Assembly (NCBI RefSeq): GCF_000004825.1
Contig: NW_008805089.1
Coordinates: 1,054,001 to 1,118,000 of the forward strand
DNA: 64,000 nucleotides
Direction: 5' to 3'
Source of the DNA: Heterostelium album PN500
Taxonomy: Eukaryota > Evosea > Eumycetozoa > Acytosteliales > Acytosteliaceae
Part shown: piece by piece, positions 1-64,000 of the stretch
Position numbering within the stretch: position 1 is the stretch's first letter
Layout of the letters: the number at the start of each line of letters is the position of its first letter
Made by a program: the position numbers and the translations under genes
Notes under the pieces: generated by a model
Told to the model about the DNA's origin: nothing
Seen by the model: only the letters and a program-made list of their open reading frames with translations
Database searches by the model: none

Positions 1-3000
1 GTTGTTGTTGTTGTTGTTGTAGTTGTTGTTGAACTGTATTTTTGTTGAAGTTGTTGGATGTGTTATTGTTGTTGTTGTTGTTGTTTTGTTGTTGGTTATT
101 GATATTGGTGAATTTATTGTAAATCGATGGTAGTGGTGTTGCTTGAATCGGAGGTGGTGCTGGCATGATTGGTGGAGTCATATTCTTGATTGGTGTGGTG
201 GTGGTGGTGGTGGTTGGTGGCACCGCCGAATGGTTATTAGTTGATTTAGGTCTTTGGAATGCAGACATTGAACTAGTGCTTAGACTGTTAATACTGGTTA
301 GTGATTCCATTGAATTACTGTGAATGGGATGATTGATTGGTGGTGCTGGTTTCTTAAATACAGAGTTCGAGGTTGAGGTTGGCATCATTGCTTTGGGTTT
401 GAAATTGTTGTTGGTGTTCATTGGTGGTGGTGGTGGATAAGATGGAGGAAATTGTCCAGAGCTTGCCGTTGTTGGGAGTGGTGGTGGAGGATAGCTTGGT
501 AGTCTGTTATTACTAATATTTGTTGTATTGTTGCTGTAAATATTTGGTATTGATCTTGGAGATCTTGGAGATCTTGGCGATGCACGAGGAGACGGTCCAG
601 AGCTGATAGAGGGTGGAGGTGGAATTGGAAGGAGTGAAATTTCGGCCAGTGAGGTGTAGGAGGTGGAGAAGGCGGATGGTGGAGTCGATTGACAGAGTGG
701 CGGTGGAGTGGGAAGGAATGGAGGTGGTTGTAGAGTAATTCTTGAGGGTAGAGGTGGTGGTGGCGGTGCCATTTTACCTTTGGAGTTCAGTTCAAAAGCA
801 CTGTCGAGATTGTCGTATTGTTCCATCATTTGTGGTGGCACCGGTGACTGTGTTCCAGAGTTGGGTGTGGTTGGTGTGGGTGCGCGTGGCGGTACTGGCG
901 GACGATATCTCTCGCTTCCCGAGGGTACGTTGTTTGGTGACAGTTCCTTCTCTACAACATCGATCGATGTCAATGTGATAGAGGAGATAGTTGGTGGCAT
1001 CTTCTTTGGATTGGGTTTCATTTCCTCATTGGTACTGGTAAACGATGGAACGGAATAAGCGCGTGAGAAGTTACTTGTGGAATTGGAGCGGGTCGCTGAA
1101 GATACAGAGGTTGAAGATTGCGATGGGGTGATGGTTGGAGTTGAATTGGTGGAGCTAACGGGTGTAGGTGATCCCGAGGAACATTGAGAACCGTTGCTTA
1201 TTGTACTGGAAGACGATCCGTTGAGACTTGGCGGTGACAACATTTGAGGTGGCGACATAAAGTTGTTGTTCTCGTCGACTGAGATTGGCACTGCGCTGTC
1301 GCTACCTGAAGATCGTCTGAAAATGTCGTGTACACTTGGAGGAGGTGGACGTCTCGGTTGCTCTCTTAGACTACCACTCGATTGGTTGAAAGGATAGCCA
1401 CCGACAGAACTCAGACCTTTGACACCCTTAAGTGAACCGGCAGCAACCTCTGCTTTTATAATGGAATCTTTGATGAAATCAATGTGAGTCGGTGTCGAGC
1501 TTCCCGATGAAACGGAATTGAAGAGATCCGACGAAGAAAGTGACGATGAATTGTAGAGAGAGTTTGTCGATGCACCCAGTGTTTGATTCATACTCAGAAT
1601 ATAAGATGGACACTTCTCAAGGAACCATTTGTATTTACTTATCACAGCTGGATCGGCTATTCTATTGGTATAGAGATAGATCTGCTCGAACCACTCATTC
1701 TTTTCATTTTCATTGTTGTAATAGAACTTTAGTATCTTGTCCTTCTTATCGAGTAGCAGCATTTCAAAGCCACGAGTAGCACCGTATTGTTCCTCCATTA
1801 CATTTCTAACGATAACTCTATTCAGTGTTATAATAGTCTTTACATTTGCCATCTTCTTTTTATTCTTTGCCAAAATTAAAACATCTATATAGGAACACTA
1901 TTAATACACAGAAAAATAAAATAATAATAATAGTAAACTAAACTATTTACCATTAAATAATATACAACGTAAATATTCTTTCTCCAAACCCTTTGAAGAA
2001 AGTCCTTCCTTTACAACTTTTCGATTCCTCGATTCCGTCCACTTTACATCTTCGAAACAAAGACTGTTTTCTATATCCTTTAATCTATTCTTATCATATA
2101 ATATTTCATCTAATATTCTCTTTTGTGTATTGACTTCGTCTAATACCTTTTTAATTTAATTAAAATTAATTAGAACATGCTGACAAACAAAAAATTCCAA
2201 GAAATTATTATCAATGTTTAACTTACAAAATTAATTTTAGAATATGCATTATGTATATATCTAACATCATAATAATCATGAGGTGTGTTTTCGACTAGTG
2301 ATTTCAATAGTAGTGGATATTTGGTGATTCTTTGAATTGGTTTAATGATTAGCATTGAAAATGATAAACCACGACTTAGATGACTCTCATTTGCTTTTTC
2401 GATGGCATTTGCAAATGCCTTGGAATTATTCTTTAGTTTCTCAAAGGTATTATTACAGTTGGTTTGATTTTTACAAAATGATACATAAAGTTTGGTAAAC
2501 TCATCGTTACTAAACTGTTTTAATGATAATAAATTATCAACAAATTAATATAATCAATCAAATATTTTAAATAATTAATTATCACTCAAAACTTACCAAT
2601 CTAAATAAAACTTCTCCAATATTTTGTAGATAAGGTTGTTTCGTTGGTATTCCTTCAAAATCACCAATTAAATCTCTGTGAATTGTTAGAATTCCTTCAA
2701 CACATCCAAAAACATCATTGAATTCATTTGATGTAATTTTACCTCGTATTGGTTCAATAAATAACTATTTGTTAAAATTGAAATATTAATATTTTCCAAC
2801 TATTTTTTTTTTTTCTTTTTAATAGGTTCTATAGTTTTTTTACATACTTTAACAATTAATTTTAAATCTCTTATATAACTGGTTTCAGTTTTAACAATTT
2901 CATTAACTGCCTGTTGTCTAATTCTTTCTTTCTTTAATATAATTTCTTCTGGAGTCATATGAGAGGTATCTCCCACATCCTCCTCTAAAATTAGGCTACA

Positions 3001-3063
3001 ACTATCTGATATACTGTCATCTGTACTATTTCCACTACTAATATCATCTTTATCATCCTTCAT
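1..3063 (-). CDS. RhoGEF (DH-PH) protein with proline-rich tail, C-terminus outside window
   Basis: Probable guanine nucleotide exchange factor for Rho/Rac GTPases, acting at the membrane-actin interface. Exons read as 3063-2848, 2764-2597, 2514-2227, 2146-1951 and 1884 to beyond position 1; all junctions are GT-AG and the frame is continuous. The acidic N-terminus is followed by a DH domain at about residues 50-245, starting QAVNEIVKTETSYIRDLKL and including the PIQRITKYPLLL helix typical of DH domains. A PH domain (about 255-370) begins near KWTESRNRKVVKEG and ends with the NEWFEQIYLYTNR helix. The remainder, more than 500 residues, is Ser/Thr/Pro-rich with polyproline stretches and a polyN/polyQ region at the window edge. 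Such tails often bind SH3 or profilin, but that is inference. The DH-PH call is firm; the target GTPase cannot be told. Confidence 0.88.
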
Positions 3064-6002
3064 TTTAATACTATATTTTAAATTTTAATTAATAATTATT
3101 ATTATTTAAAAAAAAATAAAACAAATTGAAGATTGATTGTGAATTATTACTTTATTGATTGATTGATGATTCAATTTTTGTTATATTATATTACAAATAA
3201 ATTACTTATTAATATAAATTATATTAATATTGATAATTATAATTACTAATGATCCAAATAATATTTTTTATTTGGAAGATAGTTATTGATGAAATTTTAA
3301 ATTATAATTATTTTATTGTTGGTTGATGATATAATTTTTGAATTGTTATATGAATGAAATCTTATCTTTTTCATCAATAACTTTAATTTACAAATGCCTC
3401 TAATTATAAATTATAATAAAAAGATCAAATAAATATTATTTTAATTATTTTATGCAATTGAATTGATTAAAAACACAATACTGTTGGATGTTGTAGCTGT
3501 TCTATTTTTGTGATAAAGCGTTAAAAATTTTAAAATAATAGGAGGAATGTGTGTATTGATGCTGGCTGGTAGTTGGTTTAAATCGATGATGATAGTAATA
3601 ATATTATTATATAGATGAAAGCCGAAGAAAAATATATTATATAAACAGAGTAAAATTAAAATTTAAACTCTCAATCTCTCTCTTTCACTCATATCAATGT
3701 CGCCTTTATGCTGACACCAATTTAAATTGATTTAAAAAATATTACTATTTTGGAAATAATAAGTTGTCTCTATTGTCAAAATAGTTTGTGTGTCAGCAGA
3801 AGGAGTGTGTTGTTTTTTAATTTAAATATTATATCATATCTTTATAAGCAAAAAAATACTGTCTGCAGTGTTGTGTTTGTTGTGTTTTTTTTTCTATCCA
3901 TATCATCATTTAATTTTCAAGTGTGTTGTGTGAAGAGAAAGTGAAAACAAATCCAACCCAAATCCATATCAATCCAATCTCGAAACAATAAATACAATAT
4001 TAAATTAAATTATTTTTTAATATGAATTTTAATAAGATATTTTCCTTACTTTTATGATGATATAGTTTGTTGTTTGATTGATTTGACCACAGTGAGTTGA
4101 AATAATAAAATACTTGCAACAACGACAACTAATTTAAAAACAACCAATTCTTTTTATCCAATATTTGTTTGTGTATGTATTAAGTTAAGGGAAGAGGGGT
4201 TTGTTAAAAATTATAATAGATTAAATTTGTTTTTTAGGATAAGTAATATTCAACAATTAAAATATTAACATAAAAAAAACAAACAAAAAAAAAACAAAAA
4301 ACAGACTTGTGGCAATTTGAATTGTGATATACATCTCTGCTCTGTGTGTGGTGAATGAACTAAATGATTTGAATTCAAATGAAAGAGGGCAAAGTTGTGT
4401 TATAAAAGTTATAGTTACTATACTTGATTGATTTTATTGACAATCAATTTATTAATAATAACAACAATACTAACTATTAGACATACCTATTAAATGATGA
4501 ATGAATATAAAAATATTAATTTTATTATTTTATGATATATCTATATCTATATCTAAATAAATAAATTTTATTTGATTGTATCTATCTATTTTTTGAAAGA
4601 AAGACTACTGCAATATTAATAATACTATTATATTAACACCTGCTAAAATTAGAGTTAGAATATTGATTTTATATGGACATTGAAAACAAAGAAAAACAAT
4701 AAAAAAAAAAGGATTTTATATTATTACTGATAATTATTATTGATGTAAACTAAAATGTGTAGTTTGACAAAATGATTTGATTTGACTGATTTGATTTGAT
4801 GAAGGTAGGTTGAATGTAGAAAGACCTTTTTACTTTTTAGTAGGTTAAATTAATTTTAATTATATCTGAATTCAATGTTTATATGTTAATCTAGACTTTT
4901 CCAAATAAATTATAATAGAATTGAAGTGAACCAAATTCTCTCTCTTGTTATTAATTAGTATATTTGATTGGTGTCAATATTAATATTTCTTTTGTGAATT
5001 CTTTTTCAATTTGTTCTCTGTTATTTGATTGATTGATAGATTATCTGATGTAGAAGATTTAGGTGGTGGCGATATAATTTTGATTCCTATCTATAATATT
5101 TTAATTTGTTTTTTTGGTTTATTATTAATAATACTACTGATAGTATTATAGTAATAGAAGTAGGGATTGTTATGTAAAATTGTTGGGTATGTGAATGTTA
5201 AATTTAGCTATTGAGGAAGTTATATTTAATGAAATTATTAAATATTTAAATTAATTGTTTTGTGTTGTTTAACTTAACTGGAATTTGAAGACAATTTCAA
5301 TACAATCTCAAAACCTATTTTAATGTGTATAAATTGTACTATGATGATTGATAAAGAGAAAACAAAAGAACTGATCATCAGCCTGAATGATGGAAGAATA
5401 ATTTTAAATATTGATGTAGTTGTTGGATATAGATAAGGCGCTAACTGGTTTGTTGTTGGCGGTATCCAACATAGATAGGTTGAATGTTCAAATTATTAAT
5501 ATGATGATGCGCTGCTGTTTTGTTTTTGCTGATAAACAAAAAGTTGAGCTTGCTGAAGAATTTCACTACAATTGATGAATGAGATGATTGGATTTGATTG
5601 AAAGTGGTGATGTAAGTGGTGTATTAATGGTGTGATACTGTGGTAGTTTTATTTATTATTACTATTGATTGACCGTTGTTTATTTATTTTATTTATCTTA
5701 TTTCTGTTTATTTATACCTCTTCAAAAAGAAGAGATATATATTATAAAGAAATTAAAAGTGATGAGTGAGTGTGTTGTTTTGGTGTTTGATCAATCCACA
5801 CACTAACAGTGTGGTCGTGGTGGTGGAAGTGTGTGTGAATTTTTATTTGATTACACTAGTGTAGTGAAGTTAAGCGTGTTTATTTATTTTTGTCAGTGTG
5901 TTGTGTGTGTCAAATTATTTTTATGTGCGTGTTATATTTACCTATACATTGAAGAGATATAAAGAGTTACTATATAATCACTATTATATAATTTATGTTT
6001 AG

Positions 6003-6033
<31 letters not shown>

Positions 6034-6624
6034 ATTCTAAATATTGATGGAGTTGTGTATAATTGCACTATGGTTTATTAATAATTTCATGAAACTGTAT
6101 ATCTAATTCATTCATTTTTCAAATTCTCTATGTTGTTGTTCCACCCTTTTGTGACAGTCTATTCGACTGCCCCTTTTCTTTTTACCACAAGATAAAAAAA
6201 ACTTGTGATTTTGCAAAGGGTGTTGTCTAAAATTAGTTTTATCATAAAAATTGGCAATGTGTAAATTGTTTGTGATGATATTATAATAATTCGGGGCAAG
6301 TTTATTGGACAAAATTATTTTTTAATTTTAAATTTTTTTTACCAAACAACATAATTCGGTCAAAGCTTCTAATTCATTATTCCCATTTTTATATGAAAGT
6401 CCTCTGTTTTTTTTTTTTCGAAAATTAACTATTTTGGTGGTGGATGTTCACGAAAATACATGAATTCTTGATATATCTCGTTGGTGTTGTTATAAGAATT
6501 ATACGAATTATAAATACAATGACAGAATAGTACATAGAAATAAATAAGCGAGTGTATATTTGAGAAAAGAAAATGTCACAAAATTACCTTATATTTATAT
6601 AATAATAACAATTAATAGAACAAA
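3064..6624. other. 3.5-kb gene-poor AT-rich stretch
   Basis: This lies between the start of the RhoGEF gene and the 3' end of the FtsZ gene, both on the minus strand. I found no convincing coding exon. The longest open frames (3750-3944 plus, 6112-6312 minus) are low-complexity and resemble nothing known to me. It contains T- and A-runs, a (GTT)n tract near 6006-6026, GT/CA-rich palindromes at 5796-5862, and a two-stem hairpin at 5421-5471. Its length, well above the usual gap in this window, suggests long regulatory DNA or an unrecognised non-coding transcript. Confidence 0.6.
5421..5471. other. Two-stem hairpin, candidate structured RNA or DNA element
   Basis: A 9-bp perfect outer stem (TGTTGGATA at 5421-5429 with TATCCAACA at 5463-5471) encloses a 7-bp inner stem (CGCTAAC at 5439-5445 with GTTGGCG at 5455-5461, one G-T pair) and a 9-nt loop. 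The flanks are much more AT-rich. No known RNA family is recognised and the strand cannot be assigned. Confidence 0.35.
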
Positions 6625-8413
6625 TTATATTAAGTTCTCCCACCATCTTTTTGGTTGTGATTCTGGTTGTTGTGGAACTTGATTATAGAATTGGTTGTTT
6701 TGTTGGAATGGTGGCTGTTGTTGTTGTTGGTCTTGTTGGTACATCAAGTTTTGTTGTTGTTGTGGTTGCTGCTGTTGTTGTTGTTGTTGAATTGGTTGTT
6801 GGTATTGTTGTGGTTGCTGTTGTTGAACATTCATTGGCTTTTGTTGTTGTTGTTGAACTTGTTGTGGTTGTTGAGCTTGTTGTGGTTGTTGAGCTTGTTG
6901 TTGCTGGAATTGTTGGTATGGGTAAGTGTATTTTGGTTTTTGTTGTTCCATGAGATGTTGTTGTTGTTGTTGTTGTTGCTTTGGATCGAATGTGTTTTGT
7001 TGTTGTTTGATAGCTCCGCTGAAAACACTTGAACCTTGCTGTGGCTGCTTGTTTCCAGCCATTACATTAGTTTGTTGTTGATGGAATTGTTGTTGTTGAA
7101 TTTGTTGTGGATTCATTTGTTGAAACTGTGGTGGTTGTTGTTGATGTTGAACTTGTGGTTGTTGTTGTTGCTGTTGTTGTTGAATTTGTTGTTGTTGAAC
7201 TTGTGCATTGTATTGTTGTTCCAACTTTTCATGTAATAATTCATTGTTGATTCCAGTGACAATCAAAGTGACTCTAACTTTTCCACTCAACTCTGGATCC
7301 AAAGTGGAACCAAAGATGATGTTGGCAGATGGGTCGACACGACTGCTTACTAAACTGACGATCTGGTCGACCTCGGCAAGTGTAACATCACTACCTGAAA
7401 TATTAAGTAGCACACCTTTGGCACCGGCAATATCGATATTCTCCAACAATGGGTTGTTCAAAGCTTGTTCGGCGGCAATAAGATCACGTCCTTGACCCTC
7501 AGCCTCACCGGTTCCCATCAGTGTTTTTCCACTGTCACACATAATCGATCGGACGTCTGCGAAATCCAAATTGATCAAACCTGGCTTCACTAGAATATCA
7601 GAGATACCCTTGACACCGTTGTAAAGAACATCGTCGACCATCGAAAATGCCTGATTGATGGACATTGGCGATCCGGCACTAGCCTGGACCTCCATCAATC
7701 GCTGATTTGGCAATACGATTAAACTGTCGACTGCCGACTCCAAAGAGGCGAGTCCGGCCTCTGCCAACTTCATACGATGACGTCCCTCAAAGTGGAATGG
7801 CTTGGTGACGATTCCGACGGTCAAGATTCCACGAGCTTTGGCGGCGGCGGCGACAACTGCAGCGGCACCAGTACCGGTTCCACCACCCATACCGGCAGTG
7901 ACAAAGAGCATTTGAGTGTCACCGATCTGCTCCATCAGCTCATCGAGTGATTCCTCTGCGGCACGACGTCCAACATCAGGAACGGCACCTGCACCCAATC
8001 CACGAGTCAATACCTTTCCTAGTTGCACAACCTTCTCACTATCACTGATGGCCAGTGCTTGAGCATCGGTATTGGCAACAACGAAATCGACACCATACAA
8101 TTGTTTCTTGATCATATTATTGACAGAGTTACATCCACCACCACCAACACCACAAACAGTGATTCTTGGAATCGATATCCAATTTCTATCATCGACAACA
8201 GTTATCTTTGAATAGTTTCTAACTGACAACCTGAAAGATAATTAAAAAATAGATAATTAATTATTGTACACAAATAATATCATGATTTATATTTTTGTAT
8301 AATTATAAATACCTTGGAATTACTTGAGAAGGTGTTGAGTATCCATTGAATAGTGATGTTTTGTTAGAGACCTTAAGTAGGTCTCTGCAGATTTTTAATT
8401 GTAAATAATTCAT
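6625..8413 (-). CDS. fsz: Mitochondrial FtsZ division protein with polyglutamine linker
   Basis: Tubulin-like GTPase that polymerises inside mitochondria and takes part in their division; dictyostelids retain this alphaproteobacterial protein. Exon 1 is 8413-8313 and exon 2 is 8230-6625, giving about 568 residues. Exon 1 supplies the ATG and a basic, hydroxylated N-terminus like a mitochondrial presequence; the open frame in exon 2 alone has no ATG at its start. The GTPase core carries VCGVGGGGCNSVNN, the tubulin signature GGGTGTGAAA (near residue 146) and the T7 loop NLDFADV. After about residue 379 comes a roughly 170-residue Gln-rich linker, then the tail PKRWWENLI. D. discoideum has two paralogues (FszA, FszB); which one this matches is not decided. 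It lies upstream of and in tandem with the RhoGEF gene. Confidence 0.95.
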
Positions 8414-8746
8414 GTAATATAAATAATTTTTGTTGTTTTCTAATATCTCATCAAAAAATGATCATTCTTTGATCAACACAGCTGAGCAAAACAAACCAAA
8501 AAAAAATTAAAATTAAAAATGGGTTGTTTTTTTTTTAAGAAAAGTTAGAAATTTTTTGTGAAAATAAGGTGTGTGATCACCACCAAAGTTAGATTAATTA
8601 AGTGACATATGTGATGTCATGATTGACACAAAACAAAATTTTTATCTTCATATCATTAATTAATAATATTATCATTTATTTTATTTTTTTTTGATATTTG
8701 TTATTTAGATTCTAGTTTTATATTACTTTATATAAAGTTTTGTTTT
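8414..8746. promoter_or_regulatory. Spacer between NAA25 and FtsZ genes
   Basis: This 333-bp AT-rich spacer between two tandem minus-strand genes presumably holds the naa25 3' UTR and the fsz promoter. T-runs lie near 8529-8536 and 8682-8689. No specific site can be named. Confidence 0.4.
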
Positions 8747-11746
8747 CTATTCAAATTTGGTTAAAGAGTTTAGGGTGCTTAGATAGCCGGCAATTTGTTT
8801 TTTGATTTGAAGAGAGTTCTCTTCAATGGTGGAAAGTGTTCCAGTCAAATCGATGAATGGTGGCAGTTGTTGTTGTTGATTATCGCTGTTTGTTATATTT
8901 AATTTCGAGAGTGATTGCTCGAGTGATGCTAGATCTGTTTCGATATCTTTGATACCAACACTTTGTAAATCTTTAATGAACTGATCGAATCTCTTTCTTA
9001 GCTCCACCTGAACTTCATCCTTCTTCTTTTGTTTCTTTGATGGAATAACCTTGTTCAACTCTGACAACACAAACAACGCCCATGTCATCAATTCCAAATG
9101 AGTTGTCAACATTCTAATTCTATCCAAATCAACTGATCCACAAATCACTTTACGTAATGCTATGTGAAAAAAATAAAATAAAATTATTAATATAATATTT
9201 CTATTCTAATTTATATCAATTTCTTTCTTACATTTAAGATTTTCAATGAATTGATTGAATAATGATTGAACGTTGGATTCAATATTTTCAAGTGTGATCG
9301 ATGAGGCAGTGGAGAGTTGTACTCTGAGAGAATGGTAGATGCTGAAGAGTTGGCTAATTGTTGAGTAGAGGGAAAGATTGAATTCAGATGAACTTGGAAG
9401 TTTGGTGAATTGTTGTGATAGCTTTTCCAAGAGTTCGGCGTAGTTGGTTGCATGTGGGGATGCACCCTTGGTTGGATTCACTGTGATCTTTGAAGCAACA
9501 ATCAATGCCAATATCAAACGACGTGAAATCAATTGCTCGATCAGTGTCTGCTGATTCGAATTCCATGTGAATGAATTGATACCTGGAGTTGGTGTGGCAT
9601 CCAATGGTTGTTTGTAGGTGGTGCTGTTCCATTGGTCCTGTACCTGTAGATCTTGGTTGAATGTATATTTGGCACGTTGTTCTTCGGTTGGCAGTTGGAA
9701 CGACACCGATGGAATCGAGTTGAATTGACCGAGTTTGTCGGCTGGCTGGTCATGATGTCGGTGTTGTGCAATGAAGAAGTTGAGTAGCTGTGATTCCGTT
9801 TGGTTGGCGGCACGCTGGAATGAGTGAGAAACACGATCCTGGAATTTTTGGATTTCGATAATCTTGCTGTACGATTCGTTTTGGTAGCATTGCGCGACAA
9901 AGTCGGGAGTGGAATCGTTCTCAATGTAGAATTTCGTCGACTTTTCGAGCGAGCTGAATAGCTCTGGGAAGGAAGCGCCACGCAAGAGTTCGTCAAACAT
10001 AAACCATCCCATGGTGTCCCACTGGATGTTCTTGATGTTGACAATCTTGATGTGTTTGTAGGCGAGTGTTGTCGCACCCAGTTTGAAGTAGATGCGTATC
10101 AGTCCGAGGTTGAATTGGAAGTTCTTTGGACTGGACTTGTGTCCGTACTCCAAGATGGCGGCGGCGCGCATCAACGATTCCTTGGTGTTGTGGTCAGCCA
10201 ACATCTGGTAGCAAAGCAGGATGAGATCGTCGCCAGACAAACGTTCGGAAATCTGTTGAGTGGCGGCGGTCGACACTCTGTTCTTCTCGTACTCGTCGAG
10301 CAGCGTTGCTACTAGCTTGTCAGTGTCGGCGGCAGACATTCCATATTGGAGTCCGAGAGCACGGTGAACTCGATAGATGTTTGCCAATTGGAGTACACGT
10401 TCCGACGATTTGTTGGGTGACGAGGCGGCGTCGGCATCTGAAACCAAAAGTTGGGTGAGATTGTCGACCAGCTGTTGGCGTTGTTCGAGTGGGAGTGATT
10501 CGTAGTTGACCAAATAGGACTTGAGATCGTAGAAACAAACTGGCTTGCTTCCGAATCGCTTAAAGTAAGAGACAATCAAGTCGTCCAACTTTTGTTTCTG
10601 ACGATTGGCCAACTCCAACTCTGCAATGAATGGTGCTCTGATTGGTTTGGCGACATTCATATTGGCCTGTTGTGTTTTGATCCATTCGAATATCTCATTC
10701 TTATCTACACCTTCAATCTTTTCCATTGAATTGAAATATCCAATAAAACATGACCATTCATCGGGTCTATTTATAAAGAAAATTATTTAAAAAAAGAAAT
10801 TAACAATTCGATCAATTTAATAGCAACAATTAATATTATACATACTCATATTTTGTAACGATTTCCTTATAACTTTCGGAAGCTTCTTTATACATTTCCA
10901 ACTTTTCATATATTTTGGCTAGTTGTTTCAATTTGTCTGGTTGATAATTATACAGATCACCCAGTTTACCTTTCATGATTTCTAAATACTTTTGATATTT
11001 ATTTTGAGTTTCAAGAATAGTTTCATAAATAAATAATTCTAATAAGTAAAATAATAAATTTGTTTGTTAATAATGATATTAATTACTATTATATATATAA
11101 ATGATAGGAATTGATATAATTTACCTTCAGTTGATGAGAATTTTCCTTCAGTAGCTAATTTATCAGCTAATCTTTCAGTGAGTTGTAGATTTAGATTGGT
11201 TGGGTTTTCCATTGCCATAGTCAAAAGAGTCATGAGATACCAGAAACTGTTTCTTGGTGTATTGAATTCCTTTGAGAGAATAACAGAGTACTCCTTTTGA
11301 TTCTTTAGATCTCTAACTTTTGAGAATGACAAGAATACTCCTTGTGCCAACTTTTCTAGTTTTGGGAATTTCTTATAGGACGCTTCCCATACTCTACACA
11401 TCTTATCAACTAAAATAGTTAAAAGATATCAAAGTAAAGTTAATTTAATGTTTTGTTTTTCTTGTAGTGTACTTAGTTAGCAAGCTATATACATACGCTG
11501 ATTGACAGATCTATAGAAATAGTTTAGATTCGAAATAACATTCTCATCGACTTGACCTTGGAATGCGATGGAATCGGCAAGTTTGACAGCTTCGTCAGTC
11601 TCACCGAGCTTTTGAAGTGAGAGAGCTTTCAATACAATGACTAACGCGTGATCTGCCTTTTTCTGAAGGAATGCATTACATAGCTTCAAAGCGTTCTTGT
11701 AGTTCTGTGAATCCAACGCTTGAAAGATAGCATTAATCTTGTTCAT
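8747..11746 (-). CDS. naa25: NatB N-terminal acetyltransferase auxiliary subunit NAA25 (Mdm20)
   Basis: Non-catalytic, ribosome-anchoring subunit of NatB, which with NAA20 acetylates nascent chains starting Met-Asp/Glu/Asn/Gln. Five exons: 11746-11497, 11409-11125, 11038-10846, 10766-9232 and 9159-8747, about 891 residues. The N-terminus (MNKINAIFQALDSQNYKNAL, then KALSLQKLGETDEA and a NLNYFYR segment) matches the TPR-like start of human NAA25. Exon 2 continues with the VWEASYKKFPKLEKLA and NTPRNSFWYLMTLLTMAM segments typical of the family. The rest is helical repeat with a Lys-rich patch (PSKKQKKKDE) near the C-terminus that could contact rRNA. The length is close to the human protein. The catalytic subunit is not in the window. 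It is divergent from dph3. Confidence 0.9.
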
Positions 11747-12395
11747 TTTTCAAAAACCTCTCAACACACCTCCTAGTCTTGACAACAACTACTCTAATTT
11801 AATCTAATATCTTTAAATATCAAACTAAAGAAATGTTTGATCATCAATTTTGGAAAATGAAAAAAAAATGATCATTAAAACTTTGTGCGAATTTTTGAAA
11901 TGGATTTTTAAAATTTTAAAATAAATTAAAATCAAGTTTCATATGATTATAACCATTTCCAATCAAATAATCAAACTATTATTATTTGTTCAAAATTCTT
12001 TAATAATCTTTTTAAACCTTTTTTATTCTAGTTTAAGATAGAGAAACATAAATTTGGAATTCAATATCGTTTCGTCTGCTTTAGTATTTTGATAAAGTAA
12101 TTAATTCTCAATTATCAACAATTCTTGGTAAAAGATAACTTTAGTAAAAGATAATTATTTTTAGAAATAAAAAAAACAAAGTAGGTTGTTTTGTGTTGAA
12201 TCGATTGTTCCAACAATCCAACAAACTTTGATGTGTTTAAAAACAACCCCTTTGTCAAAAAAAAAAAAAAACGAAACTTAATTTTTAATTTTTTTTATTT
12301 TATTTTTCCTACTTTTTATAACTATTTTTTTTTATATATAGTAGTATTACTCATTCATTAATTTGATATAGCTAAATATATAATAATTGTATACA
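11747..12395. promoter_or_regulatory. Divergent promoter region naa25 / dph3
   Basis: This is 649 bp of AT-rich sequence between oppositely oriented start codons. It has T-runs next to the dph3 start (near 12290-12335), as is usual upstream of dictyostelid genes, and no open frame of interest. Confidence 0.5.
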
Positions 12396-12979
12396 ATGTC
12401 GGATACAGAGAAGGATAATAAAGTCGAAAACACCGATGATGCTGCATCGTCATCAACAGAAACAACTAATAGCACTACCAAGACTGAAACTACTACTACC
12501 ACTGCTACTGCAGACGACAAGAAGATAGTATACGTAAAGAACAATGCTGTTATTGACGTCAATGTAACTTCGTTCTACGATGAAATCGAGATTGAAGATA
12601 TGGATTTCGATGAAGATGAACGTGTATTCTATTATCCATGTCCATGGTAACTATCATTATTACTTTGAATTGTGGAGTGTCATAATCATTATATGAACAG
12701 TTTGCTAACTAACTAGATCTACCTACTCTTTTATATTACTACTAGTGGTGACAGATTTAAAATAACAGAAGAAGAGATTTTGGCGGGTGAAGAAATCGCA
12801 AAGTGTCCAAGTTGTTCATTGTTACTCAAAGTCGTATATTCACCTGTAAGTTGACAATCTCTTACTTTCATATTGATAGTTTATAGATTTCAATTATATT
12901 CTAATCATTAATATTATATTTATAGGAGGATTTCATTGTTGAAGATGATTTAGGTGATTCTGCAATCACCGTTGCTTAA
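12396..12979 (+). CDS. dph3: Diphthamide biosynthesis protein DPH3 (CSL zinc finger)
   Basis: Small zinc/iron protein that donates electrons to the radical DPH1-DPH2 enzyme in diphthamide synthesis on EF-2 and also serves the Elongator pathway (yeast KTI11). Exons 12396-12646, 12746-12845 and 12926-12979 give 134 residues. The CSL domain starts at SFYDEIEIEDMDFDEDE and carries CPCGDRF and CPSCSLLLKVVY, so all four zinc cysteines are present. DPH3 is usually about 80 residues. Here about 55 extra N-terminal residues rich in Ser, Thr, Glu and Asp precede the domain. The ATG at 12396 is the only one in frame before the domain. The 3' UTR begins with two strong hairpins. Confidence 0.93.
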
Positions 12980-13035
12980 AGCAATAGTGCGCTCTAAAGC
13001 ACATTGCTAGGGTAGTAGCAAACACTACTACCCTA
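12980..13035 (+). other. Two tandem hairpins directly after the dph3 stop codon
   Basis: Stem 1 pairs AGCAATAGTGC (12980-12990) with GCACATTGCT (12999-13008) around one bulged A. Stem 2 pairs TAGGGTAGTAG (13008-13018) with CTACTACCCTA (13025-13035), 11 bp perfect with a 6-nt loop. Stem 1 starts at the base after the stop codon and the stems abut at 13008. They could form a 3' UTR structure controlling mRNA stability or 3' end formation. Their function is unknown. Confidence 0.6.
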
Positions 13036-13391
13036 CCCTTTCCTTTCCTTCCCTCATAAGTTTAGAATACCTGAATCGATTTAGTGGAGGCACAAAAGCT
13101 CATATTCAAGTGCTTCTACAATCGTTGCCCGATGATCATTCATTCGATTTAAAAAGTCACCTATCACATCTCTAATCAGTTATAAATAGAATCGAAATAG
13201 AAGAACTTTTATCGAATACATTCCAATGTCTAATTAATAAAATAACTAAATAAATATATACTACTATATCAATCATCATTAATTAATTACAATCTGTTCA
13301 TAATAGATGTTACATTAAAAAAATTGATGAATTGTGATGATGTTTTAATGATTTCTGATTTTAAATATATTATTATATTATGTTTATTATA
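13036..13391. other. Convergent intergenic region dph3 / mitochondrial L35
   Basis: This is 356 bp between two convergent stop codons. It starts with a short C/T-rich run (near 13036-13055), then AT-rich UTR-like sequence. I see no gene in it. Confidence 0.4.
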
Positions 13392-13673
13392 TTATTGTTG
13401 TGGTTCTTCATCTTCGAAATATTCAGTGATCTCTACTCTAGTTTCGTTCCATTCGATTGGGTATAAACTTGATTTAGTGTATTTCTGTGCGAATAAAGCA
13501 TTTCTGAATGTCTTGACAACGGGGGTACCAGTGACGTAGTAGACTTTTCCGGGATTGGAACGTGGGTGAAACTTTACATTACCTGACTTTGTCAACATGA
13601 ATCTCTTTGAACATGCTTGTTTAGTTTTCTGTTTGTATGTCGATATATTTCTAATTTGATTTGCCAAAGTACT
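13392..13673 (-). CDS. mrpl35: Probable mitochondrial ribosomal protein bL35, 5' exon uncertain
   Basis: The visible exon (13673-13392) encodes about 93 residues. The segment QKTKQACSKRFMLTKSGNVK fits the bL35 pattern K-T-K-x-A-x-x-K-R-F-x-x-T-x-x-G-x-V-K, and the tail (FRNALFAQKYTKSSLYPIEW) recalls mitochondrial L35 extensions. The frame has no ATG before the domain. A TTTAG acceptor sits just upstream, so a small 5' exon with the start codon is expected. One candidate is ATG at 13784-13782 followed by a weak GTGCTA donor, which would join in frame to give MSTLANQIRN. It would act in the mitochondrial large subunit. Family assignment is moderate and the start is uncertain. Confidence 0.6.
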   Translation of the reverse strand, partial: STLANQIRNISTYKQKTKQACSKRFMLTKSGNVKFHPRSNPGKVYYVTGTPVVKTFRNALFAQKYTKSSLYPIEWNETRVEITEYFEDEEPQQ

Positions 13674-14415
13674 CTAAATAATAATAATAAAAGCAACAAA
13701 CACACCATCATCAACATCAAAATATGTGTAAGTTAAGTTATGTTAGTTTTCATATGATTTCGATTTATTAAACTTTAGCACCATTGACTGACTGACTGAC
13801 TGACTGTCTGACGACTGACTAATTAATCGATTCGAATCTATTGTCGTCGTCAGTGCAATGCAATGCTGAATATATATATATATAATCTGTATTTCATACA
13901 TTTGAATTTAAACATAATGATGTAACATTATTTGTAATATATGACTTGATTGAACCAAACATTCTATTTTTGATTGATATTTAATAAATAAAATAATAAT
14001 AAATAGTTTGAAAAATAAAGAGTATCTGATAACATTGTCGTTTTTCATCAAAAAAAAAATTACAATTTTCACACACTTTTTTATCACCATGATAACATAT
14101 TATTACACACTAACATCACACAATTAAAATAATACTATCACGGTGTGCTTATTAATAAGGTCATTTTCAATTTTGTAATATAATATATATTTCGGTGTGG
14201 TATATGTATGTTCAACTATCAATGATGAACTAGTAGTAGATTTTGATAATAAATAACTGAAATCATTGAGTAATGTTTATTGGTATCAAGTCTATGGGTT
14301 GATAAAGATTGATGGTGAGTTTGATTTCAATATATTTTGTACATTTTGTTGCTATTTCCTATTCATTCATATTTAGTTTTGTTTCATTGTAAATCATAAT
14401 AAATATATAATTATA
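13674..14415. promoter_or_regulatory. Divergent region before the secreted-protein gene
   Basis: About 740 bp of AT-rich sequence between the L35-like exon and the secreted-protein gene. It holds the (TGAC)n repeat and possibly the missing first exon of the L35-like gene. I see no other gene. Confidence 0.4.
13784..13820. repeat. (TGAC)n tetranucleotide microsatellite
   Basis: Five contiguous TGAC units followed by imperfect TGTC and TGACGAC units, in the intergenic region upstream of the L35-like exon. Confidence 0.8.
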
Positions 14416-15095
14416 ATGACTAAACTAATTATTATCTTTGTTATACTGCTAACATTTGGTAGTTTCATTGTTAACTCGGAATCTATTCTCAATCTAACAC
14501 CTGATGAGAAAGAATTATTAGAAAAAGTAATCAATCTAAAACGTGTACTAAGTACTCAAGGTCAAAATATTGTAATAGACGGAGTTTGTAAGTACAATTT
14601 AAATAACATATAACAAATGAACAATTTTAAAAACTAATAAAATCAAACGAACCAGCTGGACAACCAAGAGAGAAAATAATCCCAATCAGTGTTATTAACA
14701 ATCCTGGATTATTGGATTTGATTATCGGACCAAAAGGTATCTTGGGTGGAATTCTTGGTAGTGGTGGTTTACTCGATGGTTTGCTCGGACAAGGTGGTTT
14801 GATTCAGACCATCTTAACAGCAGTGATCGATTTAGTCAGCAAAGAACTTCAGGCCCTCTTACGACCACTTGCTTTGACACCTAGACAAGGAGCATCCAAT
14901 GCCCCGATATTGCCATTCCCTGTTAACCCTGCATCGGGTGGTATCTTTATAGGTAACCCTTTCCAAACCGCTGGAAATGCCGTAATCCCACCAACCATTC
15001 CAAATCAAAATCAGTCGCCAGCCGACAACACTCCCAAAAGAAGTGAACACACCACCAAAGTTTACCATTGGAGCATCGGTCCCACCAAAATTTAA
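14416..15095 (+). CDS. Secreted protein with Gly/Leu-rich hydrophobic core, unknown function
   Basis: Exons 14416-14587 and 14656-15095 encode about 203 residues. The N-terminus (MTKLIIIFVILLTFGSFIVN) is a clear signal peptide. A short charged stretch (LTPDEKELLEKVINLKRVL) follows, then a Gly/Leu/Ile-rich segment at about residues 75-125 with GILGGILGSGG and LLDGLLGQGGL, and an amphipathic stretch (AVIDLVSKELQALLRPLAL). The C-terminal third is Pro/Asn-rich and has no membrane helix or cysteine cluster. I do not recognise the family. The glycine-spaced hydrophobic repeats could insert in membranes, self-associate or form matrix; the sequence does not decide between these. The splice is GTAAGT to CCAG and the frame is continuous. 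Confidence 0.8.
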
Positions 15096-15282
15096 TTAAA
15101 AAAAAACAAATAAATATTCATTTAACTGATATATCTATCTGATATATATATATAAGCCAAATTTTCTATGGTTGTTGTTGTTGCTGGTGTGTTTTAGAAT
15201 TTAAATAATTCAAAGTATAAAAAGATTTGTTTGGGTGTTTATTTGTTTGTTGTTTTTGTTTTGTTTTGTTTTTTATTATAAT

Positions 15283-16038
15283 TTACAAACCGAGCAATGT
15301 CAAGACAGATGGACTCTTGCTACCTTGTGAAATCCACTCGTCACGAGTGATTGTTTGGTTTTTATCGACATCGACCTTCTCGATAAGCTTGTTAACAAAG
15401 ACAGTGATATCCTTGTCACTCTTACCCATTGCCTTTCCAACAGAGATCATCATGTTGATGATATTGTCGACTTCACCCTTCTCCAAGCTTCCACTCTTAT
15501 CCTTATCATAGGTGTCAAACATAAATCCTAATTTCTCTTCAGCAGTACCCTTACCAATAACTGAAGTTGCAACAACCAATTCCTTGAAATCAACTGATCC
15601 GCTCTATATAATAGAAAAATATTAGAAAAATATTAAAAAAGTTTTATCTATTAATAAATAAATAAAAAAAGATAACTTTTAACAAATATTTTTGTTTTTT
15701 TTTTTTTACATACACCATCACTGTCGAATGAATCAAATAAATTATTCAATTGAGTAGAGTTGAATTTTGGTAATCTAGTTGAGAAGAATGAAATGAATTC
15801 TATAGAGTAATTATTATTATAATATGAAATAAAGTTAATATTATATTTCTTTCTTTGTAATATAGGTTTAAATACTAAATTATAGATAAGTACCGTTTCT
15901 ATCTAAAACACCATTTCCGTCTTTGTCATGCTTCTTGAAATCATGATATAATTCATTTACCTCTGATTTGGTGAATGATGAACTGTTTGCGAGTTGATTG
16001 ATTTCGTCTTTGGTAAGTTTTGAGTGTTGGTGTCCCAT
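15283..16038 (-). CDS. EF-hand calcium sensor, NCS/calcineurin B-like, probably N-myristoylated
   Basis: Exons 16038-15894, 15799-15714 and 15603-15283 encode 183 residues. The start MGHQHSKLT fits the N-myristoylation consensus (Gly2, Ser6, Lys7). Four EF-hand loops are visible: DKDGNGVLDRNE, DSDGSGSVDFKE, DKDKSGSLEKGE and DVDKNQTITRDE. The last has Gln where Gly is usual. Spacing and the ending (EWISQGSKSPSVLTLLGL, compare QEGSKADPSIV in NCS-1) resemble neuronal calcium sensors. However, NCS proteins normally have a dead first hand and this one is canonical, so calcineurin B-like or a dictyostelid-specific sensor is possible. It would bind calcium at membranes. The partner is unknown. Confidence 0.85.
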
Positions 16039-16433
16039 TTTTATTATTCAAACAAAATTTATCTGTCTGTATTTATAGTTAATTAAAAAATAAATGAAGT
16101 GTCAATAATTTGGACGATAAATTATTTTAACTATTTAATTTTTTTCATATTTTTTTTAAAACAAAAAATTAAGTTTTTCTTTTTTAAAACTAAAAGATCT
16201 TTGTGGATGGCACCCCAACAAATTCATTTTTTTTGATCAATGTATTTCATTATATTCATTGAAATTTAAAAAAAAAAACACCATTCTGGTCAGCTTCATC
16301 CCAAAATGTCTAGTTAGATATCGCAAAGTTATATTAAACAGAAATTATTATAAAGAATATAACTAAAGATATCAAATTGCTGATACTTTTATTTAGGAAT
16401 AATTTGATAAATTCTTTTCTCTTTTCACTGTTT
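16039..16433. promoter_or_regulatory. Upstream region of the EF-hand gene
   Basis: About 395 bp 5' of the minus-strand EF-hand gene, with T- and A-runs near 16139-16180 and 16266-16280. I see no gene or named element. Confidence 0.4.
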
Positions 16434-16500
16434 TCATAAATACACAGAATTGATACCCAACTCATCGAAAAGTATTTTCAAAAATTTGTTGTTCCTTAGT
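16434..16500 (-). pseudogene. Orphan terminal-exon-like fragment (21 codons)
   Basis: After a TTTTATAG acceptor, the minus strand reads LRNNKFLKILFDELGINSVY plus Leu and a stop at 16436-16434. The peptide has ordinary, non-repetitive composition. It lies 129 bp downstream of the ankyrin gene's stop codon on the same strand, with no room for its own upstream exons. It may be the remnant of a lost gene, an alternative 3' exon, or chance. Confidence 0.25.
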
Positions 16501-16628
16501 CTATAAAATTTTTAAAAGAACAAAAGTATATATTACATTTTAATTGAATATCTAGTTATTTTCAAAGACTTCTTTTTATTTTTATTTTTATTTGTAATAG
16601 AAATACTATACAATTGTTAATTGTATAG

Positions 16629-19025
16629 TTAATTTGGATTATTAAAAAATGATTGATAATTTATAGATCCTCCAGACGAGGCAGAGAAACCACCACCAGA
16701 TGAAGCAGAGAAACCACCACCAGATGAAGCAGAGAAACCGCCACCAGATGAAGCAGAGAAACCTCCACCTCCATTACCGAAACTGAATGTAGATGATCCA
16801 AAACCTGATTGGGTAGTTTGAATTGATTCCAATTGTTCGAGACGTCTTCTTTTAACTGCTGGATCCAATTGAGTCATTTTGTTCAACAACAATTCGAACT
16901 GTGCTTTGTTTTTCTTTTTGGCAGCAATGTCTAGAGCTTCCTCGGTGATCTCGACACCCTTTGAATTTAACCATTCAATAAAGGAATCAGTTGGATTATT
17001 TTCAAGTGCAACATTGATTAAATTGGGAACATGTGAAATGTCACTATCTTCAAATACGACCATGAACAATTCATAAGATCTCTGCTTTATCAACGCCGCC
17101 AACACATCGTATCCACGGTTTCTAAGGAAACTAATCACTTGCAAATTCTTTGGAGTTGGGAAACGAGACAGACAACTAAGATCGGTAATGAGATTCTCCT
17201 TGTTGTTGTCAAATAACCAAGTGATTATCTCAAGGTTACATGAAGAGATTGCTTTGTACAATGCAGCCTCTGAGAATCCTTCGGTTCTGTTGGCATGCAA
17301 CCATTTCAGAATATCCAATCTTTGACTTCCAGCGGCGTTATCCATAGCAGCCTTTGAACAACCGTCGTTTCTGTTTTCATGGAGGTACTTGATGATATCG
17401 AGATATCCTCTCTGGGCAGCCAAATCGATTGTGGAAGGAGCACCTTTCTCAGTTCTATGAGTATGCAGCCATTGGATAGCGTTGAGATGTCCACCACGAG
17501 CAGCTTCAACGTATGCGACCCCAGTACATCCTGCAGTGGTATTCTCGTGTAGCCATTGGAGGGCTTCAATTTTACCATTTCCGGCAGCCTTGTTCATCGC
17601 ATTCACACTGCATTGTGCACTTCTATTTTCCTTCAACCACTTTAAAATATCTACGAATCCACTTTCGGCCGCTAGATCCATAGCGGTATTCGGATCTTGA
17701 CCAAAGTTAAAACCGGGTATCGAATTTTGACCGAGATCTGTACCTCTATTCTCCTGTAACCATTTCAAAACTTCGAGTTGTCCGAATCTTGATGCGTTAT
17801 GGAGAGAGTCTTGAGACACATTGAATGGAATTCGTTTTTCATGCAACCATTCAAGAATTTCAACTCCACCTTTTGTTTCCACATGATAGATTTGTACTGT
17901 CTCCCATTGTTCAGTACGATTCTCGAATAACCATTTGGCAACTTTGAGATTTCCATTCTTAAGAGAATCGTTCAATAAACTACCATTGAAATCTTGATCA
18001 TTTTGTTCGTGTAGCCATTTTAACATTGCCAAATTTCCTTTTTTTGCCATCATTGACACCGATTCACTGTGACGTTCGTTTGGGTAGTTGCAATACAACC
18101 ATTTGAAGATATTGTAATGTTTATTTCTTAATGACATTTCGACTGCCTCGAAATTACATCCTTCAGTACGGTTCTCATGCAGCCAAAGAACAGCGTCAAA
18201 GTGTCCATTGGCGGCGGCAACATTCATAGCATTTTGATTTGAATTTCCAATATTATTTTCTTTAAGCCACTTGAGTGCATCCAGACTTCCATTTCCGGCA
18301 GCGGCAGAATAGAGATTCATAAGGCTGCTTGCCTCTGGAACATCCAATGGATTTGACAATCTCTTAAGATACTTAAGAACATGGATATGGTTTTCACGGG
18401 CAGCACAATGATACATGTAGTTATTGGTTCTGTAACTTGGTCTATTCAAGGCAGCCCATTCGATCATTTCAATACTTCCAACAGCGGCAGCGTTATCAAA
18501 CAATCTGGAAAGAGTATGTGGCTGGCGCAATTTTACTTTGTGTTCACTCTCGAATTTCTTTGATCGTTCAATGAGGAATTCCAAACTGTTGGTGAGGGGT
18601 GCTAATAACATGGCCTCTTCATTGTCCCAGTCCAATCCACTTTTGCTCTCGAAATACTTGACAATCTCCAACTGACTAAACTTGATGGCATGGTAGAATA
18701 CTTCGGGACTGAATGCATCGGGAACATTGGCTTCCTCAAAGAGATACTTGAGTGTGTTGAAATGTCCTTTTTCAATGGCAAGCTTCATGCATGCTTGAAC
18801 AACAAATCTGTCAATTTCTTTTCTTGCAAAAAGCGATCGCAATTGATCTACATAACCAAGCTTTGATAACAAAGTAGGAACTTCATTCAATTGTTTCCAA
18901 CTATAAGAATGATAACGTTGCTCTGCACCTGGGATATTAACTTTTTTGTTTATAATTGGAACATGTTCAAATATTATTTGATTCAAAATTTGATTTCCAA
19001 ATACTGAGGAAAATAGAGAATCCAT
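16629..19025 (-). CDS. Ankyrin-like repeat protein with GGGFSASS tail repeats
   Basis: Intronless gene of 798 residues. After the start MDSLFSSVFGNQILNQIIFE, most of the protein (about 90-650) is degenerate ankyrin-like repeats of 32-35 residues with the dictyostelid signature WLHENRTEGC or KWLKENR and repeated NAAGNGKIEALQWL-type helices. This family is expanded in dictyostelids and its members usually have no known function; protein interaction is the likely role. The C-terminus (about 735-798) changes to FGSSTFSFGNGGGGF followed by four GGGFSASS units and ends SFFNNPN. That tail resembles FG-rich disordered sequence, but nucleoporin function is not implied. Confidence 0.85.
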   Translation of the reverse strand: MDSLFSSVFGNQILNQIIFEHVPIINKKVNIPGAEQRYHSYSWKQLNEVPTLLSKLGYVDQLRSLFARKEIDRFVVQACMKLAIEKGHFNTLKYLFEEANVPDAFSPEVFYHAIKFSQLEIVKYFESKSGLDWDNEEAMLLAPLTNSLEFLIERSKKFESEHKVKLRQPHTLSRLFDNAAAVGSIEMIEWAALNRPSYRTNNYMYHCAARENHIHVLKYLKRLSNPLDVPEASSLMNLYSAAAGNGSLDALKWLKENNIGNSNQNAMNVAAANGHFDAVLWLHENRTEGCNFEAVEMSLRNKHYNIFKWLYCNYPNERHSESVSMMAKKGNLAMLKWLHEQNDQDFNGSLLNDSLKNGNLKVAKWLFENRTEQWETVQIYHVETKGGVEILEWLHEKRIPFNVSQDSLHNASRFGQLEVLKWLQENRGTDLGQNSIPGFNFGQDPNTAMDLAAESGFVDILKWLKENRSAQCSVNAMNKAAGNGKIEALQWLHENTTAGCTGVAYVEAARGGHLNAIQWLHTHRTEKGAPSTIDLAAQRGYLDIIKYLHENRNDGCSKAAMDNAAGSQRLDILKWLHANRTEGFSEAALYKAISSCNLEIITWLFDNNKENLITDLSCLSRFPTPKNLQVISFLRNRGYDVLAALIKQRSYELFMVVFEDSDISHVPNLINVALENNPTDSFIEWLNSKGVEITEEALDIAAKKKNKAQFELLLNKMTQLDPAVKRRRLEQLESIQTTQSGFGSSTFSFGNGGGGFSASSGGGFSASSGGGFSASSGGGFSASSGGSINYQSFFNNPN
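16668..16763. repeat. 24-bp minisatellite, four copies, in the ankyrin gene
   Basis: Four tandem 24-bp units (16668-16691, 16692-16715, 16716-16739, 16740-16763) encode GGGFSASS on the minus strand. Copies 2-4 are almost identical and copy 1 is diverged at a few bases, which suggests recent expansion by slippage or unequal exchange. Confidence 0.9.
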
Positions 19026-19167
19026 TTTTTTTATAAATAATAATAATATTATTGATATAATAGTTGTTGTTTAAATATAAAAAAATGTAAAATGGTTGAA
19101 TATGTAAAAAAAAAATGTAGAACACTGTTTAAACAGTCAAAAATTTATAGAAAAAATAAATAATATC

Positions 19168-19317
19168 TTAAATATCAAATTTTTTTTGGTAATGCAAGAT
19201 ACTCTTTGTTGGATCTCCAATTTTATTTGTAAAAACATAAAAATCGGGTAAAGAATCTTGATTTCTTTCATTTTTATTTGCATATTCTTTAGATCTGGTT
19301 AAATGAACCTCACCAAC
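19168..19317 (-). pseudogene. Orphan exon-like fragment, 49 codons plus stop
   Basis: After a TTTTTTTAG acceptor, the minus strand encodes VGEVHLTRSKEYANKNERNQ, then DSLPDFYVFTNKIGDPTKSI and LHYQKKFDI with a stop at 19170-19168. The composition is that of ordinary coding sequence, mixed charge and not an AT-homopolymer, and it stands out from its surroundings. Only about 120 bp separate it from the stop codon of the upstream CBM49 gene on the same strand, so its own 5' exons are missing. It is most likely the remnant 3' exon of a truncated gene. An alternative 3' exon is possible. No family is recognised. Confidence 0.4.
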
Positions 19318-19437
19318 CTAAAAAAACTTTTACTAGGAAAAATAAAAATTAAAAATATCTACAGATTTTTAATATTTTTTTGATATTTTTATTTAAAAAA
19401 TATGGTATTTGATGGTGATGTCATACACAATTTGTGT

Positions 19438-19935
19438 TTAGACATAGGTGAGGTATCTGACTTGGAGGTTGGCTGGTGAAGATGGTGATCCAAGAAGAAT
19501 GAAACCAAAAGTGTAGCTAGCACCAGCATTGATTGATGTTTGGTATGATGGGAGAGTGAGATCACCGTTTGGTAATCTTACAACATTCCAATAGGCAGTA
19601 CCATCACGAACTCTGAAAGTGTAGTCAGTATCACTATTATGTTATATATATATAAATGAAAATAGTTTATATCAGTAAATAAGTAATACTTTATGTTTTA
19701 GTGACTATAGAGCCACTTAATATATATATATTTACATGAAAAAGTTTTTAATGTTTCTGTGTGATACGTTGGTTACGGTGACATCATATTGAGTGTATTG
19801 ACGATTTCCACGGCTACCGTCAGTCCATGTTCCGATTACCTTTTGGGAGATGTGCAAGTCAGAGTTGTCAAGCTCGTTGGCAGAGACAAAAGCAACGCAA
19901 ATCAAGAGAGTGCAAAACAATCCAATTAACTTCAT
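19438..19935 (-). CDS. Secreted CBM49-type cellulose-binding protein
   Basis: Exons 19935-19736 and 19633-19438 encode 131 residues. A signal peptide (MKLIGLFCTLLICVAFVSA) is followed by one domain matching the CBM49 pattern of dictyostelid cellulose-binding proteins. Its landmarks are HISQKVIGTWTDG, then RQYTQYDVTVTNVSHRNIKN, an aromatic AYWNVVRLPNGD stretch and SYTFGFILLGSSSPASNLQV at the end. Members bind cellulose in stalk, spore coat or cyst walls and are often developmentally regulated. No catalytic domain is attached, so a structural or lectin-like role is likely. The splice restores Ile-Asp in the middle of the domain. Confidence 0.8.
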
Positions 19936-20721
19936 TTTTCTTTTTTAGTTTAGTATACTTTGTTTATAGTTTATTGCAAATATAAATAAGATGATGTTGA
20001 TATTCTACATTTTGTGAAAACAAGGCTATTTATAGTCGATTCCTTGTAAAACAGTTATATAATAGATCTTTAAATTCCAATCTATTAAATATATTGCAAA
20101 TCAAATTGAAATTGGAAAATCATAAATAATCATTTTCATACTATTTGTGTAGTGACTGATCTGTATCAAAAAGTTAATTTACAATTTTTCAATGTTGTTC
20201 TACAATGCTTTAATTGAATAGTGAACTATAAAAGTTTGGATTTAGATTATTATGATATAATATATTTGGAAGTTCTATGTATACATATCAAAATAAAATA
20301 AATTGGTACATAAATTAAATCTTTAAGATTTTTTTATTTTTTTATTTATTTTATTTTATTTTCATTGGGTATTTTTATTTTATTTTTATATTTTATCATT
20401 GGGTATTCTTATTAATTAATTAATCCAAAATAAAACAAATACTTTTTTTTTTTAATAATCTATAAATATAAATTTCTATTTAATTTGAATGATGACTAAT
20501 CACACATTTGATCATTTTTGTTTTTTTTTTGTTGTTTTTATAAGGTGTGAGTGGGTGTTGCAACGAGTTTAAATCTCTTGTTTGTTTTTTTTGTTTTTTT
20601 TTTATTTTTTATTAATAAATTAATTAATTATTAACATTATTTTTTCATTGATCAAAATAAAGTTTAAAGAAGGTGATTGGCTTCATATTATAGAGATTGT
20701 AGCAGTAGTAGTAGTAGTAGT
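19936..20721. promoter_or_regulatory. Divergent region CBM49 gene / ZIP gene
   Basis: 786 bp of AT-rich sequence with many T-runs (20330-20345, 20442-20452, 20520-20610). The open frame upstream of the ZIP ATG at 20722 lacks its own ATG. I see no gene. Confidence 0.4.
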
Positions 20722-22048
20722 ATGACAGTGAGTGTATTAATATATTCATTGTTGGCAGGAGTAGCACCACTATTCTCAGCATCGCTACCATTTGTATTGT
20801 TTAAGAATGGTATCAATAATCGATACTATCATATGCTGCTAGCTATATCGGCTGGTCTGCTGTTTGCCGTTGCAACATTAGAGCTACTACCAGAGGCAGT
20901 GGAGATGGCAAACATAGAATATTATAACACTCCAAATATCGATCTGACGTCTGACACTTCATTAAATATAAATAGACAAACACATCAATTACAACCACAA
21001 GGTAAACCTACAACAACAACAGCAACAAGTAGTACTTCATCTTTATCTTCTTCATCTTCTTCTTCCTCTTCATCATCATCATCAGCTAAACATATTGAAA
21101 ATAAAAACAACAAAAACAACAATGAAAATGACCATGATCACGATCATGATCACGATGAAGAAAAAGAATCGAAATCAGGCACCAGAACACCAATGTATGG
21201 ATTGGCATTTGGATTTCTAGTTCTCATTGCCATTGAAATTATGCTGAGTAGCGGTGGTGGTGGTGGACATTCACATTCTCTTGATTCTCAAGAGAGAAGC
21301 ATTGAGATTGATATTCATGATGAAAATGATAATTGTAAAGTAAGTGCTTATAAACAAATGATATTAATAATTATAATAATAAAACTAACATACAAAAATA
21401 ATAGAAAGATGATGATGAACACGAACATAAATCATTGAATATCGAAACAGGAGTAGTAAGCTCATCAAATGGTAATAGCAATCAATCAAAACTTTCATTG
21501 ACAACCTTTATAGCGTTGGCAGTACATTCACTGGTCGATGGAATGGTAATATCAGGTGCATTTGCAGCAAACTCTGAGATTGGTGCACGTGTTGCACTCG
21601 CCATCGTTGTACATAAATTACCGGATGGCTTTGTCATGAGTTCAATTGCTTTATCACAAAAGAAACTTTTAGTATGTTTGTTAATCAATTAGTTATATAT
21701 AAAAACAAAACAAAACAATTTATTAATATTAATTTACTCAATCACAAATAATAATAATAATAATAATAATAATTATAGGGATATCATCCATTTTTCTATT
21801 TATTATTAATTGCATCGATGACACCGATCGGAGCTATTTTAGCATCGATAATATTTGGAGGAATTCCGCCATCGACAGTATCATTCATTCTTGGTTTTGG
21901 TGCAGGTACATTTTTATATATAACAACCACTGGCATTCTTCCAGAGATACTTCACTCCAAAACCGTTACCAAACCAATTCTCATAGCTTGTATAATTACT
22001 GGTTACTTTATCTTTACATTAATAGATTCTTCTGTGCATGTTCATTAA
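20722..22048 (+). CDS. ZIP-family (SLC39) zinc transporter
   Basis: Exons 20722-21339, 21405-21671 and 21779-22048 encode about 384 residues. ZIP proteins move zinc or iron into the cytosol. The ATG at 20722 sits directly before transmembrane helix 1 (MTVSVLIYSLLAGVAPLFSA). A helix with GLLFAVATLELLPEA follows, then a long Ser-rich, His/Asp-rich cytosolic loop (HDHDHDHDEEKE), typical of ZIP. The metal-site helices are present: ALAVHSLVDGMVISGAF (HxxxD) and VVHKLPDGFVMSS (HKxPD). Two more helices end at SSVHVH. The pattern resembles ZIP9-like members. The next gene is a CDF zinc transporter on the same strand, 236 bp downstream. Confidence 0.92.
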
Positions 22049-22284
22049 AAAAAAAAAAAGAAATAATCGATATACATAAAAAATATATTTGTAAATACAT
22101 TAATGATAACCATTAGCCATATTTTTTTTTTGATTAATTAAATTTTGCTGAGGGGTTTTTCTGATCATCACTCCGTCAGCACAGTCACCAAATTTTATAA
22201 TTAATTTTTGATAATTAGTTTTTTTTTTTTATCTTATTATATTATATATTTTCTTAAAAGGATAATAGATAAATATATATAGAT

Positions 22285-24243
22285 ATGAGTCATAATAATA
22301 ATGATTATGGATATGATCATTTAGGTTATGCTCATCCTTATTTTAGTAATAATGCTCAACAACAACAACCAACACAGGATGTTCAATCCACTGCACCAAC
22401 TAGTGTTGTATTTAGACCTGATAAACAACAACCACCACAATCATATACTGTAACATCACCTATTAATAATAATAATAATAGTTATGGAATGAGTCATGAT
22501 CATCACGATCACCATGGTCATTCACATAATCATCATCACGACGACGACGACCACCATGATCACGATCACGATCATCATGGACACTCTCATGACTACCACG
22601 ATCACGATCATCATGGTCACTCACACAACACTAGTAACAACATTAATAATTCCGGTGGTAGTTTCTTTGCCTCTATGCCATCACACTACAATAACAACAA
22701 CAACAGTAATAGTATCGGACATTTCAATACGGTGTCGCCGATGATGTCAGGTGCATCGTTTAGCGGCTACCAACAACCACAGATTCTCAATACATTCGAT
22801 AGTAAGCTGACATTTGGACATCTATGGAATAACTTGATGAGAGACAACGATGCCAAGAAGCTTGCTCTCTGGATCGTAGTCATGCTTTGTTTTACTCTGT
22901 TTGAAATATTCTATGGTGCACTTTTAGAGAGTTTGGGTTTGGTTTCCGATGGATTCCACGCACTCTTTGACTGCATCGGATTTATTATTAGTCTAACTTC
23001 TATTCTGGTCGGAAAGAAAGGTTCGAATCGTGAATTCACCTATGGTTATGACCGTTGGGAGATTCTAGGTGTATTCTCAAACAGTTGTTTCCTCCTATTC
23101 GTCTCTTTTTTCCTCTTCTTGGAATCCGTTGAACGTGTATTAGAACCACCTCATATTCATGAGTAAGTTTATATTATTATTCAATTCAATTCAATTCAAG
23201 ACAAACAAATAATTTGACTAACCATCTCTCTTCACCTCACTTTACTCTACAATAATATTGTTATTATTACTAGTCATGGTAGAGTTATATCATTGGCATT
23301 TATAAGCTTGCTCATTAACATTACTGGTATATTATTTTTCAGAAAACATTCATCTTCGTCGGTATTCAGTGGTATGTCATTTCTATTTATTTATCATCAT
23401 CATCAATTCCAAAGGATATCCTGTTTTGGTTATTAATATTAATATTAAAATTTAGATAAAGGTAGAGCGAGACAAGAAAACTTTATGACCATTACATCAC
23501 ACATTTTGGCTGACAGTTGCACAAGTGTTGGTGTCATTTTCTCCACTTTGGTAGGAAGTACTTTGTATGTAGAAACAGAGAAACAATTATAATAACATAA
23601 TAACACATCTGTTTATAACATGTTCAAATCGATTAACTGTTTATAATGCTATGTTAAAATTTAATTTAGGGGTATCGAAATATCGGATTCTTTAATTTCA
23701 TTTATTATTGCAATCATTATTGTCTACGATGTATTACCGATCTCTATTAGAACAGGAAAGGTATTGTTACAGACCACTCCAGAGTTGGTAACACCACAAA
23801 TCATTTCGGCATGCAGAGAATCACAAGCCATCGACGGAGTGCTATCGTTGAGTGATAAACATTTCTGGACTCATTCACATGGTAATTTCATTGGTAGTCT
23901 GGTAGTAAAAGTTAGAGAGGATGCCGATGAACAACAAATCCTAAAGAGTATAAGAGATAATTTCCAATTTATAAATAATATGACAATTCAAATTGATAAA
24001 GAACATAGCCATGGCCATGGTCATGCTCATAGTCATAAACAAAAGCACCATGATCATGATGATCACCACGACCACGATCACCACGACCATGATGATCACC
24101 ATGACCACGACCACCACGACCATGATAATCATGACCATGATCACGATCACCACGGTCACTCACACGATCATCACGATGACCACCACGGTCATTCACATGA
24201 TCATCACGATGATCACCACCATGGTCACTCACATGATCATTAA
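22285..24243 (+). CDS. CDF zinc transporter, ZnT5/ZnT7 type, with His-rich ends
   Basis: Exons 22285-23162, 23274-23371, 23456-23564 and 23670-24243 encode about 552 residues. CDF proteins export zinc from cytosol to organelle lumen; the ZnT5/7 branch loads the early secretory pathway. The N-terminus is Asn/Gln-rich with dense HDHHGHSH repeats. The membrane part shows SDGFHALFD and HILADSCTS (the two HxxxD zinc sites), and YGYDRWEILGVF and ESVERVLEPP as in ZnT7. After the last helices comes the cytosolic domain with DGVLSLSDKHFWTHSHGNF, close to the GVYSLQEQHFWT segment of human ZnT7. The tail ends in some 85 residues rich in HDHHD repeats. His-rich tracts at both ends are unusual. Confidence 0.93.
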
Positions 24244-24358
24244 AAATGAAATAATAATAAAAAAAGATAAAGATATATAATATATAATATTTCAAAAGTA
24301 TAGTTTACTTTTTTGGATTGTTAGATTGTTTTTTAAAAATTTTGATTTATTAATTTAT

Positions 24359-25429
24359 TTATTGTTGTTTGCATTCTGGGTTGTTTGGTTGTGGTGGAAC
24401 ACCTCCGGATTTGCTCTTCAATTGTGGTACATCGTCATCTTCGTCTTCATCTTCTTCGTCATCAAACTCCTCACCAAATTCATCTCCGTAACCGTCGTCA
24501 CCCTCTGGTTGAGCACGACCCAAGAAATAGTTGACGGCATCTGGTACGATCTCGTCCTTCAAAGAAATAAGAGCTTGATATTGAATGTAGATGAGTTGAG
24601 CTGCTGGAATATCCTCTTCGTTCTCTGGTTCCTCTTCAATTTGATTCTTGTCAAATTCGACCAAGAATCTTCCGAAAATCGATGGAATGGTTTCAGTGAC
24701 CATCTTGGTGGTGACGGTTGGTTTCTTACCCTTTGGACCCTTCTTCTTGATCTTCTTCTCGACGGTTCTAACAAAGAACTTCTTACCTTCGTTCCATTGG
24801 ACTGGTGTAACTTTAATTGAATCTAAATCTCCATCCTTGACGGTGAGGGTCATGACGATGGTGGAGTTGGTGAAAAATGCGTTTGGTGCAAAGTGGAAGG
24901 TGGCTGTGAGAACTTGGTTCTCATTGTCGGTGGTGGCATCCTCACCGATCGAGATGTTGGTCAAATATTGTAAGGCTTCATCGTCTTCCTCACCCATAAC
25001 GTCGGCGAAGGCTGGATGGTTCATCAAAGCCTTGTACCAGAAGTTTGGAATACCCTTCTCCTCACCAGACTTCAAACCTGCAATCTCGAGTGGTTCCTTT
25101 GGGGTCTCGGTAGCCTCAACCTCACCAGTGACGATACCGGTTCTCTTTTGGTAGATGGCATCGAATTGTGGTTGGAATTCCAACTCAAGAAGACGGATAC
25201 GTTGCTCCAACTTCTTTGAGATTTCAGTGTGGTCGTCCTAAATAAATCATAAAATAACAATAGACCGATACGATCGTTAATAATCTAATCCTTTTCACTC
25301 TTTTTCAAAACAACAACATACATCCAACTTTAACAAAGCATTGACTCTCTTCAAGACTTGGGTTGAGGTGACACCAGAGAGATCTTCACCTGCGGCGATC
25401 ATTTGTTCAATATCGGAACCTTCGGACAT
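24359..25429 (-). CDS. nap1: Nucleosome assembly protein NAP1 with CKQQ prenylation box
   Basis: Exons 25429-25322 and 25237-24359 encode 328 residues. NAP1 is an H2A-H2B chaperone that shuttles between cytoplasm and nucleus. The long dimerisation helix spans roughly residues 20-80 (LEQRIRLLELEFQPQFDAIY). The core has GIPNFWYKALMNHPA, FHFAPNAFFTNS, the KKIKKKGPKGKKP loop and IPSIFGRF. The C-terminus is acidic (EEFDDEEDEDEDDD) and ends NPECKQQ, the same CaaX-type ending as animal and plant NAP1 proteins, several of which are farnesylated. A probable 5' UTR intron is noted separately. The gene is convergent with the CDF transporter. Confidence 0.96.
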
Positions 25430-25432
25430 GAT

Positions 25433-25616
25433 CTATATAATAAAAAAATGATAATAAAATGAATTAATAATCATATATTAAATTATATCATTAAAAATCA
25501 TATATATATAATATATTTTTTTAAATAAAAAAAATAATTTTTAAAAGAAAACTAAAATAGAACATTTTTGAAAACAGGATGATTATTATTGGAATATTAT
25601 TGAAATATAAACTTAC
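25433..25616 (-). promoter_or_regulatory. Probable 5' UTR intron of nap1
   Basis: A GTAAGT donor (25616-25611) and a TTATATAG acceptor three bases upstream of the nap1 ATG would define a 184-bp leader intron. Its sequence is very AT-rich. This is inferred from splice consensus only. Confidence 0.45.
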
Positions 25617-25967
25617 TTGTTATTTATATAAATTTTATAAGTTGAATAAAACAAATTAATAAAAAGTTTGTTTTCGAAAGAAGAAAGGGAATCTAGCGCA
25701 GGTTGCGAAACAAAATTTTAATAAAAACGAAAAAGACGAATTAAAATTATTAAAAATAAATATTTTGTTTTGGAGGTAAGCGTTGGTTCAGGTGATCATC
25801 TAAATTTGTGTGTGTTTTTTTTTTTTTTTCAGAAAAATAAAAGATTTATTGGTTTGTCAAAATAACGACAAAAAAAAATAACTAAAAAAGATAATCTAAA
25901 TTTATTTATTTAATTATTTTGTGAACACAAATTTGAAAAAAAAAAACATTAAAAAATAAAATTGTTT

Positions 25968-27023
25968 TCAAATCTTTCTATTTTGTTTTGCTTTCTTTGG
26001 ACTTTGTAAATTACTCTTTCTTACTCGGACACGTTTGTTACCGAACCAATTCTCGACTTGAGTCTTGGAGAGATTACAGATGGTACCGAGCAATACCTTT
26101 TCATCCTCATTGGGAAAAGGCGAAACTTTGTTCTGTTCGAACCATTGGTTAATCAAGTTATGATGATCTTTTGGGAGCACTCTTCTGCCTCTTGCAGGTC
26201 CTTTTCCACGGCTGCCACGTGTCTTGGCGGTTTTCTCTTTGACCGGTCTCGATTCACCGCTCATCTTTCTCGCCTCCAAAAGGTAGTCGCAGGCATTCGA
26301 GCGTTGGTGAGACATCAATACCATGAAGATTCGCTCCAACTCGGTTACCTTGGCATCGTGCTCACCGACTGATAGCGGACGTAGTAACATGACGAGTGAC
26401 TCGATCATTGAGAACTGTTCGAGCGATGTCTTTAACTGGTTATTGAGGTTGGTAATCTCCTGGGTGTAGAGTGGTGTAATTCGCAGCAAGTTCTTTGACA
26501 CCAAGGGATTCGATCGATTGATCTGCTCAGCGTTGATATATGGGTCTAGATCGTAAGATAGATGGCCACCCTTTGGAAGATATCGTTTGGTTGGAATCGG
26601 TTGGATTTGCTTGATTACCTCTGATATGAAACCATAGAGCTGAGCAAAATATAGTGATTCTTGGAGCTCTTTGATTTCTTTTACGAGCGATGGGCAGTAT
26701 TTAGATACATCATTGTCTTCATATTTTAGATCATCTTGATCATCTTCATCCATAAAGCTCTGAAGGTTGTCAGGTACTGGTGAGACATCACCAGAAATGG
26801 TGGATAACTCAGGTGTAGACACATAACTACTAGTTTGAGAACTTGAATCTAGATCAACGGAATTATTTTGGTAGTAATTTTGAAAATTAACAAAACCATT
26901 TTTTTCTTGTATATAGTTAAATGGCTGTTGTTGTTGAAGATTTTCAAAGTTTGAAAACAAGTGTTGTTGTTGATTTTGTTGATGGAGATAAAATTGATCT
27001 GTTGGGAAATTGTTGAAAATCAT
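25968..27023 (-). CDS. TALE homeodomain transcription factor, PBX-like
   Basis: Intronless, 351 residues. The N-terminus is Gln/Asn-rich (HQQNQQQHLFSN), then an acidic, Ser-rich stretch. A predicted helical region (about 120-250: LVKEIKELQESLYFAQLYGF, LNNQLKTSLEQFSMIESLVM) could be a PBC-like dimerisation domain. After a basic linker (SRGKGPARGRRVLP) comes the homeodomain: DHHNLINQWFEQNK, the extra TALE loop around SPFPNEDEK, and recognition helix KTQVENWFGNKRVRVRK. WFGNKR is the PBX signature (PBX: VSNWFGNKRIRYK). It should bind DNA in the nucleus. Dictyostelids have several TALE genes; which one this is remains open. Confidence 0.9.
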   Translation of the reverse strand: MIFNNFPTDQFYLHQQNQQQHLFSNFENLQQQQPFNYIQEKNGFVNFQNYYQNNSVDLDSSSQTSSYVSTPELSTISGDVSPVPDNLQSFMDEDDQDDLKYEDNDVSKYCPSLVKEIKELQESLYFAQLYGFISEVIKQIQPIPTKRYLPKGGHLSYDLDPYINAEQINRSNPLVSKNLLRITPLYTQEITNLNNQLKTSLEQFSMIESLVMLLRPLSVGEHDAKVTELERIFMVLMSHQRSNACDYLLEARKMSGESRPVKEKTAKTRGSRGKGPARGRRVLPKDHHNLINQWFEQNKVSPFPNEDEKVLLGTICNLSKTQVENWFGNKRVRVRKSNLQSPKKAKQNRKI

Positions 27024-28241
27024 CTTATCTATTTGTATTTAATTAGTTAAATTATGATAACAATATCAATAATAAGTTGTTATTTAAATATTAATAAATA
27101 ATTTAAAAATAGGAAATTTATTTGTAAAAAATAAATAAAATAATTACAAATAATTAAAAATAATCTATTGGGTATGGCAATCTTTGATGGAAGGGTTGTT
27201 GATCATAGTTAATCTCGAAATTGGAAGAACCCATTTTATAATGAACCGATTTCATTTACCAGTACATGTACAAATGAGATTTTGAAAGGTCTCAGTTTTC
27301 CAACTTTACTAAACCCTATTTTCGAAAGAAATTATCTTTCTCTTGTTTGATATCACCCACAAGTTTGATGGTGAGTAGAATAAAAAATAAAATAAAAAAT
27401 GATTAAACAGACAAATGGCAATGAAAGGTGGTTGTTCTTTTCTGAGTTGTTTTGTCATTGTCGAGAAATAAAGATTGTTTGTTAACCCCAAAACTAAAAA
27501 AACAATCTTTATTCCTTCTTTGGTATTGTTTTTGTTTTTTTCTATCAGTTCATTGGAAATATCGACTGAGGAACTTTCCATATTATCATAGATCTAAACT
27601 TATCAAAACAATTTTTTTAATTTTTTTAAATAATGATATTGGTTTTTTGTTATCCAAGTTTGGGTTTTTGATTTATTGTTGTGATTGCATCCATTGATTT
27701 TAGATGCAAAAAATAAAATCAAGTTGTATTTATAAATAAAAACACCATTGATGAATCAATCGATAACCCAAAATCCATCAAAAAAAAAAGGAGTTACATT
27801 TGTTAATTTTTCTATTACAATTGTTTTTTTTTCATTTTCATAAATTATTTTTATCTTTTTTTTTTTTTTTTTAAAAAAAGATAAAACAAATATTGCTTAG
27901 TATTTGTTTAAATAAATAAAATAAAGTTTATTTGTTTGAGTTGAATATTAAACTTCATATTATTACTATTAGTGGTTTGTGGATAAGTTATATTGAGATT
28001 CACAATAACACACTTTACCACTGATCCATATTAACTTAATAAAATTTATTGAAAAATACATGAAAATATAAAAAACAAAAAATGTATATTTTTTTTTAAT
28101 CTATTAGTATAAATTTTTAATATAAATATTGTAAAAGTATCATATTTAATTGTTTTATCATTATATTATTAAATAGTAGTAAAATATTATTTATTTGTAA
28201 TAATTTTAAAATAACTACCAAGCATATATATTGATGTCATC
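27024..28241. promoter_or_regulatory. 1.2-kb divergent region, homeobox gene / unknown gene
   Basis: An AT-rich region between divergent genes. A 190-bp block near 27160-27350 is less AT-rich and holds a short open frame on the plus strand without a start codon. A perfect hairpin lies at 27467-27513. Several T- and A-runs lie between 27780 and 28110. No firm gene is seen. Confidence 0.4.
27467..27513. other. 14-bp perfect inverted repeat with 19-nt loop
   Basis: AATAAAGATTGTTT (27467-27480) pairs exactly with AAACAATCTTTATT (27500-27513). The loop is GTTAACCCCAAAACTAAAA. It lies in the divergent intergenic region, about 440 bp upstream of the homeobox start. It could be a small RNA hairpin, a terminator-like structure or the footprint of a small mobile element; none of these is shown. 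Confidence 0.6.
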
Positions 28242-30131
28242 ATGCCTGAATTAAATCCTGTGGAATTCATTGCAAAACCAAGATCGATTGTAATACCACC
28301 GCCACTGCTCCAACGTGAAAATCGCAACGTACATTACAACGATACGAATGGTATCATCAGTGATGATGATGCTGAGAGTGATAGTGACAACGATGATATC
28401 GATTTCAATGAGCGACGTTTATTCAGCAACATCAACAACAACAACAACAGTCATTTAGATGCTCTCTTAAACTATAGAGTCAATCCTATCGATTTCGATG
28501 ACAACAGCAGCAGTAGCAGTAGTAGCAGCAGCAGTAGTGGTAGCGATAGTGAAATGGACAGTGACAATGATAATCGCACTAAATACAAGAGATATTCTAA
28601 TAGATTCGACAACAGTAGTATTAACATTAGTAGCAATAACAACAATAATTATAATAGCAGCAGCAGCAGTAGTTTAAATAATCAAAGTCAATTAAGTAGT
28701 TTTAGTGAGCATATAAAAGAGAAACTGGATGCACTGAAACGAAAGTGTGATATGATGAAAAGTAATACTTCTTCAGAGTTACTATCTGCAGCAGCAGCTG
28801 CTACTTCTGGATCGTTATCACTGAGAGATCCACCACCACTACCACCACCACCACCACTATCATCATCGTTGTTTCTACCTAGAGGTTCAGAATCTACACA
28901 TACAAGTAATGGCGATAGTAGCGATAGAGCTACATTGGAAGATAGTAGTAGTAGTAGTAATTCTTCAAGATTCTTTCAACTGCTAAATAGATTAAATAGA
29001 GGATACAACAATGACAATGGTGAGAATGACATCAATGGCAATAGCAATCCTCTCTTGCCATTATTAAATGACAGACATTCAACTCGTGTTGCAATGCCCA
29101 ATGTATATACACTTCCACCTACCCCATTGGTCAATTTCAAAAATTCAGCTTCAACTAGATTCAATGAAAGCAGTTTATATAAAAATAGAACAATTAACAA
29201 TAGTAATAATAGTAATAATGGTAATAATAATAATAATAATAATAGTAGTAGAGGTTATGGTGATAGTTTATTTAGTTATAGAGGTAGATTGAATGAGAGT
29301 GAATCAAGTGAGAGTGAAAATGATAATTTTGAAAGAAGTATATATTATGATCATTTTCAAGATCATCTCGATGAAGAAATAGAGTCAGACTTTGATGATG
29401 ATGATTATGACGAGGAGCTGTATGGTGATCGTGTTCAGGTTGGTGGTAGCAGTAGGAATCCTTGGGCTATGAAGAGCGGCAGTAGTAGTAGTGGTAACTC
29501 GACTTCTAAAATTCAAACAACAACAGTATCACCTGGTCTATTTAGTAGTCTGGATGAAGAGGATAAACAATCGGTTAGAGATCTCGTATTGAATATCCAC
29601 AAGGAGAAGCAGATGTTGAACCACAGCTCTATGGTTGATCCGTTTACATTCAAACCAAGTACCAACGGTGATTTCACCAAGAAGCGATATCGTGAGATTG
29701 AAACCAGTATCAATGAATCAGAGATCAACGAGGATCTGGCGAGAATGAAAGAGGGTATAGAGAATAGCAAGAAAACAACACTTAGTTTATTGAATAGAAT
29801 ATTGGATACACTACCACCAAAACCAACAACATCATTACCAACATTACCAACATCTACCACAACTACAACGACTACAACAACAACAACTACCACCAACAAT
29901 TCAACATTACCAAGCAACAAAAAATTAGCTTTTAAAACAGCACCATCCAACGAACGAAACGAAATCTATAAACAAAGACAATCGCAATTGAGTAGCAGTA
30001 GTAGTAATTCTATCAAATCATGTGGTGTACAACTAAAGAAAAGAAGATTGGTTTTGAATAGAACCTATACTTTAAAATATAATAATGAAATTGTATGTCA
30101 AGAGTCCTATACAGAAGAACCTGACAATTAA
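28242..30131 (+). CDS. Unknown Ser/Asn-rich acidic protein
   Basis: Intronless, 629 residues, no family recognised. The first part is low complexity: acidic (SDDDAESDSDNDDIDFNERR), polyserine and polyasparagine, with a polyproline stretch near residue 200 (PPPLPPPPPL). The better-conserved-looking part is the C-terminal third: SRNPWAMKSG, then LDEEDKQSVRDLVLNIHKEK, FTKKRYREIETSINESEINE and LLNRILDTLPP, followed by polythreonine and a basic ending with VQLKKRRLVLNRTYTLKYNN. The basic cluster could act as a nuclear signal. There is no signal peptide or membrane helix. It is convergent with cdk7. Confidence 0.8.
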   Translation: MPELNPVEFIAKPRSIVIPPPLLQRENRNVHYNDTNGIISDDDAESDSDNDDIDFNERRLFSNINNNNNSHLDALLNYRVNPIDFDDNSSSSSSSSSSSGSDSEMDSDNDNRTKYKRYSNRFDNSSINISSNNNNNYNSSSSSSLNNQSQLSSFSEHIKEKLDALKRKCDMMKSNTSSELLSAAAAATSGSLSLRDPPPLPPPPPLSSSLFLPRGSESTHTSNGDSSDRATLEDSSSSSNSSRFFQLLNRLNRGYNNDNGENDINGNSNPLLPLLNDRHSTRVAMPNVYTLPPTPLVNFKNSASTRFNESSLYKNRTINNSNNSNNGNNNNNNNSSRGYGDSLFSYRGRLNESESSESENDNFERSIYYDHFQDHLDEEIESDFDDDDYDEELYGDRVQVGGSSRNPWAMKSGSSSSGNSTSKIQTTTVSPGLFSSLDEEDKQSVRDLVLNIHKEKQMLNHSSMVDPFTFKPSTNGDFTKKRYREIETSINESEINEDLARMKEGIENSKKTTLSLLNRILDTLPPKPTTSLPTLPTSTTTTTTTTTTTTTNNSTLPSNKKLAFKTAPSNERNEIYKQRQSQLSSSSSNSIKSCGVQLKKRRLVLNRTYTLKYNNEIVCQESYTEEPDN

Positions 30132-30539
30132 TAAAAATAATTCTTGTAAAAAATCTTTATTCCATGCCAATCAATTAACAAGCTCTCGATTCGATATATC
30201 ATTGTTTTGGAAGTAGGCCACAGGAAACCGACGTGGACAAAAAAAAATCAAAAAGGAATGGTATCTATCATTGTAATGATTACTTTTTAATTTAATTCTG
30301 TAATTGTGATTATAAAATACCGGAGTCTGTAATTGTTGTTACAACGAGGCCAATCCCGATAAATCAAATCTTTGTGTAACCTTATCATCACTCTTGGAAA
30401 ATGATCACAATATTATTATGGTGGTGATCTTGTCCTTTTTTTTTCTTTTTTTATTCTCAATTTTATTTGTTTGTAATATTAATAATTAAATTAGGGATTA
30501 CAATTATAATAATATTTTTTGAGATGTAACATCTACTCA
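30132..30539. other. Convergent 3' region, unknown gene / cdk7
   Basis: 408 bp between converging stop codons. The middle (about 30175-30420) is less AT-rich than usual but has no convincing open frame. It probably contains both 3' UTRs. Confidence 0.4.
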
Positions 30540-31230
30540 TTAGTATTTGGTTGATTGTGAATTGAACAGTTGATTGAGATTGGTGTTGTTGCTAGTATTA
30601 TTATTGTTGTTGTTGTTATTGATCTGTGGATTCATATCGATGGTTGTTGATGGTTTGCTCGGTTTCGGTAGATCTTTGGGTGCCGATGGCTTTGGTGAGT
30701 TGCTAAAGTAAGGGTGTGCCAGTGCTTCGGTTGCCGAGCATCGTGCAGCTGGATTGTAGGTGAGCATCTTTTGGAGGAGGTCAATGGCGTCTGGCGATGC
30801 CGCACTGAACAACTGCGCGAATGGTGTCGCCGGGAAATCGGTGAATTGAATGTAGTTTGGCAGCGAAGTGACACCGGGCCACACAGTTTCATTCGGAGTA
30901 CCGAGTGCACTGAATATCTTTGTTAGTTGATCGATCTCTGATGTGCCCGGCAAGTAGGGTGTACGCAACATCAGCTCTGCAAAGATACAGCCAATCGACC
31001 ACATATCGACCGATGGTCCGTACGACTTGGCACCAAACAACAACTCTGGCGCACGATAAAAGATAGTGACGGCTTGCGGTGAGTATACTTTATGCGGACT
31101 ACCATATTGTCTTGCCAAACCAAAATCTGCCAATTTCATATCACCATCGGCCGAACACAACAAATTGTTTGGTTTAAGATCCTATTTTTAACCATTATGT
31201 TAATGAATAAACAGATTAGCTAATCAATAT

Positions 31231-31263
<33 letters not shown>

Positions 31264-31795
31264 ATATAGGTTAGTAAAATATATCTCTTCACTTACTCTA
31301 TGTAATATCCAATTGTTATGACATGCTTCAATACCTTGTAATAACATCTTCATATAACTCTTTATATCGGATGGTTTCAAAATGATCGATCTATCTTCGA
31401 TGACTTGTTGTAGATCCCATGCCATCAATTCAAAAACTAAATATACATTACTTTTATGTGCAAATACATCTAATAACTATATATATATATATTATTTAAA
31501 AGTAAATCGACATATAATTATAGAGTAATTTAGTAAAAAGTGATGTATCTTAAGTTAAACATCAATCCGCAAAACATAATATATTTACCTCTACAACATT
31601 GACATGTTTCAATTCCTGTAACATCTTTATTTCACGAATAGCAGAGAAACTGACACCATCATCTACACCTTTATTGATGAGTATCTTTCTGATTTTCTTT
31701 ATAGCTACCTCTCTTCCAGTTGATTTCTCTATGCCCAAAGATACAACACCATATGTACCTTCACCAATAAGTTTAACCATCTGATATTTATCCAT
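30540..31795 (-). CDS. cdk7: Cyclin-dependent kinase 7 (CDK-activating / TFIIH kinase)
   Basis: Exons 31795-31589, 31476-31297 and 31181-30540 encode 342 residues. CDK7 with cyclin H and MAT1 phosphorylates CDK T-loops and the RNA polymerase II C-terminal domain. It has the glycine loop GEGTYGVVSLG, catalytic lysine in VAIKKIR, HRDLKPNNLL (split by intron 2) and DFGLARQYGSPHKVY. The GSP serine and the following VT correspond to human Ser164 and Thr170. The CDK7-type C-terminus is clear (ARCSATEALAHPYFSNSPKP, then LPKPSKP). A polyasparagine stretch near the end is dictyostelid-specific. The segment after the T-loop threonine reads TIFYRAPE rather than TRWYRAPE. Confidence 0.94.
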
Positions 31796-32389
31796 TTTAC
31801 AATCAATATTATTATTATTCTTATTATTTTATATTATAATTCAAGTATTCGTACTACAAATTCAATGATCAACTTTTTAAACAAAATTTTTTATTTCAAT
31901 AAAAAACATTCTTTCATTGAATAATAGACATGTTGGAGATTCATACATATCTTATATATATCTATAATATATATTCATAATTTAACTGAACATTAACTTT
32001 GTCTTCACACAACAAAAAATATAAAATATTATATCCAGGAAAAAAAGATAAGAGAAGTTCTTTCAAAATCTATAACTTCTAATCATTTACTCTAAAAATT
32101 AAATTAAAAATTTTTTGTTGATCGTTTGTTGTACAATGATTTTTCATTGATTTATGTATCTCTTTGTGTGACTTCATATAAATAAAACACTACACGATAA
32201 ATTAAATTAAAAAAAAAATTAATAAAAAAAACGAGTTCAACTAAATTTCTCATTTTCAAAACCAAAACTAGTTTTATCATAACGATTTTATTAACTTGAC
32301 TTGTCAAAGTTTAGAGTGAAATAGAATAGATTGTTTATTTATTTATATATATATATTTATGTAATATTAGTTGTTGAAACAAAAAAGCA
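31796..32389. promoter_or_regulatory. Divergent promoter region cdk7 / dnajc21
   Basis: 594 bp of AT-rich sequence between two start codons. It includes poly-A and poly-T runs and a TATATATATAT stretch at about 32345-32355, near the dnajc21 start. I see no gene. Confidence 0.45.
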
Positions 32390-34213
32390 ATGACAAAGAT
32401 AAGATGCTATTATGAAGTCTTGGAGGTGTCAAGAATTGCAACTGCCGACGAGATTAAACGTGCTTACAGAAAACAAGCATTGATTTGGCATCCAGATAAG
32501 AATCAACATCAGCTTCAAGTAGCCGATGAACGTTTCAAAGAGGTAAATCATGCCTATACCATTCTTTCCGATGCCAACGAGAGAAAGTGGTACGATGATC
32601 ATCGTGAAGCGATTTTGCGTGGCACCGACGACGACTCCTCGCACATCAATCTCTGGGCGTACTTTAGTACAACCTGTTACGATGCCTATGACGATGGTGA
32701 ACGTGGTTTCTACACGGTCTACGAGAGTGTCTTCCAAGACATTCAGAAAGAGGAGGTCGAAGCCGACGAAGACTTCCAGGCAACGAGCTCGGCGTCATCC
32801 TCTCGTATTCGTTCGGTTCCAATGTTTGGAAAGAGCGATGCCGATTCCGCCGATGTCATTAAGTTCTACCAGTATTGGCGTGACTTTGTTACCAAGAAAC
32901 GTTTCACAATGGCCGACAAATATAATACTAATGACGCGCCCAATCGTCAGATCAAGCGACTCATGGAGAAAGAGAATCAAAAGGAACGACAGTTTGCGCG
33001 TCAGGAATATCAGGATCAGGTGCGTCATTTGGTAGAGTTTATCTATAAGCGTGACAAGCGTGTCATCGAGTACATTAAGAAGATCAGAATCGAGGAGGAG
33101 GAACGCAAGGTCAAGGAAGATGAGGAGCGTGTCATTCGCGAGGCGGAACATCGTGAAGCTCTCAAGTTACATCGTCAGCAACAACAGGAGGAATACGAAC
33201 GTATGAAAGCAGCGGGTGTCAGATTCATGGAGGACGATGCAGAGTATGAAGAGGTACCAGAGTACTATTGTGTCGTTTGTGAGAGAACATTCAAATCGAG
33301 CAAAAAGATGACTGAACACGAGCGATCAAATCTTCACAAGAAGAATCTTAAGAATCTAAGGAGCACTGTCAGTATCGATGGTGTCGACGATATTGAGAGT
33401 GGTGTAAATGACATGGATCTAGAGACACCACAAGATCTTTCAGAGGATGAAGACGATAGAGACGAGCAAAAGGATAGCGATTATGAAGAACCTTATGGTA
33501 TGGTAAAGAAGGGTAAAAATAAGAAGTCATCAACACCAACAAAGACAAAGAATAGTGATAGTGAACAAGATGATGATGCAGAAGAAGAGATAATAACAAA
33601 TAATAATAGTAATAATAATAGCAAATCAAAGAAAAAGAATAAGAATAAGAATAAGAAAGTAGAAAGTGATGAGGATGACGATCTGATAGATGTACCAGGC
33701 ATTGTTAATAAGAAAAAGGGAAAAAGTAAAGTTAAAGCACCAACACCCGTCGAAGATGAAGAGGATGATGAAGATGAAGATGAGGAAGAGGAAGAGGAAG
33801 TAGTAGGTGTATCAAAAAAGAAAAACAAAAACAAAAAAGAAAAGAAATCAAAGAAGAAGAATGTAATTTCTTTGTCCAAAGACGACGATGACATCGAAGA
33901 TAATGATTCTCAGAGTGACTCTGAAGATTCATTCCCGAAATCAAAGTCAAAACAAGCACTTAAGAGCAAATTTTTGGATAGTGACAGCGATGACGACAAA
34001 CAAAAATCACAACCCAAAAAGATTGGTAAAGCCAAAGAAAAGAGACTACAGAGAGAAGAGAAAAAGAAACAAAAACAACAAGACCTATCAAAAGAGGAAT
34101 TCAAATGTCACGTTTGTGCAGAAGATTTCCAAACTAGAAACAAACTCTTCCAACACATTAAGGATACTAAACATGCACAAGCTATCGTAACAAATAGTAC
34201 AAAAAAGAAATAA
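32390..34213 (+). CDS. dnajc21: DNAJC21 / Jjj1-type J-protein with two C2H2 fingers
   Basis: Intronless, 607 residues. Family members stimulate Hsp70 in late cytoplasmic 60S maturation (yeast Jjj1). The J-domain at residues 5-75 contains YYEVLEVSRIATADEIKRAY and the HPD motif in WHPDKNQ. A charged helical region follows, then the first C2H2 finger near residue 293 (YYCVVCERTFKSSKKMTEHE, with SNLHKKN). The middle is a long acidic/lysine-rich disordered part with many KKNKNKK and EEDDEDEDEEE stretches. The second finger lies at the end (FKCHVCAEDFQTRNKLFQHI, then KDTKHAQ). The order J, finger, acidic, finger is the DNAJC21 architecture. It is convergent with the RPA1-like gene. Confidence 0.95.
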   Translation: MTKIRCYYEVLEVSRIATADEIKRAYRKQALIWHPDKNQHQLQVADERFKEVNHAYTILSDANERKWYDDHREAILRGTDDDSSHINLWAYFSTTCYDAYDDGERGFYTVYESVFQDIQKEEVEADEDFQATSSASSSRIRSVPMFGKSDADSADVIKFYQYWRDFVTKKRFTMADKYNTNDAPNRQIKRLMEKENQKERQFARQEYQDQVRHLVEFIYKRDKRVIEYIKKIRIEEEERKVKEDEERVIREAEHREALKLHRQQQQEEYERMKAAGVRFMEDDAEYEEVPEYYCVVCERTFKSSKKMTEHERSNLHKKNLKNLRSTVSIDGVDDIESGVNDMDLETPQDLSEDEDDRDEQKDSDYEEPYGMVKKGKNKKSSTPTKTKNSDSEQDDDAEEEIITNNNSNNNSKSKKKNKNKNKKVESDEDDDLIDVPGIVNKKKGKSKVKAPTPVEDEEDDEDEDEEEEEEVVGVSKKKNKNKKEKKSKKKNVISLSKDDDDIEDNDSQSDSEDSFPKSKSKQALKSKFLDSDSDDDKQKSQPKKIGKAKEKRLQREEKKKQKQQDLSKEEFKCHVCAEDFQTRNKLFQHIKDTKHAQAIVTNSTKKK

Positions 34214-34385
34214 ACCTTAATTATTCATATTATATATTAGACTTGAATAAATTGGTTCAAAACATATTCAAAATCCGATTTTATATTTGATCAATGCTGA
34301 CATTTTCAGACTAATAGATCTAATAAAACTCTAACAAAATGACTTCCAACTTATTCTAAAATTATTGATATTTTATTATGGATTA

Positions 34386-35743
34386 TCAAAAATAGACAAG
34401 TTCCCACTTATCTACTTCCAGTAGTTTTAGTCCCATGGAAAACAGAAAATCTTTTTCAATCTTAAAGGTAGGAGGTAATGTTGATTCTGTCGAAAAATGA
34501 TTTGATTTCATTTTGACCAGACGCTCAGCAATTTCATCTCGGGCTCTTACCTCCAGATCGATCTTGTTTTTAATATCCCCATCGTCATTGGCATCCGTCA
34601 ATGTAAAGGTAATGTCCAACAGTCGACAGGGTGGAAGATTACATACATTGCAGAGTCTATCGTTAAAAATCTGATAACAGTTTGGACAACCAAAACGATC
34701 ACTATCCAGTGATCTCGCTTCCTTTGTGATATGACCTTTCACTAAGTATAGATTGTCTTTTGTGTAATCATGTTCCTCTTTGAAGATTTTCGATGATATC
34801 GATGCTATGTTTGTCGATACCATTTTGTCTCTATAACACTGCCTAGTTAGTGATTTAAACAATGTGTTGTTTTGATGATTGACATTGTTATCCGATAGCC
34901 AATCTTTTAATTCTCTATATTCTTTGAAGTTTACAGTGTCTTTCTCATGGTAGGTTCCACTTGAGTATATGAGTGATAATCTGTTGAAACACGAAATCTT
35001 TGCAGATTTGATTGCTATTATATCACCAACATTGATATCAGGAAGATATCTTCTGATCGATTCATCAAAGAAAGTAACTGAGATCGAGTAGTTTTTAGAG
35101 TCAGCCAGTGTGATTGTCTGTATCGATAGTGTCGTTCCTTCCATATAATCACTGTCACTGATTCTCGGAACAACTAGTGGTGATTCTTTACTCTTTACAT
35201 ATCCGATCACATCAACATAGTTTCGGCTGCATGCAATCAACTCTTTGTAATCCGATTCCAATGAACTCATTGATATAAACTTATAATGGGTGTGAAGTGA
35301 TGAGAATTCATTTGGACATGGAATCACTTTGGTATCAAAAGTGCTCTTCAGAGTGAATGGATGATCCACAGCAAAGTAAGAGATTTCAGCAAGCACATCG
35401 GTGATATAGCATGTCTTTCCTTCAACCAAATCTTCGAATTGATCTGGAAAGGAATTATTGTAGATGATTTTTATTTGGTTTCTCTATAGTTTTTAAAAAT
35501 AATACTTTTATTAGATCATTTATAGTTATCTAAATACAAATATTTGAAAATTACAGCATGACTATCATCCAGGAGAATGGCAAATTGAAAGTTTTTTAGC
35601 TTGATCTTTCTTTTTACGTAGACTCTAACATTGAATTTCTTAGAATATTTACATTTAACCTTTGATAGAGGTATTACACTTGATGGATCTATACTCTCCA
35701 TAGATTTTAAAGGATAAACAGAATGTATACTATTTTTACTCAT
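34386..35743 (-). CDS. RPA1-like OB-fold protein with zinc ribbon
   Basis: Exons 35743-35555 and 35483-34386 encode 428 residues. Likely a single-stranded DNA-binding protein related to the large subunit of replication protein A. Residues about 30-115 look like OB-fold A (VRVYVKRKIKLKNFQFAILL, then LVEGKTCYITDVLAEISYFA). A second OB-fold follows (RNYVDVIGYVKSKES to VGDIIAIKSAKISCFNRLSL, as in RPA70 DBD-B). The C-terminal part has a CxxC-x8-CxxC zinc ribbon (GCPNCYQIFNDRLCNVCNLP) and a DBD-C-like strand (LLDITFTLTDAND). RPA70 is about 600 residues with an N-terminal DBD-F, which is absent. A diverged paralogue or a telomere- or meiosis-specific relative is likely. Confidence 0.75.
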
Positions 35744-35909
35744 ACTTTGTGCAACTCAAAATAAATATATAATAAATAATCAAGAAAATAATATTTTTTC
35801 TTGGTAATAAATGATCATTTTAAAATTTACTTATTTTTTTTTTATTTTTAAAAAAAAATTGGGTGGGAAGGATCACGTACACTACACTGTTGCCATTATT
35901 TTTTTTTGG

Positions 35910-38900
35910 CTAATAATCTCTTCCATGTAATGAACATGAGCTTAAGAATTTCTCTTCAAGATAATGTGATATCCAGCAACACCAGAGTTCTTGTAGGTTG
36001 ATGTCACTGCGATACAATGGCTTACCACGGTCCAAGTGTGAATCTGGTTCTCCGTATTGATCGAGATAGGCATCGTGCATCAGACTCTCACGATAGTCAC
36101 GGATGATCGCCACCGTTGGGCTCTTGGTCTCGAGGAATACACCGATCTTGTAGATACCACAAACGTTCATGTGCTTATTGGCTTCAGTAGATGAATTGAT
36201 GACACAGCAAGTGCTGTCTATGCAAATGAGATGTCCACACAGCAGACAGATTGCACTCTTGGTAGGGATGGTCTTGCAGGTTATACAGGGAATGTTAAGA
36301 TACTTGATAAAGATATCTTTGTAGTTGTTTGGCAGATCGATAAAGGTCGGTCTCTTTGGCTCCATGATGATGAACGGTGAGTTCTTCTCGAGACGACTCA
36401 CCCATATTGGTAGCAATGGGTTCTTTCTCTGTTTGGTGACGATTGCCTCCAACGAGCTGATTCCAAGCATTGAGAAAAGCTTGTCTTTCATAATGATGTC
36501 TTCACGTTGAAGTGTAGGAATCTTGTTGAACAGTATATGTTGAGAAAGACAGAGACATCTGAGCAGTGGTGAAATGTGCACCAGTAGATCTCTGTAAAAG
36601 ATGCTCTGTTCCTCTGGTGATTGAGCGGCAAGCTGGTCTAGATACTCGAGAATCAGTTGAATCAATGATACTTTCTTCTTTTTCTCGAGTGTCGAATAGA
36701 TCTTTGTGATAATGAACTGAACTACAAATACATCGAGTGAGAAACTGGTGATCACATCGATATCAAAGTTGCTGGGTGAATCCAATACAGAGAGGAACAG
36801 AATGAATGAACCGAATGGATCGATGGAAAGAATCGACTCTGACATACCCTTGAATAGATCGATGGTTGACTCTCTGTACTTGTGCTCTTTATGCTGATGA
36901 ATATAATCTCTGAATACTTTATACAATGATTTAATAGTTAAAATATCGCGTGCAAAAATATCTGCTCCTATACAAAATTGTGGTGTTTGTTGTTGTTGTT
37001 GACTGTTATTATTATTGTTATTATTATTATAGTTATTATTGTTGTTACTTGGTTGTTGTATTTCTCTTGTTGCAATCTCTAGAAACTCTATATTTCTAGC
37101 AGTTAATTGACAGAGGAAATAAGGTGAAATTGTATCTACATTGCCACCTTTGAAAGCGACTCTATTCAACTCGTGGAAAAAGAAAAGATTTTCTTCAGAC
37201 TTTTTGGCTGGTGATGCAGCAGAACTCTTTCCTTTGGGAACTAAAGATGAAAACCAATTTGACAATTGATTTTTTGTTACATCATCGAATGAATCCATCT
37301 TTTCTTTACCAAAACTTGTTGATAAACTATTGTTATTATTACTGTCTGTATTGATATTATTATTTTCTAAATCACTATCACTACTAACAGTCGCTTGTTG
37401 TTGATCCTTTCCACTATTTGAAAGTATCTCAATTTGATCTTTACCGCCACTGTTTACCAAGTTACTACTTCCATTGCTTGCGTTACTACTACTACTTCCA
37501 TTACTCATACTTAAATGTGAAAATGGTGAAGTTCTTTCTTTGTTTGTTGTTGTTGTTGTTGTTGAACTTGTGTTGTTTGTTGTTTGTTGTTGTTGATTAT
37601 TATTATTATTATTACTATTGTTATCTACAATTGGTATGATAATGTTTGAAACTCTTCTGCACATTGGACATAAGAATTCACCACTTAATGGTCGAATGAT
37701 ATGATCACCTTCGAAGCCGTCGAGTTGTGATGCCTTGTGCATCAATGCATCGGTATAGTGCTTGAAGCAATCGTGGTGAATGTGATGTCCACAGCATCTC
37801 ATGTGTAGAGACGATGTATAGTTGAGAAGATCGAGTTGTGATCGTTGCTGTGGGAACGATATGTACTTGAGGAAATCCTTGCAGTGCTTCTTCAGTCGCA
37901 GTGGTAGGTTGGCAAGTACTGCAATCTTTGAAAAGGTGATCAGCGTTGAATACTGATACATTGCAATGACAGAGAGTGGATCCTTCTTTGAGTAGTTTCC
38001 CTTCAAACAAAGAACACAGGTTGCCACTTGGCAATCGTTGCTCTCCAACTCATCGTCAGAGTCGAGCGTCATCAAAAACTTGTTTTGTTGCTGTGTGAAC
38101 TTTGCCATGATCTCTGCTTGACGTTGTTTGGCACCCTTTAGTTTCTCATCGGATGACTTTACTTGCTCCTCAAGAGTCTGTTTGTAATTTGGATACTTTT
38201 CAAACAAATACTCCTGGATGTCTGGATGATAACCAAAGAGTGAATCGATTATCTTGGTGATGAGATCACGCTTATCGACAAACAAGTTGTTCTGATGTGT
38301 TCGCTTTAACATCTCAATGAGTATATCGAATGTCGATGTAACAGTGTCTTTAAATAGATATTTCTGTAGCATACACAATACAGAATGTTTATGGGAAACA
38401 AAGGTGAGTTCTGGATGGTTAAGTTTATCCATTGGTAAATGTGAAGAACAATCTCCTTTATCGTTGTTGTTGTTGTTGTCGTTATTATCGTTTCCATACC
38501 ATGGTTTCATTACATTTGTTGACAATGCCAAATAGTAAAGACATTCATTGACTGCAAACATTACCTCTGGGATATCATCGGGTGTTGTATTTCCAGATTC
38601 GAATATACGTTTAGTAAATGAGTGTAGCAGTGAAAGTGCCATGTAGTGAGCGAAATCGGAATGAACAATCTCTTCTACCGGTTGATTCCATTCGATTAGT
38701 GGTGCCAATGGTGGTGGCAACGGTAAGGAATCAGGATTCTTGAGTTTACGATTCTTTTTAAAGTCAAAGTAGGCAACGATTGAATCCTCTACGTTCTGTG
38801 GCGTATAGAGTGGATAGTATGGATTGAATTGTTTCCAAAACTCTGGTTTCAACTTAAAGATTGCCGGTTGGTCACCAGTGTGTGTTTGCTGTTCCATTGT

Positions 38901-41414
38901 CGCCACCTCTTGCAATATACTTTCAAAGAGTTGCTCCTTGTCCAGATAGGTCATTGTAGATTCAATCTTGCTATGAGTCTTTGCCTGGCCATACAACAGG
39001 TGAACCAACGCATTCTTGACATACTCTCTATTTGGCACCATCGATGCTCTCTCCTGATAGATCTGAATGATAAACTTGAAGAAATGAAAGTATTTATGAT
39101 TGTTATGATCGTTTTGATTCTTAACGACAACCGGTAAGAATGCTCCAAATTCTTTTGAAGCAAAAATTAAGAATTCATTTACATCTAATACTGAAGCAAC
39201 TATTGTTGATAATAATATTAATTAGTGTTTATATTATTGTTTGGAAAATTACTTAATTATTATTGTTTGTTAACTTACTTGTTTGAATGATGGATATATC
39301 ATTTTCTAAAAAGAATAAACAATAAAGGAATGCTTTTTTTCTAACCATGTCATGATTGTTTCTAACCCAGTAGCTGTTGTTGACTTGGTGGACGAATACT
39401 TGACAAAGAACGAATGGCATCAATATACGGCTGAGATTGACTCGCTTTGGGAATAGTGATTTCAAATCGGTTGAATCTCCAAAGAGTGACCTTGTTTTCT
39501 GTATCAATTGTACGTAGAATCTGTACAGTGGGAGTATCAGTGAGACTGAACTGGTTCCATCGAACAGGTCGGTATTTGACACGGAGACACCGAGATAGCT
39601 GCCACTGAATTCTGTGGTTGCGTCGACCAGGAAATTAGTGTAATAGTCGATCAAGTCCAACATATCTTTGAGTTTGATATCGGCGGGAATAGATTCAATC
39701 ATTTCCTTGGAGATATCGCGAAATTCAGAGTCTAGCTGGAACGAATAGATCCATTCGTCGCGGTCGTACTCTACGTGTGTGTTCATCTGGCGAGTGAATC
39801 GCTCGAAGCAATGAGCACGTCGCAGCACATAGAGATACTTGTTGAGAAGAGAACGCTTCTCAAAGAGAATATAGTGACAGAGTGTCGGTGCTTGAATCAA
39901 CGTCTTGATATCACTGATGATCGCGGTGTGATGTCTGTCCAACGATCCACCCCTGCTAAGAACCATAAGCAGAGCATCTAGAGTGGTATCCAAAAACGAT
40001 GGATTGTACTCCTTGCTAAACTGCGTCGATATCGAACTGATAGAGAATACCTGTGGTGAATATCTGTAGACGGCATCGATTGTCGAGATCTTGGCGAGCT
40101 GCGAGTAGACGTGTGTATAGGACTTTGAGAATCCAACTTTAAACGTGTGGTCGCACAGCAGAAACAAGAAGAGATAGACAATCTTTGAGTAGAGTTCCGC
40201 GCCCTCCAACAAGATGAGTCGCACGAGGGGTGGTTGGAATTCTACTGGGAGCGAATAGTGCACGGCGTCGTCGGCTCGACTGAATTTCAGTGGTTCGTTG
40301 TGGGTGATTGGCAGCGTCGATGGATTCAGTGTCTGGTAACACAGCTCCTCGCACAACACATGTGAAATGGCGGCACCGATATGCGCCACTCCGTCAATCC
40401 AAGTGAGCAGCTCCAGCGAATACTGATTGGCGACGGATTCGCTTACGTGTGAGAATTCCGTTTGGAATACAGTGTGGCTGTTCAACTCCAAAATAATGGA
40501 AAGTATACAACGAATCGAGAGATGTGTAGATATCAGGAGATCGGATTTCATATTGAGAGTAGGATCCTCTTCGGGACCGGTATGCGCATGATTCGAACAG
40601 AATCCCGACTCTTTCCAACTGTCCATCGTTCCACAATCGCAACTTCCACCATAGTATGCAAAACTCGTTGAATAGTCATGACCTTCTTTCTCATGTGGTC
40701 CAGCTGCAAAACAATCATAACCTGCAAATTATAATTGTTTTGAAAACACAGGTGTTAATCATACAGTACAGTTGATCAAACATTTTAAATCTATTGTATT
40801 GATATTTAATTGATTAAAAGTAACTTACAAATTGAACTACTTGGTGAAAGTGCACATGTTTTACAACGATAGAATAATCCGTTTGGTCCCCATACTTTGT
40901 GACATGAGCGTGGCTTTGAAATGGAGGAGAGATACTGCTTGATATCTTTAGAGTCGACAGAGAGATAAAAGACAATGTTTACTTTTTCTATGAACTGTCG
41001 CATTGAGATGTGGTTGTGTGCCAACTGTGTCTTGAGAAACAAGAGAAACTCAAGGAAGATAGGTGGTCCTTTCTCAACTAAAACATTGAGAAGTTCATTG
41101 TTTTTCTTTTTCAACAGTGATTTATAATCGATTACATTGTTTATAACTTGTAATTGTTGTGAATTCGAATTGTTATTATTGTTGCTATTACTAATATTAT
41201 TATAATTACTGCTACTGTTATTCCGACTACCACTTCCACTTCCACTACTACCACTCGAGTTACTCATACTACTGCTACTATTATTCTTGTTATCAGAAGA
41301 ATCTGGCATATCAGTATCAGAGTTACTACTACCACCACCACCATTGAAATTCGATTTCCTCTCACCACCGTTCCCATCGTTATGTTGATTAGATTTCGAA
41401 GAATTGATACCCAT
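35910..41414 (-). CDS. UBR3-like E3 ubiquitin ligase (UBR box, RING-H2, UBLC)
   Basis: Exons 41414-40829, 40721-39279 and 39199-35910 encode about 1,772 residues. The N-terminus is Ser/Asn/Gly-rich. The UBR box (about 170-240) spans intron 1: CHKVWGPNGLFYRCKTCALS, SSSICYDCFAAGPHEKEGHD, YYGGSCDCGTMDSWKESGFC and the final SNH. It resembles UBR3 (CRTCGISP, GGACDCGD, RESGFC) more than UBR1. A RING-H2 follows near residues 1073-1200: CVLC, then RCCGHHIHHDCFKHY and FLCPMC. The C-terminal cap domain is present (CLLCGHLICIDSTCC, then YLDQYGEPDSHLDRGKPLY). UBR1-type proteins read N-degrons; UBR3 lacks classical N-degron binding, so substrates are unknown. The length fits the family. Poly-Asn/Gln/Thr tracts occur near the RING. 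Confidence 0.93.
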
Positions 41415-42179
41415 CTTCTTCTTCTTCTTCCTCTTCGAAATTTTAAACTAACAAGTTTCTCTCTCTCAAATGTTAGATCTTTTATTCTATTATTACTCTA
41501 TTCTTTTTCTTTTCTTTTCTATCTGTTATTATTTGCTAAATATATATAAAAGTTTCTATCTATTTAATTTAAAAATTGAATTTAATAATAAAAAAACAAA
41601 ACAAAACAAAATATTAAACTAAAAAAAATATAAATTTAAAATATATAAGTATTGGAAATTAACTAAACTTTGGATCTTTTATCATTATCTAATAATATTT
41701 AATATAGATCTATAATAATATTATAATTATATTTATATATCTTTATAATTATTATTACTGTAAGTTAATATTGAAAACATAAAAAACTAATTAAAAAAGT
41801 AATTTTTGTTTCAAAAAATTAAATGTCACAAAAATTTTATCTCGGTTCACTGAAGGGTGTATTAAATGTTATGTTAAGCAAGCAAAGATAATAGTGGAAA
41901 TTTAACGTTGATGACTCGAAATAAATCTTTTCTATTTATACATGATGAAAAGATAGATCTATATTTATCTTTTTTTTTAAGAGATTAAAAAAACATGTTT
42001 TGATAAATTTTGCATTTTATTTTAATTGTTCTATCAATAACTATCAATCAAAATTAGATTTCAATCATCTATAAAAACAATTACATAATTCATTTAAAAA
42101 AATAAACTAAAAAAGCTTTGATATCATATCATAATTAATTATCTATAGATCTTAAAATATTTTTACAAAAAAACAAAAA
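41415..42179. promoter_or_regulatory. Upstream region of the UBR3-like gene
   Basis: 765 bp of very AT-rich sequence 5' of the minus-strand ligase gene. CT-rich runs lie just upstream of the ATG (41420-41530) and A-runs at 41586-41635. I see no gene. Confidence 0.4.
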
Positions 42180-42401
42180 TTAAATTAAATTAAAAAAATG
42201 AAATTCTGAATTATGATTTCCCAAAAAACCATGGTGATCGACTTTTTTTGAGAAGCTCCACATATGACGACGAGTCAAGCTACGCAAAAGATGAATGGTA
42301 ACAGACTCCTTAAAAACATAGTCTCTAAATCGAATCCAATTCTTTAGATTACGATAATTATCGAAAGTAATAAGAACCTCATACAAAGAAAGAAGAATAA
42401 A
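42180..42401 (-). pseudogene. Orphan exon-like fragment, 73 codons plus stop
   Basis: After a TATATATAG acceptor, the minus strand stays open for 73 codons: FILLSLYEVLITFDNYRNLK, NWIRFRDYVFKESVTIHLLR, SLTRRHMWSFSKKVDHHGFL and the rest, with a stop at 42182-42180. GC content and residue mix are those of coding DNA and contrast with the AT-rich flanks. There is no in-frame ATG near the start. Only about 70 bp separate it from the stop codon of the rab7-like gene on the same strand, so upstream exons are missing. It could be the remnant of a truncated gene or an alternative 3' exon. No family is recognised. Confidence 0.45.
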
Positions 42402-42470
42402 CTATATATATGATTTGTTTTTGAAATATCTAAAACAATATGTTTTTTTTTTAATCTATTATATTATAAA

Positions 42471-43255
42471 CTATTGTCCACCACCACAACAACTTGATTT
42501 TGAAGATACTGTGTCCAATACTACTAAATCCTCACTGTGAATAATAAATATAAAATGTTAGTGTTTTTTTTTTTTTTTTTTACTTGATTATTTGTATCTT
42601 ATAATTAGATTGATTGATTATTTACCGCTGAGAATCACTAGGTATTAAATTTTGTAAAGAAATTCTTGAAACGGTTGCGAATGCCTCTTCGATGTTGGTG
42701 GCATCCTTTGCAGAGGTGTCGAAATAGAAAATGTTTCCACCGATCTCCTTGATAAAGTTGGTTGCAGCACGCTCTGTAACCTTTCTGTTCTCTGGTTCGT
42801 CGACCTTGTTGCCCAGCACGACGAATGGGAATTGATCGGGGTTCTGAACACCGGTCTTGTCTATAAAGTCTTCACGCCACATCTTTAGTTCGTGAAGTGT
42901 TTTCTCGTTGGTGACGTCAAACACCAGAATGCAGCAGTCTGCACCACGATAATATGAAATCTCGAGACTACGGAATCTCTCTTGACCCGATGTATCCCAA
43001 AGCTGCAGTGTCACCATCTTGTCATTGACCATAACATCTTTATTAACAAAATCCACTCCAATCGTTGGTTTCAGTGGTACAAATCTTTGATCTACATATC
43101 TTTTTAATATACTTGTTTTTCCAACACTATAGTAATAACAATTGATTGATTAATATCAATCTTTCTATCTATCTATATGTCTATTAACTTAACACATTAT
43201 TTGTTTACCTTTTCTCACCAATTATAACTATTTTCACTACTTTTCTTGGTGCCAT
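42471..43255 (-). CDS. Rab7-like small GTPase
   Basis: Exons 43255-43209, 43126-42626 and 42534-42471 encode 203 residues. Rab7 GTPases direct late endosome, lysosome and phagosome traffic. G1 is GEKSVGKTS, G3 is WDTSGQERF, G4 is LGNKVD and G5 is TSAKD. The segment RSLEISYYRGADCCILVFDV and the FPFVVLGNKVD phrase are Rab7-type. The C-terminus SSKSSCCGGGQ provides the dicysteine for geranylgeranylation, followed by four extra residues. Differences from the standard Rab7A (GDSGVGKTS, DTAGQERF) suggest a Rab7B-type paralogue. The GTP-binding glutamine is retained, so it should hydrolyse GTP. Confidence 0.93.
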
Positions 43256-44066
43256 TATATATATTTATTTTCTGTATGTTTATATATTTATATATTTATT
43301 TTATCTACTTTTAATATCTATCTGTTTGGTTTTGTTTTGTTTTGTTTTTTGATTATATATAATGAAAATAATAATTGAATATGTATTAAACAATAAAAGT
43401 AATAAAGTGTATGTAAAACAACAATTTTAATTAATTGTTAAAAAAAAAACAGATCTTTTAAGTGTAAAGTCAATTTTTTTGTTTTTTTTTTTTTTTTAAA
43501 AGATTTTTTTGTTTAATTTTAATTTTTTAATTAATTATTTGATTGATATTTGATTGATGTGTGAAATAAACAAACAAAATAGAATGAATGTTGTATTATA
43601 TAATACAGAGAAGAGATAAACAGGTAGACAGAAAAATATTAATTTGAAATAAAAAATAGAAATCGAAAATAGATTGCAAGATGTATTTTTTTTTGTTTTT
43701 TTTTTGCTTCTTCTCATGAAAAAATCAACTTGTTGACCCGAAAACCTAAAAATATTTAAACTTCATTGGAAATTTACCATTAATAGTTTGTATTGGGTAG
43801 TCAAACCCAAATCCGAATTAATAAATTTATAAACAAACTATAGTTATTATTTTTATGTTAGTCAATTGATAAATATCAAGATTGATATCATAAATATATA
43901 CTAATAATAACTTAATTATTGAATGAATGAACTTAATTATTATTAGTTTTAGTTAATAAAAAAAGAAACTTAATCTAATTAGTTTTTTTTTTTTTATAGA
44001 TGTTTTTTATGTTTTATTTATTACTAGTTTTAAATATTATGTTATTTGATTGTTGTGAATGTTTAT
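43256..44066. promoter_or_regulatory. Upstream region of the rab7-like gene
   Basis: 811 bp between tandem minus-strand genes, AT-rich with long T-runs near 43475-43500 and 43980-44000. A 60-codon minus-strand frame at 43535-43717 looks like chance. No gene is supported. Confidence 0.4.
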
Positions 44067-44587
44067 TTATTTTGTTTTCTCGATGAGATCTAATAATTTC
44101 TTTTCATTGACAGCACCAATAACTCTAACGACTTCTTTACCATCTTTGAAACCAATGATGGTTGGGATTGAACTAACACCGAATTCCTCGGCGATAGCGG
44201 GTAGTTTATCGATATCTAGTTTTGCAAGCTTGGTATCTTTGACATTGTTGAAGGTTTTCTCTAGAACTGGGTTCATCATTCTGCATGGTCCACACCAACT
44301 ACACATTTATTAAAGATTGACAAAGCAACAACAACAACAAGTTAGTTAGCTATCGATATCAATCATTGTGATTGTTTATCATTCCATCAACAACTAACAA
44401 ACAATCTCTAAAAGCACTTAACATACTCTGCATAAAAGTCTACTACAGCACTCTTGTTGTCATCTAAAAACTTATCGAATGACTTTACATCATCTGCCTT
44501 TGTAAAATAGAATCTGGTGCTAAGGAAAGATGCTCTATTAACACCACCATTCAAAAATAAACTTGAAGCTGATCTAAAAACTGACAT
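44067..44587 (-). CDS. Mitochondrial thioredoxin
   Basis: Exons 44587-44427 and 44298-44067 encode 130 residues. It is a disulphide reductase. The N-terminus (MSVFRSASSLFLNGGVNRAS, then FLSTRFYF) is an Arg/Ser-rich amphipathic presequence for mitochondrial import. The thioredoxin fold follows: [20 protein letters not shown], where the intron splits the Asp codon right before the WCGPC active site; LAKLDIDKLPAIAEEF; VSSIPTIIGFKDGKEV with the cis-proline; and a final GAVNEKKLLDLIEK. The length and motifs are standard for Trx2-type proteins. It is divergent from pde12. Confidence 0.95.
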
Positions 44588-45114
44588 TCTTATTGTATTT
44601 ATATATATATTCTGATTAATGTGAAATCGAGGGAAAAAATATTGTGTAAAAATAATGAAAAATTGTGAAATCGATTATTTTTATAAAAAATATTAGATGA
44701 AAAGAATTATGTGATCTTCTTTCAAAGTTTGAGTCTTAATTTCAGTCATTCTTCTGGAACATGAGTAAATGTAATGTTCGAGAACAATTTTATATTAAAT
44801 GAGTTATAGTAAAATGATATATTCTTTGATTAGATAAAATTGTTAGAAAAATGTTTTATTTTATAGATAATGATAAAAAGAGAATGATCATAGCAGTTTG
44901 TTATATATGTTTAAATTTATTGAGAATTTTATTATTGGGTATTCAAATTAAATAGAATATTTATTTATCACATTTAAAAAAATTCAAAAAAAAATCAATA
45001 ATAATTAAAAATAGACTCGATTCAAAGTTTGCAAATCAATTTAAATTAAACTATTTATTTAAAAACACATAATAATAATAGTTTTGTAAATTTATTTGTA
45101 TTTTAAAAAAAAAG
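44588..45114. promoter_or_regulatory. Divergent promoter region thioredoxin / pde12
   Basis: 527 bp between two start codons, AT-rich, ending in an A-run directly before the pde12 ATG. No gene or named element is seen. Confidence 0.45.
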
Positions 45115-46821
45115 ATGATAGTATCATTATTTCCACCGGTACCTGTTGTAAATGTACCACTTCGATTGGCATATAGAGAGACTGTTGATCCTAATAAAGT
45201 AGACTCAGCAAAGACAGTATTGTTTTCAAGCTTTAAGAACTTTATACACTATAATTGTATTGAAGATCTAAAGATTTATATTGATGATGTAGAGTATGTT
45301 AAGGAGAGTGGTGTTGGTTTAACAGCTGATGAACATGAACAACAACAGCAGCATCATTCAAAGACAATTCTATCAAAGATATCAAAGTTTTTCAAATCAG
45401 ATAAATCAGATGAGGAAAGTGAAGCCGCTCAAATCAAATCGGTGTATGGAGTAACCGATTCCAATATCATTCCACTCAACGAGGAAAACGCACTGTTTAT
45501 ACCGCGTGTCGAACATGCCAATAAACAAGTGACATTGAAGTTCACAATCAAAAAGAAACCATTCGAGTTGAAAGCGACCGTACAGCACAGACACCCAAGA
45601 GTTTGGTCTGATATCAAACAACTCGATCTCGTTTCATTGGAGAATGAGAAGATCGAAGAAGAACAAACGGCAATGACCAACTCATCGTTTAGAGTCATGC
45701 AATTCAATATCTTGGCAGATTGTTATACTTCACCGGCTAACTATGTAGGATGTCCTGTTTATTCGCTCTACAGGAACTACCGGCAATGGGTTCTACCAGA
45801 GTACATACTGGAGCATAGTCCCGATGTTGTATGTCTTCAGGAAGCAGAGGTGAGAATGGAGCGACTCACCAAAAAGTTGGTGGAAGCTGGCTATCTACAC
45901 ACACCGCTATGCGATCTCGCACGTTACGAAGAAGAACAGAGTATTACTTACTTCAAGACATCGAGATACCAGCCTATTGAACTCCAAATGGTACACTATA
46001 AGAATCTAAAGAACCTCCTTACACCGGCACAATTAGATCCACTCCTCAAATCGTCAATCACCGCCAAGTATCTCGATCTTCTAAGCAGCTCAATGCATCA
46101 TAACAAGTTCTCACTAGCGTTGCTTCAAGATAAACAAACTTCTTCAAGCATATTATTTGGAAGTGTACATGTAAGTTTATTATTCTGATCAGATGTTTTT
46201 GTGGAAGATTCGCTAACTTTGTTATGTTTTTTTTTTTTTTTTAACAACAGTTACATTGGGGATCACCTGATTTTGATATCAACTATATTGCACAGGTTAT
46301 TCAATTACATATATTCATGATGGTTGTTGGTAATCTATTGGATAAGCATTCATTACCTAGAGATACTCCTTTGGTAATTTGCGGTGACTACAACAATGGA
46401 CCAACACAAAAAGCATATACGTTAATGGACTATGGTCAATACGAGTTGAATGGCTACACTCTTTCACATTCATTTAAAATGTCCAGTGCCTATAGTCATC
46501 GTCCTGATGGTGAACCAAAATATACAATTCGAACAAGTAATTATACTTGAAATAATAGCTACACAAATCTAGATTAGGCTTTACTAATTAATATAAAATT
46601 ATTATTATTCAAATTAATTAGATCATTTCACAGGTAGCATAGATCAAATTTGGATGTCAGAGAAACTAAGAGTTTCTAAACTTTTGGAAATAGGTGATCA
46701 TTATCCAAGACAGCTCCCATCACTAACTGATCCTTCTGATCACATAATGATGTTGGCAGATCTCTATGTTTCTAAACATCCAAGGGTAACTCTGACTGCT
46801 GCCGACAATAACCAATCATGA
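45115..46821 (+). CDS. pde12: 2',5'-phosphodiesterase 12-like exonuclease (EEP family)
   Basis: Exons 45115-46170, 46251-46536 and 46622-46821 encode 513 residues. Human PDE12 is a mitochondrial 3'-5' exoribonuclease that trims poly(A) tails and degrades 2-5A. The N-terminal about 180 residues are a substrate-binding-like region with a charged Gln/His insertion. The EEP nuclease domain shows FRVMQFNILADCY, DVVCLQEAE (catalytic Glu), HLHWGSPDFDINYIAQVIQL, VICGDYNNGPTQKAY, FTGSIDQIW and LPSLTDPSDHIMMLADLY, ending as in PDE12. DYNN replaces the more usual DFNS. No clear mitochondrial presequence is visible in the first 40 residues. The acceptor of exon 3 was chosen to give the FTGSIDQIW reading. 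Confidence 0.9.
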
Positions 46822-47474
46822 TTAGTAGAATAATAGTATTTGAATTATATCATACTCGATATGTTGTTAAAAATAAAATATCGAAACATTGTGTTGTAAC
46901 TTTTAACTAATTAAGCGAATATATTTAAATCGATTATTTAAATTGTGTTTCGTTGTTTTTGTTAATGGGTAACATATTATTAAGTTAATTTAGTATTTCT
47001 GATCAACAAATTCCTATTTTCCAAGTACAATCATCAAAATCAGATTGTTATGATCTAATTTAGATATTAAAAGTGTATTTATTAAAATAGATGTTCAAGA
47101 TAGTTACTTTCACTTTTATATCCTGAAATGCTATATTTAGAAATAACAAGAGTATCTATCTTTTGAAGATTGATTGAACTTGATAATCAATCAACATACA
47201 CTCTATGATTAAAAAATAATTTTATATTATTTTATTTCTATTAAATATATGAAAGTTATATCTTTACCTTACAATTGACTCACCAATACTAAACTGACAA
47301 AATTTATAATAAATATATTTTAACACATTTTGGGGTGTCAATATTTATCTATTATTAATTATTAATTTATTTTAAAAAAACAAAAAAATCATTTATATTT
47401 TTGAATCATTTGATTAAAATCACATAAATATTTATTTCTATCAACAAATTTTATTAAATTAAAAAAAACAAAAC
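46822..47474. promoter_or_regulatory. Spacer between pde12 and the secreted-protein gene
   Basis: 653 bp, very AT-rich, between tandem plus-strand genes. It ends in an A-run before the next ATG. I see nothing else. Confidence 0.4.
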
Positions 47475-48344
47475 ATGATTAAAAATCAATATATTTTTCT
47501 TTTTTTTATTGGACTGACTCTTCAAGTCAGTTTGTGTCAAGATCTACCATCGTACTTTACATTTAAACCAAGTGGAATATTCTGTCCTAAAAATTCATCC
47601 AATTGCACGAAATTCTTGTTGAGTGAGGTCAACTCAAAGACCAATGTAAATATAGAGGTTAAAAACCTATATTTCGAGAGTAGTGTCAATCAGAGCATTG
47701 TTCTAAGCGCTGGTGCAAACAATGTCGTAATCAAAGGTTTCTTCATGACCGTAATGGGACCGATTATAAACTTCCGTGTACAACAAGCCTATCGTTTAGT
47801 TCCCACTCCCAATGCACCACCTGCAGAAGGAAAATTCTATCAAATCGAAAACTCTGGAATCATGTGTATTCCCGAACGTCAGTGTCCAGGAAAGCGAGCT
47901 GTCCTCATCAATGGAAAGAATACATCGGTTCTAATCAATAATTTCGATGACAGTGCTTACAATAGCATCTTCTTGTTTGATATGTCATGGTTGGAGAGCA
48001 AGATCGTTGCTGAAAAACCGTACACCGCTATTGTATATGGTACTGCCAATAAAGGAAACTTGGTTATCCACTCTGCCTATGTCAACATCAATGATCCTCC
48101 AACCAAATGTCCAGAACTACCATTAGCAAAATGTTTAGCAGGCCATGTTACTACTTACATCAGAGGTTCAGATAGATGCTACTCCTTTGATGAATGTACC
48201 AAGAGTGGACTCTGCTCTTTGGCCATTCCAAAATGTTCAGACCATTTCAGATTGGTATCATACCCCTCGAAATCCAGTCACGGTTGTCCAAAATATTTGT
48301 GTGAACCTGATTTCTTACCACCTACATCATTTCATAATGAATAA
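47475..48344 (+). CDS. Secreted cysteine-rich dictyostelid protein (possibly DUF6748)
   Basis: Intronless, 289 residues. The signal peptide is MIKNQYIFLFFIGLTLQVSL, cleaved near CQ. Two related units follow: YFTFKPSGIFCPKNSSNCTK with FLLSEVNSKTNVNI, and YRLVPTPNAPPAEGKFYQIE then IMCIPERQCPGKRAVLINGK. Each has a Cys pair followed by a V/INxK stretch, a pattern I associate with secreted dictyostelid DUF6748 proteins; this is from memory and tentative. The last about 75 residues hold nine cysteines in CPELPLAKCLAGH, RCYSFDECTKSGLCSL, PKCSDHF and GCPKYLCEP, like a small disulphide-rich module. N-glycosylation sites (NSSN, NQS, NTS) are present. The function is unknown; extracellular matrix or wall is plausible. 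Confidence 0.8.
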   Translation: MIKNQYIFLFFIGLTLQVSLCQDLPSYFTFKPSGIFCPKNSSNCTKFLLSEVNSKTNVNIEVKNLYFESSVNQSIVLSAGANNVVIKGFFMTVMGPIINFRVQQAYRLVPTPNAPPAEGKFYQIENSGIMCIPERQCPGKRAVLINGKNTSVLINNFDDSAYNSIFLFDMSWLESKIVAEKPYTAIVYGTANKGNLVIHSAYVNINDPPTKCPELPLAKCLAGHVTTYIRGSDRCYSFDECTKSGLCSLAIPKCSDHFRLVSYPSKSSHGCPKYLCEPDFLPPTSFHNE

Positions 48345-48629
48345 ATCTAAAAAACTTTAGTTTGGTTTATTTTTTTGAATAAAAATACGTACAGAATGAG
48401 TTAGAGAAAATTTGCTTTTGCCCATCTTATTAAATTAGCTTTACAAGTTTTAGTTCATATTAAAAAAAATACAGTATGTTAATATGTTAGATATTAATCA
48501 ATTATACAAATACTATTTTATTTTTTATGATAAAATCTATATATATATATAGACCAAACAAACAATTGTTTGGGTGCATGAGTCTTTATTTTATTTTGAT
48601 ATATATGTTTGGAAAAACCAGATTAATGT

Positions 48630-51349
48630 CTACATAATTATACAATTTTTAGATTTCTTTTTCTTTTTGTTGTTATTGTTATTGTTGCTGTTGTTATTTA
48701 CAATGTTGTTTTCATTTAATTCATTGTTATTGTTAAGATTATTGTTATTCAATGTCGATGTTGTTGTAGTTGTTGTTGTGGTTGTTGTTGATTGTTCGGT
48801 GTTACTGTTGTTATTGTTTTCTGAGACTATACTATTTTCGATTGATGATGGCGAGGTAGATACAGTTGGTGAGAGGTTATAACTTTCAATACAAGGCGGT
48901 GTTGTGTTTTCATTATCTTGTTGAATAATAATGTTGGTGCGCGCATTATTTGTAATGGTTGTATTTTGATTTGATTCATTATTGATACTACTATTGTTGT
49001 TGTTGTTGCTGCTACTGTTATTATTTGTTGTATTTACATTTGTTGATTCATTGGCGTTATTATCATTGTCATCATCTTCTTCTTCATCATCATCTACACC
49101 GTCTTCATCGTCATCGTCATCACCATCTTCATCTACATTCTCATCATCTTCATCATCATCATCGTCGTCTTCGTCATAGTTGTTATAATCATCTTCATCC
49201 ATCTCGAAATAATCTATATCCATACCACGCTCTGCCATTTTTATCTTCTCAACTGAACGTTTGTGCTCCTCGGGGTTGGTGTCGGGATGTGGAATGACAA
49301 TGTGTGCTGGCTTGGATGCGTTTGCCTTCTCGACGAGCTTGGCACAACGCTTCTTGTAGGCATCACGGTTCTGTCTCCATTCGACACTGGCGTCGACATT
49401 GGCTGGCGAAGAGCAATTTGGATCACTGAGAATCGACATGACACTGAGAATGATTGTCGAAACTGTTTGTGTTGGTAGCCAACGCTCTTGAGGTAGCTCA
49501 CCGGACAGTGCATCCTCGCCAGGTGGATGTAAAATACTGATACAGACTTTGCCCTCTTTTTGATAGACATTTGGATGCCAAAACTCTGAAAGGAATCTCA
49601 GTGACGGTGGACTCATTGGATAGTCCTTTGGAAACGTCAATAACAATTGGAAAACTCCACCTTCATAAAATGTATCTTTTGGTCCTTCTAAATATACCTT
49701 TTTTTATTTTATTATTAATATTACAATTTTTTTTTTTATTAAAAGTACAAAAATGATTATATATATTATATATTGTTGTATTTATAAATTTGTTATAGGT
49801 GATTGTGAACTAATATCACACATTGCCATATCACTATTATTTCCACTATAATGTTGTACGATCGAGAGTGGAGTCGATGGTGGTGATGGTGGAATAGAAT
49901 TGGAACATAAATTCGATGGTGAATAGTAGTAGAGCATTGGTGAAGATGTATATGATGATTGTTGATTCATTTTATTATTTATTTTTAGTTGTATTGGAAA
50001 ATATATAGTTTTAAAGTAATATAAATTGGTATTTCTAATTGGTCAAGTTTAATTTAATTTTTGATTTAATGATTATAAAATTGAATTGGAATTGATTTAA
50101 ATAGTGGATTGATTATTCCTAAACCTCACATCGTGATATTTTCTCACAGTTGGCAAATGTAAATATTAATATTAATTACCAACAAAGTAATATTACTCAA
50201 TGAGTAGGAAATGATATTTTGGAAACTGACCACAAACACAGACATAATAAAGAAAAAAACAGACTTTTAAAATATTAAAAAACAACAATGGATAATATTG
50301 TGTTTATTTGTCCACACAATTTAATTATTTATATTGTCGTTTCTTTCATGAAACGAATAAAAAAAAAAGTAGAAGAAGGTTTGGAAATATATTAAACAAA
50401 TGTTACTCTCACTCTATTGTTTATTTATTTTATTTCTATCTTTTTCAATTGAAAGTGTGGTAGATAGAGATAAGGTAGTTTTGTTTATAGATTTTGATTG
50501 CGTGGTTGTTTGTGTGTATGTATGTGTGTGATAATGAAATTAAAAATAGAAATAAAAAGATAGGATTCTCATATAATAAACACCTGAAAGTAAGAGGTAT
50601 AATGATGATGTTGATGAGAGTGACTGGAACTATTTAAAAATCAAAAAACCAAAAAACCAATCCACATTTTATGTTTCTATCTATTTAATGATTTGTTTTA
50701 ACTACCAAATATAGAATGAAATAACAATAATAATGTAAAATATATACTATATGTTGATCTACTGTCCATCTATGTATTGGATATTTAGGATGATTGATTG
50801 ATTGCCATCGATGATTGAAATAAAACACATTGTTATATTTTATAATTATTAAATTCTAAAATCAAAATAATCTGAAATTATTTCATATTTCACTAATTAT
50901 CAAACACATCAAATAACTATAATAAATATAGAGTAGTCACCAAACTGTTGTGTTGTCCACAATTATAAATCAACAATAAAAGATAAAGGTTGGATTTAAA
51001 TTTTAAAATTATATTATATAATATATTTACCTTCCATTCATAGAGTGATGATTCATTAACCAATTCAACTGTGAATCCCTCCACTGGATCTTTCATTAAA
51101 CCTAATTAAAATAATTATAATAATTCATTATTATTAGTATAATGATCAATAATGTTTGGTTATTTATTTATTGAGTTCAGCAGTTTGATAATCCTTTGAC
51201 CAAAATAAAAACAAATCGATTGTGTCTATTTTATGCTTTTTACCAAATTTGGTAAAAATACAAAAAAGGTAAAACCAATTGATTTACTATTTTAATTACT
51301 TGATTATGTACTTACCATTTAATTGATTCGCTAACAATTTTGTAGTCAT
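48630..51349 (-). CDS. CDC34/UBE2R-type ubiquitin-conjugating enzyme with K-Ras-like CaaX tail
   Basis: Exons 51349-51316, 51101-51031 and 49697-48630 encode 390 residues. E2 of this class works with SCF ligases to build K48-linked chains. Exons 1-2 give MTTKLLANQLNGLMKDPVEG and FTVELVNESSLYEWK; exon 3 continues VYLEGPKDTFYEGGVFQLLL. The catalytic region has WHPNVYQKEGKVCISILHPP with the active Cys, and the acidic loop GEDALSGELPQERW specific to CDC34 and UBE2G2-type E2s. Beyond the core come a long Asp/Glu tract, as in Cdc34, and Asn/Thr-rich sequence. The last residues are KKKKKSKNCIIM, a polybasic region plus CaaX motif almost like K-Ras4B. Intron 2 is 1,333 bp and contains a small same-strand ORF. 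The function of the tail is inference. Confidence 0.92.
49782..49970 (-). CDS. Small Ser/Pro-rich ORF nested in the E2 intron
   Basis: A 62-codon frame starting with an ATG in a good context (AAAATG) lies entirely within intron 2 of the E2 gene, on the same strand. It begins MNQQSSYTSSPMLYYYSPSN and contains SIPPSPPSTPLSIVQ and NNSDMAMCDISSQSP. The composition is not simple AT-drift; several SP/TP motifs could be proline-directed kinase sites. About 1 kb of AT-rich sequence upstream within the intron could serve as promoter. It may be a nested gene, or part of an alternative first exon for the E2. No family is recognised. Confidence 0.45.
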   Translation of the reverse strand: MNQQSSYTSSPMLYYYSPSNLCSNSIPPSPPSTPLSIVQHYSGNNSDMAMCDISSQSPITNL

Positions 51350-52270
51350 CTTTAATATATATTACTTTTATAAATTATCTAATTTATAATCAAACTCTTT
51401 TATTTTATTTACTATTTCTATTATTATTATTATTACTTTTAACTATTATTAAACTATTATAACTATATTAACTAGAATGTTAGATATTGTGTGCTTTTAT
51501 GTAATTATTATTATTAATATTCTTTTCTTTGGTTTTATTAATTTGATTATTTGATGGTGATGATGAGTGACTCTTTTTCCTTTTTTGCTTTTTGTTCAAC
51601 TTTGATGTTTAACTTCTATTTATTTCAATGGTATTGATATCGGTCGGTTTTATATTTGTTGATATTCTCTTGTCTCTTTGTTTTTCAATTCTTTTAGTGT
51701 ATTGACTTATTTACTGGGTGTTGAGGGTATTACAATTAGGTTAACAACTCTATATTCTTTTATATACAATAATACTATTTACTTTTACAGCTTTACTATT
51801 GATTTTTGTTTATTATTTACTATAGTAATATTATATATTGTGAAATTGTTGATAGTTGCAATGATACACATTAAAAAATAACAATTAATTGATTATTATT
51901 TTGGTTCGTCAAAAATGTTGTTTGTTGTAATATTACAATGAGACCTTTTTTTTATAAAAAGTGTCTTTTCAGTGTATATATATTGTAGTACTATCTAAAT
52001 AAAGTGAAACAAATAGATTGTTTTTGTAATCTAATGAATAAACTAAAAAAATTGGGTTTGTTTTGTTTGCGTTTCAAACCTTTTTGTAATAAAATAAAAA
52101 AAAGTAGAAAGAAATAAAATGTCGATTGTTTTTTGTTTTTAATTAATTTTTGTATAAATTAATTTAGATTGTGAGAGTGAAATGCAATGTGTTGTTTGTA
52201 GTACTGTATGAGATTTGCGTTGTAGGTTTGAATTACAAAAGTTATTACTATTTTTATTTGTTTGTTTTTT

Positions 52271-52308
<38 letters not shown>

Positions 52309-53564
52309 AAAAGGTAGAATGTATAGAATAATTATAAAGAAGTAAGTAAAAATTAAAAGGAAAGATGAAAGATGGTTGTTGATTGTTATGATTTGATTTA
52401 AATGTTGTTTGATATGGTATGGTATGGTTGGCACACTCGTTGATTGTTTGATTATTTGATTATAATGAATTAATATATTTATATTGACTTGAATATATGA
52501 TTCAATAACATTGAATTGAATGATTGACTGTGAAAGAATAAAGTCAAAAAAAAAAAAAATATTGTCGATTTATAAATAACTGTATGTTTTTTTGTTTTGT
52601 TTGCTTTTTAATATTAAAAAGTGATAATAATATTATAAATTTACTCCACACATGTGTCAATCACATCAGCTCACACCTCCACACTCATTCACATCAATCA
52701 CTACTATCATTATAAAAAAACAAACAAAAATCGGTTGTGTATTGCTGTTTCTCACAACGCAAAACAATTATACACGCAAAAATAACAACAAACACCAACC
52801 ATATAAACCACATAACCACTCTAGTATTTTTTTTTTTTGTTTTTATCTGTTAAGTTAAAATAATGTGTATGCGAATTGGCAAACTAAACAAATATATATT
52901 GTATATATTTAGCAATTTATTTATACAACTTTTTGATGATGATCATTGTGCTATTATTGAATTGATGTTGCCAAACTTATCAAATCTCTCGAGATTTAAA
53001 AATAGAGTGTAGTGATTACAATGTTTATATAAAATATATACACCTTCTTTAAAAATAAAATAAAAAAAAAGTCTGCTTTAATTTATTTATTTGATTCAAT
53101 CAAATTCCACACTGAAGTTCAAAAAATCATGTTTATTCAAAAAAAAAAATAGAAAACAACCCACTCAATACAAAAACCAACCCAAATGTTGTTTTGATTT
53201 TTTTATTGAAATGCAATGGGTTTATCATTTTAACAAGCTTACCAAAATTTTCAAAAAAAATAAAAAAAAATTGGTGAAAAAATAAAAATTAATTGAAATT
53301 TGAAAAAAATCCATTTTTTTTTTTGGTGCTTCATCAGGTTCATATTGGTCAAAAGAGCAGTGTTAACATCAAAAAATAAAGTTACTGCCAAATTTATTGA
53401 TATTATTAATATATATTCAATTTGTATTATAAACAACAACAACAGTCATCCACAATAATAGTTTTAAAAAAGTTATTGAATTGATTCAACAAACAACAAA
53501 ACTTAAATTATCTAATTCCTGTACAACATTCATCACAAACCACTATATATACATATAAATCAAA
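51350..53564. promoter_or_regulatory. 2.2-kb divergent region, E2 gene / arpc5
   Basis: This gap is long for the window and very AT-rich. It carries homopolymer tracts (33-bp T-run at 52272-52304; A-runs near 52545-52558, 53062-53070, 53255-53285). Open frames here (51678-51881, 52652-52858, 53091-53285, 53251-53442) are short and of AT-drift composition. No gene is supported. The length suggests complex regulation. Confidence 0.45.
52272..52304. repeat. Poly(T) tract, 33 bp
   Basis: Uninterrupted T-run in intergenic DNA. Such tracts are common in dictyostelid promoters and exclude nucleosomes. Confidence 0.9.
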
Positions 53565-54298
53565 ATGAGCAACTACGAAGAAGAAAACATCGAAGAGAAG
53601 ACTACCGGTGGAAAGTCTGATGCTGAATACAAATCCGATATTGCTGCAAGAGAGAGAGAAGTCACCAAATTTTTGAATCAGTAAGTAACAATTCGATCAA
53701 TCATCAATCAATCAATCTATCAAATTTGTTAGACTGCAGTCCATCTCATATATGTATTATATATTATATAAAACAAACACTACCTACACGAATTCAACCA
53801 AATTTAGAATAGATTTAGCATAAAAGATATAATATAATAACAACAGGAAAACAATCAATGAATTGCATTGATGATGATGATGATGATGATGTTAATGATT
53901 GATTGATCACAAAAGTTATTTAAAAGTTAATTGATTATTAACATGTTTCAATCATGATTGATTATTTTAATTGTAGAAGTAAAGCAGTTGATGCCTTACC
54001 AGTTGTTTTGGCAGATCCACCAATCTACACTAAATCACAAGCAATTAAAGATCAAAACGCTGCAATCGTTATCAATGTTTTGTCAAACATCAAGGAAAAG
54101 GAAATCGACGGTTGTTTAGAGTCACTCGATGCTGATCAATTGGATATTTTGATGAAATACATCTATCGTGGTCTCGCTGCTGCCGCCACCTCTGACAACA
54201 CAAACGCTGCTCTCTTTTTCAAGTGGTACGAAGCCACCTTGAAGAAGGCTGGTATGGGATGTGTCGTTCGTGCCATCTCCGAGAGAAAGACAGTTTAA
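53565..54298 (+). CDS. arcE: Arp2/3 complex subunit 5 (ARPC5, p16-Arc)
   Basis: Exons 53565-53680 and 53977-54298 encode 145 residues. ARPC5 tethers ARPC1 in the Arp2/3 complex, which nucleates branched actin at the leading edge and on phagocytic cups. After an acidic N-terminus (MSNYEEENIEEK), the conserved parts are AAREREVTKFLNQSKAVDAL, VVLADPPIYTKSQAIKDQNA, SLDADQLDILMKYIYRGLAA and LFFKWYEATLKKAGMGCVVR, ending SERKTV. The length is standard. The 296-bp intron contains a GATGAT repeat and is longer than most here. The symbol follows D. discoideum usage. Confidence 0.94.
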
Positions 54299-54505
54299 AA
54301 TAATTATTCATTAACAAAATAATAAAAACAACAACAACAACCAACCATTTACATACATAAAACAAAACAAATAACAACAACATCAATAGCAACAATCAAT
54401 AACAAATAAACTATCAAAAAAAAAAAAAAAAAAAAAACAACTAATAGAATATTTATTTTAATATCAGTCAATCTTTTTGTTTTATTGTTTAATTAATAAT
54501 AGGTT

Positions 54506-55397
54506 TCATTTTTTATATCTTGATCTTGATGTTGTTGTCTTTTGCGTTTCAAAATAATGTAGAAAGTAGAATTTCATTTCAATGTCAATTGAGATTTCAC
54601 TCTGGTTCTTTCCTCGTGCGAAAGGTTTCTCGTCCAAACGTTGAACAGTTGCCATAAACTGAAATGGATTAAACAAATGATATTTCTTTTCTAAATCATT
54701 TTTCATATGCATACATGAATAATCGAAATCACCAATTCTTTCACAACCACATATTGTTTTTGGTTTATTAATATTATCTAGATAGTATAAATAATTATAA
54801 ATAAGTTATTTTCTTTTAGTTAGAGAATACGGAATTGAAAATTAATATTAACTAAATACCTTTAAATCCTAGAAGTTCATTTGGAAATGTTATTAGAGAA
54901 TTATGTTCATTATCGATGGTTATTTTTGGTAATGGAATAGGACATTGTATTGGTGTAGTTTGAGTATTATTTTCTTCTTGTTTCTCTAGGGACCCTGCTA
55001 CTAAATTTAAATTTAAAGAATCATTGGTGGTTTTCGAAGATAAAATGACTTGGTGTGAAATATTTGGATTGTTTGATTGTGGAAGTCCAGAGAAATTTAG
55101 AGATATAGGTAAATTGAATTGATTATCATATTTTAATATTGTAAATGACTGCAAGTAGATGGTAGAAAGATCTGGTGTTCTCTTTTCCTGTGAGTCAAGT
55201 AGTAGAAAATTTAAATCATCTTTGGTCGGTTTCCAAAACCTGCTATTTCTTTCACACATCATTTCACCACTGCCACCAAACTTTAGATTAAAATGAACTA
55301 CAGTAAGCTTTTCATTATTTCCATTGTTAGGGGAGCTCGACCTTTTATTGGTAGTTGATTGAGGTGGTACCTTTGATACTATATCAAAATAAGGCAT
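54506..55397 (-). CDS. Unknown protein, 269 residues
   Basis: Exons 55397-54860 and 54777-54506 join in frame across GTATTT and TCTAG. The protein starts MPYFDIVSKVPPQSTTNKRS and has beta-rich looking stretches (KLTVVHFNLKFGGSGEMMCE, SFTILKYDNQFNLPISLNFS). Exon 2 has a cysteine/histidine set (ICGCERIGDFDYSCMHMKND) and a final stretch FNPFQFMATVQRLDE, then SIDIEMKFYFLHYFE with a basic end. CxC-x9-CxH could bind zinc but is not a known motif to me. There is no signal peptide or membrane segment. It is convergent with arpc5. Confidence 0.7.
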
Positions 55398-55907
55398 TAT
55401 TTATTAGAACGAAAAAAATAACAATAAAAACGAGTACCGAAATATTTGGTGATTTAAAAAAAAAAAATTGTCAGATTATTTTTTTTTGTTTATTGTTAAT
55501 TTACTTTCTTGAAAATTTAACAATTTACTATTAGATTGTTATATTATTTTCAGGTCCTCATCTAATAAATATCTCTATATTGTGTAAATCTAATATATAT
55601 ATTTCCATGTTTATTTCAAAATTTTTAAATGACATTTTTTTCTATTTTTATTTACTTGATTTAATTTTACTCATTTTAATATGAATGTATAAGGTTTCAT
55701 GATATGATCTATTCAACTGTTAATATTTATTGTCTGTGATTCACTCTTAATCATAAACACAAACTTTAATTACAATTTTTTTAAAAAAAAAATTACAAAA
55801 AAAAATTCAAAAAAAATCAAATTAAAAAAACGAGCAATAATAAAACGAATAGTTGTGCCAACACCAACCAATAATAATATAAATAAATAAATATATAATA
55901 TACAAAA
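55398..55907. promoter_or_regulatory. Divergent promoter region, unknown gene / nop10
   Basis: 510 bp of AT-rich DNA between start codons, with A-runs near 55457-55467 and 55783-55835. I see no gene. Confidence 0.45.
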
Positions 55908-56259
55908 ATGCATTTGATGTACTATGTTGAAAATGGTGAAAGAAAATACACCTTAAAGGTATTGTACTTAACATTGTTACTGATATTCTTACTTTACCAC
56001 GCACCTATTAACACAATTTATCGTTTTAAAAAAAACTAACAGAAAAAGGGTCCAAAGGGTCAATTCGCCTATTCTGCTCACCCAGGTACATATATACATT
56101 TATCATTATCTACTTTAGAATCTAATAAGTACTAACATTCTATCATTTATTATTTAAACAGCTCGTTTTTCAGTTGATGATAAATACTCAAGAGAGAGAA
56201 TTGCTTTAAAGAAGAGATTCAACGTTTTACTTACTCAAACACCAGCACCACAATATTAA
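55908..56259 (+). CDS. nop10: H/ACA snoRNP protein NOP10
   Basis: Three small exons, 55908-55958, 56043-56085 and 56162-56259, encode 63 residues. NOP10 is a core subunit of H/ACA snoRNPs, which pseudouridylate rRNA, and of telomerase RNP in animals. The sequence [60 protein letters not shown] aligns along its whole length with human NOP10 (YTLKK, SAHPARFSPDDKYS, IKKRFGLLPTQ). The gene is too short and split to be seen as one open frame. The splices are phase 0 and phase 1. Confidence 0.97.
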
Positions 56260-56555
56260 AACAGATGATATACTTAACAATCGAAAAAACAATAAATAAT
56301 TATTAATTTATATATACATTTATGCATGTGTTTTGTATTCAGCTTTTTACCGACGACGTCTATAGACAATAGTTACAATCAGAATGACAAAAGAAAAACG
56401 ACTAAATATAGAAGTGGGGACTCACTTGTACAACTTAAAAGATTAGATAATCAAACAAAATACAATCTACAGTTCAGTTTGTATACGATCAATTGATTTA
56501 GTGAATAAGATTTAATAAGTTTATTTCTCATAAAGTAAAATTGTACAATTGATTT

Positions 56556-56557
<2 letters not shown>

Positions 56558-56593
<36 letters not shown>
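56558..56593. repeat. Poly(T) tract, 36 bp
   Basis: Uninterrupted T-run on the plus strand in the convergent intergenic region. On the minus strand it is a 36-A run 3' of the CBS gene. Confidence 0.9.
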
Positions 56594-56594
<1 letters not shown>

Positions 56595-56625
56595 AAGTAA
56601 TGTTGGTCTTGGCAATCATCGAGCA

Positions 56626-56659
56626 AGAACAGTCGTCTGTCTTACACAGTCACTGTTCT
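56626..56659 (-). other. Hairpin in the 3' UTR of the CBS-domain gene
   Basis: AGAACAGT (56626-56633) pairs perfectly with ACTGTTCT (56652-56659), 18-nt loop. It lies about 30 bp past the stop codon. It may be chance or a 3' end element. Confidence 0.3.
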
Positions 56660-56688
56660 AAACACTTGGGTAGTTTTAGACACCACAG

Positions 56689-58068
56689 TTAAACATAGCC
56701 AAGAGACATTGTGTGTAAGCTTTTTACAACGTCGGATACAGAAACGACCGACAATGGTTTGTTGTTCATTCTACCGTCCACCAAACCTTCGATAATGAAT
56801 ATTCGATGAACTTTGGCTGCTGCAATCTTTCCGATGACATCTCTTATTCTTGTATGTGGAGTACAGATAATAGGTGTTCTCTGAATGGCAGTCTATTGGT
56901 AATATAATCAAATCATATTAATAATCAATATAATCATTCATCAAAATAACCAATTATCTTTAAAGTACTTACATTTGTTTTACCAATGGTTGGAATGTAA
57001 AACTCTGACAATGGTTGTTTCAATCTATTTAAATCAACTTTGGCATTCTATTGTTGGTGTGTTTTTGTTTGTTAATATCACATACTTGTTTATATAATCT
57101 ACTTTAATAATTACCTTGATATCTATTACGGAGATACTGTCGACCAACTCATCGTCAGTTTCACTTACGATAGGCATACCATAGATGTTATTCTCTGATA
57201 ACTTTCTGAATGCGTCTATGGCAAGCTTTGAATTGGCAATTGAGATAATTCTTTTCTCTTTACTAAAAATATGATACTCTTCCAACTATATATCCAAATC
57301 CAATTCAACTTTAATTAGTTTTCTACTCATAACCTGTTATATCATGTTAAATTACTTACAGTTTTTTCGAATAGTGGACCTAGTTTTGAACGCTATTTTA
57401 TATTGATATTAGTTAGTATTTATTATTATATAAAATCAATTAATAATCCTTACATTTTGATCGATCCATTTAATAATTGACATTTCCGAGATGATTTGAA
57501 TATCTTTTGGATTAGGACCGGTCGATACACATATTCTATGAATTTTCTTATCGAAAAGGTTTAATATATCGAGGACACGACAATCTCTTCTTACGATCGG
57601 ACATGGACGAATGAATTCACCAGTATCTGTAGTTAATAGATATCGGACAGTATAATCGTCTGGCACACTCGCTTTAAGATTGTTGTCATGGTCAAACAAT
57701 GAGACAATGTGAGTGCATATATCCTTAACATCCAACATAGACACCCATCTGTTCTCTGATTTCGAGAACACTGGAATTGATAATACTTTTTGTGAGCAAA
57801 TAACCTTTAAATTAATTTAGTTTAGTTTAATTAATTATTTTTTTTGTTTTCATTAATACAGTTTAAATCTATATTTAATATTATTACTTACATCAAATGC
57901 TTTATGAACAGAATCATCCAAATCCACCCAAAGTAATGGTTTTGTCACCATTTTTTTCAAAAGAGTTGTATTCTCCAAAGGTGTCGTTAACAAATCGATG
58001 AAATCTTTGGTGGTGGAAACTCCTTGTCCACTGGATCTCAATGGTAACGATGAATATTGTGTTGTCAT
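56689..58068 (-). CDS. CBS-domain protein, AMPK-gamma (SNF4)-like
   Basis: Six exons: 58068-57892, 57804-57454, 57392-57360, 57285-57115, 57047-56973 and 56892-56689, all GT-AG and phase 0, encode 336 residues. Four CBS-type units can be traced: LLWVDLDDSVHKAFDVICSQ with LSIPVFSKSENRWVSMLDVK; RPCPIVRRDCRVLDILNLFD with IHRICVSTGP; IISIANSKLAIDAFRKLSEN with IYGMPIVSETDDELVDSISV; and TPIICTPHTRIRDVIGKIAA with VHRIFIVEG. Two tandem Bateman modules and this length match the gamma subunit of AMP-activated kinase (about 330 residues), which binds AMP/ADP/ATP. Other CBS-only proteins are equally possible. Exon 3 is only 33 bp. Confidence 0.85.
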
Positions 58069-58229
58069 TATTATTATTTATTTCCGGTGTCTTAAAATAC
58101 TTTTTTAAAAGAAAGTGGTCAATTTTATTTATCTATAGAAATTATTTTTTTTGTAAATAAAAAATTGAATAGAAAAATAGTGAAAATTGCTGGCAATTAT
58201 TATTATTTATTTCCAGGTGTCTTAAAATT
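58067..58229. repeat. Direct repeat, two copies of about 33 bp, 96 bp apart
   Basis: 58067-58099 and 58196-58229 both read ATTATTATTATTTATTTCC, then GGTGTCTTAAAAT; the second copy has one extra A before GGTGTC. The first copy begins at the start codon of the CBS-domain gene. It is a small local duplication in the promoter. Confidence 0.8.
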
Positions 58230-59239
58230 AGTTTTGATTCAATTAATTGAGTCTGACAGAAGAAAAAACAAAAACAAAAACAAAAGACATCAACAACAAC
58301 CTTTAACCAAAACTCTAATCCTTTTGATATCTGCAGTGGTATCTCACCTCATGTTTAGTAGTGTTTTTGTATTTGTTGTTTAAACCTCTACAAGAACTAC
58401 TCTAAGGCTGAAGATTGAAAAATAACCATAAAAAGATCCATAGCTAAAAAGAGTGAAAGCAGATCTCACACAATAAAGTTTTTCATTTTTTTAAAAATTT
58501 TTTGTTGACAAAATAATATGAACAAATGGGTGAAAAAATTACTTTTTGAACACACACTTTGGTAAAAACTTTTTAAGTTGTGTTGTTTATTTGAATTGGA
58601 ACGAACAAATAATCTTGTTTTCCTTTTTAACCTAATAAGGCTATGATTGTTGTAGACATCAACCTGAATGGTGATGAATGGAGATGAACCTTACCATTTA
58701 TTTTTCGTGTACAAAATAAAATATCTCATTTTTTTTGGTGATTTTATTTATATTTCTTAAAAAGCTAGTTTTGTTTTAATTAATTGAACCTGCAACATTC
58801 AATTGATATATTAGAAGCGTTAGTTGATGAATGACACCATGACTGATATCAAATCCAAAGAAATAAAATAACTATGGCAAGTTGCCATAGCATTTCATTA
58901 AAATAAAATGACTGACAATAAAGAACCAATGTTAAACTCAAATAATGAACAACTTTAATAAAACAATGATATTAATCAAAATAAAATCCAATATGGCAGT
59001 ACTGTTGTTGTTGTTTTTGCTGTACCTTAACCATTTCGATTATATGATTGTTTGATTCTGTTAGTTCATTTTGATTCTGCTTAATCGTTTTTTTTTTTCT
59101 TTTTTTTTTTGTCATGTTTGTTCTGTTGTGTTTATGAGATAATAAATTGTTAATAATAAAAAATGATATGACTCCAATTATGATAGTTATTTTCCACCGA
59201 GTTTTTTATTACTGATTTATTCTATACTAAAAAGAATCT
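58069..59239. promoter_or_regulatory. 1.17-kb spacer between rpl35 and the CBS-domain gene
   Basis: An AT-rich region 5' of the CBS gene and 3' of rpl35, both on the minus strand. It holds the direct repeat at 58067-58229 and a perfect palindrome at 58872-58890. Open frames are short and of AT-drift type. No gene is supported. Confidence 0.4.
58872..58890. other. 19-bp near-perfect palindrome CTATGGCAA-G-TTGCCATAG
   Basis: Two 9-bp arms are exact reverse complements around a single G. The symmetry suggests a protein-binding site; as RNA the one-base loop would open to a larger one. It lies in the intergenic region between rpl35 and the CBS gene. Confidence 0.5.
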
Positions 59240-59856
59240 TTAAGCCTTAACAGCGAAGACACGTGGGGAGAAGTGTTGTCTTTGCTTCAAAACCTTGACT
59301 GGGACGGCGTTTTGTTGAGCAGTGGTCAATCTTCTTCTGATGGCTCTGGTCTTCTTTTGACGGAGATCAGTTGGTAATTGGTTTCTGGCAGCACCCTTGT
59401 AATAAGTACGCAATTGGTTCTTTCTTTGGGTGTTGAAAACAGTCAAAACACGAGCAATTGACTTACGGACGATACCACTATAAATAGTATAATAATAATA
59501 ATTGTGTTACTAACAAAATTCAAAAAACAAACACATATCCTTGATATTTACATCTTGGCGAGCTTGCTTGGAGCAGCAGCCTTAACTTGGTTGACTCTGA
59601 GTGAGGAGAGCTCAGTCTTGAGGGTGTTGAGTTGTTCCAACAACTCGGTCTTCTTTTGCTTTCTGAGTTCGTGAGCTTTGATCTTTTCAGCTGTTATGTA
59701 TGTTAATACAATTCTATAAATAATCATCTAAGTGTAATGTAGGGAAAAGATCGATAGAGACGGACGAAAAGAAGAGAGCATGAGAGGAAAGAAAGTAGAG
59801 CAGAGATAGAAGAGAGATGCATAGATTCTAATAGATAGAGATAGACACATACCCAT
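59240..59856 (-). CDS. rpl35: Ribosomal protein L35 (uL29)
   Basis: Exons 59856-59853, 59690-59552 and 59477-59240 encode 126 residues. It is a 60S subunit protein at the exit tunnel rim, where SRP, NAC and RAC dock. Exon 1 contains only ATG and one base of the second codon; the splice to exon 2 gives [20 protein letters not shown]. It continues with [20 protein letters not shown], then [40 protein letters not shown] and AIRRRL. The length agrees with the family (human 123). The 162-bp first intron and the upstream region are unusually GC-rich for this genome. Confidence 0.96.
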
Positions 59857-60212
59857 TGTGTAACAGGTGGAATTCTGGTATGGAAACGAGATACTGATTC
59901 AGAAGTATCGTTGACTTTAGTGTGGCAGGGGTGTGAGGAGTCTGTGAGAGAGCCAGCTGCAAGGTGGGACGCGCACAACCAACAGGAGTGTGGGAGAAAT
60001 TTTTCAAAAAAAATAAAATAAAAATTCGAAAAATTGAAAATTTGTTTTTTGAACGAACTACGACTGGTCAATCCAAAAATGATCCTGCTGTAAATTTCAC
60101 TTCAACTTAATTAAAAATGTAAAGTTGATCATTTATTATTGACATAAACCTAGTTTATATATTTATTTTATATTGAAAATATATAATTAATTTAGTGTAA
60201 TAAATATAAACT
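59857..60212. promoter_or_regulatory. Divergent promoter rpl35 / ippk with GC-rich block
   Basis: 356 bp between start codons. The part next to rpl35 (about 59865-60000) is strikingly GC-rich for this window, with GTGTGGCAGGGGTGTGAGG and GGTGGGACGCGCACAACC. GATACT/AGTATC arms lie near 59889-59908. The ippk side is AT-rich. A strong constitutive ribosomal-protein promoter is plausible. Confidence 0.5.
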
Positions 60213-61821
60213 ATGACTGATATAGATATTAATATTGGAGCACCCAATCATTGGTGCTATAAGGGTGAAGGTGCATGTAATATTGTATTATCTTACGTTG
60301 GTACTGATAGTAAATTGGTATATATCATCTAATATCATATCAGTTACAAACAGAGCAGAGTATTTTAACTCATTAAATTATATCAATGTAATTTACTTAA
60401 TATCTTTATTTAGGTGGGAAAAGTTTTGAGACTTAGAAAGTTTGGTGTTGGTGGTGATGATGACTCTGATTTAAAGAATAATAGTTTCTTATTGAATGTA
60501 ATGCTACCATTAATCGGTTCAAAATATGTATATCCAGGTGTTTGTATTATTATTATTAATTTAGTATTTGTTTATTTATTAATTTCATGGTTCAATAATA
60601 AATTACTACAGACTGTAATTCAATTGAATAGAGATTTCTTGTCACAGTTGGATGAACAGATTTATAATGATAGACCAACGCATCGTAGAAACAATCGATT
60701 GAATATCGAATGTAAAAGAGGATTGCTCATTTTAGATCTTACACTATTGACCACTGGTGGTGTTGGTGGTACATCGATATCGGTTGAAATCAAACCGAAG
60801 TGTGGATTCGTAACACAATCGAAATATCAAAGTAGTAGCACCAAACCTATTAAATCACATACCTGTCGTTATTGTATGCACCAATATTTAAAGCTTAAAG
60901 ATGGTTCAATACATAGTATTAGCAAGTAAGTCATTTATTTATATAGATGAATGTAAACAAACAAAGTTAGTCAAATAGTTTACTAACTTTACTTTACTTT
61001 ACTTTTTCAGATATTGTCCTTTAGATTTGTTTAGTGGTGCTGTAGATAGACAAAAGAGAGCGATACGAGCATTGCTAGAATGTCCACAGAATAATTTGAA
61101 GATTTATAAAGATGGTTCGTTGTTTTATACTGGTTCGCTTGGTGGCAAGTCTGTTCATTCTTTGGAGTCGCTATGTACGCTGCTTGACACTCCTGAAGAG
61201 ACCAGTCAATCTGTGGAGTCAACAATCGATCGTCTAACCAACTATCTCGTTTCCATCTTGCAGACTGAACACGCCGTATTAGATAATCTCTTGACTGCAC
61301 AGAGATACGATGATCTAGATATTGAAGCTATCTATTATCTATATCAATTGCAATTACAAAGACAACTTGATAGACTAATAATACAACAAAATTCATCATC
61401 TTCAATTACAACAACAACAACAGAAAAAGAAGAAGTTCAAAAACAAATAGAATTGTTAGATAATCAATTAAAACAATTACAGTTGCAGCCAAATTATAAA
61501 GATTTAGAAAGATTTAGTGATTTAAATGCAATGACCGATCAAGAGATAGAACATTGTATAGATAGATATCTTATAGCAACTACAGCAAAAGATTGTTCAA
61601 TTATGATAACTTTTTCACCAAAGTCATCATCTCCTTCTTCTTCAACAACAACATCATCAATCAAACATGATTACAGAGTTGGTGTTGTAGACTTAGACGC
61701 AAAGAAGAAATCATCAATACCTTCATATTTTAAAAACGATAAACTAATTATTGACACCTATAAAAATAATAATGAAAATCAACAGCAATGTACATTTAAA
61801 AGAGAGTGGACCTCCAACTAA
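60213..61821 (+). CDS. ippk: Inositol-pentakisphosphate 2-kinase (IPPK, Ipk1)
   Basis: Exons 60213-60317, 60414-60539, 60612-60925 and 61011-61821 encode 451 residues. It phosphorylates InsP5 to InsP6, the precursor of the pyrophosphates that are abundant in dictyostelids. N-lobe: HWCYKGEGACNIVLSYVG and VGKVLRLRKF. Then GSKYVYPG joins TVIQLNRDFL after removal of a 72-nt intron that has no stop codon (human KYVHCGEVVQLPLEFV). C-lobe: VEIKPKCGF, CRYCMHQYLKLKDGS, KYCPLDLFSG, AKDCSIMITFSP and VGVVDLDAKKKSSIPSYFKN, all family hallmarks. Ser/Thr-rich insertions are dictyostelid-type. Confidence 0.95.
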
Positions 61822-62246
61822 TAAGTAAAGTTACAATAATCTTCATGAATTATTTAATAGAACGCCCATGCTTTTTTTTTATAATATATTATAAAGCTGG
61901 TGGAGTACATGTTATCGCACCGAGAACTATATATTTATTTGAATTTAATAAACTATTAATTAATCTCTTGTGTATTCGCTTTTCAAATATTTAAAAAACG
62001 CGCTCCAATTCCCACAATATTTTCAAATTTCCAACCGTTAAACTTTAAAAAAGTTGGTTTGGAAAATGAATTACTTAATTTTAAAGTTCAAACTCTAACA
62101 TTATAAATTAAATTTAAATAAAATAAATTAAAAAAAAAAGATAGAGAGAAAAAGATAAAGTAAAAGATAGAGAGTGGAGATTGTGTTATTTTAGTGAAAT
62201 TAAATATTATTTTCTTTTTTAATAAAAGTTAAAAAAAAAGAAAATC
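61822..62246. promoter_or_regulatory. Spacer between ippk and the kinesin-5 gene
   Basis: 425 bp, mostly AT-rich. A short frame on the plus strand (about 61890-61994, containing KAGGVHVIAPRTIYLFEF) is of mixed composition but too short to call. An A-run precedes the kinesin ATG. Confidence 0.4.
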
Positions 62247-64000
62247 ATGATTAGTGGATTAGCCATTCATAATCAACTAAATAAAAAAGAAGAAAAGAAA
62301 GTACAAAATGTACAGGTATTCGTTAGAGTTAGACCGTTGTCAGAGTTAGAGATCAACAGTAAAGAATCTCTGCCATTGGATTGTGATTCCGAGAAGGATA
62401 TCACTTGTAGTTATAAAGGTTCTTCTAGAACCTATCAGTTCGATCATATATTTCCACCAGGTAAGGTTTATTATTATAATAATAGAATACTATTTAGATA
62501 GATAATGGTTGGAAAAATATTCATAAAAAAAATTAATAATATTTATTTTAGATTCAAGACAGAATGATGTTTTTCAAGTAGCAGTTAAACCGATTGCAGA
62601 TGAAGTTTTAATGGGATTCAATGGAACCATCTTTGTATATGGTCAAACTGGTACCGGTAAGACATATACAATGGAGGGAAAGATGGATAATCCAGAGGAC
62701 AACGGTATCATTCCACGAACGATCGATTATATATTCCAAACCCTTGAAAAGGCAGGAAACGACTACAACGTGCGTTGTACACACCTCGAAATCTATAAAG
62801 AAGACATCTTTGATTTATTGACTTGTAATAATCAAAATGAAAATCGTCCATTAAATATTTATGGTAAAGTATTCAATTTGTCATTGGTTTACAAAAAATG
62901 CAAAATAATTAAATATTAATTTATTTTAATTTGTTTATAGATGGAAAGGTACCGGAACTTGAAGAGGTAATTGTAAATGATACACAATCAATTTTATCGA
63001 TATTATCAAAGAGTTGGAAGAGAAGACAGACTGCAGAAACTGTCTATAATAAACAATCCAGTAGATCGCACTGTATCTTCTCCATAACAATTCATATTAA
63101 GGAGACTACGCTGGGCGGTGAGGATTTGATCAAGATTGGAAAGTTGAATCTGGTCGATTTGGCAGGTTCTGAGAATGCACAGAAATCAGGTACCAGCGAG
63201 CGTATGCGTGAGGCAGCAGTCATCAATCAGAGTCTTCTCACACTTGGTCGTGTCATCACTGCACTGACCTCTGATTCCAACAGTCACATACCCTATCGTG
63301 ATAGTAAGCTGACTCGACTTCTCCAGGATTCACTTGGTGGCAAGACAAAGACATCGATTATCGCCACCGTTTCTCCGAGTGGACTTAACCTAGAGGAGAC
63401 AGTCAACACACTGGATTACGCACTCAAAGCAAAGTCCATTAGAAACACACCACAGATCAACCAAAAGATGTCAAAGAACTCACTTTTGAAGGAGCAATCG
63501 GCAGAGATTGCTAGGTTGAAACAACTACTCCAATCTGCATATGACAAGAACGGTGTATATCTCTCAATGGATCTCTACAAGAGCATGGAGTCAACTATCC
63601 AATCACAAAGGGAGAAACTTGAAGTATTGGACATGGCATATCACACCGAAAAATCTGGAAGTGAACAACTTAGAAAACAATTATCTACTACTTTGGTATG
63701 TGTAATAATTTATAATAATATTTTTTCAAATTAAATATTAATAATTAATTCTATTTAGACAAAGGCGAATAAGTTGGAAAAAGATTTCTCTAAATTTAAA
63801 AAGGAGCAGAAAGAGCATTTGGAACATTGTCAGAATGACGATAGAAATCTTAGAGAGACACTGAATTCGGTTATGGATGATCTGAATATCTATCATTCAA
63901 AATATGATAGTGCCATGACTTTGGAGAAAGAGAATGTAAAGAGATCAGAGATTGCTAGAAAACAGTTGGAGGAAACTTTCAGCACAATCTTCAATACCAA
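62247..64000 (+). CDS. kif13: Kinesin-5 (BimC/Eg5) motor, C-terminus outside window
   Basis: Exons 62247-62460, 62552-62863, 62941-63695 and 63759 to beyond 64000. Kinesin-5 is a homotetrameric plus-end motor that slides antiparallel spindle microtubules. Motor domain: VQVFVRVRPLSELE; TYQFDHIFPP joined to DSRQNDVFQ across intron 1; P-loop YGQTGTGKTYTMEG; EIYKEDIFDLL; switch I NKQSSRSHCIFS; switch II VDLAGSEN; SLLTLGRVITAL; and neck region ALKAKSIRNTPQINQKM with EIARLKQLL and KNGVYLS, as in Eg5 (the BimC signature). A coiled coil begins after residue about 400. In D. discoideum the kinesin-5 gene is kif13; the symbol is by family, not by alignment. About 500 residues are visible. Confidence 0.93.

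What the first reader, a model, noticed from the sequence alone, without database searches (positions are those of the whole stretch)
48630..48671. CDC34-type E2 ends in a K-Ras4B-like polybasic CaaX tail
The last codons of the E2 gene read KKKKKSKNCIIM before the TAG stop at 48632-48630. K-Ras4B ends in a lysine run followed by CVIM. CIIM fits the farnesyltransferase CaaX pattern, and the lysine run is the usual second membrane signal. Yeast and animal CDC34/UBE2R proteins, as I know them, have acidic tails and no CaaX. If real, it predicts a membrane-anchored ubiquitin-conjugating enzyme delivering K48 chains at a membrane. The frame is continuous from the catalytic domain, so the tail is not an exon-joining artefact.
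Basis: partly seen in the sequence, partly recalled or inferred. Interest (0 to 1): 0.78.

Follow-up and report, generated by a model that had tools for sequence, protein, structure and literature searches.

The report
Ubiquitin-conjugating enzyme with predicted lipid anchor
A social-amoeba-like genome encodes a Cdc34-type ubiquitin-conjugating enzyme whose last twelve residues read as a Ras-style lysine run plus farnesylation signal, predicting a ubiquitin-chain builder pinned to a membrane, but conservation and lipidation are untested.

Summary
The minus-strand gene ends KKKKKSKNCIIM-TAG, in frame with the catalytic domain in one long exon. Two inferred upstream exons complete a 390-aa protein. 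It has an E2 domain (Pfam), the S73/S97/loop motif and an acidic tail (34 of 44 residues D/E). A nine-row tree puts it beside Cdc34/UBE2R at modest support, 84/88, though UBE2G1 is the best solved-structure match. Human UBE2R1, UBE2R2 and yeast Cdc34 end without CaaX.

Composition does not explain the tail: in Markov sequence, CaaX ends occur in about 0.12% of frames, but CaaX plus a basic run in 0 of 206,214 and 2 of 194,053. Against: the last 42 bases are as AT-rich as 3' flank.

Best reading: a farnesylated, membrane-tethered Cdc34-type E2 (0.6). Conservation, lipidation and location could not be tested. Prenylated relatives in the pathway exist (plant UEV1A, MUB, yeast Miy1); ten paper searches listed no prenylated Cdc34 that I recognised. 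New variant of a known kind.

The parts
51316..51349 (-). E2 exon 1: start codon, residues 1-11 and the first base of codon 12 (MTTKLLANQLN)
   Evidence: inferred splice at GTAAGT; spliced frame open and colinear with UBE2G1/UBE2R
51031..51101 (-). E2 exon 2: rest of codon 12 to residue 35 (GLMKDPVEGFTVELVNESSLYEWK)
   Evidence: AATTAG acceptor, GTAAAT donor; aligned to the N-terminal part of UBE2G1/UBE2R
48630..49697 (-). E2 exon 3: residues 36-390 and the TAG stop; rest of the E2 domain and the whole C-terminal tail
   Evidence: single open frame; Pfam UQ_con 5.8e-44 over residues 7-154
49542..49544 (-). codon of the catalytic Cys87 (GKVCISILH)
   Evidence: Cys87 invariant with human and yeast Cdc34 in a four-row alignment; position counted from the exon 3 start and read
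49062..49193 (-). acidic tract, residues 204-247: 34 of 44 residues D/E, no K/R
   Evidence: residue counts; coordinates counted from the exon 3 start
48669..49061 (-). Asn/Thr/Ser-rich linker, residues 248-378: no lysine, one arginine (R288)
   Evidence: coordinates counted from the exon 3 start
48645..48668 (-). polybasic run KKKKKSKN, residues 379-386
48630..48644 (-). CaaX box CIIM, residues 387-390, and the TAG stop
48585..48595 (-). two AATAAA poly(A)-signal-like hexamers (starting 48595 and 48590), 35-40 bases after the stop
   Evidence: pattern match only

Best explanation
This is a Cdc34/UBE2R-type ubiquitin-conjugating enzyme, complete in its catalytic motifs, with a built-in membrane anchor. 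Shown from sequence: the E2 domain, the S73/S97/loop motif, an acidic tail like that of Cdc34, an Asn/Thr-rich linker of 131 residues without lysine, then a lysine run and a CxxM CaaX box. Inferred: farnesyltransferase lipidates Cys387, Rce1-type cleavage removes IIM and Icmt methylates the new end, as for other CaaX proteins; farnesyl plus six lysines then hold the tail at a negatively charged membrane face. The low-complexity stretch of about 175 residues (acidic tract plus linker) would let the E2 domain and its acidic arm swing out to cullin-RING ligases and build K48 chains on substrates near that membrane. Which membrane is open: plasma membrane as for K-Ras4B (recalled), or nuclear envelope as for lamin NE81, if the lysine run also acts as an NLS.
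For: Tail sequence, frame and gene model; CaaX plus basic run in 0 of 206,214 and 2 of 194,053 simulated frames; all six lysines of the last 145 residues lie at 379-385, next to the CaaX cysteine; E2 domain and Cdc34 features. A CxxM box works in Dictyostelium: lamin NE81 (box CLIM) needs its CaaX box for inner nuclear membrane association (PMC6406624, passages). The design has precedents in the same pathway: rice UEV1A, whose membrane association depends on its C-terminal tail and probably its prenylation (PMC5513143, passages), and yeast Miy1 (CVVM) and Miy3 (CVIM), whose location depends on prenylation, Miy1 also on farnesyltransferase Ram1 (PMC11847538, passages; its authors note that the nuclear-envelope signal of Miy1 may come from overexpression).
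Against: No orthologue, transcript or protein data. The last 42 bases have the AT content of 3' flank. Human and yeast Cdc34 lack the feature, so without orthologues it could be a recent extension. The best-scoring solved structure is UBE2G1, not UBE2R, and the tree support for the Cdc34 side is 84/88 only. Donor-like hexamers lie in the tail. A yeast Cdc34 cut at residue 244 still supports growth (PMC3080790, passage), so far C-terminal parts of Cdc34 can be dispensable.
Confidence: 0.6

Rival explanations
1. The lysine run is a nuclear localisation signal (or an autoubiquitination site) and CIIM is not used; the enzyme is a soluble, mainly nuclear Cdc34.
For: KKKKKSK fits a monopartite basic NLS (recalled rule); yeast Cdc34 also has two lysines next to its end (SKKI), and a passage in PMC3080790 mentions replacement of all lysines by arginines that prevents Cdc34 autoubiquitination.
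Against: It leaves the coincidence of a CaaX box exactly at the end unexplained: strict CaaX ends occur in about 0.12% of simulated frames. A basic NLS and a CaaX box are also compatible, as in lamin NE81.
Confidence: 0.2
2. The tail is a chance extension: a lost stop codon in AT-rich DNA gave a short K/I/N-rich run that happens to look like CaaX, without function.
For: The last 42 bases are 83.3% AT, like the 3' flank at 79.3%; K, N, I and M are the residues that AT-rich codons give. By a loose CaaX pattern 22 of 1885 frames of the window qualify.
Against: Simulated sequence of the same local composition gives strict CaaX plus a basic run in 2 of 194,053 frames.
Confidence: 0.14
3. The mature mRNA or the true sequence does not carry this tail: a single-base error in the A-run, or splicing inside exon 3.
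For: One-base deletion or insertion in the A-run gives ends NNKRKRNLKIV or NNKKEKEI. Donor-like hexamers lie at 49037 and 48701 (GTAAAT, the hexamer of the inferred intron 2 donor) and at 48643 (GTATAA, overlapping the Cys codon), with acceptor-like matches starting at 48593, 48546, 48522, 48435 and 48352.
Against: No sequence evidence that either happens; such short patterns are common in AT-rich DNA, and the frame runs unbroken to a stop with AATAAA 35 bases on.
Confidence: 0.06

Closest known systems
Cdc34/UBE2R (yeast Cdc34, human UBE2R1 and UBE2R2)
   Same: E2 domain 41.2% (yeast) and 55.7% (both human) identical, S73/S97/acidic loop, acidic C-terminal tail
   Different: they end EES, EES and KKI without CaaX; they lack the long Asn/Thr linker
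UBE2G1 / S. pombe Ubc15
   Same: UBE2G1 is the highest single score in solved structures (199.7 bits); 56.7% and 49.7% identity
   Different: R or M in place of the Ser73 equivalent, GYE instead of SGE in the loop; they lack an acidic tail (recalled, not tested)
Plant UEV1A/B (CaaX-bearing E2 variants)
   Same: E2-fold protein with a C-terminal extension and CaaX; in rice UEV1A the tail, and probably prenylation, sets location and membrane association
   Different: E2 variants that partner Ubc13 in K63 chains, without their own catalytic cysteine (recalled)
MUB / UBL3
   Same: prenylation used to bring E2s to a membrane
   Different: a ubiquitin-fold adaptor that binds UBE2D-type E2s and inhibits their charging; not an E2
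Yeast Miy1/Miy3 (MINDY deubiquitinases)
   Same: ubiquitin enzymes with CxxM boxes and prenylation-dependent location; Miy1 acts on K48 chains
   Different: remove chains instead of building them
K-Ras4B and Dictyostelium lamin NE81
   Same: lysine run plus CVIM (K-Ras4B, recalled); NLS plus CLIM in NE81
   Different: a GTPase and a lamin; the resemblance is confined to the targeting signal, and in NE81 the NLS is not next to the CaaX box

Membership tests
Cdc34/UBE2R E2 | E2 catalytic domain with HPN and catalytic Cys | tested here: met
   UQ_con 5.8e-44; H76 P77 N78 and C87 invariant with human UBE2R1/R2 and yeast Cdc34
Cdc34/UBE2R E2 | S73/S97/acidic loop motif (hallmark by PMC3080790; shared with Ubc7) | tested here: met
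   S64 and S89 invariant, a loop of the same length as in UBE2R1; hallmark from passages
Cdc34/UBE2R E2 | groups with Cdc34/UBE2R and not with UBE2G1 or UBE2G2 in a tree | tested here: inconclusive
   9-row tree, Cdc34 side 84/88, not starred; yeast Cdc34 is a long branch; UBE2G1 is the best single match and the nearest row by path
Cdc34/UBE2R E2 | acidic C-terminal tail | tested here: met
   residues 204-247 hold 34 D/E of 44 and no K/R
Cdc34/UBE2R E2 | works with SCF/cullin-RING ligases and makes K48 chains | not testable with these tools
   biochemistry needed
UBE2G1 (considered) | non-Ser at the Ser73 position and GYE-type loop, as in UBE2G1 and Ubc15 | tested here: not met
   window has MSPP and SGELP; only two UBE2G1-type rows were compared, so the rule is weak
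CaaX (farnesylated) proteins | C-terminal C-aliphatic-aliphatic-X with X = M for farnesyltransferase | tested here: met
   CIIM at the end; the X = M rule is recalled
CaaX (farnesylated) proteins | the cysteine is prenylated in the cell | not testable with these tools
   needs mass spectrometry or inhibitor
CaaX (farnesylated) proteins | CaaX conserved in orthologues | not tested
   no dictyostelid or other amoebozoan orthologue turned up in what could be searched
K-Ras4B-type polybasic farnesyl anchor | lysine run next to the CaaX cysteine as second signal | tested here: met
   6 K in residues 379-385, C at 387; sequence only, function not tested

The most novel reading that the evidence does not exclude
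A Cdc34-type E2 carries its own lamin-like address, a basic NLS plus a CxxM farnesyl box, and works tethered at the nuclear envelope by a long flexible arm, so that SCF-driven K48 chain building is confined to a membrane surface; the acidic tract (34 acidic residues) and the lysine run (6 K) could bind each other when the tail is off the membrane, making membrane binding an on-switch for the cullin-binding arm.
Probability: 0.15. Interest if true: 0.75.

Novelty: new variant of a known kind. Interest (0 to 1): 0.55.

Why it matters
Cdc34 is known as an E2 that feeds SCF ligases, and the human and yeast proteins carry no CaaX. A version with its own lipid anchor would put K48 chain building at a chosen membrane and would be the building counterpart of the prenylated K48-directed deubiquitinase Miy1. 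It would also show that the location of an E2 can be set by a genetically simple C-terminal signal, testable with one point mutation (C387S).

Tried and rejected
Conservation could not be tested: no own genome is held; a single-sequence scan and an alignment scan of viral contigs confirmed no relative (0 of 6 and 0 of 14 pattern matches); the one scan of genome contigs confirmed 7 of 34 stretches, all in records with archaeal titles, 27-34% identical, of no use for the tail.

Structure prediction of exon 3 alone (355 aa, one sequence, lacking residues 1-35) gave mean pLDDT 41.0, pTM 0.26, and was not used.

The bacterial promoter/terminator scan of the 3' region has no bearing on a eukaryotic gene.

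Rejected: the tail as an exon-joining artefact (the frame is open in the DNA); UBE2G2/Ubc7 membership (those three rows form a separate starred clade, 100/100). A first attempt at the splice junction was one base off and broke the frame; corrected.

I saw the listings; one search listed 30 of 34 papers, 15 of 16, 10 of 11, 10 of 12, the other six all that they found (1, 3, 0, 22, 1 and 12). Passages were read in PMC3080790, PMC11354881, PMC9108976, PMC6406624, PMC11816917, PMC4996978, PMC5513143, PMC11847538 and PMC9917286. No whole paper was read.

Full report
What is there. On the minus strand the gene ends in AAA AAG AAA AAG AAA TCT AAA AAT TGT ATA ATT ATG TAG, that is KKKKKSKNCIIM and stop, with TAG at 48632-48630. 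The open frame from 49703 to the stop has 357 codons. Two further exons upstream complete the protein: 51349-51316 and 51101-51031, joined to 49697-48630 over introns of 214 and 1333 bp with GT..AG ends; the product has 390 residues. The gene model is mine, made by eye and by agreement with known E2s; no transcript was seen.

What the protein is. Pfam gives UQ_con at 5.8e-44 over residues 7-154. With residues 1-207 as query against solved structures the best scores, by molecule, are UBE2G1 199.7 bits, UBE2R2 189.6, UBE2R1 189, a 19-kDa E2 (1pzv) 186.9, E2 15 (5knl; Ubc15) 184.1, UBE2G2 157.6, 2ucz (yeast Ubc7) 149.6 and yeast Cdc34 140 (60 of 253 matches were shown). In a nine-row tree of E2 domains the window protein falls on the Cdc34/UBE2R side with support 84/88, which is not strong; yeast Cdc34 is a long branch, the nearest row by path is UBE2G1, and identity is 56.7% to UBE2G1 and 55.7% to UBE2R1 and UBE2R2. 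Three features favour Cdc34: a serine at the yeast Ser73 position, which the UBE2G1 and Ubc15 rows lack; the SGELP loop; and the acidic tail, 34 D/E of 44 residues at 204-247. The S73/S97/loop motif is called a hallmark of the Cdc34 family, shared with Ubc7, in PMC3080790 (passages). I therefore call it Cdc34-type, with UBE2G1 kinship not excluded.

The tail. Residues 248-378 are Asn/Thr/Ser-rich and hold no lysine and one arginine; the six lysines of the last 145 residues are all at 379-385, followed by N386 and C387-I-I-M390. In six frames of the window 2 of 1885 stop-ended frames of at least 20 aa end in strict CaaX (this one, and a 44-aa frame ending DCLLL), one of these two has a basic run, and 22 of 1885 fit a looser CaaX pattern, for which basic runs were not counted. 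Order-3 Markov sequence, trained on the whole window or on the 716 bases 48345-49060 (which include the tail itself), gives strict CaaX in 252 of 206,214 and 229 of 194,053 frames, and strict CaaX with at least 5 K/R in the ten preceding residues in 0 and 2; with a broader farnesyl pattern the counts are 295 and 235, and with the basic run 1 and 1. Shuffling the last 145 residues gives strict CaaX in 38 of 400,000. These are odds for one pre-chosen gene; the finding was picked by a reader of a whole window, which weakens them by the number of genes read.

Results against the reading. The last 42 bases are 83.3% AT, as in the 3' flank (79.3%) and introns (79.4 and 76.7%), and not as in the Asn/Thr tail (69.0%). 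This fits a late extension into former 3' flank, although AT-rich codons also follow from K, N, I and M themselves. A single inserted or lost base in the A-run would abolish the CaaX. Donor-like hexamers in exon 3 after the E2 domain (GTAAAT at 49037 and 48701, the hexamer of the inferred intron 2 donor; GTATAA at 48643, on the Cys codon) and five acceptor-like matches downstream leave alternative splicing possible in principle. Of ten other open-frame ends looked at, eight use TAA, one TGA and one (PRT6-like) TAG, so the TAG of the E2 gene is an uncommon stop here; some of those ten are ends of open frames and not of proven genes.

Comparison with Cdc34 proteins. Full chains in the structure library show human UBE2R1 and UBE2R2 ending in GTEES and GNEES and yeast Cdc34 ending in RVSKKI, all with acidic tails and no CaaX.

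How it most likely works. Farnesylation of Cys387, cleavage and methylation are inferred from the CxxM rule, which I recall. Dictyostelium does use such a box: lamin NE81, with the box CLIM, needs it for inner nuclear membrane association (PMC6406624, passages; PMC11816917, passages). The lysine run would give the second, electrostatic signal, or a nuclear import signal, or both. The E2 domain and acidic arm would then work at the end of a long, probably disordered leash. That the C-terminus of yeast Cdc34 holds a domain needed for SCF binding is in PMC3080790 (passages), which also reports that Cdc34 cut at residue 244 supports yeast growth. Nothing here shows which membrane, which E3, or that the enzyme is lipidated at all.

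Prior art. Prenylation of ubiquitin-pathway proteins is known: MUB proteins carry CaaX and tether UBE2D-type E2s to the plasma membrane while inhibiting their charging (PMC4996978, passages); rice UEV1A, an E2 variant, has a CaaX tail on which its location and membrane association depend, probably by prenylation, although its tail-less form was not fully lost from membranes (PMC5513143, passages), and potato and Arabidopsis have such tails too (PMC9917286, passages); yeast Miy1 and Miy3 end CVVM and CVIM and depend on prenylation for their location (PMC11847538, passages). Ten searches of the open library listed no paper that I recognised, by title and abstract start, as describing a prenylated Cdc34 or another prenylated catalytic E2; subscription papers and preprints are mostly not in that library, four of the ten listings were cut short, and most listed papers were not opened.

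Conservation. The decisive comparison with other dictyostelids could not be made: no whole genome is held, the viral scans confirmed nothing, and the one prokaryote scan gave seven archaeal E2s. A fold of exon 3 alone was of low confidence (mean pLDDT 41.0) and is not used.

Verdict. A real C-terminal signature, unlikely to be chance, on a Cdc34-type E2; function likely but unproven; a new variant of a known kind. Interest 0.55, rising if orthologues keep the tail.

Noticed in passing
49782-49970 (-): A 62-aa open frame (MNQQSSYTSS...) with the start context AATAAAATG lies inside the long (1333 bp) inferred second intron of the E2 gene, same strand; no Pfam match. Possible nested small gene.
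   Followed up: partly
35910-40728 (-): PRT6/UBR1-type N-recognin E3 ligase in at least two open frames (PRT6_C 2.5e-40, UBR box 6.7e-08), about 8 kb from the E2 stop.
   Followed up: no
47475-48344 (+): Convergent open frame for a Cys-rich protein with a signal-peptide-like start (by eye) and a sub-threshold DUF6748 match (7.4e-06, 26.2 bits, cut-off 27); ends 285 bases from the E2 stop.
   Followed up: no
42622-43149 (-): Rab/Ras-type GTPase (Ras 1.1e-45); no CaaX or CC end in this open frame, so a prenylated end would lie in a further exon, which was not traced.
   Followed up: no
6625-8241 (-): FtsZ-like frame with a long Gln-rich C-terminus, by eye, not searched; probably mitochondrial FtsZ (recalled that dictyostelids keep it).
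   Followed up: no
25968-27038 (-): Homeobox protein of KN type (Homeobox_KN 8.5e-12), ends in TGA.
   Followed up: no
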